From Candidatus Acetothermia bacterium (GTDB lineage Bacteria > Bipolaricaulota > Bipolaricaulia > Bipolaricaulales > Bipolaricaulaceae), in contig PXEP01000100.1 in NCBI GenBank assembly GCA_003566155.1, forward strand, positions 1 through 40,804: 40,804 nt of DNA. The letters are read 5' to 3'. The translations under genes were made by a program, and so were the position numbers. Shown in pieces: positions 1-40,804 of the stretch (within the stretch, counting starts at the first letter, position 1; each line of letters begins with the position of its first letter). Under the pieces are notes generated by a model. The model saw only the letters and a program-made list of their open reading frames with translations. It was not told where the DNA came from and ran no database searches.

Positions 1-417
1 GGCGCACACAAGGTGCGCCGCTACAACGCACCCCCCGATCCCTGGGGCGCACGTCCCACATCCTGAGGCGTAGCGTCGCAGCTTGCCTGCGACGGCGATC
101 GGCGCACACAAGGTGCGCCGCTACAACGCTCCCCCGGATCCCTGGGGCGCACACATCCCACATCCTGAGGTGCACGTCCCACATCCTGAGGTGCAGCGTC
201 GCAGCTTGCCTGCGACGGCGATCGGCGCACACAAGGTGCGCCGCTACAACGCTCCCCCGGATCCCTGAGGCGCACGTCCCACATCCTGAGGTGTAGCGTC
301 GCAGCTTGCCTGCGACGGGGGTCGGCGCACACAAGGTGCGCCGCTACAACGCACCCCCCGATCCCTGGGGCGCACGTCCCACATCCTGAGGCGTAGCGTC
401 GCAGCTTGCCTGCGACG
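1..417. repeat. Array 1 of REPIN-like units: 55-nt inverted hairpin pairs at 70-124, 193-247, 293-347, with half units at 1-24 and 393-417; period ~100 bp (one 123 bp)
   Basis: Unit GTAGCGTCGCAGCTTGCCTGCGACGG(S)GRTCGGCGCACACAAGGTGCGCCGCTAC read directly. Each half is GTAG followed by an 8-bp stem/5-nt loop hairpin; linkers containing CCCACATCCTGAGG are also repeated. The array runs off the left edge. Confidence 0.93.
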
Positions 418-477
418 GGGGCGGCGGCTTGTCCCTGACGTTATCCCGAGGGGGATAAATCACCGACGCAGCGCCCG

Positions 478-801
478 CTAGGAGGCAGATTCGCGGATCA
501 TCGTCAGGAGGAACTTGAGAGGGCGGAGCGCCTTCAGGGCGTGGGGGACATGGGCGGGCATGATGACCGCCTGACCCTCGCCCAAGCGATGGGCTTGCCC
601 AGCCAACGTTACCTCCACCTCCCCTTCCAGAACATGCACCAGCGCGTCGAACGGTGCAGTGTGCTCGCTCAGCGCTTGACCGGCGTCGAAGGCAAACAGC
701 GTCACCGTACCCGTGGACCGGTCAACCAAAGTGCGGCTGACAACTGACCCCGTTTGGTAGTCAACCAACCGGGAGAGCTCCACTACTGTACCCGTTTCCA
801 T
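478..801 (-). CDS. Cupin-domain protein (small, single domain)
   Basis: ORF METGTVVELSRLVDYQTG...HVLEGEVEVTLAGQAHRLGEGQAVIMPAHVPHAL matches the cupin pattern; ATG at 801 preceded by GGAGGGACAGGC (Shine-Dalgarno). The longer ORF to 906 runs into the repeat array and is not used. Confidence 0.85.
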   Translation of the reverse strand: METGTVVELSRLVDYQTGSVVSRTLVDRSTGTVTLFAFDAGQALSEHTAPFDALVHVLEGEVEVTLAGQAHRLGEGQAVIMPAHVPHALKALRPLKFLLTMIRESAS

Positions 802-894
802 GCCTGTCCCTCCTGCACTCGGGGAGTGTACGTACAAGCTTCCACCTGCACAACGAGTCCGGTGCACAACGCGGCGGGCAAGACGCCCGACCCA

Positions 895-1156
895 CGGCGC
901 ACACAAGGTGCGCCGCTACAACGCACCCCCGATCCCTGAGGGGTACATCCCACATCCTGAGGTGTAGCGTCGCAGCTTGCCTGCGACGGGGGTCGGCGCT
1001 CACAAGGTGCGCCGCTACAACGCTCCCCCGGATCCCTGGGGGGTAGACGTCCCACACCCTGAGGTGCAGCGTCGCAGCTTGCCTGCGACGGGGGCCGGCG
1101 CACACAAGGTGCGCCGCTACAAAACAGCGAGAATCGCACGCAAGGTGTGAGGCTAC
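895..1156. repeat. Array 2 of the same REPIN-like family: half unit 895-919, full units 964-1018 and 1066-1120, degenerate half unit about 1130-1156
   Basis: Same hairpins and linker motif as array 1; the degenerate copy ATCGCACGCAAGGTGTGAGGCTAC aligns to TCGGCGCACACAAGGTGCGCCGCTAC. Confidence 0.9.
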
Positions 1157-1353
1157 GCGTCAGGGAGGGGAAGGAGGTCGATGCAGAGCAACACCAGGTT
1201 CTCCTCCCCGCGGTACAGCGTGTTGGCCACCGAACCCACTTGCTCCGGGCGGGAACAGTGGATGAATCCTTCGCGCTCCAGCGACGTCGGCCGGAAAGCA
1301 CCATCTTCAAGCGCCCGTCGCCAGGCTTCTCGCGTGGTGATGTGCAGGATCAT
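1153..1353 (-). pseudogene. DUF952-family protein, C-terminally truncated
   Basis: MILHITTREAWRRALEDGAFRPTSLEREGFIHCSRPEQVGSVANTLYRGEENLVLLCIDLLPLPDA* matches the DUF952 N-terminal two-thirds, then stops at 66 aa beside the repeat array. Confidence 0.65.
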
Positions 1354-1784
1354 AACTGCGGGCGACCTCCGCGGATCTCGATGCGGCGCCGTTGTGGGTG
1401 GGGCATGGACAAGGTCACCCAGATGGCGTCCGCCGGGATAAGCTCTGGGATACGGTCAGCCCACTCCACCGCTGTCACCCCGGTCTCGGGCGGAAGCAGC
1501 TCGGTCAGCCCCACCTCGGCAAGCTCCTCTGGGGCGTTGATCCGGTAGGCGTCCAGGTGATGCAAGGTAAGCCGCCCCTTGTGCGAACGGGCGAGGACAA
1601 AGCTGGGGGAGAGCACATCCTCCTTTACGAACAGGCCGCGAGCCAGCCCCTGTACCAAAGTCGTCTTGCCAGCGCCCAGCTCGCCGACCAGAGCCACGAC
1701 ATCCCCGTCTTTCAGCCGCCCGGCCAGCTCCTCGCCCACCCGCTGGGTTTCCTCGGGGCCGGTAGCCACCACCGTACGTTCCAT
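1350..1784 (-). CDS. tsaE: tRNA threonylcarbamoyladenosine biosynthesis ATPase TsaE
   Basis: Walker A GELGAGKTTLVQGLARGL, SPSFVLA, HHLDAYR motifs. Confidence 0.93.
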   Translation of the reverse strand: MERTVVATGPEETQRVGEELAGRLKDGDVVALVGELGAGKTTLVQGLARGLFVKEDVLSPSFVLARSHKGRLTLHHLDAYRINAPEELAEVGLTELLPPETGVTAVEWADRIPELIPADAIWVTLSMPHPQRRRIEIRGGRPQL

Positions 1785-4121
1785 TTAGCTCCGCAAGGAC
1801 ATGCCTAAGGGAGAAAGGCGCTCCAGAATACGGTTTACCGCCTGCTCCACTTCCTCGGAGGACAACGTTCGCTCGGGATGACGGAAGGAAAGCTCGTAGG
1901 TCAGACTGCGCTGCCGTTCACCGACCCGTTCCCCTTCGTACAAATCGTACAAGTAACACCCTTCGACCAGCCCCTCGGCCAGTATCGCCTCCCGCACGCG
2001 CTGCTCGGCGACCTCGCGTGGTCCGACCAGGGACAAGTCCCGCTTGGACACTGGATAGCGCGGAAGCGGTCGGTGGACCGGGGCCTCACGCGCCCCACGG
2101 AGGCTCTGCACATCAACCTCCAAGGCCTGGACCCGATAGTTCCCGGGAAGATCGGCGCACAAGTCCGGATGCACTTCTCCCTGCCAACCCACTATGCTTC
2201 CTTCAAGTTCCACGGCGACGCGGCGGCCGGGGGGCAGCCACTTGTGCTCGCAAGGAACCAACCGCGCCCCTTGCACGCGCAATGCGGACAGAAGCTGCTG
2301 CCATACGCCAGCCAGGTGTTCGGGCCCGTAGGGGAGTTTGCCAGACAAGGGAAACGGCAGTCGACCGACCAACGCGATTCCCAGCCGTTCGCGTTCCATC
2401 ACCCCGTTCTCGCGGCGGGAAAAGACCCTGCCAATCTCAAACAGCGCTGCCCCCGGCGTCTGGGTGTCCAAGGTGTGCCCGACCACCGACATGAGTCCCG
2501 GAAGGAGCCATTTGCGCAAGCCCTCGTTTCCCCGGGCTACCGGGTTCTCCAAGAGAACTGCCGCCTCGTCGGCGGGGGCCAGACTGGCCGTCGTGACTTC
2601 GGTCAGTCCAAGGGCCACACATGTCCGGCGCACAAGATCGGAGAAACGCTCCTGGGGATCCTTCGTCCCGCGCATGGGAGCCACCTGCGGAGGCACCGAG
2701 GGGATGGTGTGGTACCCGTAGACGCGCGCCACCTCCTCGATGAGGTCGATCTCCCGCACGAGATCCCCCCGCTCGGGGGGAACGTCCACCTGCCACCCTC
2801 CATCGTCCTGGGCGGCGGACAGCCCCAGCGCGGAGAACACCCGCGCCACCTCATCGGCAGGAACGTCGACTCCCGTTATGTGCTCCAGTCGCCCCTTGCG
2901 TAAGCCGACCCGCCGTGGCGTCGCCGGAGCGGGATAGGCATCCGCCGCACCCGCTGCCACGCGCGCGTCCAACAGCTCCGAAAACAGGGCACAGCATCTC
3001 CGCGAGGCACGGTCAGCTGCTTCGGGGGACAGTCCCCGTTCGAACCTATGGGAGGCTTCGGTGCGCAGCCCCAGAGAACGCGCCGACCGCCGCACCCGCA
3101 CTGGGGAGAAGCACGCCGCCTCGAGCAGAATGGCGCTTGTACCCTCTCCAACCTCGGCATCCTGGCCTCCCATGACCCCGGCCACGGCCACCGGGCGATC
3201 CCCGGCGGTGATCAGCAGGGCCTCGGTGGGAAGCTCTCGTTCCACTCCGTCCAGGGTGGTGATGCGCTCTTCGGAGCGCGCCCGGCGGACGCCGATCACC
3301 GATGAACCAAGCCGGCGGTAATCGAAGGCGTGCAGCGGATGACCCAGCTCCAACATGACGTAATTGGTGATGTCCACAACCGGAGCCAACGGCCGCATGC
3401 CGGCCTTGGAAATCCGTGACTGGAGCCACACCGGCGAGGCACCGTGCCCGTCCATGTGCGCCAGCCGTGCCACATAGCGCGGACATTCGTCGGGGGATTC
3501 GATGTGCACCCGCACTACGTCGGCGCGCTCCCCTTGCTCAGGGTAGTCGGCGGAGGGCTCGCGCAACGGACGGTGCAGCAGGGCAGCCACCTCCCGGGCC
3601 ACCCCATGGACCCCCAACAGGTCAGGGCGGTTGGAGGTCACAGAGATATCCAATACTGCATCGGGGGTTTCCAGCAGTGCTTGCCCATCATCCTCCAGAT
3701 CCAGCCCGTCGGGCAACACCCATATGCCTTCCGATTTTGCCTCCAATCCGAGTTCAGCTCTGGAGAGGATCATCCCTTCGCTTCGCACGCCTCGCACCGA
3801 GCGGCTTTCCACCACCCCCCCGGGGAGACGCGTCCCGGGGAGGGCGACGAACACTCGCTGTCCTGAGCCCACGTTCGGGGCGCCGCACACGATCTTGCGT
3901 TCTCCGGAAGAGGTCTCCACCACGCACGCGGTGAGGTTGTCTGCGTTCGGATGCGCCTCCACGGACGAGACGGCACCCACCACCACGCCCTCCGCCGAGG
4001 AAAACCGGTGCACTTCCTCCACTTCCAGTCCCGCCAGGGTCAGCCGATCGGCCAGTTCCCCGGCATCGATATCGTGTACATCCACGTACTCCGACAGCCA
4101 GCTCAGTGGTACCCGCATCAC
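1785..4121 (-). CDS. pheT: Phenylalanine--tRNA ligase beta subunit
   Basis: 778 aa; MRVPLSWLSEYVD start, EMAP-like N-terminal domain, B3/B4 and C-terminal anticodon-binding motifs. Confidence 0.95.
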   Translation of the reverse strand: MMRVPLSWLSEYVDVHDIDAGELADRLTLAGLEVEEVHRFSSAEGVVVGAVSSVEAHPNADNLTACVVETSSGERKIVCGAPNVGSGQRVFVALPGTRLPGGVVESRSVRGVRSEGMILSRAELGLEAKSEGIWVLPDGLDLEDDGQALLETPDAVLDISVTSNRPDLLGVHGVAREVAALLHRPLREPSADYPEQGERADVVRVHIESPDECPRYVARLAHMDGHGASPVWLQSRISKAGMRPLAPVVDITNYVMLELGHPLHAFDYRRLGSSVIGVRRARSEERITTLDGVERELPTEALLITAGDRPVAVAGVMGGQDAEVGEGTSAILLEAACFSPVRVRRSARSLGLRTEASHRFERGLSPEAADRASRRCCALFSELLDARVAAGAADAYPAPATPRRVGLRKGRLEHITGVDVPADEVARVFSALGLSAAQDDGGWQVDVPPERGDLVREIDLIEEVARVYGYHTIPSVPPQVAPMRGTKDPQERFSDLVRRTCVALGLTEVTTASLAPADEAAVLLENPVARGNEGLRKWLLPGLMSVVGHTLDTQTPGAALFEIGRVFSRRENGVMERERLGIALVGRLPFPLSGKLPYGPEHLAGVWQQLLSALRVQGARLVPCEHKWLPPGRRVAVELEGSIVGWQGEVHPDLCADLPGNYRVQALEVDVQSLRGAREAPVHRPLPRYPVSKRDLSLVGPREVAEQRVREAILAEGLVEGCYLYDLYEGERVGERQRSLTYELSFRHPERTLSSEEVEQAVNRILERLSPLGMSLRS

Positions 4122-4139
4122 AAGCCCCCGCTTCTGCCC

Positions 4140-6818
4140 CTACAGATCCACCCCGAGGTAGAAGACCCCGGGCCCTGTGTAAGTAATAGGCCAGGCGATG
4201 CCCGCAACGAGCCGCACATGAAGCAACCCGCCCAGCGCCTCCCAGGTCGTCCACACCTCCCCACCCGCTTCAGCATAGGTGGTGATTGTGTCCCAATCGT
4301 CACCTCTGCTCCACACACGGGCACCGGACACATAGGCCCTGGTACGCACGTCGCTCAGCAGGGCCAGCCCTCCCAACAGGTAGTCGGGGTTGTTCTCCGG
4401 CAGCCACAACGAGAGGGTGCCCGATGCCTTGTACTCCCCTATAGGGGCGCGCCTGATATCGTCCGGTGCACCTGGATCCCCCGGCGCGGCCAGGCTGTTG
4501 AACTCCGGCAGCGAAAACAGAAACCGTTCAGGCATACCTTCCGTGGCCAGCCCCCCGCGCGCCGTGAACTGCATGTAGGTTCGGGGAAGCAAACGTTCCT
4601 CGAGCAGCCCGGCCACGGAGACTCCGGCTGCGGAAACCTCCGGGACGAATAAGACAGAGCCCTGCGCAAGGCTTGTGCGGCTCACCTGCTCTTGCCAGGA
4701 GATCCCCAGCCGGGCCGCCCACATGGGAACACGGGCCACAGTGAACGAAAGCTCACCCGCAGGGGACCAATACGTCCCGGCGGACCCGATATCCGGCGTC
4801 TTCCACAGCCGCCGCCTGACCGTAAGCTCACCGAGCAGCGTTTCGTGGATCTGGGCCCAGCCGGATACGGATAGCTCCCGGCCGTAGTTCACCCAGGCGG
4901 AGGCGGCCTGCATCTGGGGCATGATTTCCCAGCCAAAGCGGTCCAGATAGCGCACCGACACGCCCTGGCCACCTGGATCCGGCTGTACCAAATATGCGTC
5001 CAGGGGCATATCGTTTCGGCCCATGGCCACCACCACCCGTCGCGGGTAGTGGTTGTTCAACCTGTCCACGTCGGGGACCCGGTGCTCCGGGTCGACCGTC
5101 ACCCGACGCACGCGAAAATCTGTGTGGAAAACCATGGTGGTTTCGTCGTCGTCCTCGGGCTCCCAGGTGCGCGCCTTTCGCTCATCGTCTCCTCCCTGGA
5201 GTTTCACCGTTACCGGGAGGAACCCGCTGCCGCTGCGCCTGAGGTGGACATGGGTCTCGTGGCCGTCCTCGGTCCGGAGGCGGTCCATACCCTCCACCGC
5301 ATAGTCCGCTTGGGCATCACCCCACACCCAGTCTTGGAAGAAGTCGCTTACATCCTGGCCGCTGACCTCGTGGGTCAACCGCTCGAACGCCTTCACGGTG
5401 AACCAACGGCCGCGGTATCGTTCATGCGCCTGGTGCAGCACCTCGTCCAGCACCTCTTCGCCCAACACATGGCCCAATGCCCGCAGTACCAACGCCCCCT
5501 TCTCGTACAGTCGGACGGAGCTGGCCTGCAGGTAGTCCACCTCGCTGGTGGGCTGCACGATGGCCTCATCGAAGCCCAGGAAGGTCGTGTTCAGGTAAGG
5601 GAATTCCACCAAGTGTTCACGGAGATTGAAGTATCCAAGCGCTGATTTCACCATTTCTTCTCCCAACCCCGGTCGCTGGGGTTGAAACACGTTGCCGGCC
5701 TCAGCCCCGTAGCGGTCTTCAAACCAGCGCATAGCCGCGTAGTGGGCGAACCCCTCGGAAAGCCAGTTCTCCTCGTCTAGATCGGCGCCCACACCCACGC
5801 CCCACCACTGGTGGGCGATCTCGTGGGCGAGCACGAACTGTCCCAGGCGACTTAGGGTCCCCTTGGCCGTGAGGTCGGAGCGCCGGAACAACCAGCTGGG
5901 CATGAACACAACTCCGTCGGCTGCAAATGCGATTCCCGTATCCGACGGATGTTCCACAAGCAGCAGGCGGTCAAAGGGGTAGGGACCGTACACCTCCTCG
6001 AAGTACTCCACGATCTCCCACACGTAGGTCCCCAGGCCGCGCAGCTGTTCCTCATGGCCCGGTTGCGCGACGAGTTCCACCGTCAACCGACGTCCCTCCA
6101 GCGGGACCTTGGTCAGCCGGCCAGCGGGACCGATGAACAGGGACACCGACCGGACCGGTTCGCCAAAACTCGCCCGGTAGACGGACTTGCCTTCTGCTTC
6201 CTCCTTGTCCACCGTTCCCGGCAAGGCGGCAACCCAATCCGTGGGTACCTCCAGGCGAAGCTGGTAGTGGTGGGCCAGTGCTACCTGGGGAAGGTAATCG
6301 TCCTCCGGCGGCGGACTGGGCAACGGGTGCCATCCGTAGCGCCAGGTGTAAACTTCCCCCAACCGGCCGGGCTCTCCACTCCTTATGTGTGGAAAGCGCG
6401 TCGAAAATACTATCTTGAGCGAACCCTCCTCCTGGGGGACTTCTACCTTCATCAGCCCGTCGTCCAACGAGTAGGTCTGCTGGCTTGGCGGGGCAGCGAT
6501 AAGTTCGTAGTCAAGCCGTCGCTGTTCCTCATCGGCGTCGATCCACCACACCCCTTCGATCTTGGTCCACGAGGGATCGAACCCCCAAGCATATCTCTGG
6601 TCTTCGTGCCGACCTGACGTGTGCGGGTTGGGCTCGCGGCCTAGGTTCGCCGGCAACCTGAACCACGCCACTTCCGGAGCTTCGCTCCAGGAGATCTCCT
6701 GCGTCCCCTGCACCAAGTGTTCATCGGGCAAAAACTCCACATCCAGCACGCTGGTCCCAGCCAGGACCGCGCAGCCGGGCACCAAAAAAACGGCCAGCAC
6801 CAAGGCTGTCCTTTGCAT
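4140..6818 (-). CDS. M1-type (gluzincin) metallopeptidase with long C-terminal beta-rich region, probably a secreted lipoprotein
   Basis: HEIAHQWWG...NWLSEGFAHY (HExxH-18-E). N-terminal signal with VPGC lipobox-like motif; C-terminal ~270 aa beta-strand-rich. SD GGAGG before ATG. Confidence 0.8.
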   Translation of the reverse strand: MQRTALVLAVFLVPGCAVLAGTSVLDVEFLPDEHLVQGTQEISWSEAPEVAWFRLPANLGREPNPHTSGRHEDQRYAWGFDPSWTKIEGVWWIDADEEQRRLDYELIAAPPSQQTYSLDDGLMKVEVPQEEGSLKIVFSTRFPHIRSGEPGRLGEVYTWRYGWHPLPSPPPEDDYLPQVALAHHYQLRLEVPTDWVAALPGTVDKEEAEGKSVYRASFGEPVRSVSLFIGPAGRLTKVPLEGRRLTVELVAQPGHEEQLRGLGTYVWEIVEYFEEVYGPYPFDRLLLVEHPSDTGIAFAADGVVFMPSWLFRRSDLTAKGTLSRLGQFVLAHEIAHQWWGVGVGADLDEENWLSEGFAHYAAMRWFEDRYGAEAGNVFQPQRPGLGEEMVKSALGYFNLREHLVEFPYLNTTFLGFDEAIVQPTSEVDYLQASSVRLYEKGALVLRALGHVLGEEVLDEVLHQAHERYRGRWFTVKAFERLTHEVSGQDVSDFFQDWVWGDAQADYAVEGMDRLRTEDGHETHVHLRRSGSGFLPVTVKLQGGDDERKARTWEPEDDDETTMVFHTDFRVRRVTVDPEHRVPDVDRLNNHYPRRVVVAMGRNDMPLDAYLVQPDPGGQGVSVRYLDRFGWEIMPQMQAASAWVNYGRELSVSGWAQIHETLLGELTVRRRLWKTPDIGSAGTYWSPAGELSFTVARVPMWAARLGISWQEQVSRTSLAQGSVLFVPEVSAAGVSVAGLLEERLLPRTYMQFTARGGLATEGMPERFLFSLPEFNSLAAPGDPGAPDDIRRAPIGEYKASGTLSLWLPENNPDYLLGGLALLSDVRTRAYVSGARVWSRGDDWDTITTYAEAGGEVWTTWEALGGLLHVRLVAGIAWPITYTGPGVFYLGVDL

Positions 6819-6844
6819 GGGTTCCTCCTTCAGCGTCGCACGCT

Positions 6845-8146
6845 TCAGGTATCTTGTTGTTGTTCCGCCGGCAGGACAGCGATGCGCACGGTGATGATCT
6901 CCCTCTCGGAGGCCTCTTCCACGGTGAGCAAAACCCGGCCTAGCCTGAGGCGGGCCCCGGGCTCGGGAATATCCCCGAGTTCCTCAAGGATCAGCCCGGC
7001 TATGGTGACGGCATCGTCCTCCGGCAAATCAACCCCAAGGGTTTGCTTAACCATACGCACTTCAGCATCTGCGTCCACCAAGGCTTCGCTGGGAGAGAGT
7101 TTGCGCAGGAGCTGTCCTGTGCGCGGGGTATCGTATTCGTCCTCGATCTCCCCCACGATCTCCTCCAGGATGTCCTCCAGGGTGACGATACCGGCCACAC
7201 CTCCGTACTCGTCGACGACGACTGCCAGGTGCAACCGCTCCCGTTGGAACTCCCGCAGGAGCACGTTGATCGGCTTGGTGGTCGGAGTGTAGTAAACGGG
7301 CCGCAGGATCTCCCGAAGATTCCCTTCATCGCCGTTGGCCATCAGAGCAAACAGGTCCTTAGCGTACAGCAGGCCGAGCACATTGTCCCGGTTTTCTTCG
7401 TAAACCGGATAGCGGGAGTGCCCGTCGCGGATGACCAGTTCGCTGATCTCCGCAAGCGGGGTGTTGATCTCCACGGCCTGCATATCGGTTCGGGGTACCA
7501 TGACATCCTCGGCCGTCGTCTCGTCCAGCGCCAATACGCGACGGATCATATCACCGTCCTGTGCAGCGATCGTCCCCCGCTCCTCCCCCTCCTCGATCAA
7601 GGTGATCAGGTGGTCCTCGGAGATGGTCCCCTCTTCCCTCTCCAGCACCTGTTCGCCAAATGGTCTCAGCAGTAGCCCAGTCACGGCGCGTAATCCCCGC
7701 ACCAAGGGATGCAACATCACCGTCAGCCTCCACACAGGGCCGATGACCACCAACGTGACCCCCTCGGCCCGGTTCTTGGCCACGGTCTTGGGGGTGATCT
7801 CCCCGAACAAAAGCAAGGACAAAGTCATGACCCCGGTGGTGATCAGTGCCGACACGTACTGCGGAAGGCCAGGGGGCAGAATGCGAAGAAACAGCAGCGT
7901 GGCCACGGCCGACGCCCCCACGTTGACCAGGTTGTTCATGATGAGCAACGTGGTGATGAGATCGTTGGGCTCCTCCAGCAGGTGCTTCAAGGCCCGCTTC
8001 TTGTTGGGCTTGCGCTCGCTCATGTGGCGTAGCTGCAGCTCAGACAGAGAGGTCACTGCGGTTTCCGAACCAGAGAAGAACGCCGAGAGTAGCAACAGTA
8101 TCAGCAGTACCAGTACTTGCGATCCCGCGGTCACGCGCGCTATCAC
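6845..8146 (-). CDS. CNNM/CorC-type DUF21 + CBS + CorC_HlyC domain membrane protein (hemolysin family)
   Basis: SAFFSGSETAVTSLSE, VPRTDMQAVE, VVDEYGGVAGIVTLEDILEEIVGEIEDE motifs. Start uncertain: the ORF extends to ATG 8242, but an apparent promoter at 8174-8179 favours the GTG at 8146. Confidence 0.88.
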   Translation of the reverse strand: MIARVTAGSQVLVLLILLLLSAFFSGSETAVTSLSELQLRHMSERKPNKKRALKHLLEEPNDLITTLLIMNNLVNVGASAVATLLFLRILPPGLPQYVSALITTGVMTLSLLLFGEITPKTVAKNRAEGVTLVVIGPVWRLTVMLHPLVRGLRAVTGLLLRPFGEQVLEREEGTISEDHLITLIEEGEERGTIAAQDGDMIRRVLALDETTAEDVMVPRTDMQAVEINTPLAEISELVIRDGHSRYPVYEENRDNVLGLLYAKDLFALMANGDEGNLREILRPVYYTPTTKPINVLLREFQRERLHLAVVVDEYGGVAGIVTLEDILEEIVGEIEDEYDTPRTGQLLRKLSPSEALVDADAEVRMVKQTLGVDLPEDDAVTIAGLILEELGDIPEPGARLRLGRVLLTVEEASEREIITVRIAVLPAEQQQDT

Positions 8147-8173
8147 CTCAAGGGTATCTACATCTACCGACGA

Positions 8174-8179
8174 ATTATA
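8174..8179 (-). promoter_or_regulatory. -10 box TATAAT (minus strand) upstream of the CNNM/CorC gene
   Basis: ATTATA on the plus strand = TATAAT on minus; no good -35 at 17 nt. Confidence 0.4.
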
Positions 8180-8246
8180 GCGGCGCCCGGGAACGTCAAC
8201 CAGGCCCGGCTCCACAACTACTTCGCCGCACCGGGTGGGCAACCGT

Positions 8247-8252
8247 TACAAT
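8247..8252 (+). promoter_or_regulatory. -10 box TACAAT, 5 nt before accB ATG
   Basis: GTTACAATGTACCATGG; spacing suggests a leaderless transcript. Confidence 0.4.
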
Positions 8253-8257
8253 GTACC

Positions 8258-8677
8258 ATGGATGAAGGACGGGTGGATTTCGAGGAATTGCGTAAACTGT
8301 GCACGCTTCTTCGCGAAGAGGGCTTGTCCGAACTGACGGTGGAAGAAGAAGGGCGCCGCATCACACTGCGCCGCGTCCTGCGGGAGGCCCCGCACGGCCC
8401 GGCACCCGAAGAAGTCGCACACTCCGAAACAACTGAGGAGTATGTCCGATCTCCCGTGGTAGGCACCTTCTGGCAGAGGCCGGCCCCTGGCCAAGCTCCG
8501 TATGTATCGCCCGGGGACGAGGTGGAGCCAGGACGCGTCCTATGTGTCGTGGAGGCGATGAAGGTGATGAATGAAGTGCGCGCCGAGCGGCCGGGGATCA
8601 TCAGCGAGGTGTTGGTGGAGGATGGTGCACCGGTGGAATATGGACAGCCGCTGTTCGTACTCCGCCCCATCCACTAG
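8258..8677 (+). CDS. accB: Biotin carboxyl carrier protein of acetyl-CoA carboxylase
   Basis: VCVVEAMKVMNEV biotinyl-Lys motif; followed by accC. Confidence 0.93.
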   Translation: MDEGRVDFEELRKLCTLLREEGLSELTVEEEGRRITLRRVLREAPHGPAPEEVAHSETTEEYVRSPVVGTFWQRPAPGQAPYVSPGDEVEPGRVLCVVEAMKVMNEVRAERPGIISEVLVEDGAPVEYGQPLFVLRPIH

Positions 8678-8679
8678 CC

Positions 8680-10008
8680 GTGGAGAAAGTACTGATCGCC
8701 AACCGGGGTGAGATCGCCCTACGAATCCTGGACGCGTGCCGAGAACGAGGGCTCAGTGCAGTAGCCGTATTCTCCGAACCAGAGCGGGAGGCGATGCATG
8801 CACGGGAGGCGGCGGAGTCGGTGTGTATCGGGCCGGCTGACCCCCGCCGCTCGTACCTGTCCGTCCCCGCGCTTATCGCCGCCTGCGAACTCACCAGGGC
8901 CGACGGACTGCATCCCGGATACGGTTTTCTCTCCGAAAGCGCAGATCTGGCTGAGATATGCGAAGCACACGACATCACGTTCGTAGGGCCTTCGCCGGAG
9001 GTCCTGTCCCGCGCGGGGGACAAGGCCGTAGCCAAGAGGATGGTGAAGGAGTCCGGCATCCCTGTGTTGCAAGGTTCGGAGCCCATTGCCTCGACGGCCG
9101 ACCTCAACGGAGCGGCCGACGAACTCGGGTTCCCTCTGCTTCTCAAGGCGGCAGCCGGCGGTGGCGGAAGAGGCATCCGGGTGGTGCGGCGGAGAGAGGA
9201 ACTGGCCCCGGCGTTTACGCGGGCCCAGGAGGAAGCCCTGGCCGCCTTCGGCGACAGACGCGTGTTCTTGGAAAGGTTCGTCCCTTCGCCACGCCACGTT
9301 GAGGTGCAGGTCCTCGGAGACACGTACGGAAACGTTGTCCACTGGGGAACACGGGATTGCACTGTACAACGCCGGCATCAGAAGCTGGTGGAGGAGGCCC
9401 CGGCCCCCGGACTGGAGCCGGAGCTGAGGGAGAAGCTTTCTCAGACTGCCGTATCGGCCGCCCGCGCCCTGGGATACGTGGGTGCAGGTACGGTGGAGTT
9501 TCTTATCGAAGGGAACCATTACTACTTCATCGAGATCAACCCGCGGATTCAGGTCGAGCACCCCGTGTCGGAGGTGCTCGTCGGAAGGAACTTGATCAGC
9601 GAACAACTGCGCATCGCCCAGGGCGAGGCGCTGGATTATCGGCAACGCCAGGTCGAGTTCTGGGGCCATGCGATCGAGTGCCGCATCAACGCCGAGGACC
9701 CATCACGAGATTTCATGCCGTCCTCGGGCAAGCTGTACGTACGGCAGCTGCCCGGCGGGATGGGGGTACGTGTGGATTCAGCCCTGTACCAGGGAATGCC
9801 TGTGCTTCCCTACTACGATCCGTTGCTGGCCAAGGTGATCGCGTTTGGCGAGACGCGCGAGGAAGCGCGGATCCGGATGTTCGCCGCGTTGGGCCGCTTC
9901 CAGGTCACCGGGGTGTCCACCAACCGCGAGCTTCTGATCGAGGTCGTCTCCCATCCCAACTTCGCCGCCGGGCGGGTGGGCACGGACTTCCTTGAGCGGA
10001 TGAGTTAA
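8680..10008 (+). CDS. accC: Biotin carboxylase (GTG start)
   Basis: KVLIANRGEIALRILDACRERG, KAAAGGGGRGIRVV, EINPRIQVEHPVSE. Confidence 0.95.
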   Translation: MEKVLIANRGEIALRILDACRERGLSAVAVFSEPEREAMHAREAAESVCIGPADPRRSYLSVPALIAACELTRADGLHPGYGFLSESADLAEICEAHDITFVGPSPEVLSRAGDKAVAKRMVKESGIPVLQGSEPIASTADLNGAADELGFPLLLKAAAGGGGRGIRVVRRREELAPAFTRAQEEALAAFGDRRVFLERFVPSPRHVEVQVLGDTYGNVVHWGTRDCTVQRRHQKLVEEAPAPGLEPELREKLSQTAVSAARALGYVGAGTVEFLIEGNHYYFIEINPRIQVEHPVSEVLVGRNLISEQLRIAQGEALDYRQRQVEFWGHAIECRINAEDPSRDFMPSSGKLYVRQLPGGMGVRVDSALYQGMPVLPYYDPLLAKVIAFGETREEARIRMFAALGRFQVTGVSTNRELLIEVVSHPNFAAGRVGTDFLERMS

Positions 10009-10026
10009 GGAGCGTAGACTCCACCA

Positions 10027-11328
10027 GTGTTCGAGTCACTTACTGAACGGCTGAATCAAGTATTCCAGCAACTACGCGGCAAGGGCTACCTCACCGAGGA
10101 GGATGTCCGCGGCGGCCTGCGGCAGATCCGCCTTGCGCTGCTGGCAGCCGACGTCCACTACCAAGCCGTGCGGGACCTGCTGACCCAGGTGGAAACGGAA
10201 GCCACAGGCAAGCGTGTTCTGGAATCGCTGAGCCCCGGCCAACAGCTGTTGGCTGTAGTCCGCGAAAGTATGGTGCGGCTCATGGGGGAAGAGAGGAAAC
10301 CCCTGCGCCTCACCGGCCGGCCGGCCGTGGTGTTGTTGGTGGGCCCGGCCGGCGGCGGCAAGACGACCACGGCGGGCAAGCTGGCCAAACACCTGCAATC
10401 CCGGGGGAAGAAGGTGTTGCTGGTGTGCGCCGACCCGTACCGCCCTGCGGCGGCAGACCAGCTTTCAGCAGCAGCGGATAGGGTTGGCGTGGACTTCGCC
10501 TCCGCTGCCGCCGACCCGTTAGGCCAGACCAAACAAGCGATTCGCGAGACCCAACGCTCCCTACACGAAGTGCTGATCGTGGATACTCCAGGGGTTCCCC
10601 CGGGGGAGACGCCTGAACCGTTGCTGGGCGATTTGGTCCAGGAAACCCATTGCTCCGACGTAGTGCTCGTTTTGGACGCCTTGGTGGGCCAGGAAGCCGC
10701 CGGGATCGCCGAGAAATTCCTTCCCTTGGGGGTCACCGGGGTGGTGCTGTCCAAGCTGGACGGCGATGCACGAGGTGGCGCCGCGCTGTCGCTCCCTATG
10801 CGTACCCAACGCCCCATCGTATTTGTGGGAACAGGAGAGCGCCCGGAGGATCTAGAACCATTCCACCCCGAGCGGATGGCCGACCGTATCCTGGGACTGG
10901 GCGACTTGCAGGGGCTGGCCGAACAACTGCAGGAAGCAGGCGTGAAACAAGTGGACCAAGCACGGGTCCGGCAGGGCGCGCTCACGCTCGATGATTTTTT
11001 GGAACAGCTGCAGGCCATGAACCAGGCCGGCCCCATATCGCAGTTTCTGTCCCGCATCCCGGGAGTAAAACAACAGGACGTGGACGACCCGGAGATAGAA
11101 GACGAACTCAAGCGGGCACGGGCCGTCATCCAGTCTATGACCCTTGAGGAGCGACGTAAACCAAATATAATCGGGGCTAGCCGGAAGAGGCGCATTGCCC
11201 GCGGCTCCGGCACCACTGTCCAGGAGGTCAACCGTTTACTGTCGCAATACGAGGAGGCTCGCCGGCTGGCTCGCACGGTGGGGCGCCAACGGACACCTCC
11301 TGGAATGGGTAACCTAGGCTCGAGGTGA
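10027..11328 (+). CDS. ffh: Signal recognition particle protein Ffh (SRP54), GTG start
   Basis: GPAGGGKTTTAGKLA, SKLDGDARGGAALS, GTGERPEDLEPFHPERMADRILGLGD, M-domain ERRKPNIIGASRKRRIARGSGTTVQEVNRLL. Confidence 0.93.
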   Translation: MFESLTERLNQVFQQLRGKGYLTEEDVRGGLRQIRLALLAADVHYQAVRDLLTQVETEATGKRVLESLSPGQQLLAVVRESMVRLMGEERKPLRLTGRPAVVLLVGPAGGGKTTTAGKLAKHLQSRGKKVLLVCADPYRPAAADQLSAAADRVGVDFASAAADPLGQTKQAIRETQRSLHEVLIVDTPGVPPGETPEPLLGDLVQETHCSDVVLVLDALVGQEAAGIAEKFLPLGVTGVVLSKLDGDARGGAALSLPMRTQRPIVFVGTGERPEDLEPFHPERMADRILGLGDLQGLAEQLQEAGVKQVDQARVRQGALTLDDFLEQLQAMNQAGPISQFLSRIPGVKQQDVDDPEIEDELKRARAVIQSMTLEERRKPNIIGASRKRRIARGSGTTVQEVNRLLSQYEEARRLARTVGRQRTPPGMGNLGSR

Positions 11329-11331
11329 GAG

Positions 11332-11625
11332 ATGGCACTGAAGATTAGGCTTAAGCGTACGGGAAAGAAGAGGCAAGGAAGCTTTCGCATCGTGGTCGTT
11401 GACGGGGAAGCCAAGCGGGACGGTCGTTCGTTGGAGGAAATCGGCCACTACTTCCCCCACGCCGAACCGGCGGAAATCAACGTGGATCGAGACAGCGCGC
11501 TATCGTGGCTGAGCAAGGGCGCTCAGCCGACTCCCGCTGCCCGCAGACTGCTGGCCAAGCTGGGAGTCATGCAGGCGTGGCATGAACAAAGGCACAGCCG
11601 CCAACCCCAGCAAGACGCTGGTTGA
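11332..11625 (+). CDS. rpsP: 30S ribosomal protein S16
   Basis: MALKIRLKRTGKKRQGSFRIVVVDGEAKRDGRSLEEIGHYFP. Confidence 0.95.
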   Translation: MALKIRLKRTGKKRQGSFRIVVVDGEAKRDGRSLEEIGHYFPHAEPAEINVDRDSALSWLSKGAQPTPAARRLLAKLGVMQAWHEQRHSRQPQQDAG

Positions 11626-11830
11626 TCTCGCCAAGTATCTGCTTAAGTCCATCGCGAGGGAACCTGAGCGGGCCAAGGTAGACCACGTGTGGACGGAGAA
11701 CATGGATCTCATCGTGCTTAGAAGCACGGGCAAGCGCCGTCTTCACCCCCGCGATGTGGACGCGGTGGCCCAGGTTGTGCAAGCGGTGGGAAAACATCTA
11801 GGCCGCGAGGCGATGGTAGACCACAAATGA
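11582..11830 (+). CDS. KhpA-like KH-domain protein (diverged)
   Basis: Position between rpsP and trmD and TLVDLAKYLLKSIAREPERAKV N-terminus; overlaps rpsP by 44 nt if ATG 11582 is used (start uncertain). Confidence 0.65.
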   Translation: MNKGTAANPSKTLVDLAKYLLKSIAREPERAKVDHVWTENMDLIVLRSTGKRRLHPRDVDAVAQVVQAVGKHLGREAMVDHK

Positions 11831-12504
11831 GGTTTGACATCGTCGCTATGTGGCCGGAGATGCTCGCCCCATACGCGAGCCGCGGGACACTGTGGGCAGC
11901 GCAAGAACGGCAGCTCATCGAGGTCCACCTCCACCGGCTGGAGACGTTCGCCCTCGCCGGGCGGCCGCTGGTGGACGATCGTCCGTTCGGAGGCGGGGCG
12001 GGTATGGTGATGCGCCCAGAGCCGTTCGCCCGGGCGATAGAGGCTATCGGCACCGAGGCAGGCACAAAGCCGTTTACGGTGCTTCTTTCGGCTCAAGGAG
12101 TGCGCCTCGATCAGAAGCTAGCCAGGGAGCTTGCCCACAAGCGAGCTCTGACGCTGCTCGCCGGCCGGTACGAGGGCGTGGATGAACGGGTGGCCCAGAT
12201 GTGCGATCTGGAAATCTCCATCGGGGATTATGTGTTGGCCGGGGGCGAGGTGGCGGCAGCTGTGATGTTGGAGGCGGTGGGGCGCATGGTGCCGGGGGTG
12301 GTAGGACGACACGAGTCGGCGGCCACCGACTCCTTCTTCTCTGGCCCTCTCCTGGGACATCCGCAGTACACACGACCCCGTACGTTTCGCAAGATGAGCG
12401 TCCCCGAGGTCCTTATTTCGGGGGACCACGAGAGAATAAGACGCTGGCGGGCCGTACAGGCGTGGCGTAAGACCCTCCGTCACCGACCGGATCTGGTGCA
12501 GTGA
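11827..12504 (+). CDS. trmD: tRNA (guanine-N1)-methyltransferase
   Basis: DDRPFGGGAGMVMRPEP, LLAGRYEGVDERV, SIGDYVLAGGE; ATGA overlap with the preceding gene. Confidence 0.95.
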   Translation: MRFDIVAMWPEMLAPYASRGTLWAAQERQLIEVHLHRLETFALAGRPLVDDRPFGGGAGMVMRPEPFARAIEAIGTEAGTKPFTVLLSAQGVRLDQKLARELAHKRALTLLAGRYEGVDERVAQMCDLEISIGDYVLAGGEVAAAVMLEAVGRMVPGVVGRHESAATDSFFSGPLLGHPQYTRPRTFRKMSVPEVLISGDHERIRRWRAVQAWRKTLRHRPDLVQ

Positions 12505-13061
12505 TGTACATCGCCTTGCTGCATTTTCCGATGGTGAACCGCCGGGGGGAGGTGATGGCCACCGCGCTCACCAGCATGGACGTGCCGGACATCGCCCGCA
12601 CCGCCCGCACGTACGGGGCGCAGAGGTATTTCGTGGCCACGCCGCTTCCCTCACAGAGAAAGATCGCGGCCAGACTGCGGGATTTCTGGCTGGAGGAGGA
12701 CCGGGGCTCATCGCGCCGAGAAGCGATGGAACGCGTTCACGTGTGCGGAGATCTCGGTGACTGCTACGAGGAAATCTGCGCTCTGGAAGGCCGGCCGCCG
12801 TTGGTGCTTGGAACAAGTGCTCGGGATGGCTTACCCTATCCCCTGATCGACTGGAAAGAAGCTCGGGAAGCGTTCACAACACAGCCGGTGCTCATTTGCT
12901 TTGGTACCGGCCACGGGATGGCTGGTGAGCTTCTGCAGGCTTGCGATGGCATACTCCCACCCGTATGGGGGGGGACGGAATACAATCCCCTGTCCGTGCG
13001 AGCCGCGGTGGCGGTGGTCTTGGACCGGTTAAAAGGAGTCAATCATGGCAGGGATGGATGA
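12501..13061 (+). CDS. RNA methyltransferase of the trmD-adjacent SPOUT type (Thermotoga TM1570-like)
   Basis: MYIALLHFPMVNRRGEVMATALTSMDVPDIARTARTYG; location between trmD and rplS. Confidence 0.75.
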   Translation: MMYIALLHFPMVNRRGEVMATALTSMDVPDIARTARTYGAQRYFVATPLPSQRKIAARLRDFWLEEDRGSSRREAMERVHVCGDLGDCYEEICALEGRPPLVLGTSARDGLPYPLIDWKEAREAFTTQPVLICFGTGHGMAGELLQACDGILPPVWGGTEYNPLSVRAAVAVVLDRLKGVNHGRDG

Positions 13062-13380
13062 TCTCATCCGCTCATTGGAGCAAGACCTTGTTAAGGAAGT
13101 GCCGGAGTTCGCTACCGGCGACATCGTACGCGTGTACGAACGTGTAACTGAAGGAACCCGGCAGCGTCTGCAGCCGTTCGAGGGCGTGGTCCTCAAGCGC
13201 TCCGGATCTGGGACGCGCGAGACGATGACGGTACGCAGAATCGCAGCCGGCGTGGGCGTGGAGCGCACGTTCCCCCTCCACCACAAGCTGGAGCGGATCG
13301 AAGTACTGAAACGAAACAACGTGCGGCAGTCGCGTCCGTATTGGCTGAGGAGGATATCACGGCTGCACAAGATCGGGTAA
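13045..13380 (+). CDS. rplS: 50S ribosomal protein L19
   Basis: FATGDIVRVYERVTEGTRQRLQPFEGVVLKRSGSGTRETMTVRRIAAGVGVERTFPLHH. Confidence 0.95.
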   Translation: MAGMDDLIRSLEQDLVKEVPEFATGDIVRVYERVTEGTRQRLQPFEGVVLKRSGSGTRETMTVRRIAAGVGVERTFPLHHKLERIEVLKRNNVRQSRPYWLRRISRLHKIG

Positions 13381-14306
13381 GGCGGCGTTGGCCGCTGCGC
13401 CGCAAGCGCAAGGAATCCAAGCCCCCTTGGATCGTGCGCCTGTTGCGCCGGCGCGGGGTGCGCCTGTCCCGAAGGGCGGCGTGGGCCCTGGGCTGGCTGG
13501 AAACGCTGGTCGTGGCCGGGGCCGCAGCGGCACTGATCATCACATTCGTCACTGTACGCATGACCGTGCCCACCGGATCCATGGAGCCGACCATAATGCG
13601 GGGGGACTCGTTCTTCGTGGACCGCATCTCCTACTACTTTACCCAGCCGGACATCGGCGATGTGATCGTGTTTTGGCACTTGACCGAGGTACGGATAACG
13701 GACATCTCCCCGGGAAGCCCCGCCGATGAAGCGGGCCTACGGGAAGGCGATTGGCTCGTGCCTCCAGTGGCCGACATCTCACCGTTCACGCAGACCGGGT
13801 TGGCCGGAGAACCGGTGCCCTCTGTGCGCACGCTCCGGCGAAGGATCGAGGAGGCCCAAGGGGCGGCGCTAGAGGCTACCGTCTTGCGCGAGGGGGTAGG
13901 ACCGTACACCACCACGATGGAGGTCCCCGACGACGCCACCGATCTTTCCGGGCTGGGAATCAGAGCCTCCATCAGCCAGCAACGTTACGTAAAGCGCCTC
14001 ATAGCCACCGGAGGGCAGACGGTGGAACTCCGCAACGGTCAAGTGTGGGTTGACGGAGAACGCGTCGACGACTTTACCGACCACACGTACAGAGGAGATT
14101 TGCCACGTGTGCGCTACGGGGCGAGCCCGACCGAGGTTCCTGAAGGACACTACTTCGTGTTGGGGGACAACACCAATAATTCGTATGACTCCCGGTATTG
14201 GGGCTTCGTGCCGGTGGAAGAACTGATCGGCGCCCCGTTTTTCCGTGTGTGGCCGTTCGGTCGATTCGGCCCAATGAACGGCTATTTCTGGTCCTCCCGG
14301 TGGTGA
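13341..14306 (+). CDS. lepB: Signal peptidase I with internal PDZ-like insertion (TTG start, uncertain)
   Basis: MTVPTGSMEPTIMRGDSFFVDRISY (Ser box), RYVKRLIATGGQTVEL (Lys box), GHYFVLGDNTNNSYDSRYWGFVP; PDZ-like segment between them. Confidence 0.92.
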   Translation: MAEEDITAAQDRVRRRWPLRRKRKESKPPWIVRLLRRRGVRLSRRAAWALGWLETLVVAGAAAALIITFVTVRMTVPTGSMEPTIMRGDSFFVDRISYYFTQPDIGDVIVFWHLTEVRITDISPGSPADEAGLREGDWLVPPVADISPFTQTGLAGEPVPSVRTLRRRIEEAQGAALEATVLREGVGPYTTTMEVPDDATDLSGLGIRASISQQRYVKRLIATGGQTVELRNGQVWVDGERVDDFTDHTYRGDLPRVRYGASPTEVPEGHYFVLGDNTNNSYDSRYWGFVPVEELIGAPFFRVWPFGRFGPMNGYFWSSRW

Positions 14307-14382
14307 GGCAAGGGACTGAGTTACGGGGACTACAGCACTCGGGATGTGGGACGCAGGAGCCGCATCCCAAGGACCGACCCCT

Positions 14383-14388
14383 TATAAT
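14383..14388 (+). promoter_or_regulatory. -10 box TATAAT upstream of the nitroreductase
   Basis: CCTTATAATACC, 19 nt before ATG 14408. Confidence 0.45.
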
Positions 14389-14407
14389 ACCGGCGGGTGA
14401 GCTATCT

Positions 14408-14905
14408 ATGAACACGCTATTGCAGGAGATCAAACGGCGTCGCACAGTACGGGCATTCCGTACCGATCCGGTGGAGGAAGACAAGATCCAAGCCATTCTG
14501 GATGCCGGCCGCTGGGCTCCCTCGGGGAAGAACACCCAGCCGTGGCGGTTCATCGTGGTCCGGTCGGAGGAAAAGCGTGCGGAACTAGGGCAGTTGGTAC
14601 CGCAGCGAAACATGATCGCCACGGCGCCGGTCACCATCGCCGTGCTCAAACACGTTCCCTCCGGGTACGACGAACTCAAAGATGCCCAAGGGATCGGCGC
14701 TTGCGCGCAAAATATGCTGCTTGCTGCCCACGCGCTGGGGCTGGGGGCGTGCTGGATCGGCCGAGCGCGCGACCCCGAACTGGAAGGCCTTCTCGGCGCA
14801 CAAGAGGATGAGGAATTGATGTTGCTTCTGCCCATCGGCTATCCGGCCGAGGAGCCCGGGGAGGGGAAGCGCAAACCACTGGAGGAGTTGTCGCGAACCC
14901 TCTGA
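14408..14905 (+). CDS. Nitroreductase-family protein
   Basis: IKRRRTVRAFRTDPVEEDKIQAILDAGRWAPSGKNTQPWRFIVV. Confidence 0.9.
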   Translation: MNTLLQEIKRRRTVRAFRTDPVEEDKIQAILDAGRWAPSGKNTQPWRFIVVRSEEKRAELGQLVPQRNMIATAPVTIAVLKHVPSGYDELKDAQGIGACAQNMLLAAHALGLGACWIGRARDPELEGLLGAQEDEELMLLLPIGYPAEEPGEGKRKPLEELSRTL

Positions 14906-14915
14906 CGGGTACAGC

Positions 14916-16406
14916 TTAACGCATACCTCCCACCAGGCCACGCAGGAGCATGATCACGGGGATGATCTCCAGCCGACCCACCCACATGCTGAAGCTGAGG
15001 ATCAGCTTGCCCGCGGTGGGCATCTCCGGATGGGTGATACCGGTCGTCAGGCCTACGTTGCCCTGCGCAGACGCCACTTCGAATATGACGTTGGCCAAGC
15101 CATGTTCGTTTCCCAGAACAACAGCCATAGCCACGATCCCCACGAGCAGGAACGCCACCCACAGGAATGTGATGGTCATCGCCTCCTCCAGCCTCCTCCA
15201 GGTTTCGTCCTCGGAGAACACATGGATCCCTATGCGGAAGGGAACAACAGCGTCGGGGGGCTTCAACGTCTTGCGCAGCTTCCAGCCCACCCCCTTAAGG
15301 AGCAGCAGGTACCGCATCACCTTGATGCCGCCGGTGGTGGACCCGGCGGCACCTCCGATGAACATGCCCACGGTGAGCATAAGCTTCGCTGCGTCGGACC
15401 ATTCGCGAATCGAAGTCGATTGGAACCCGGTACAGGTCATGGCGGAGAAATACTGAAACACGCCCTGGCGGAACGCTGTTCCCGGCAGGACACGCAACGT
15501 CCCCTCCAGGCTGACAAGGAGCGCTCCACATACCAAAAAGCCCACAAACCACTTTGTCTGCACATCGCGCATGTAGCTGCGCAGGCCGTGTTGCGTGGCC
15601 CGGTAGTGGACGGCAAAGCTTACCGCGCCGGCCACCATGATCACCAGAAGCAGGACCTCTATCGCAACCGATTGGTAATGCCCGATCGAATCGGGCCACA
15701 GGGTAAACCCCCCGGTGGCGATGCCGGTCATCCCGTGGTTGACCGCCTCCCACATGGGCATCCCCGCCAACCAGAGTGTCAGCACACTTCCCCCGGTAAA
15801 CAACAGGAATATCCACCAGATCGTTCGCACGGTGGACACCACCGATGGATGGATCTTCTCGGTCCGGGCCTCCGCTAGGTACAAGGTCATCGTGGCCCGA
15901 CCCGGTCCGGCGATGAGCGTGAGCATGAGCACGATGACCCCTACACCCCCGATCCACTCGGTAAACGATCGCCACCACTGCAACGAGTGGGGAAGGAGAT
16001 CGGGGCGCATGGCCATGGTGAGGCCGGTACTGGTGAACCCCGACATGGCCTCAAAAAAGGCGGCGGTGAAGTCCGCATACGGCAGAGGAGTCCCCGTCGA
16101 CAACTGGGAAACAAGGTAGAGCGGCAGCGCGCCCAACACCGCCACCAACAGCCATCCCACGGCGGCGATGATCAGCGCGTGGTGCAGTCCGACATCACCC
16201 GCATGCCGACAGGGAAAATACAACGCGGCCGCCAAACCCGCCGCGACAAGCGCCGTCAGGGCAAACGGCCCCACGGCGTTCCATTCGGCGAACCACGCCG
16301 CCACGGGAATGGACAAGGCGGTCATCAAAGCCACCATAGCCGCCAGGTGCCCCAGCGCCCGGAGAACAACCTGGAGCTCGGCTAGGAATACCCGTTCAGC
16401 CCGCAA
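14916..16406 (-). CDS. TrkH/KtrB-family potassium uptake membrane subunit
   Basis: FFEAMSGFTSTGLTM, WRSFTEWIGGVGVIVL, GGAAGSTTGGIKVMRY, AQGNVGLTTGI selectivity-loop motifs. Confidence 0.93.
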   Translation of the reverse strand: MRAERVFLAELQVVLRALGHLAAMVALMTALSIPVAAWFAEWNAVGPFALTALVAAGLAAALYFPCRHAGDVGLHHALIIAAVGWLLVAVLGALPLYLVSQLSTGTPLPYADFTAAFFEAMSGFTSTGLTMAMRPDLLPHSLQWWRSFTEWIGGVGVIVLMLTLIAGPGRATMTLYLAEARTEKIHPSVVSTVRTIWWIFLLFTGGSVLTLWLAGMPMWEAVNHGMTGIATGGFTLWPDSIGHYQSVAIEVLLLVIMVAGAVSFAVHYRATQHGLRSYMRDVQTKWFVGFLVCGALLVSLEGTLRVLPGTAFRQGVFQYFSAMTCTGFQSTSIREWSDAAKLMLTVGMFIGGAAGSTTGGIKVMRYLLLLKGVGWKLRKTLKPPDAVVPFRIGIHVFSEDETWRRLEEAMTITFLWVAFLLVGIVAMAVVLGNEHGLANVIFEVASAQGNVGLTTGITHPEMPTAGKLILSFSMWVGRLEIIPVIMLLRGLVGGMR

Positions 16407-17058
16407 GGCGTTCGATCAACTCGTCGCTCACATGCTCCTTGGAGTAGACGGTCACCACATCCCCCTCCTGCATGATGGTGGACCCTGAGGGGATCAGGAC
16501 TTCCCCCTCACGCTCCAAGGCGGCGAACAGGATCCCTGAGGGGATCAGTCCTTGTTTGCCGCACTCCACAAGAGTCTTGCCCAAAAGCGGCGAGTCCTGC
16601 GTGATGGTCATCCTGAACATCTGCGCCCCGCCGACCATGGTCACGAGGTCCGTGAGCTTCCTGCGACGGGCGGCATTGTACAGGGCTTCGGCGACGATCA
16701 CATCTGGATCTTCCATCACATGGGCCCCCAGTCGTCGGAACAGCTCAACATGCTCTTTGACGTTGACCACGGAGACGATCGACGGAATCCCCAAATCCGC
16801 AGCAGCAGCGATCACCATCAGATTGGTCGCATCATCATGGGTGGTGGTGATCAGCGCATCGGCGCGCTCCCCCCCTGCCTGGCGGATGACCTCGGTGAAC
16901 GCCGCGTCGGCGTGGATCACAAGGACATCGTGACGCCGCGTGATGGACTCGGCTTTGCGGGAATCCCGCTCCACCACCGCCACGTCGTGTCGATCCTGTA
17001 GCGCAAGCTCGACCAATGCTGAGCCAATTCCGCCCGCACCAACCACAATAACGTACAT
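16396..17058 (-). CDS. TrkA/KtrA-type potassium channel regulatory protein (RCK_N + RCK_C)
   Basis: MYVIVVGAGGIGSALVELALQDRHDVAVVERDSRKA Rossmann motif; overlaps trkH. Confidence 0.92.
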   Translation of the reverse strand: MYVIVVGAGGIGSALVELALQDRHDVAVVERDSRKAESITRRHDVLVIHADAAFTEVIRQAGGERADALITTTHDDATNLMVIAAAADLGIPSIVSVVNVKEHVELFRRLGAHVMEDPDVIVAEALYNAARRRKLTDLVTMVGGAQMFRMTITQDSPLLGKTLVECGKQGLIPSGILFAALEREGEVLIPSGSTIMQEGDVVTVYSKEHVSDELIERLAG

Positions 17059-17135
17059 AGAGCCCCATGTTACTCCTGCCCTACGGCACCGACAACAGCG
17101 GAAGATACGCGTGGAACGCCAGCTGGCTCGCAGAG

Positions 17136-17906
17136 CTAGAAACGGGGCCGCACTGTGAACAGCCGGCAGGCGTTGTTCCAGGTGATCTCGGCCAGCTCGT
17201 CGGGCGGCATCCGACGGATCCCCGCAAGCTCGGAGAGCACCAACCGCACCTTGAGCGGGTCGTTGCGCTTCCCGCGAAACGCTTGCGGCGGAAGATATGG
17301 GGCGTCGGTCTCCACCAGCAGCCGCTCAAGGGGAATGCTCCGCACCGCCTCCCGCAGGGCCGCGTTCTTGGGATAGGTAAGCGGCCCCCCGATCCCGATG
17401 TGGAGCCCCAGGTCCAGCACCTGTCGGGCAGCGGACGCATCGCCGGAGAAGGCGTGCACCACCCCTCCCACGGGGCCTTCTTCGGACAACACTCGAACGA
17501 ACTCGGGCCACGCCGCCCTTTCGTGCAGGATCACCGGAAGCTCCAGCCGTCGAGCGAGCCGAAGCTGGGAACGGAATACCCTCGCTTGTACGTCCCGCGG
17601 CGAAAGGTCCCGGTAGAAGTCAAGTCCACACTCGCCTACAGCAACAGCACGCTCTGCGCGCAGAAGCTCCTCCAGCTCCTCTTCCACCTGCGGCGAGAAG
17701 CCTTTGGCATCGTGGGGATGTACGCCGCAGGCAGCAAGGATATGAAGATTCTCACGGGCCAGCTCCACCGACGCGCGGGACGACCGAAGGTCGGCGCCCA
17801 CGTTGACGGCAGCCACCTGCTGGCTGCGCATCTCCTCAAGCACGCTTGCTCGGTCTTCTTTGAACTGGGGAAAATCAAGATGGGCGTGGCTGTCCAGCAG
17901 TTTCAT
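17136..17906 (-). CDS. tatD: TatD-family hydrolase
   Basis: MKLLDSHAHLDFPQF, AACGVHPHDAK, AVGECGLDFYRD, LLVETDAPYLPP. Confidence 0.93.
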   Translation of the reverse strand: MKLLDSHAHLDFPQFKEDRASVLEEMRSQQVAAVNVGADLRSSRASVELARENLHILAACGVHPHDAKGFSPQVEEELEELLRAERAVAVGECGLDFYRDLSPRDVQARVFRSQLRLARRLELPVILHERAAWPEFVRVLSEEGPVGGVVHAFSGDASAARQVLDLGLHIGIGGPLTYPKNAALREAVRSIPLERLLVETDAPYLPPQAFRGKRNDPLKVRLVLSELAGIRRMPPDELAEITWNNACRLFTVRPRF

Positions 17907-17914
17907 GGTTTTGC

Positions 17915-19477
17915 TCACGGATACCGGCGTTCCAACCGGGACAACACACGCGGAATGGCCCCCAAAAGGTCGGATGGGAGCACCCCCCGGGAGGACCGTA
18001 TCCGCGCCAGGAGTTCCGCCGCCTTCCCATGTGTGTACACGCCCACGCAAGCTGCCTCCACCGGATCGGCTCCTCCCGCCCACAGGCCGGCGATCACGCC
18101 GGCCAGGACGTCGCCGGAACCCCCATGGGCCAGGCCCGTATTGCCGGTTATGTTCAAGTAAAGGGAGCCTTCGGCCGAGGCGATCACCGTGGGTGCCCCT
18201 TTGAGCACTACCGTGTCTCCCCGCTCCCGGGCAGCGCCGTCGGCGGCGGTCAGCTTCTCGTTGACCACCTGCTGGGTTTCCATCCCCACCAACCGCGCAA
18301 ACTCCCCCGGGTGGGGGGTGAGCAGCCAGTGTCCCTCGTGGTCCCCGAGAAGCTTTCGGTCGTTGGCTAGTACATAGAGCGCATCGGCATCGACGATCAC
18401 ACGTGGGTGGCCGCACGTGGCCAGGGCCCGTACGACCTCGCTTGCCCCAGATGACCGCCCGATTCCAGGTCCCAGGACCACCACGTCCGCCGCTTCGGCG
18501 AGCTGGACGGCCCTGTCAGCCGCTTCGGGGGCGAAGGTGCCGTCGTCAGCCGACGGACCCGGGTGGACCAGCGCCTCCAGCGTCGCCCCCTCCAGCACCG
18601 AATACACCGGCTCCGGACAGAACACATGCACCAAGCCCGCGCCCGCTCGTAGCGCCCCCTCAGCAGCCAGAGCGGCAGCGCCGCCCATGCTGACCGCGCC
18701 GCCCACAACCAGGACTCGTCCGAAGGTCCGCTTATGGCCATGCGGCCAGCGCGGAGGAAGAGAAGCGGCGCAGAATTCGGCGGACAACACACGCGCCGCC
18801 GGCTCTACCTCGTCCCACGCTGCCGGAGGGTAGGCCACCGGGACCACTTCCACCTCACCGCACAGACCGGCCGCCGGGGGAAGCAGGTGGCACGGCTTAA
18901 GGGCCCCCATAGCCACAGTCAACTCAGCCCGCACAGTCGGGCCGGTGACGGTACCTCGGTCAGCGTCCATCCCCGAGGGAACATCCACCGCCACCACAGG
19001 CAGGGGGAAGTGCACAAGGCGCTCGATCAGCGCGCCCGCCACACCCCGGACAGGGCCCTCGACGCCCACCCCCAACAGCCCGTCGATGATCAGGTCAGCC
19101 CCACTCAGAAGTTCCTCCACCAGTTCCAGGTCTTGCTCTGTGGGCTCGGAGTTCAGCGTGTGGGTTCGGCCGGGGAAACTCGCGGCGAAAGCCCGCGCTT
19201 GGTCGGCGGAAGCCCCGCGGGGCTCGCCGAGCAAGATGGCCACCGGGTCAGCTCCCCACAGTCCTAGCCAGCGCAGCATGCCCATAGCGTCGCCGCCGTT
19301 CCCCCCCCGTCCACACAGGGCCACCACGCGTTCACCGGCCACGGATCCGGACCACCCCTGGACGGCCATAGCCGCCCCGTGGGCCGCCGATTCCATCAGA
19401 AGGACTTCTGGGACCCCCAGCTCCTCGGCCTTGCGGTCCAGTTCCCGTATGCTGTGCGACCATAGCACGGGTCTCAT
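17915..19477 (-). CDS. Bifunctional NAD(P)H-hydrate epimerase / ADP-dependent (S)-NAD(P)H-hydrate dehydratase
   Basis: YjeF_N (LLMESAAHGAAMAV, GRGGNGGDAMGMLRWL) fused to a carbohydrate-kinase-like domain (LTPHPGEFARL, NITGNTGLAHGGSGDVLAGVIAGL). Confidence 0.93.
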   Translation of the reverse strand: MRPVLWSHSIRELDRKAEELGVPEVLLMESAAHGAAMAVQGWSGSVAGERVVALCGRGGNGGDAMGMLRWLGLWGADPVAILLGEPRGASADQARAFAASFPGRTHTLNSEPTEQDLELVEELLSGADLIIDGLLGVGVEGPVRGVAGALIERLVHFPLPVVAVDVPSGMDADRGTVTGPTVRAELTVAMGALKPCHLLPPAAGLCGEVEVVPVAYPPAAWDEVEPAARVLSAEFCAASLPPRWPHGHKRTFGRVLVVGGAVSMGGAAALAAEGALRAGAGLVHVFCPEPVYSVLEGATLEALVHPGPSADDGTFAPEAADRAVQLAEAADVVVLGPGIGRSSGASEVVRALATCGHPRVIVDADALYVLANDRKLLGDHEGHWLLTPHPGEFARLVGMETQQVVNEKLTAADGAARERGDTVVLKGAPTVIASAEGSLYLNITGNTGLAHGGSGDVLAGVIAGLWAGGADPVEAACVGVYTHGKAAELLARIRSSRGVLPSDLLGAIPRVLSRLERRYP

Positions 19478-20397
19478 GGGCTGAATTCTACGCCTCGGTC
19501 GGCTTCCTCCCAAGTCGACAGCACCTTGTCGGCCACTTCGCTGGGATCACGGCCTGTCATATCTATCCACTGCAGGTCCTCACGGCGAAACCAGCTCAGC
19601 TGACGCCGGGCGTAAGCCTTGGTCCCCGAGACGATCCGGCGGCGTGCCTCCGGCAGATCGATCTCCCCCCTGAGGTAGGAAAACAGCTCCCGGTACCCAA
19701 TGGTGCGGGCGGCCGGAGCATCCGAGGGAAGTCCAGCTTCATACAGCGCGCGCGCCTCGTCCAGCAACCCTTCGGAGAGCATCCGATCCACCCGATGCTC
19801 GATCCGGCGGCGGAGTTCGGCCCGCGCACGGGAGAGTCCCACCTTGGCCATCGGCCAGGGAGCCGGCCGTTCCTCGCCCCAGAAGGAGGAGATAGGTCGG
19901 CCGACGGCATGGTAGACCTCCAGCGCCCGCACTATGCGCACCCGGTCCGTGGCCGCGATCCGTGTGGCGGCCTCCGGGTCGACCTTGGTCAACTGTGCGT
20001 AGAGCTGCTCCAGCGGGACGCCATCCAGCGTGCGCCGAAACGCAGGATCGGCCGGGGGACCTTCGAATAGTCCCTGTGTCAGGGCCCGGACGTACAACGT
20101 ACTCCCCCCGACGACCATCGCCCGCCGGTCACGGCTGTGGATCGCCGGAACGAGCTGTTCGCAGTCGCGACGGAACTGCGCGGCATCGTAGGACATTCGG
20201 GGGTCGAGAGCGCCGATCAAGTGATGGGGAACGCGCTTTAGTGCTTCGTCCGAAGGGCGATCGGTGCCGATATCCAGCCCCCGATACACAGCCCGGGCGT
20301 CGGCGGAGATGATCTCCGCCCGCTTTCGCTCGGCGACCTGCAACGCGACCTCCGTTTTGCCCGCCGCGGTGGGGCCCACCAAGAGGAGGACGGTCAC
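19474..20397 (-). CDS. miaA: tRNA dimethylallyltransferase
   Basis: [45 protein letters not shown]. Confidence 0.94.
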
Positions 20398-21503
20398 TCT
20401 TCGGCGGCCAACAGGTCCCTGAACCGGCGTAACGTCTGCTGCCGGGACGGGTGCTTCAGTTTCTCCAGAGCTTTTATTTCGATCTGCCGTACACGTTCCC
20501 GGGTCACATCGAACATCGCCGCCACCTCCTTGAGGGTGCGCGGATGCCCGTCGCTCAACCCGTACCGTAGCTCGAGGATCTCCCGCTCCCTGCCGTCTAG
20601 GCCCTGCAGAGCCTGGCGCAGTTCCTCCTTCAGTTTGGAGCGCAAGGCCTCCCGCGCGGGAGAAGGAATAGATGTATCGGCGAGAAAATCGCCCAACGTA
20701 TCTTCATCATCGTCCGAAAGCGGCCGCTCAAGCGAGGCCGTATACGAAGCTGCTTGGTCGATTTTCTTGACCCTGTCCACACTGGTGCCCATAAGCCCGG
20801 CCAGCTGCTCATAGGTAGGGGCAACCCCCTGACTCTGGATGTGCTCGCGTCGCAACCGACGCAACTCCTGCAACGCCTCCACCGTGTGCACGGGCACCCT
20901 TATGGTGCGGGCCTGATCGGCAATGGCACGCGTAATGGACTGGCGGATCCACCACGTGGCGTACGTGGAGAACTTATAGCCTTTGCGCCAGTCAAATTTC
21001 TCCACCGCCCGCATGAGGCCCATGTTTCCTTCCTGGATCAGATCCAAAAAGGACACCCCGCGGTGCATGTACCGCTTGGCGATGGACACCACAAGGCGCA
21101 GGTTGGCTACGGTGAGTTGTTCCCGCGCCCTTTCCCCCTGGGTGGATAGGTACCGCAGGCGCTGGGCCTCCTCGGGAGACACCTCGTCTTGGCTGAGCTT
21201 CTCCATCGCCTCCTGCCCCGCCTCGAACGCCTGAGCAAGCTCCACTTCTTGTTCTCGGGTCAGAAGGGGGACCCTTCCGATCTCCCGCAAGTAGGTCCGA
21301 ACCGGGTCGCGCCCTCTCTCCTGAGGTTCCCCGTCCGAGAGATCTGCGGGCACGGGTTCGGTGGACTCGGCCAGTTCTTCGAGGAGGGGTAGCGTTTCCA
21401 GGAGTTCCTCAGGGAAGTTCTGCTCCTGCCGCCCTCCCTCGACGTGTTCCTCGGGGTGGTGCTTACCGTCAGCTCCGTTGTGCACACCGCCCCCTATACA
21501 CAA
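20394..21503 (-). CDS. rpoD: Primary sigma factor (sigma-70/RpoD-like, 369 aa)
   Basis: [73 protein letters not shown]-terminal TREQVRQIE-like HTH. Confidence 0.94.
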
Positions 21504-23190
21504 GCGCCCGTTTGCGGCATAGTTCCGCGCGCTCGCTCGTCAGCTTCTCCGCCTTATCGCGCTGGCCGGCAGCCTCGGCTTCGGCAATTGCCGTGCCCAG
21601 CTCCTGGATCTTCAGCTCCAAGCGGGGAAGAACAACGAATCGGTTGACAGCATCGTTTACCGCCCGTTGCTCATCGCGCAACCGGACGTCAAGCAGCGCC
21701 GCCCGCGCTGCGCGCGACGCCGCCTGGGGAGGCAGTTCGCCAATTAGATCAGCGTCAGACGGCGCAGCGCCCGCCCGCCAGAGCTCCAACCACCGTTCCA
21801 CGATAGGTCGATATTCAGGGCGAAAATCCCTCACTTCAAGCTCCGACAACACGGCCTCGGGGAGCTTCCCGCATAGCAAAAAGTGCAAAATCAGTTCCTC
21901 AAGGCTTAATTCGCTGGGCTCGGTGTCCTCCTCCACAGGTTGGACTTTCGTCCGTCCCGAGCGCAGCGCCCCGTACACTTCTTCCTCGGGCAGTTGGAGA
22001 AGGCGGGCCAGCCCCCTTCCTAGTTCGTGTTTCAGGGGAACGCTGCGGATGTCCTGCCACAATACGCGCGCCTCCTCCAACGCCGTCTCTTTTCCTTCCA
22101 GACTGTCCACATCAAGACGCTCGGCCAGGGTGTGGAGGAAGAACATGTGGAACGGCTGGGCTTCGTCCAATATTCGACGAACCTCGTCCGCGCCGTGAGC
22201 TCGGACCAGGGAATCAGGGTCCTCGCCCATAGGCAGTTGGGCAACCCGCACCTGAAGTCCGGCCGAACGCAACACCACCATCCCCCGGAGGGCGGCTGCG
22301 GACCCAGCGGAATCACGATCGTATGCGATCACCGCTTGGTTCGTGTACCGAGCAAGCAGACGCGCCTGGGCCTCGGTGAGCGCAGTGCCCATGGATCCCA
22401 CTGCCTCGGCGATCCCCTCCTCGTGCAGCCCGATCACATCGGTGTACCCTTCGACAAGCACCGCCCGGCCCTGGCTACGCATGGGGGCCACCGCGGCATC
22501 CAGCCCGAATAACAGCGTGCCCTTTGTAAAAAGCGGCGTATTGGGGACGTTGACATACTTGGGATTTCCCGACAGCGCCCGCCCGGCAAACGCGACCTCC
22601 CGCCCCCGGGGATCGCGCAGGGGGAACATGACCCGGTCACGAAAACGATCGTAGTAACCATGCTTGCCCTTGATGACCAGCCCCAGCTTCTCCAACGTCT
22701 CTGCTCCGTGCTCCCCCAGGGCCTTGAGCAAGCTGTCCCATGCCGGTGGGGCGAACCCGATCCCCCACCGCTTCCATGTATTCTCCCCGAACCCCCGCTG
22801 GATCAGGTATTCCCGGGCGTTCTTGCCTGCCGTCGAGCGCAGCGTGCGCGAGAAGAACCGTTCGGCCTCGCTACAGACTTCGACCAGCTTTGTCTGCTCT
22901 CCACGTCCGGATAGCTCGACACCGACTTCGTCGGCCAGACGGGCCAGCGCCTCGGCGAACTCCAGTTTCTCCACCCGCATCATGAAGCCGATCGCGTCCC
23001 CGCCGGCCCCGCAGCCGAAGCAATGCCAGAGACCCTTTTCGGGGGAGACCGTCATCGACGGGCTGCTGTCGGCATGGAACGGACAACGTCCCTTCAGCCC
23101 CTTGCCGGAAGGGGTGAGCGTCACATAGCGGCCGATCAACTCGGCCACGTCGACCCGCGATTTGACTTCTTCAACCTCAGGTCCGGCCAC
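21469..23190 (-). CDS. dnaG: DNA primase
   Basis: [34 protein letters not shown] zinc finger; Toprim [17 protein letters not shown]. Confidence 0.94.
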
Positions 23191-23779
23191 TTCCCAGCCC
23201 CCTCAGGAAAGGATTGCTGCGGCGCTCCTCGCCGATGGTGCTGGCGGGCCCGTGCCCGGACAGCACCGTCCACTCATCGTCCAATGCTAACAGCCTCTCC
23301 AGCGATCGTTCCAGCGTGCTCCAGTTTCCTCCCGGAAGGTCGGCCCGCCCCACCGAGCCGGAAAAGACCACATCCCCTACCCATATCGTCTTCCCCCGCT
23401 CCCACAAGAACGCCACCGATCCTGGAGAATGGCCCGGAAGGTGCCACACCAAGAGCTCTTCTTCACCTAAACTGAGCCGATCACCTTCGCTCACGGGGTG
23501 CCCCAAGGGAGGCGGTTGTTGCCCCATGGCACGGAATACGGGCTCCTCGGAAGCGTGATAGGCAATCGGCGCTGCGGTACGCTCCTGGGCCTTCACCGCC
23601 CCATCGGCGTGGTCAAAGTGGCCGTGGGTCAGCAGCACATACCGCACCCGCACATCACGCAACTTGCTCTCCATCCCCGCGGGGAAATCCCCTGGATCCA
23701 ACACCGCCCCCTCCTGGCCACTGAACAGAAGGTAAGCGTTGGCCATAAGTGGCCCCACAGGCCAAGTTTCAATCCGCAT
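23177..23779 (-). CDS. MBL-fold metallo-hydrolase (glyoxalase II-like)
   Basis: THGHFDHADGAVK, HLPGHSPGSVAF, SGHGPASTIGEER. Confidence 0.9.
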   Translation of the reverse strand: MRIETWPVGPLMANAYLLFSGQEGAVLDPGDFPAGMESKLRDVRVRYVLLTHGHFDHADGAVKAQERTAAPIAYHASEEPVFRAMGQQPPPLGHPVSEGDRLSLGEEELLVWHLPGHSPGSVAFLWERGKTIWVGDVVFSGSVGRADLPGGNWSTLERSLERLLALDDEWTVLSGHGPASTIGEERRSNPFLRGLGSGRT

Positions 23780-24501
23780 CAGTCGCTAGTATGCGCAACC
23801 GTGAGCACGAACACATCCCCGTACCCGGCTGCACGCAACGCGCGGGCCGCTTCGGCGACCGTCGCTCCGGTAGTGAAAACATCGTCCACCACAATCACTC
23901 CTTCATCCTTCCCCAACCGGCGGGCGCGGAACGCCTCGTGGAGGGCGCCGATCCGCTGCCGGCGACTGCGACCCACCTGCGGCGGCGTGGCGCGGGGCTT
24001 GCGCAGCAAGTCCCGATAGGGAAAGCCCAGCGCCCGCGCTGTGGCTCGGGCAAGATCACGCGCTGGGTGGTAGCTTCTTTGCTTCAGACGCCGCGGATCC
24101 GGCGGGACGCATGTCACCAAATGGATCTCCTCAGATGCGGGATCGACCATGGCTGCCAACAGCTTGCCCAACGGGCGGGCCAATGCACGCTCGCCGTGGT
24201 ATTTCAACGCCTGCACAACGACGGCAAGCGTCCCGTCGTAGGATCCCAGCGACCGAGCCCACAGGTAAGGGCGTGGGGTAACTGCACAATCCGAACAGAG
24301 CGATTGGCCCCCTCCTGCCGCGCACCCGCATACCCCACAGGTCTCGGTCGGCGCCGAAAAGAGCTCCGCCTTGCATGCACGACACAGCGGCTCCATCAGG
24401 TGTACCGGCCCCGCACACAGGTAGCAGCGGGGCGGGTACAGCAGCGCCCCCACGGCCGCCACCGCCCGCGGCGGCTCAACCAGCGATGTAGCCCGCCACA
24501 T
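23779..24501 (-). CDS. ComF-family phosphoribosyltransferase
   Basis: Two CxxC pairs at the N-terminus, LKYHGERALARPLG, VIVVDDVFTTGATVAEAARAL PRPP motif. Confidence 0.92.
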   Translation of the reverse strand: MWRATSLVEPPRAVAAVGALLYPPRCYLCAGPVHLMEPLCRACKAELFSAPTETCGVCGCAAGGGQSLCSDCAVTPRPYLWARSLGSYDGTLAVVVQALKYHGERALARPLGKLLAAMVDPASEEIHLVTCVPPDPRRLKQRSYHPARDLARATARALGFPYRDLLRKPRATPPQVGRSRRQRIGALHEAFRARRLGKDEGVIVVDDVFTTGATVAEAARALRAAGYGDVFVLTVAHTSD

Positions 24502-25501
24502 CCACCAATCGGTTCACGTAGCCCCACTCGTTGTCATAGAAGGACAAGACCTTAACCACATCTTTGTCTTGGGGTAGGGTCATCGTATAGGCCAGCGCGA
24601 CCACCGCGGAATGCTCATCCCCGATCACGTCGCTGGACACGATCGGATCATCGGTCACCATCATCACCTCACCAAGTGGTCCACGGGCTGCTTCGCGGAA
24701 CGCTTGGTTCACCTGCTCCACGGAAGCCTCCCGGCTCAGCTTGGTCGTGAAATCGGAGACCGATCCGCAGGGCACGGGGACCCGGATAGCCATTCCGTCC
24801 ATCTTCCCCTCCAGGTCGGGGAACACTTTGGGGATGGATCGGGCCGCTCCGGTGGAGGTGGGCACGATGTTCGCCGCCGCGGCACGCGCCCGGGCTCCGT
24901 CCTTGTGGGGGGCATCCACCAGGCGCTGGTCGGCCGTATAGGCATGCACCGTAGTGAGAAATCCGTTCTCGATTCCAAAGCTGTCATGGAGAACTTTGAC
25001 CACCGGCCCCAGCGAGTTTGTGGTGCACGAGGCTGCGGATACGATGCGGTGGGACTTCGGATCGTAATCGCCCTCGTTCATGCGCCATAGGATCTGGGGC
25101 ACTTCGCCTTTGCGCTCTCCTTTGGGGGGGGCCGTCAACAGAACACGTTCCGCCCCGGCCCGTAGATGCGCTTCGGCTTTGTCCGGGTCGCGGAATACGC
25201 CGGTGGCCTCGATGGCCACCTTGACACCGTAACGCTCCCAAGCCAGCGCGGCAGGGTCCTTCTCCGACAGATACGCGATCCTCTTTCCGCCTACGAACAG
25301 CTCGTTCGCAGCGGCCTGTATTTCGAACGGAGCGCGCCCGTACACGGTATCGTATCGCAACAGGTGCGCCGCCTGATCGGCGGGCAAAAACGGGTCGTTG
25401 ACCGCTACCACTTCCAGGGGCCAGCCCCGCTCGGCCAACACACGCAATGTGACCCGCCCGATTCGACCAAATCCATTGATCGCCACTTTCGTCGCCATCA
25501 T
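24476..25501 (-). CDS. gap: Glyceraldehyde-3-phosphate dehydrogenase, type I
   Basis: KVAINGFGRIGRVTLRVL, SAASCTTNSLGPVVKVL, FYDNEWGYVNRLVD. Confidence 0.95.
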   Translation of the reverse strand: MMATKVAINGFGRIGRVTLRVLAERGWPLEVVAVNDPFLPADQAAHLLRYDTVYGRAPFEIQAAANELFVGGKRIAYLSEKDPAALAWERYGVKVAIEATGVFRDPDKAEAHLRAGAERVLLTAPPKGERKGEVPQILWRMNEGDYDPKSHRIVSAASCTTNSLGPVVKVLHDSFGIENGFLTTVHAYTADQRLVDAPHKDGARARAAAANIVPTSTGAARSIPKVFPDLEGKMDGMAIRVPVPCGSVSDFTTKLSREASVEQVNQAFREAARGPLGEVMMVTDDPIVSSDVIGDEHSAVVALAYTMTLPQDKDVVKVLSFYDNEWGYVNRLVDVAGYIAG

Positions 25502-26067
25502 CGCTCCTTTCGGCAGATGCCTATGAAGTGCTCATGCACACACGGATCCCCGGTCAGCTCCGGATGGAAGCTGGCCGCCACCAGCTGCTCCTGCTGCACC
25601 CACACCGGCTTGTCGGCCAGCGTTCCCAAGATTCTGACAGCCGCGCCGACCGAACGCACAACCGGAGCGCGGATGAACACGCCCGGCACACTTCTCTCGG
25701 CCCCAGTCTGAACCAGCGCCTCGAACGAATCCGCCTGCCGTCCCGTGCCATTTCTTTCCAACGCAATGTCTAAGTGCCCGAAGTAAGTCCGCGGCCAGTT
25801 AACGATCTCCCTGGCCAACAGGACCATGCCCGCACAGGTACCCAAAGCGGGAAGCCCGGCGGAAATCGCCTTTGCCAGTCTAGAACCCAACCCGGTGGTT
25901 TGCATGAGGCTCCACATAGCAGTGGACTCTCCCCCGGGTAGCACCATGCCCGCCAGGCCGGCCATGTCACGCTCCTTGAATACTGGGATAGGGCGTACGC
26001 CCAGCGACCGTAGCATGGCCAGGTGCTCGCGCACGTCCCCTTGGACGGCCAGCACCCCCAGCTTCAC
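25498..26067 (-). CDS. pdxT: Pyridoxal 5'-phosphate synthase glutaminase subunit (GTG start)
   Basis: [43 protein letters not shown]. Confidence 0.94.
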
Positions 26068-26939
26068 CGCTCTTGCATCCTTTCGGGCTCGGGGATGTCC
26101 TCGATGGACAGTCCAACCATTGCCTCCCCCAGGCCGGCGGAAACCTCGGCCACCATCCTGGCGTCCTCGTAGTGGGTGCACGCGGTCACGATCGCCCGCG
26201 CTCGTTTCTCGGGCTCCTCGGACTTGAATATCCCTGATCCTACGAACACTCCATCGCAGCCCAACATGCGCATGAACGCGGCATCGGCCGGCGTGGCTAT
26301 GCCTCCGGCGGCGAAGTTGACGACCGGAAGGCGTCCGCGCTCACCGATCGCATGGAGAACGTCGGCCGGGGCACCGATCTCCTTGGCATACGACACCGTC
26401 TGCGCGTAGCTAAGCCCTTGCAGGCGCTTTATCTGCTGATTGAGCACACGCATATGGCGGACGGCCTCCACCACATTGCCCGTACCGGCTTCGCCTTTGG
26501 TGCGCATCATCGCCGCACCCTCGGCGATCCGCCTGGCCGCCTCCCCCAAATCGCGACAACCGCACACAAAGGGAATCGTGAACCCCCACTTGTCGATATG
26601 GTGGAACGGGTCGGCAACGGTCAGCACTTCCGACTCGTCGATGAAGTCCACCCCCAACGACTCAAGCAGCCGAGCCTCGGCCACATGTCCGATACGGGCT
26701 TTGGCCATGACCGGGATGGACACGGCATCCTGAATGGACTTTATCCTGGCGGGATCGGCCATCCTTGCCACCCCGCCATGGGCTCGGATGTCAGCGGGGA
26801 CTCGTTCGAGAGCCATCACCGCCACTGCACCCGCCTCCTCGGCGATGCGCGCTTGCTCAGGGGTGGTGACGTCCAGTATCACACCACCTTTGAACATCTC
26901 CGCAAAGCCCGTCTTAACACGGTACGTGCCCTTGTCCAT
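26064..26939 (-). CDS. pdxS: Pyridoxal 5'-phosphate synthase lyase subunit
   Basis: [52 protein letters not shown]. Confidence 0.96.
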
Positions 26940-26980
26940 GAGTGCTCACCTCGACAGAGAGAATCAGCTCTCTCCGGCCC

Positions 26981-26986
26981 ATTATA
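26981..26986 (-). promoter_or_regulatory. -10 box TATAAT for the pdxS-led gene run
   Basis: Minus-strand CTGTGTATAATGGGCC, ~42 nt upstream of pdxS ATG; weak -35. Confidence 0.45.
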
Positions 26987-27029
26987 CACAGCTCACGGCA
27001 GGGGCTTCACAGCACGGCACAGTTCGTGT

Positions 27030-27058
27030 TTGACGGGAGGGGCATACTATGCTAGGAT
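27030..27058 (+). promoter_or_regulatory. Sigma-70 promoter TTGACG-N17-TAGGAT with extended -10 (TGC)
   Basis: TTGACGGGAGGGGCATACTATGCTAGGAT. Confidence 0.65.
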
Positions 27059-27153
27059 GCATTTGCGTCTGGGAGAGTCGCCAAGCGTCTCATGTCGTGG
27101 TCAACGCCGCGACCCCAGTCGCTTTCCTTTTGTGCAGGGGAGGAGATCTCTGA

Positions 27154-28049
27154 ATGTACCTCTGTTACGTCGATGAATCGGGGACACCAGAGATCCCAGG
27201 TAACACCTCGCATTATGTGCTTGCAGGCTTGGCCATTCCTGTTTGGCATTGGAAGACCTGCGACAAAGACTTACGAAAGCTCAAGACCGGATACGGACTG
27301 CAGGACGCAGAGATTCACACCGGATGGCTTCTCCGTCCGTATCGAGAACAAGCGTAATACCGGGCTTTGAGAGCTTAGATCCAATGCGACGGCGTCAGGA
27401 GGCGCGCACATATCGAAAGCAGCACCTCCTTCAGTTGCAGAGTTCCGGCCAGAACAAGCTCTACAAGCGGATGAAGAAAAACTACCGCAACACCGATAGC
27501 TACGTACATCTAAGTTACAAGGAGCGCAGACAACTTATCACGGAAATCGCTATGCACATTTCGCAATGGGGATTCGCTAGGCTGTTTGCCGAGTGTATCG
27601 ACAAGGTCCACTTCAACCCAACCATTGCGGGAATGTCCGCTGAGCAACAGGCATTTGAACAGATCGTTTCGCGCTTCGAGAGATTCTTGCAGTCAATCAG
27701 CGAGCCCAAGAACAAGAACTACGGACTCTTAAACCACGATAATAACCAGACCGTGGAAATGAAACATACCGCACTGATGCGGGAGTTCCTCAAGCAGGGA
27801 ACCTTGTGGACAGAGGTGAATCATACAATTGAAACCCCACTATTTGTTGACAGCGAGCTAACTTCCATGGTGCAGATTGCTGACCTGTGTGCCTACGCTC
27901 TGAGAAGGTACCTGGAGAACGGTGAGGAAGAGCTATTTGAGCTAGTGTTTGAGCGGGCAGACAGGAGGGGAAACACAGCTGTAGGTGTACGACACTACAC
28001 AGATCAATCTTGCTCCTGCACGATCTGCACAAGACACCGTACTACGTAG
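27154..28049 (+). pseudogene. DUF3800-family protein interrupted by a frameshift near 27340-27360
   Basis: N-part MYLCYVDESGTPEIPGNTSHYVLAGLAIPV...EIHTGWLLRPYREQA* (27154-27357); C-part in another frame VIPGFESLDPMRRRQEARTYRKQ...ETPLFVDSELTSMVQIADLCAYALRRYLE...GVRHYTDQSCSCTICTRH. SD GGGGAGGAG. Confidence 0.8.
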
Positions 28050-28231
28050 CATCAGAGCGGACCAGTGTTACTGGGAGTGCCATATGGGGTGCTGAGTCCT
28101 GATAGATTCGGACACGGACACACGTTCCTCTATACCCCCATGGTGGTAACTTCCACGAGATCAAAACCGCACTGTGGATGGTCCGGCACCATAGCCACTG
28201 AACACGCTGGCGTGCCCGGCTTAGCCGGGAG

Positions 28232-28419
28232 ATGGCGAGGATGCGTAGGGCAGCACTGTTTGCTCTGGTCCTTTAGGGGTTGCTTGAGTTTGAGGGCTGC
28301 AACAGAAATACAACGGCGCGATTCACAGCGACCCCCGGACCGGTGAAGTCCCGCTTACTGTGCAGTTTGATGCCTCCGGGTCCACCAGGGAGCGTGTCAG
28401 CTACCACTGGGCTCGATGA
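28232..28419 (+). pseudogene. Relic of a PKD-domain lipoprotein
   Basis: MARMRRAALFALVL*GLLEFEGCNRNTTAR, then frameshift into IHSDPRTGEVPLTVQFDASGSTRERVSYHWAR* (28321-28419): signal/lipobox plus PKD core. Confidence 0.6.
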
Positions 28420-28682
28420 TCCGCTCAGCGTTTCTCTGCTTCAGCCGATCACCACTGCGTGTGCAGAACAGAGCCTCAGTCGGAAGCATCAGTCCGCGTA
28501 CTTCGACCCAGCGGCGAAGCGCAAGGAACAGCTTGCGTCCCATGAACACGGCCCTTTCCCTTCCGTTCTTGGCTTGTCGGATGCGTATGCTCTGATCGGA
28601 CAGTTCTTTCGGCCAAACCCTTGCTTATACAGTACAGATCGAACAGTCGGGTCGCTTCAGCAAGATCGAGCGAGGTTGACAT
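28398..28682 (-). pseudogene. Relic of a tyrosine recombinase/integrase (internal deletion plus frameshift)
   Basis: N-part STSLDLAEATRLFDLYCISKGLAERTVRSE; second frame SIRIRQAKNGRERAVFMGRKLFLALRRWVEVRGLMLPTEALFCTRSGDRLKQRNAERII (28398-28591) resembles the Xer catalytic-domain start. Confidence 0.6.
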
Positions 28683-28785
28683 GGCCGCCGGTACCCCCTC
28701 TTTCTGAGGCCGTTCGGCGGCTGTTGCTAAACGAGGCCCGAAGCTTTGACCACGCTCTTCAAACGGCGTACCATCGGTGGATCAG

Positions 28786-28861
28786 GCCGGCGTAGCTCAG
28801 CAGGCAGAGCAGCGGTTTCGTAAACCGCAGGTCAGAGGTTCAATTCCTCTCGCCGGCTCCA
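28786..28861 (+). tRNA. tRNA-Thr (anticodon CGT), CCA encoded
   Basis: GCCGGCG/CGCCGGC acceptor, GCGGT-TTCGTAA-ACCGC anticodon arm, AGAGG-TTCAATT-CCTCT T arm, TCCA end. Confidence 0.95.
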
Positions 28862-28881
28862 GTACGCCAAGGGGGTTTAGC

Positions 28882-30342
28882 TTGGAAGGGGTCGAGCTAC
28901 ACGTTGCCCTTACGGAAGCCGCTCACCTGGCGGGGGCGCGCTTGAGTCGGGTGCATCAAATCGGTGACATACTCATCCTGCGCACGTTCTCCCCCAGTGC
29001 TGCGCTGGCGTTGGACCCCCGAGGCAAGGCCTTTCACCTCACCGCGTTACGCCCAGCTACTCCTCCGGCACCGCCTGCCTTTTGTCAACTGGTGCGCAGG
29101 CTCCGGGGCCAGCCCCTGGTGGCGATGGACCAGGCAGGCTACGACCGCGTGATCAGGCTACGCTTCCCGGAGGCCGACCTTGTGCTCGACTTGCGTCCGC
29201 GTCAGGGAGAACTCTTCCTACACTGGGCCGAGGGAGGCACGCACGCTCTGCGAGGAAGCGAGCCCCGGTCGGTTGATTTCGACAGCACGGGGGCGCTCGC
29301 CCAGGGTGTGGGGCCCGAACTTCGGCGGGCAGCCCAGGCAACCGGTCTCTCCCCCGAGGAACTCGCTCGCCAGGCCCTCATGAAGACAGCAGGAGGCTAT
29401 CTTTACCAAACCCCCAAGGGCCCGGTGGCGTCCTTCTTCCCCCGTCCCGATTTGGGGGACCCAGCGGAGGAAGCACCCACGTACTGGCAGGTACTGGATC
29501 GCCTACTGGAAGTCCGCCTCGTACATCCGTCGGCGCAGCGGGTAAAGGATCGCCTGAAACTTGCTGTTGAAAGAAGAAAACGGGCGCTTCGAGGGTTGGA
29601 AGAGAGCCGGGCTGAGGCGGAGCACTGGCGTACATTGCAGTCCAGAGCTGATCTCATCTTGGCTCGACTGTCCGATATCCCCCACGGGGTGGCCGAGGCA
29701 GAGATAGAGGGATTCGACGGGGCACCGGTTACCCTCCCCCTGGACCCTGCGGTCCCGCCTGTAGTCCATGCACAGGCGCTGTACCGGCGCGCCCGGAAGC
29801 TTCGCCGAAGGTTGGAGCACCTCCCCAAGCGCAGGACAATCCTAGAGCGCGAGCTTGCCCACCTGGAACAGCTTTCCCAGAGTCTGACCTGTAACCCTGA
29901 CTTGGCCCCCTATCTGGAAGAGGAGCTCGGCCGACTGGGAGAGGAAAGGCAAGGGCCCGGCGCGCCGAAGCAGAAGCAGACCTCCTCCCAGGCCCACCCC
30001 CGGGAAATGGCCCTTGACGGCTTCACGGTGCAGATCGGCCGTTCGGCAAGCGAGAACGAATTCCTCGTCCGGCGCGCACGCGATGAAGATCTATGGCTCC
30101 ACGCCCGGGGAGTTCCTGGAGCGCATGTGCTCATCTCCACGGGCGGTAAAGAGGTCCCCCCGGACGTCCTGCGCCGAGCGGCCGAGCTAGCTGCTTGGCA
30201 CTCTCAGGCCCGGGGGGAGAGGAAGGTCCAGGTCAGCTACACTGAAGCTCGTTATCTGCGCAAGCCCAAAGGAACAGCACCCGGGAGCGTGCGGCTCTTG
30301 CAGGAGAACGTGCTTTGGGTTCCGGGAGACAAGGGGACGTGA
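28882..30342 (+). CDS. rqcH: NFACT-family protein RqcH/Rqc2 homolog (TTG start)
   Basis: NFACT-N with YDRVIRLRF, central coiled coil, NFACT-R VQIGRSASENEFLVRRARDEDLWLHARGVPGAHVLI. The longer ORF from 28777 translates the tRNA and is rejected. Confidence 0.85.
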   Translation: MEGVELHVALTEAAHLAGARLSRVHQIGDILILRTFSPSAALALDPRGKAFHLTALRPATPPAPPAFCQLVRRLRGQPLVAMDQAGYDRVIRLRFPEADLVLDLRPRQGELFLHWAEGGTHALRGSEPRSVDFDSTGALAQGVGPELRRAAQATGLSPEELARQALMKTAGGYLYQTPKGPVASFFPRPDLGDPAEEAPTYWQVLDRLLEVRLVHPSAQRVKDRLKLAVERRKRALRGLEESRAEAEHWRTLQSRADLILARLSDIPHGVAEAEIEGFDGAPVTLPLDPAVPPVVHAQALYRRARKLRRRLEHLPKRRTILERELAHLEQLSQSLTCNPDLAPYLEEELGRLGEERQGPGAPKQKQTSSQAHPREMALDGFTVQIGRSASENEFLVRRARDEDLWLHARGVPGAHVLISTGGKEVPPDVLRRAAELAAWHSQARGERKVQVSYTEARYLRKPKGTAPGSVRLLQENVLWVPGDKGT

Positions 30343-31010
30343 TGGACTGGCTATTGCTTGGAGTGTTGGCCATAGGGGCACTTCTGGTTTGCGTTATCCC
30401 CCACGAGGTTGCCCACGGCTATGTTGCCTATCTGCTGGGAGACACCACCGCCAAAGCGGCAGGGAGGCTCACCGCCAACCCTGTTCCCCACATCGACCCC
30501 ATCGGATCGCTGCTCGTCCCGGGGATGCTCATCGTGCTCGGGCAGCTAACGGGCGTGCCGGTGGTCTTTGGTTGGGCCAAGCCCGTTCCCGTGAACCCCT
30601 ACCATTTCCGGGGGGACAGATGGAGGGGGATGCTGCTGGTGAGCCTGGCCGGACCGACAACCAATCTCCTGATGGCAGGGGCGGCGACGCTGCTCGGCCG
30701 CGCGCTGATCATGATCGGGTTGACCATGCCTGCTGCGCTTGCCTTCTTGGCGTTGGTGGTCCTGTACTCGCTGGTGCTTGCGTTCTTCAACCTGGTGCCC
30801 ATTCCGCCGCTGGACGGTTCTCGGGTGTTGGCGTATTTCCTGCCCCCCGCGTGGCGGATGCGATTGTCTCAACTGGAGCCCTACGGGATGTTCATCGTGC
30901 TCGGACTCCTGGTCATAGGGGGCCTGCAACTCATCTTTCGCCTGGCTTCGAGCTTGTGGCTGCAGCTGTTGGGTATGGAATGGGCCTTGCTATCGGACCT
31001 TTTCCACTGA
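30342..31010 (+). CDS. Site-2 protease family (M50-like) membrane metalloprotease
   Basis: PHEVAHGYVAYLLGDTTAKAAGRLTANPVPHIDPIGSLLVP, FNLVPIPPLDGSRVL. Confidence 0.92.
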   Translation: MDWLLLGVLAIGALLVCVIPHEVAHGYVAYLLGDTTAKAAGRLTANPVPHIDPIGSLLVPGMLIVLGQLTGVPVVFGWAKPVPVNPYHFRGDRWRGMLLVSLAGPTTNLLMAGAATLLGRALIMIGLTMPAALAFLALVVLYSLVLAFFNLVPIPPLDGSRVLAYFLPPAWRMRLSQLEPYGMFIVLGLLVIGGLQLIFRLASSLWLQLLGMEWALLSDLFH

Positions 31011-31100
31011 ACGCACCGTCCGGTTGCGCGCAGTCCATGATCGCGGTTAGATTGGCAGTCAAGATGTTATCTGTCCGGGGCGCTGTGCGAAGTCGCGGAG

Positions 31101-31106
31101 TACAAT
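31101..31106 (+). promoter_or_regulatory. -10 box TACAAT, 7 nt before tig ATG 31114
   Basis: GAGTACAATAGGTGAGATGATGG. Confidence 0.4.
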
Positions 31107-31113
31107 AGGTGAG

Positions 31114-32223
31114 ATGATGGACCACACACAGACGATACAGCTCGAGCAAGATGGGGCCACGGTTCGGTTGACCATAACCGTGCCCAAAGAGGAGATTCAG
31201 GCAGCTGAGCAACATCTCCAGGAGGAGATTAGGCAGGCTGTAGACATCCCCGGCTTTCGCCCCGGGAAGGCCCCTCTCCACCTGGCCCTCGCACGCTATG
31301 GTCAAGACGCGTTTGAGGCTGAGCTCAAGGAGAGACTCGTCGAGGGCTGGCTGCACAAAGCAATCCAGGAGCACGCTCTCCGGCCGGCCACGAACCCGCA
31401 AGTGGACATTTCGGATTTTCAACCTGGTGAATCCCTCACCTTCGAGGCCTCGTTTGAGGCTTTCCCGCAGGCGGATGTACCGGACACGCCCGATGTAGAC
31501 ATCCCCGAACCGCCGTCACCGGAGGTTTCGGAGGAGGAAATCGATGATGTGCTGCAGGACTTGCAGCGCCGCTCCGCTGCCCTAAAGCCGCGCGACGGAC
31601 CGGCCGCCGCTGGGGATGTCGTCCGCATCGGCCGAGGTGGACACACCTGGGAGGCCGAGGTTGACCCAGAGGGGGCGTTGGGAAATCAGCTTATGGGAGC
31701 GCAAGCCGGACAGGACATAACCATCGAACACGAGGGCACCGAGGAGACCTTCACCGTCGAGGGTATCTACGAAGTCATCCTCCCTGAACCCGAGGAGGTA
31801 GCCCAGCAATACGGGAAGGAATCCTGGGACGAATTGAGAGAGGAAGTAAGGGCTGAACTCCTCAAACAGGCCGAGTCGGATGCCGAGCACCGACGGCGCA
31901 GCGCAGCGCTGGACGCGATGGCCGATACCCTTGGACTCGAGCCTCCGCCGAAAATGCTGGCGGAAGTGGTGGAGGGTGAGCTCAAACGCTTCGGCGGCAA
32001 GGAGGAACTGCGCGAGGAGGTAGAAAAGGCCGTTCGCCGCAGGCTCCGCCGTGAGCTCATAGCCCGCATGATCTGCGAACAGAAAGGCTTGCTCCCGGAA
32101 GAGGACGAAGTGACCGCCCAGGCAGAGGAGTCGAAGCAGGATGCCGATGCAGTTCGGGCCCGGCTGCTTTCCGAGCGGGCGGCGGACTGGGTGTTGAACA
32201 ACCAACAAAGGAGGGACGCGTGA
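31114..32223 (+). CDS. tig: Trigger factor (start 31114 or 31117)
   Basis: [19 protein letters not shown] signature; C-terminal helical arms; precedes clpP. Confidence 0.9.
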
Positions 32224-32807
32224 GAGGCCAGATACCCTGGGTCATCGATCGAGTTGACCATACGGAACGCACGTACGATATCTACTCACGGCTTCTGGAG
32301 GACCGTATCGTCTTCCTGGGACGCCCGATTACCGACGAAGTGGCCAACGTGATTATCGCTCAGCTTCTGTTCCTAGAGGCCAAGGACCGGGAAAAGGATA
32401 TTTACCTGTACATCAACAGCCCCGGCGGTTCGGTCACCGGAGGGCTGGCGATCAACGACACGTTGCGTTTCGTCAAAAGCCCTGTCCGCACAATCTGCGT
32501 CGGGCTGGCCGCCTCCATGGGCGCACTTCTTCTAGCAGCGGGGACTAAAGGGAAGCGTTTCGCGCTGCCCAACTCCAAGATCCTGATCCACCAGCCGTGG
32601 GGAGGGATGGAAGGAACCGCCGTCGACTTGAACATCCACGCTCGGGAGATCATGCGCACCCGGGAACAGGTCAACTCCCTCATGGCCGAATACACCGGGC
32701 AACCAAAAGAAAAGATCGAGCAGGATACCGATCGGGATTTCTTCATGACCTCGGAGGAGGCCAAGGAGTACGGCCTGATCGATGATCTGATCAGTTCTCG
32801 CAAATAA
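32220..32807 (+). CDS. clpP: ATP-dependent Clp protease proteolytic subunit (GTG start)
   Basis: [56 protein letters not shown]. Confidence 0.96.
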
Positions 32808-32980
32808 GCAGTTCGTGGTTGGTGGTAGGTAGTACGTGGTGCGTCGTGTGTGGGCGAAGGTTCTTGGGCAGCGCTTGGTGGCCGAGCGCACCCTGTGATC
32901 CCTAGGAGGTTATGGAACGCGGCCCCGCAAGCGACCGCTGTCCTTGGGCTCGTCGCAGATATCAGCGTCGCAGACAACAA

Positions 32981-33005
32981 CGTCGCAGACAAGCTGCGAC
33001 GCTAC
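32981..33005 (-). repeat. Dispersed single REP copy in inverted orientation
   Basis: CGTCGCAGACAAGCTGCGACGCTAC = reverse complement of GTAGCGTCGCAGCTTGTCTGCGACG; one loop difference from array 1. Preceded by partial copies of CGTCGCAGA at 32951 and 32966. Confidence 0.85.
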
Positions 33006-33070
33006 ACTCCTCACTCCTCACTCCTCACTCCTCACTCCTCACTCCTCACTCCTCACTCCTCACTCCTCAC
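33006..33070. repeat. Tandem heptamer (ACTCCTC), nine full copies plus AC
   Basis: Read directly; 7-bp register unbroken from 33006 to 33068. Confidence 0.97.
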
Positions 33071-34366
33071 AGCATCTATTATAAGCGGAGGCTGGGCTGG
33101 GGGCTCATCCCCGATCGTGTACGCCTCCCGCAGCAACCCTGCGGCCTGACCAACGAGGCTGTCCTGCGCAACGTGGAGCACGGCCAGAGGCTCGCCGGCC
33201 ACCGCCTGGTCTCCCACCTTGGCCACAAGCTCCACCCCCGCATCCGGGGCCACAGCCGCCCCCTTCTCTGTCCTGCCCGCACCCACAAGTCCCGCCGCAA
33301 GCCCCACACTACGGGCGTCAAGGTGCTGTACATATCCTGAGCGGGGCGCTTCGATCACTTCCTGTCTGCCAGCACGGGGCAGCAGTTCCGGGTGATCGAG
33401 GATTCGTTCGTCCCCCCCTTGGGCCCGTACCAACTGGGCGAACTTGTCCCGAGCGCGGCCCTCTTGCAGATGCGCTTCCAGCTTGTTCCTGGCGTACGTC
33501 AGATCGGATTCCTCCTGGGCCAAGGCAAGCAGCTCCGCCCCTAACGCCAACGTGACCTCCCGCAGGTCGTCCGGCCCCTCGCCCGACAAAACCTGAACCG
33601 CTTGACTGACCTCGAGGGCATTGCCCACCCTGCGTCCCAGCGGCTGCTCCATCCCAGTGATCAACGCGGAGAAGCGCTTTCCGAGTTTGTTGCCGACGCC
33701 GACCAAGGTCCGGGCAAGCTGCAGGGCCTCCTCACGGGTTTCCATGAACGCCCCGTGACCACACTTGACGTCCAACACCACCGCATCCCCGCCGCCGGCG
33801 ATCTTCTTGGACAGGATGGACCCTACGATCAGGGGGATGGACCCCACAGTCCCTGTCACATCGCGCAACGCATACAGGAGACGATCCGCAGGAGCCAGTT
33901 CTGCTGTGTGTTCGGCCACCACCGCTCCCACAGCGGCGGCCTGCTTAAGGATTTCGGCAAGTGGAAGCTCGGTTGAAAACCCGGGAATGCTCTCCAGCTT
34001 ATCTATCGTGCCCCCGGTGTGTCCGAGGGAACGGCCGGACATCTTCGCACATACCAATCCCGCCGAGGCCATGAGGGGCACCAAGATCAGCGTCACCGTG
34101 TCTCCGACCCCGCCGGTAGAGTGTTTGTCCACCTTGATGCCTGGTACAGAGGACATGTCCACGCGCTCACCGCTGTCCACCATCGCCTCGGTGAGCGAGA
34201 TCGTCTCCGCCATACTCATCCCACGGACGTAGACAGCCATGAGCCATGCCGCCATCTGGTAGTCGGGAACGCTACCGGCCACATAGCTGTGCACCAACCA
34301 ACGGATTTCCTCCCCCGAGAGTTCAAGTCCATCGCGCTTGCGCTCAATGATCTCTACCGCCCGCAT
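33053..34366 (-). CDS. Thymidine/pyrimidine-nucleoside phosphorylase
   Basis: MRAVEIIERKRDGLELSGEEI, DKHSTGGVGDTVTLILVPLMASAGL, KMSGRSLGHTGGTIDKLESIPGF. Confidence 0.94.
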   Translation of the reverse strand: MRAVEIIERKRDGLELSGEEIRWLVHSYVAGSVPDYQMAAWLMAVYVRGMSMAETISLTEAMVDSGERVDMSSVPGIKVDKHSTGGVGDTVTLILVPLMASAGLVCAKMSGRSLGHTGGTIDKLESIPGFSTELPLAEILKQAAAVGAVVAEHTAELAPADRLLYALRDVTGTVGSIPLIVGSILSKKIAGGGDAVVLDVKCGHGAFMETREEALQLARTLVGVGNKLGKRFSALITGMEQPLGRRVGNALEVSQAVQVLSGEGPDDLREVTLALGAELLALAQEESDLTYARNKLEAHLQEGRARDKFAQLVRAQGGDERILDHPELLPRAGRQEVIEAPRSGYVQHLDARSVGLAAGLVGAGRTEKGAAVAPDAGVELVAKVGDQAVAGEPLAVLHVAQDSLVGQAAGLLREAYTIGDEPPAQPPLIIDAVRSEE

Positions 34367-34372
34367 ATCGCG

Positions 34373-34378
34373 ATTATA
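34373..34378 (-). promoter_or_regulatory. -10 box TATAAT, 6 nt before the phosphorylase ATG
   Basis: Minus strand GGTTTGCGTATAATCGCGATATGCGGG. Confidence 0.5.
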
Positions 34379-34395
34379 CGCAAACCAGGGAGTTG

Positions 34396-36813
34396 TCAGG
34401 GAGCAGCCGATTCCAAAGGTAGCGTGGTCCGTTTCTGGGGCCGCGCCCGCAGAGTCAACTCCGTGTTTTGCCCGGGCCGCAGCCGGATGTGGTACGGCTC
34501 CCGTTCCAGACGGTGTGGCGGTACAAGCTGGGGAAGCTTCACCTGCACTTCCCATACGCCCGGACATATCGGACCCACCCGGAAGCTGCCTTGACAATCG
34601 GTGTAAGTACGGTGTACGCGTTCTCCATCGGTGAGCAAGATGCGCGCCCCGGAAATGCCTCTTTCGTCGCCGACAGGACCGGGGCTGCCCGAGCGTGCCT
34701 CCGTATCGGTGACCACCCGCCCGGAGACCTCCGCTGATCCATGGAGGACCAACTCCACTTCGCTGACGGCGCCGGCTCGTACACGCACCGTGGTCGGACC
34801 CTCAGCGGGACACACACCCTGGGGCAAGCTCACCACCTCAAGCTCATACTCGCCCGGAGGAAGGGGCGGAAAACGGAAGACTCCATCTCCGCCAACCAGC
34901 GCCTTATTCCCTCCCAGCTTCAGGATCATGCCTTCGACCCCGTACCCGGAGCCTTGGATGTGCACCACCCCCTCTACCCGGCCTTGCACCTTGCGCAAGG
35001 GGAAGGGAAGCTCCGCGGGCATCTGCAATCCGAATTCGATCGCATCTAGCTCCACCCGCAAGAACAAGGACGACGCCCCAAGCGTAACCGTGCTTTCCAC
35101 TTCGGTTCCCGCCCTTGTCATATCCAACGCCACTTGAGCCCGTGCAGCGTCTCCCAAACGGAACCCGCCCTCCACCCCCCCACGCCAGCGCACCTCTCCC
35201 ACGGGCCCGCCCAACCGCGGAACCGAAAGCTCCCCGGTTACCCCCAGTTCCATACCACAGCAAAGGTCTACCTTGACCTGGCTGCTGGTAGACAGCGACC
35301 ACTGAGCGTCCGCCGCCGACAGTCCTTCGATCCGCTGTAGCTCGGACCGCACCGTCCAACTCCCGGAAGACCACACCGTCCCCCTGAGCGCTAAGTGCAA
35401 TCCCTCCAGACCATCCGTTCGCCAGACAACACCAGCCCGAGGCTGCAGACGGCCTCCCGCCCGCCACGAAAGCTCGGCCTCCATCGTCGGTTTGTCGTTC
35501 GTAATGCCTGAAGCCCACGCCACTTCCAACGTTGTGTCGGAGATGCTGACCCCAAACGAGAGCACACTTTGCATCCCCCACGTCATTCCGCCGGAGACGC
35601 TGCCAGCGTCTGAGCGGAACCGAAGGCGCACTGCGCCACCCTCCGGCGATAGCTGGCCCTCGAGCCATGTCTTGCCGCTCCAGAGCGCAGCCATCAGCGC
35701 CGCCTGGCCGGCGCGGCCACAGGACACGCGCGCGTGCAAACGCCGCGAGAGAAGCTGAAGCACCAATTGAATGTGCTCGGGCTGCCAGCGTACCCCTATT
35801 TCGTGGGGGGTTCCTGGTATCCGGTAGCGTGCCAGTACGTGCGAGTGTGCGCTTGACGATGTCCGGTCTAAGAAGCCGTGAACGAACAGCGGCTGCCGGT
35901 CGTAGACAAAGCTTGCTCGGCGTAGATACGTCTTGCCTTCGTTCATCTCGAGCGAGCCTTGCACATCGAGCTCTCCCGCACCTCCCAGCGGCCCAGCCGC
36001 TTCGACCCCGACCGTTCCCAGAAAACCTTGATCCGACAGACGAGCCGTCCAACGAAGGGCCCCAGGCAGAACCGGGTAGAGCTTACGCTGAACTTCCCGC
36101 GGCGGCGGAGGGATCACCGTGGTACGCACCGCTGCTGTGTCCAGTGGTTTCCCTCCGCCGAGGGTGCTCACAGTAACGGCCATTCGTCCCTGGTCCCCGG
36201 GAGAAGCACTGTCGGGCACGTAGTGATGGAGGCGCATCTCCGTACCGCCGCCGGCGGGGAGTCGCACAAGCTGCCTTGATGTACAGCATTTCCAATCCGA
36301 ACGCACCTGTAACACGAAGTCATCGGCCACGTTTCCGCGATTCACTATCTGTAGCCGATAACCAACACGTTCGCCTGGAGTTCCATGCCCGTCGCCGGGC
36401 AAGACAAGTTCGGCGTCCACGCTAGGACGCACCACCAGCTTTGCCTCCGCTTGTACGCTGCGCGCAACGCTATGCGCCCGAACAACCACGTACTGCACCC
36501 CATGAGCAACCGCTGAGGAAGCGAACACTGTAACCAGTATGGTCCGCGTCCCGCCGGACGGCACTGTTCGTCGTTCAGGGGCCGATAACTTGCGGATCCC
36601 CTCGGGCACGGAATAGGAAAGGTCTACCTCCGCGTATTCGTCTGCCGCGTTTGTCAGCACAAACGCCAGCGACACCGTTTCTGGAGGTGCCACGGGCCGC
36701 GGAGCTTCCGCGCTGTCCAGGGACACCCCGTCGGCCCTCGCCGGAGAGCCGATGACAAGGAGTATGACTGCACAGAGAAGGCTCCGCGGCCGCTGGCACC
36801 TCCCTCGTTTCAT
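34396..36813 (-). CDS. Secreted/outer-membrane beta-rich protein with N-terminal Ig-like domains, barrel-like middle and two C-terminal carboxypeptidase-regulatory-like domains
   Basis: Signal peptide MKRGRCQRPRSLLCAVILLVIGSPARA; GYRLQIVNRGNVADDFVLQV; GVEGMILKLGGNKALVGGDGVFRFPPLPPGEYELEV; ISGARILLTDGERVHRTYTDCQGSFRVGPICPGVWEVQVKLP. Confidence 0.75.
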   Translation of the reverse strand: MKRGRCQRPRSLLCAVILLVIGSPARADGVSLDSAEAPRPVAPPETVSLAFVLTNAADEYAEVDLSYSVPEGIRKLSAPERRTVPSGGTRTILVTVFASSAVAHGVQYVVVRAHSVARSVQAEAKLVVRPSVDAELVLPGDGHGTPGERVGYRLQIVNRGNVADDFVLQVRSDWKCCTSRQLVRLPAGGGTEMRLHHYVPDSASPGDQGRMAVTVSTLGGGKPLDTAAVRTTVIPPPPREVQRKLYPVLPGALRWTARLSDQGFLGTVGVEAAGPLGGAGELDVQGSLEMNEGKTYLRRASFVYDRQPLFVHGFLDRTSSSAHSHVLARYRIPGTPHEIGVRWQPEHIQLVLQLLSRRLHARVSCGRAGQAALMAALWSGKTWLEGQLSPEGGAVRLRFRSDAGSVSGGMTWGMQSVLSFGVSISDTTLEVAWASGITNDKPTMEAELSWRAGGRLQPRAGVVWRTDGLEGLHLALRGTVWSSGSWTVRSELQRIEGLSAADAQWSLSTSSQVKVDLCCGMELGVTGELSVPRLGGPVGEVRWRGGVEGGFRLGDAARAQVALDMTRAGTEVESTVTLGASSLFLRVELDAIEFGLQMPAELPFPLRKVQGRVEGVVHIQGSGYGVEGMILKLGGNKALVGGDGVFRFPPLPPGEYELEVVSLPQGVCPAEGPTTVRVRAGAVSEVELVLHGSAEVSGRVVTDTEARSGSPGPVGDERGISGARILLTDGERVHRTYTDCQGSFRVGPICPGVWEVQVKLPQLVPPHRLEREPYHIRLRPGQNTELTLRARPQKRTTLPLESAAP

Positions 36814-37607
36814 TCCACCTCCAGGGAGATATCCGTAGCCCAAACATGCTCATCCAGGTTGTCCACGATCAAGGCAACCAGATAGTTGCCGCTCTCCAGT
36901 CCGGATAGTCGGAGGTGGAAACGCACCGAACAACCGGGGAACACCCGCCGCCGCGCCGAATCGAACCTCCCCAGCGGTTCACCGGTCGGCTGATGAACCG
37001 CAGCCTGCACCACAGGGCGTAACCACCTCTGTCCTGTGTTGGCCAAATCGACCAGCAGCACAGTTTCGCCGTTCACCCTCCGGGTCCTCGTGGATAGCAT
37101 CTGCACAGCGCGCTCCCCACTGTCGCCGATGTGGGTGATCAGTTGAACGCCGTAGCCAATGCCCTGCCTTATCCTCACACCGTACCCCACGTCCACCTCT
37201 TCGTGCTCGGAGACAGGGTCCACCAGGACCACGCTCCAATAGGTTCCTGCAAGCTGGGGTTCGTCCGGCACCCGCACGGTATAAGCGATGTTGACGCTAC
37301 CCTCGGGGGCAACAGTTACGCGCCCCTCAGCAGGCTGTAACCTTATCCAGTCGGCATTGGAGCGCTCCTCCGACCCAGGCGGGGGATAACGGTTGTTGCC
37401 GTCCGCATCGAACAAGTAGTCGGCCCGTCTAATCTCTACTGCCGCCGGTTCCTCGCCTGTGTTGATGATCTCGATCGCCCCACGACAACGCTCGCCCTGG
37501 CGTAGCACGCATTCGTGGGTCAGATCGGGCACAACCAGCTGCCCTTGGGCCGCGGGGGCTAGCACTGCGGGCACAATGAAGGCCCACAACCAACGTGGAC
37601 AGCGCAT
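36810..37607 (-). CDS. Secreted Ig-like protein resembling periplasmic pilus chaperones (PapD-like, tentative)
   Basis: Signal peptide; IEIINTGEEPAAVEIRRADYLFDADGNNRYPPPG...NADWIRLQPAEGRVTVAPEGSVNIAYTVRVPDEPQLAGTYWSVVLVDP. Confidence 0.7.
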   Translation of the reverse strand: MRCPRWLWAFIVPAVLAPAAQGQLVVPDLTHECVLRQGERCRGAIEIINTGEEPAAVEIRRADYLFDADGNNRYPPPGSEERSNADWIRLQPAEGRVTVAPEGSVNIAYTVRVPDEPQLAGTYWSVVLVDPVSEHEEVDVGYGVRIRQGIGYGVQLITHIGDSGERAVQMLSTRTRRVNGETVLLVDLANTGQRWLRPVVQAAVHQPTGEPLGRFDSARRRVFPGCSVRFHLRLSGLESGNYLVALIVDNLDEHVWATDISLEVE

Positions 37608-37611
37608 GGTC

Positions 37612-38124
37612 TCACCCTTCCAGTAGGCGATAGGTGACCATAACGGGTGCGACCTGGCCTGCCTTGACCTCCCAGGGCACAGGATCAACCCTGTAGGTCA
37701 GATCAGCTGTATTGGAGCCTGTCTGGAGGATGCCGGTGATGAGGTCCATTTCGCTTGGCGCAACACCTCCTGTGTATATGTAGACCTCGCCCATCAGTTC
37801 TCCGTCGGAGCTCTCGAGATTGCTGGCCTCAACCCGCATGCCAAGCCAGCCCTGATAATGGCCCTCGATGGGTTCAGCGTGCACGGTCACTTTCCGTGCA
37901 GTGCCCAGGACATTCGACTTGTACGTGAGGCCCCCCTCAAGATGATGGCTTCTTTCGCCCTCCGGACTCGCCGTGAGGAAGACCTCTGATGTTGACAGCA
38001 TGACCTTATGCGCTGACTCGATCTCCACGTACACCTCTTGCTCAGCGCTGGCCAACTCTTCTCCCACAGCCCCGCCGACCGCCAGCAGGCTTCCTGCAAC
38101 CGCGACCATCACGATCCGTCTCAT
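37612..38124 (-). CDS. Small secreted beta-rich protein, possible pilin/coat-like subunit
   Basis: Signal peptide MRRIVMVAVAGSLLAVGGAVGEELASA; C-terminal LTYRVDPVPWEVKAGQVAPVMVTYRLLEG. Confidence 0.7.
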   Translation of the reverse strand: MRRIVMVAVAGSLLAVGGAVGEELASAEQEVYVEIESAHKVMLSTSEVFLTASPEGERSHHLEGGLTYKSNVLGTARKVTVHAEPIEGHYQGWLGMRVEASNLESSDGELMGEVYIYTGGVAPSEMDLITGILQTGSNTADLTYRVDPVPWEVKAGQVAPVMVTYRLLEG

Positions 38125-38201
38125 GCTGACCTCCTCCTCCCCTGTGTTCGCTGCGTCCTTTTGGGACAACTGGAACCTTAGGGGTGCTTTTTGATGTCTT
38201 T

Positions 38202-38230
38202 ATCCTAGCATGGGAATGTGGCTCTGTCAA
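38202..38230 (-). promoter_or_regulatory. Near-consensus sigma-70 promoter TTGACA-N17-TAGGAT with extended -10, driving the three-gene secreted operon
   Basis: Minus strand TTGACAGAGCCACATTCCCATGCTAGGAT. Confidence 0.8.
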
Positions 38231-38287
38231 GTGATGGGTTTTGCAGTACAACGCGCGTCGTGGTTCGCCACCGGAGCAGATCAGCTG

Positions 38288-38293
38288 TACAAT
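38288..38293 (+). promoter_or_regulatory. -10 box TACAAT, 9 nt before ATG 38303
   Basis: CAGCTGTACAATCTCGGTGACATGCGCC. Confidence 0.4.
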
Positions 38294-38302
38294 CTCGGTG
38301 AC

Positions 38303-39046
38303 ATGCGCCTGCTACATGTGGCGATTGCCCTCGTGATATCGGTGGGGTCACCCCACGTAGCGCGGACGGCTGATGAGACGCTCCCTTCGTTCAAAACAGG
38401 CTTGCAGCTGGCCGAGCTAACCTTGGCTGTGGGCAAAGCAACCTCGCTGCCTGAGGTGTACGCTGCGCTTGGCAGCCAGGTGCTGCGGACCTACTACCCG
38501 GATGACCTGGCCGAAGACCTGTCCGGGGGAGGAGAGGTGGCGCGTCGGTGGCTCCAGGAAACGCCGGAAGGTGCTTCGTGGGTGGAACGGCTGTTCGATG
38601 TCCGGGCGGCGCTCGAGAAGGCGGAACAGCTGCTCGGCGACCTCCCTCAGCAGAGGTTATCTTCGCTTTCCGAACAGAATCTCGCCCCAACCATGGAATC
38701 TCTGCGCACAGTACGGAAGACCGTTGAATCGTTGGACGAGGCACTGCACGAGAAACTCCTCACCGACGCGGTCCGCTGGGAGTTCCAGATCGCGTTTCTA
38801 TCTCGCTCGCTTGCCGACGAACTCCCGTTTCCCCTTTCCATAACCGAGGAGGAGATTCGTTTCTTGGCTGAGACCATCCCTTCGGACCTTCCTGAGAACG
38901 CCCGCCAGAGCGTGGAAGAGTTATTGGATTTGCTCCCTGTGCAAGCCGGACGGGGAGCGGTGCAGTGGACAAACCCCGAACAACGAGAACACGCAGCACA
39001 GCTAGCCCGTTCCATACTCATGACGCTGGAGTCGGAATACGAATGA
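38303..39046 (+). CDS. Secreted alpha-helical protein of unknown function
   Basis: Signal peptide MRLLHVAIALVISVGSPHVARTA; helical remainder; no recognised family. Confidence 0.75.
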   Translation: MRLLHVAIALVISVGSPHVARTADETLPSFKTGLQLAELTLAVGKATSLPEVYAALGSQVLRTYYPDDLAEDLSGGGEVARRWLQETPEGASWVERLFDVRAALEKAEQLLGDLPQQRLSSLSEQNLAPTMESLRTVRKTVESLDEALHEKLLTDAVRWEFQIAFLSRSLADELPFPLSITEEEIRFLAETIPSDLPENARQSVEELLDLLPVQAGRGAVQWTNPEQREHAAQLARSILMTLESEYE

Positions 39047-39047
39047 A

Positions 39048-39081
39048 ACCGGCCGCGGGGGGTATCCCCCCCTCGGCCGGT
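39048..39081. terminator. Strong hairpin, probably bidirectional terminator
   Basis: ACCGGCCGCGGGGGGTATCCCCCCCTCGGCCGGT between convergent units; short T-run (TTTCATT) only on the minus strand. Confidence 0.6.
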
Positions 39082-39097
39082 CCCCCGGAGGTTGTTC

Positions 39098-39230
39098 GCA
39101 CGCTCAGCCGATTCGAACGGCAGCCTTAAGGACCGGGGCCTCAGTGCTTACCTCCCATCGCCAACAGGCCGAGGAGCCCCGGTCCCGGGGCAGGAAACCC
39201 CTCACGGCCAGCACCACGCCTTGAGCGCGC
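39098..39230 (-). ncRNA. Candidate structured RNA with tRNA-like closing helix, T-arm-like hairpin and 56-nt hairpin insertion
   Basis: Minus strand GCGCGCTC...GAGCGTGC 8-bp closing helix (one G-U); CCG-TTCGAAT-CGG; perfect 10-bp GGACCGGGGC/GCCCCGGTCC stem (39130-39185); TAAGAT -10-like box just upstream at 39234-39239. Confidence 0.35.
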
Positions 39231-39348
39231 GCCATCTTATGCCAACCAATGGATACCCCCGACGCAGTCGCTCGTCCAAGGAAGGGGAGCACCGCGGCGG
39301 GGGAACTAGGGGACCCGCAGAGGGAACAGCTGGCCTGCTGCCCAGCCG

Positions 39349-39783
39349 TCAGTCGGGCAACCGGGCAATCCGCCAATACTCCAAGACGGTAGACAGCAAC
39401 CGACTAAACTGCTCAGGACCCGTGGGTTTGTTCAAGAAACCGGCCGCACCCGAGTCGTATGCCCGGACCATCTCTTCCTCATCGGTAGAAACAGTCAGGA
39501 CCACCACAGGGATTTTCCGCAGTCGGTTGTCCTGTTTGATCTGCTCCAGAACTTCCATCCCGTTCAGCTTCGGGAGTCTCAAATCCAGAAGGATCAGGTT
39601 GGGCCGGGGGGCATCCGCATACGCTCCTCTTCGGAACAGAAAATCCAGGGCCTGCGCCCCGTCGGGTGCCCGGTGAAGCTCCGTACGAGCACTCATCCCC
39701 TCTTGCGACTTCTCCGCCGCGCGGATGGAGCGCTCGATGAGCTCGTAATCCTGATCCTCATCCTCCACTACCAGGATCACCAT
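39349..39783 (-). CDS. Single-domain response regulator (Rcp1-like)
   Basis: VILVVEDEDQDYELIERSI, PNLILLDLRLPKLNGMEVLEQIK, VVVLTVSTDEEEMVRAYDSGAAGFLNKP. Confidence 0.92.
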   Translation of the reverse strand: MVILVVEDEDQDYELIERSIRAAEKSQEGMSARTELHRAPDGAQALDFLFRRGAYADAPRPNLILLDLRLPKLNGMEVLEQIKQDNRLRKIPVVVLTVSTDEEEMVRAYDSGAAGFLNKPTGPEQFSRLLSTVLEYWRIARLPD

Positions 39784-39790
39784 GCGGTGT

Positions 39791-40804
39791 TCAATGGACA
39801 CGTTCCACCTCTTTTTCCGCTGGCACCTTAGGCAAAGTGAACTTGAATGCTGTTCCTTTGCCCAACTCGGATTCCGCCCAGATTCTGCCGCCATGCTCCT
39901 TGACAATGCGGCGGCAGAATGCCAGGCCAGCCCCGGTGCCTTCCTTGCTTGCGTCCAGGCGTTCGAATATGGCGAAAATCTTCTCCAAATACTGGCTCTC
40001 GATGCCAGGTCCGTTGTCCTGGACGGTGAACTCGTAAGTGCCGTCCCCCCGGTCGGCCCACGAGATCTCCACCACAGGCAGCGCCTTGTCGTTAAACTTT
40101 ACCGCGTTCACCAACAGGTTGGCGAACAACTCGGCGATGCGTGTGGGCACCCCCCATACCCGTGGGAGCTGCCCGGAAACCCTCACGTTGACCGCCTCAA
40201 GATCAGCGGCCAAATCCTCGATAGTATTGTTCAACACACGATCCAAGTCCACACGGTCGAACGCTCCCTTGTCCACCCTGATGGCTGAGAAATGCGTGAG
40301 ATCATCGATGAGCTTCTGCATGCGCTCGAACCGCCTCTTCATCCTCACCAGCTCACTACGCACATCATCCGGAAGCTGCCCATTATACTCGTTCAGCATC
40401 ATGTCCAGATGCCACATCGCTCCCACGGCGGGTTTACGCACTTCATGGGAGACGGCGGAGTTGAACTCCTTGAGCTTCTGGTTCGTCTCCTCCAGCTGCC
40501 CCTTTTGCTCCTCCAGCTCCTGCTGCAGCTTTTTAAGACGCGTGATGTCAGTGTAATACTCGATCCGTCCCCCACCCTCCCGTTGTCCGGCGGCCGGTTC
40601 GATGGGGATCGACCGGAACATAAGAATCCTCGACTGCCGCCCCGGCCCCAGTCGGACCCGACACTCTTGCCCGTCCATGGCGGCCCCGCGTTGGTAGGCA
40701 TCGCGCACCAGATTGGCAAACTCATCACCATTTTCCAGCACGTGGGCCACGTGGTCCAACACCCGGATGGCTTTCATCCCCACAAGGTCGTCCCGGGCCA
40801 CCCC
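39791..40804 (-). CDS. PAS-domain sensor histidine kinase, 5' end outside the window
   Basis: FNSAVSHEVRKPAVGAMWHLDMML H-box; NAVKFNDK N-box; VQDNGPGIESQYLEKIFAIFERL; GTGAGLAFCRRIVKEHGGRIWAES. Confidence 0.9.
   Translation of the reverse strand, partial: GVARDDLVGMKAIRVLDHVAHVLENGDEFANLVRDAYQRGAAMDGQECRVRLGPGRQSRILMFRSIPIEPAAGQREGGGRIEYYTDITRLKKLQQELEEQKGQLEETNQKLKEFNSAVSHEVRKPAVGAMWHLDMMLNEYNGQLPDDVRSELVRMKRRFERMQKLIDDLTHFSAIRVDKGAFDRVDLDRVLNNTIEDLAADLEAVNVRVSGQLPRVWGVPTRIAELFANLLVNAVKFNDKALPVVEISWADRGDGTYEFTVQDNGPGIESQYLEKIFAIFERLDASKEGTGAGLAFCRRIVKEHGGRIWAESELGKGTAFKFTLPKVPAEKEVERVH

Follow-up and report, generated by a model that had tools for sequence, protein, structure and literature searches.

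The window analysed here is the whole 40,804-nucleotide stretch of DNA, which derives from a metagenome-assembled genome of the Bipolaricaulota (1.93 Mb, 83% complete). Towards one end it carries three genes on the minus strand, referred to as A, B and C (Table 1). These were singled out in a preliminary description, made from the letters alone, as a tightly packed set of signal-peptide genes resembling a chaperone/usher locus, and the packing is as described: A and B are separated by 4 nt, B and C overlap in the tetranucleotide ATGA, and all three products begin with what appears by eye to be a signal peptide. The operon is real, since its gene order is conserved across genomes (see below). 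The ribosome-binding site of A is GGAGGAGG, and the Ig-like protein for which chaperone-like phrasing had been quoted is B, whose sequence includes NADWIRLQPAEGR...GTYWSVVL.

Table 1. Features of the A-B-C operon and its immediate surroundings in the window
Feature	Position	Strand	Description
Gene A	37612-38124	-	170 aa, secreted, beta-rich, C-terminus VTYRLLEG; proposed pilin/WxL-like subunit
Gene B	36810-37607	-	265 aa, secreted, two Ig domains, WxLIP family; proposed periplasmic chaperone
Gene C	34396-36813	-	805 aa, secreted, predicted usher-like outer-membrane protein
C residues 30-233	36115-36726	-	N-terminal Ig pair, B-related
C residues 248-603	35005-36072	-	24 modelled amphipathic strands, putative barrel
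C residues 609-792	34438-34989	-	Two CarboxypepD_reg/SdrD_B-like sandwich domains
Sigma-70-like promoter	38230-38202	-	TTGACA-17-TAGGAT with extended TG; plausible
Divergent ORF	38210-39046	+	278 aa; likely start near 38303; signal peptide (by eye)

The near-consensus promoter that had been placed in front of A is present as a sequence, with 10 of 12 consensus matches; since the scanned region contains two promoter-type sites against 1.0+/-0.9 in shuffled sequence, it is plausible, though not significant by itself. The divergent open reading frame lacks a Pfam match and is conserved next to the operon in a genome of the same genus (38% identity over 245 aa). It is possibly an accessory gene, with a product that is probably secreted. 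Elsewhere in the window, a perfect tandem array of CACTCCT (9.4 copies, positions 33005-33070) lies between clpP and a deoA-like gene, and two related sets of tandem repeats of about 100 bp, with GGCGCACACAAGGTGCGCC, occupy positions 41-426 and 895-1122.

Conservation of the operon in Bipolaricaulota

B is present in 51 and C in 55 of 60 related genomes. Gene order was read in detail at about 40 loci, and nearly all of them contain one to three secreted A reading frames followed by B and then by C; thus the triplet co-occurs in other genomes, which was one of the checks proposed for the chaperone/usher interpretation. At almost all of these loci the A reading frames upstream of B end in an alternating strand (VTYTLTAP, for example). 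In two loci, L072 (2916-3425) and L073 (5176-5688), genes that match the A profile (E 3e-27) follow C instead of preceding B.

The genome from which the window derives contains a second copy of the operon, of a longer type, which is divided between two contigs: A and B are on C119, and C is on C12. Trees of B and of C resolve the same two paralogous types, the window type and the rest, with full support in each case. The identical and fully supported split indicates that the operon was duplicated and has been inherited as a unit. The named genomes that encode close relatives of the second-copy B are Candidatus Bipolaricaulota/Acetothermia; the exceptions are records labelled as uncultured bacteria and a single Thermotoga-labelled contig. 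The match scores of that contig (DYGJ01000008.1, locus L113, labelled Thermotoga sp.) are identical to those of Acetothermia UBA7521 (L114), and its label is probably mistaken.

An outer membrane is likely in these organisms, because Omp85 is encoded in 19 of 20 relatives; the window's own genome, at 83% completeness, contains no Omp85 match. Hao et al., working from a closed genome, found the envelope type of Bipolaricaulota hard to settle, and genes for fimbriae or pili were not reported from that genome (PMC6092417).

Predicted folds and relatives of the three proteins

As a single sequence, B finds no usable match in Pfam, NCBIfam or the PDB. The profile of the B family, in contrast, matches the solved structures of EfmWxLIP1 over both domains (E 1.7e-11), and by this profile comparison B is homologous to WxLIP along both of them. 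The Pfam WxLIP_PGBD model, scanned against 60 genomes, points to the same relationship in that nearly all of its matches are B-type genes, including the second copy in the window's own genome. However, only one match lies above the curated cut-off and half of the control genomes are also positive, so that more weight attaches to the profile-to-structure match. The controls with weak WxLIP_PGBD matches include Thermotoga maritima, Thermus composti and Deinobacterium chartae, which suggests that B-like proteins may be more widely distributed in diderm Terrabacteria.

By sequence, B is kin to WxLIP and does not resemble PapD: a scan of 40 genomes with the PapD_N model (PF00345) gave nothing over its cut-off, and no B gene of the operons was matched. 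Pilus chaperones (PapD/FimC) complete their subunit by a strand, in the manner predicted for WxLIP proteins. In published models of the latter, a DUF916 strand inserts into WxL and completes the WxL sandwich (PMC10599100). The C-terminal hydrophobic helix is absent from 29 B proteins, in which the two flagged segments are internal; lacking the membrane anchor of WxLIP, B should be soluble. Long-type B genes (L095:4027-5046, L081:3484-4500 and others) encode a C-terminal dockerin-like EF-hand module, with Pfam Dockerin_1 in 12 of 29 (best E 5.5e-9); the module is missing from the B of the window.

C is recognized by Pfam through its Ig-like domains and its C-terminal CarboxypepD_reg/SdrD_B domains (E 4.4e-11), and most members of the family also contain PKD domains. 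By hhalign (98%, 192 columns) the Ig pair at its N-terminus is a relative of B, and the drift of the iterated B profile into C reflects this real similarity. The AlphaFold2 model of C, built with 35 homologs (mean pLDDT 77.9), agrees with the anatomy read from the sequence: a tandem Ig pair, a barrel-like middle of 24 strands, and two sandwich domains. Hydrophobic and polar residues alternate in the modelled barrel strands with a score of 3.57, as against 1.57+/-0.24 in shuffles (0 of 5000 as high).

In a Foldseek comparison of the C model with the PDB, FimD ushers take ranks 1 to 7 (E as low as 1.9e-13; alignments of about 870 columns), PapC appears lower down, and no other family of outer-membrane barrels is among the 50 matches listed. 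The TM-score to FimD is 0.27, with a large rmsd, and the barrel middle is modelled at a pLDDT of only 45-65, for which reason the match is to be read as topological rather than metric. C is predicted to have an usher-like fold, and the usher-type resemblance noted earlier holds at this level; its domain plan, with the B-like Ig pair in front and no visible plug insertion, is a different one. In the barrel of the window's C model no insertion corresponding to a plug domain is seen, so that the pore would be without a known gate. The Usher model (PF00577) matches none of 40 genomes even at E 10, and the E. coli control is positive.

Sequence searches with A in Pfam, NCBIfam and the PDB return no usable match; near-hits to DUF4873 and to a biotin ligase (Pfam/NCBIfam) were dismissed as chance. 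The best PDB match of the A profile, TLP-2 (9ikk, 16 chains), is not significant at E 0.37 and has an S-x-V-x-W-x-L stretch in common with it; no publication on TLP-2 was found. The A protein of the second copy in the same genome is modelled confidently, with a pLDDT of 88 that rises to about 95 in the mature domain, and its ranks 1 to 35 in the PDB are all subunits of chaperone-usher systems (CfaB, CS20, FimG, PapE, FimF, PapA, FimA, FimI and Csu), with Foldseek TM-scores of 0.34-0.54. This paralogous A is predicted to adopt a pilin fold of the incomplete Ig type.

The pilin fold suspected for the small protein is thus borne out by the second-copy A, in a model that does not extend to the window's own A. 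The latter evolves fast: it has a clear ortholog in the same genus only, and no sequence relatives were found outside that genus. Against the A profile it scores E 0.02, and hhalign gives 89% over the two C-terminal strands. Because of this divergence, its proposed role draws mostly on where the gene lies, on the signal peptide and C-terminal strand of the product, and on the plan of the family. Across the family, 18 of 39 A proteins carry a WxL-like first motif, S-N-x-x-W-x-L, as against 3.1+/-1.7 in shuffles, and the second motif is mostly Y/F-T-L. Most A proteins were picked by their C-terminal motif, the frequency of which is therefore no evidence; the first motif played no part in the selection. 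It is absent from the window's A, and WxL models (Pfam PF13731) match no A protein over the cut-off.

A probable donor-strand assembly pathway and competing interpretations

Our analysis suggests that the operon probably encodes a chaperone-usher-like pathway for donor-strand surface assembly, with a chaperone of the WxLIP family and an unusual usher. A, an incomplete beta-sandwich subunit, would be exported by Sec into the periplasm, where B would cap and stabilize it by lending a beta-strand. C would form an usher-like barrel in the outer membrane and would take in B:A complexes through its periplasmic, B-related Ig pair; from there the A subunits would traverse the barrel, and donor-strand exchange would link them into a fibre or an adhesin complex. 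Where an operon has two or three A genes, it would also supply a tip subunit, probably the type of about 310-345 aa with an extra N-terminal domain.

The operon has the subunit-chaperone-usher gene order of chaperone-usher pili (FimA/G-FimC-FimD, PapA/E-PapD-PapC and the archaic Csu system), its relatives are diderm, and the likeness extends to the pilin-like fold of the A paralogue and to the 24 modelled strands of C, best matched by FimD. It differs from them in that its proteins match none of the Usher, PapD_N and pilin sequence families, in agreement with the remark in the preliminary description that no unmistakable PapD or FimD signature could be discerned by eye; in that B is WxLIP-like; and in that C carries a B-like Ig pair ahead of the barrel and CNA-B/PKD-type domains after it, with no plug visible. 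The best reading of the models is that the operon would function like a chaperone-usher pathway, yet it is no member by sequence, since the usher and PapD models fail. The chaperone/usher-type interpretation given to the locus at the outset is supported, and the tests proposed with it came out mostly in its favour.

The WxL/WxLIP clusters of Bacilli (EfmWxLIP1, DUF916-DUF3324) are the second point of comparison. The operon shares one component with them, B, homologous over both tandem Ig-like domains, and it also encodes small and larger secreted beta partners, many with the WxL-like first motif. It is without their membrane anchor (the C-terminal helix of WxLIP) or a recognizable WxL domain, and it adds an usher-like barrel in hosts that are diderm. 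One could regard the operon as a diderm WxL/WxLIP complex, a static adhesive in which A is WxL-like, B is WxLIP-like and C is a mere outer-membrane anchor, with A neither polymerized nor passed through C. The homology of B, the excess of the first motif in A proteins, and the pairing of a small and a large A in one operon, which resembles that of small and large WxL proteins (PMC9772566), all agree with such a complex. We nevertheless consider it unlikely: the first fold matches of the A paralogue are pilins and those of C are ushers, B lacks the WxLIP membrane helix, and no A protein scores above the cut-off of the WxL model.

It is more doubtful still that C is an unrelated Ig-bearing outer-membrane barrel (a porin, an adhesin stalk or a nutrient receptor) whose likeness to FimD would stem from a common combination of barrel with sandwich domains, with A and B as surface partners. 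The low TM-scores and large rmsd, the missing plug and the lack of an usher sequence match would fit, but FimD holds the first seven ranks in a list of 50 matches that includes no other family of outer-membrane barrels, and A points independently to chaperone-usher subunits. That the locus is an ordinary chaperone-usher operon, archaic or classical, which has merely diverged past recognition is hardly credible. Its gene order is the same and its predicted folds are similar, and Cyanobacteria and Deinococcus-Thermus are reported to have archaic systems (PMC4654587); yet the nearest relative of B is WxLIP and not PapD, C has its B-like Ig pair and no visible plug, and the usher model finds nothing in 40 genomes even at E 10.

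If the donor-strand assembly pathway is correct, Bipolaricaulota have a means of building surface fibres where the closed-genome study saw no pili genes (PMC6092417), and usher-type export reaches beyond the known usher sequence families. That the operon links WxL and chaperone-usher systems is a real possibility, and it offers a testable bridge between chaperone-usher pili and WxL proteins, about whose function little is known; in the open-access literature (subscription journals lay outside the search) no paper was found that relevantly joins the two. Rather tentatively, A and B might be taken to unite Gram-positive WxL/WxLIP and Gram-negative chaperone-usher pili in one donor-strand superfamily, in which diderm Terrabacteria would keep the usher-bearing form and the monoderm WxL cluster would be what remained once the outer membrane was lost, or the derivation would run in the opposite direction.

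Related operons on Deinococcus plasmids

A query of plasmids with the type-2 B revealed the A-B-C order on four Deinococcus plasmids, from D. deserti, D. psychrotolerans, Deinococcus sp. AB2017081 and NW-56; the window's C as query against plasmids gave no match. On these four, profile E-values range from 1e-46 to 1e-52 for B and from 1e-38 to 1e-54 for C, and one A matches the A profile at E 3.5e-8. The proteins are homologous and arranged as in the window, and D. deserti (VCD115, plasmid 2, DEIDE_RS15110-15120) is of the window type: its B is 32% identical to that of the window end to end, and both trees place it alongside the window type (support 100/99 for B and 86/83 for C). Three of the four plasmids differ in having an extra gene of about 180 aa between B and C, which in one of the three cases matches the A profile. 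Since these carriers are culturable, the operon is directly testable in Deinococcus.

Current annotations of the Deinococcus proteins are hypothetical, carboxypeptidase-like or FimB/Mfa2. The last of these, a FimB/Mfa2 fimbrial subunit, is given to D. deserti B (NC_012529.1, 88292-89062; L148:6923-7693) on a marginal Pfam score, 21.7 bits against a cut-off of 21.2; kinship to B is far stronger.
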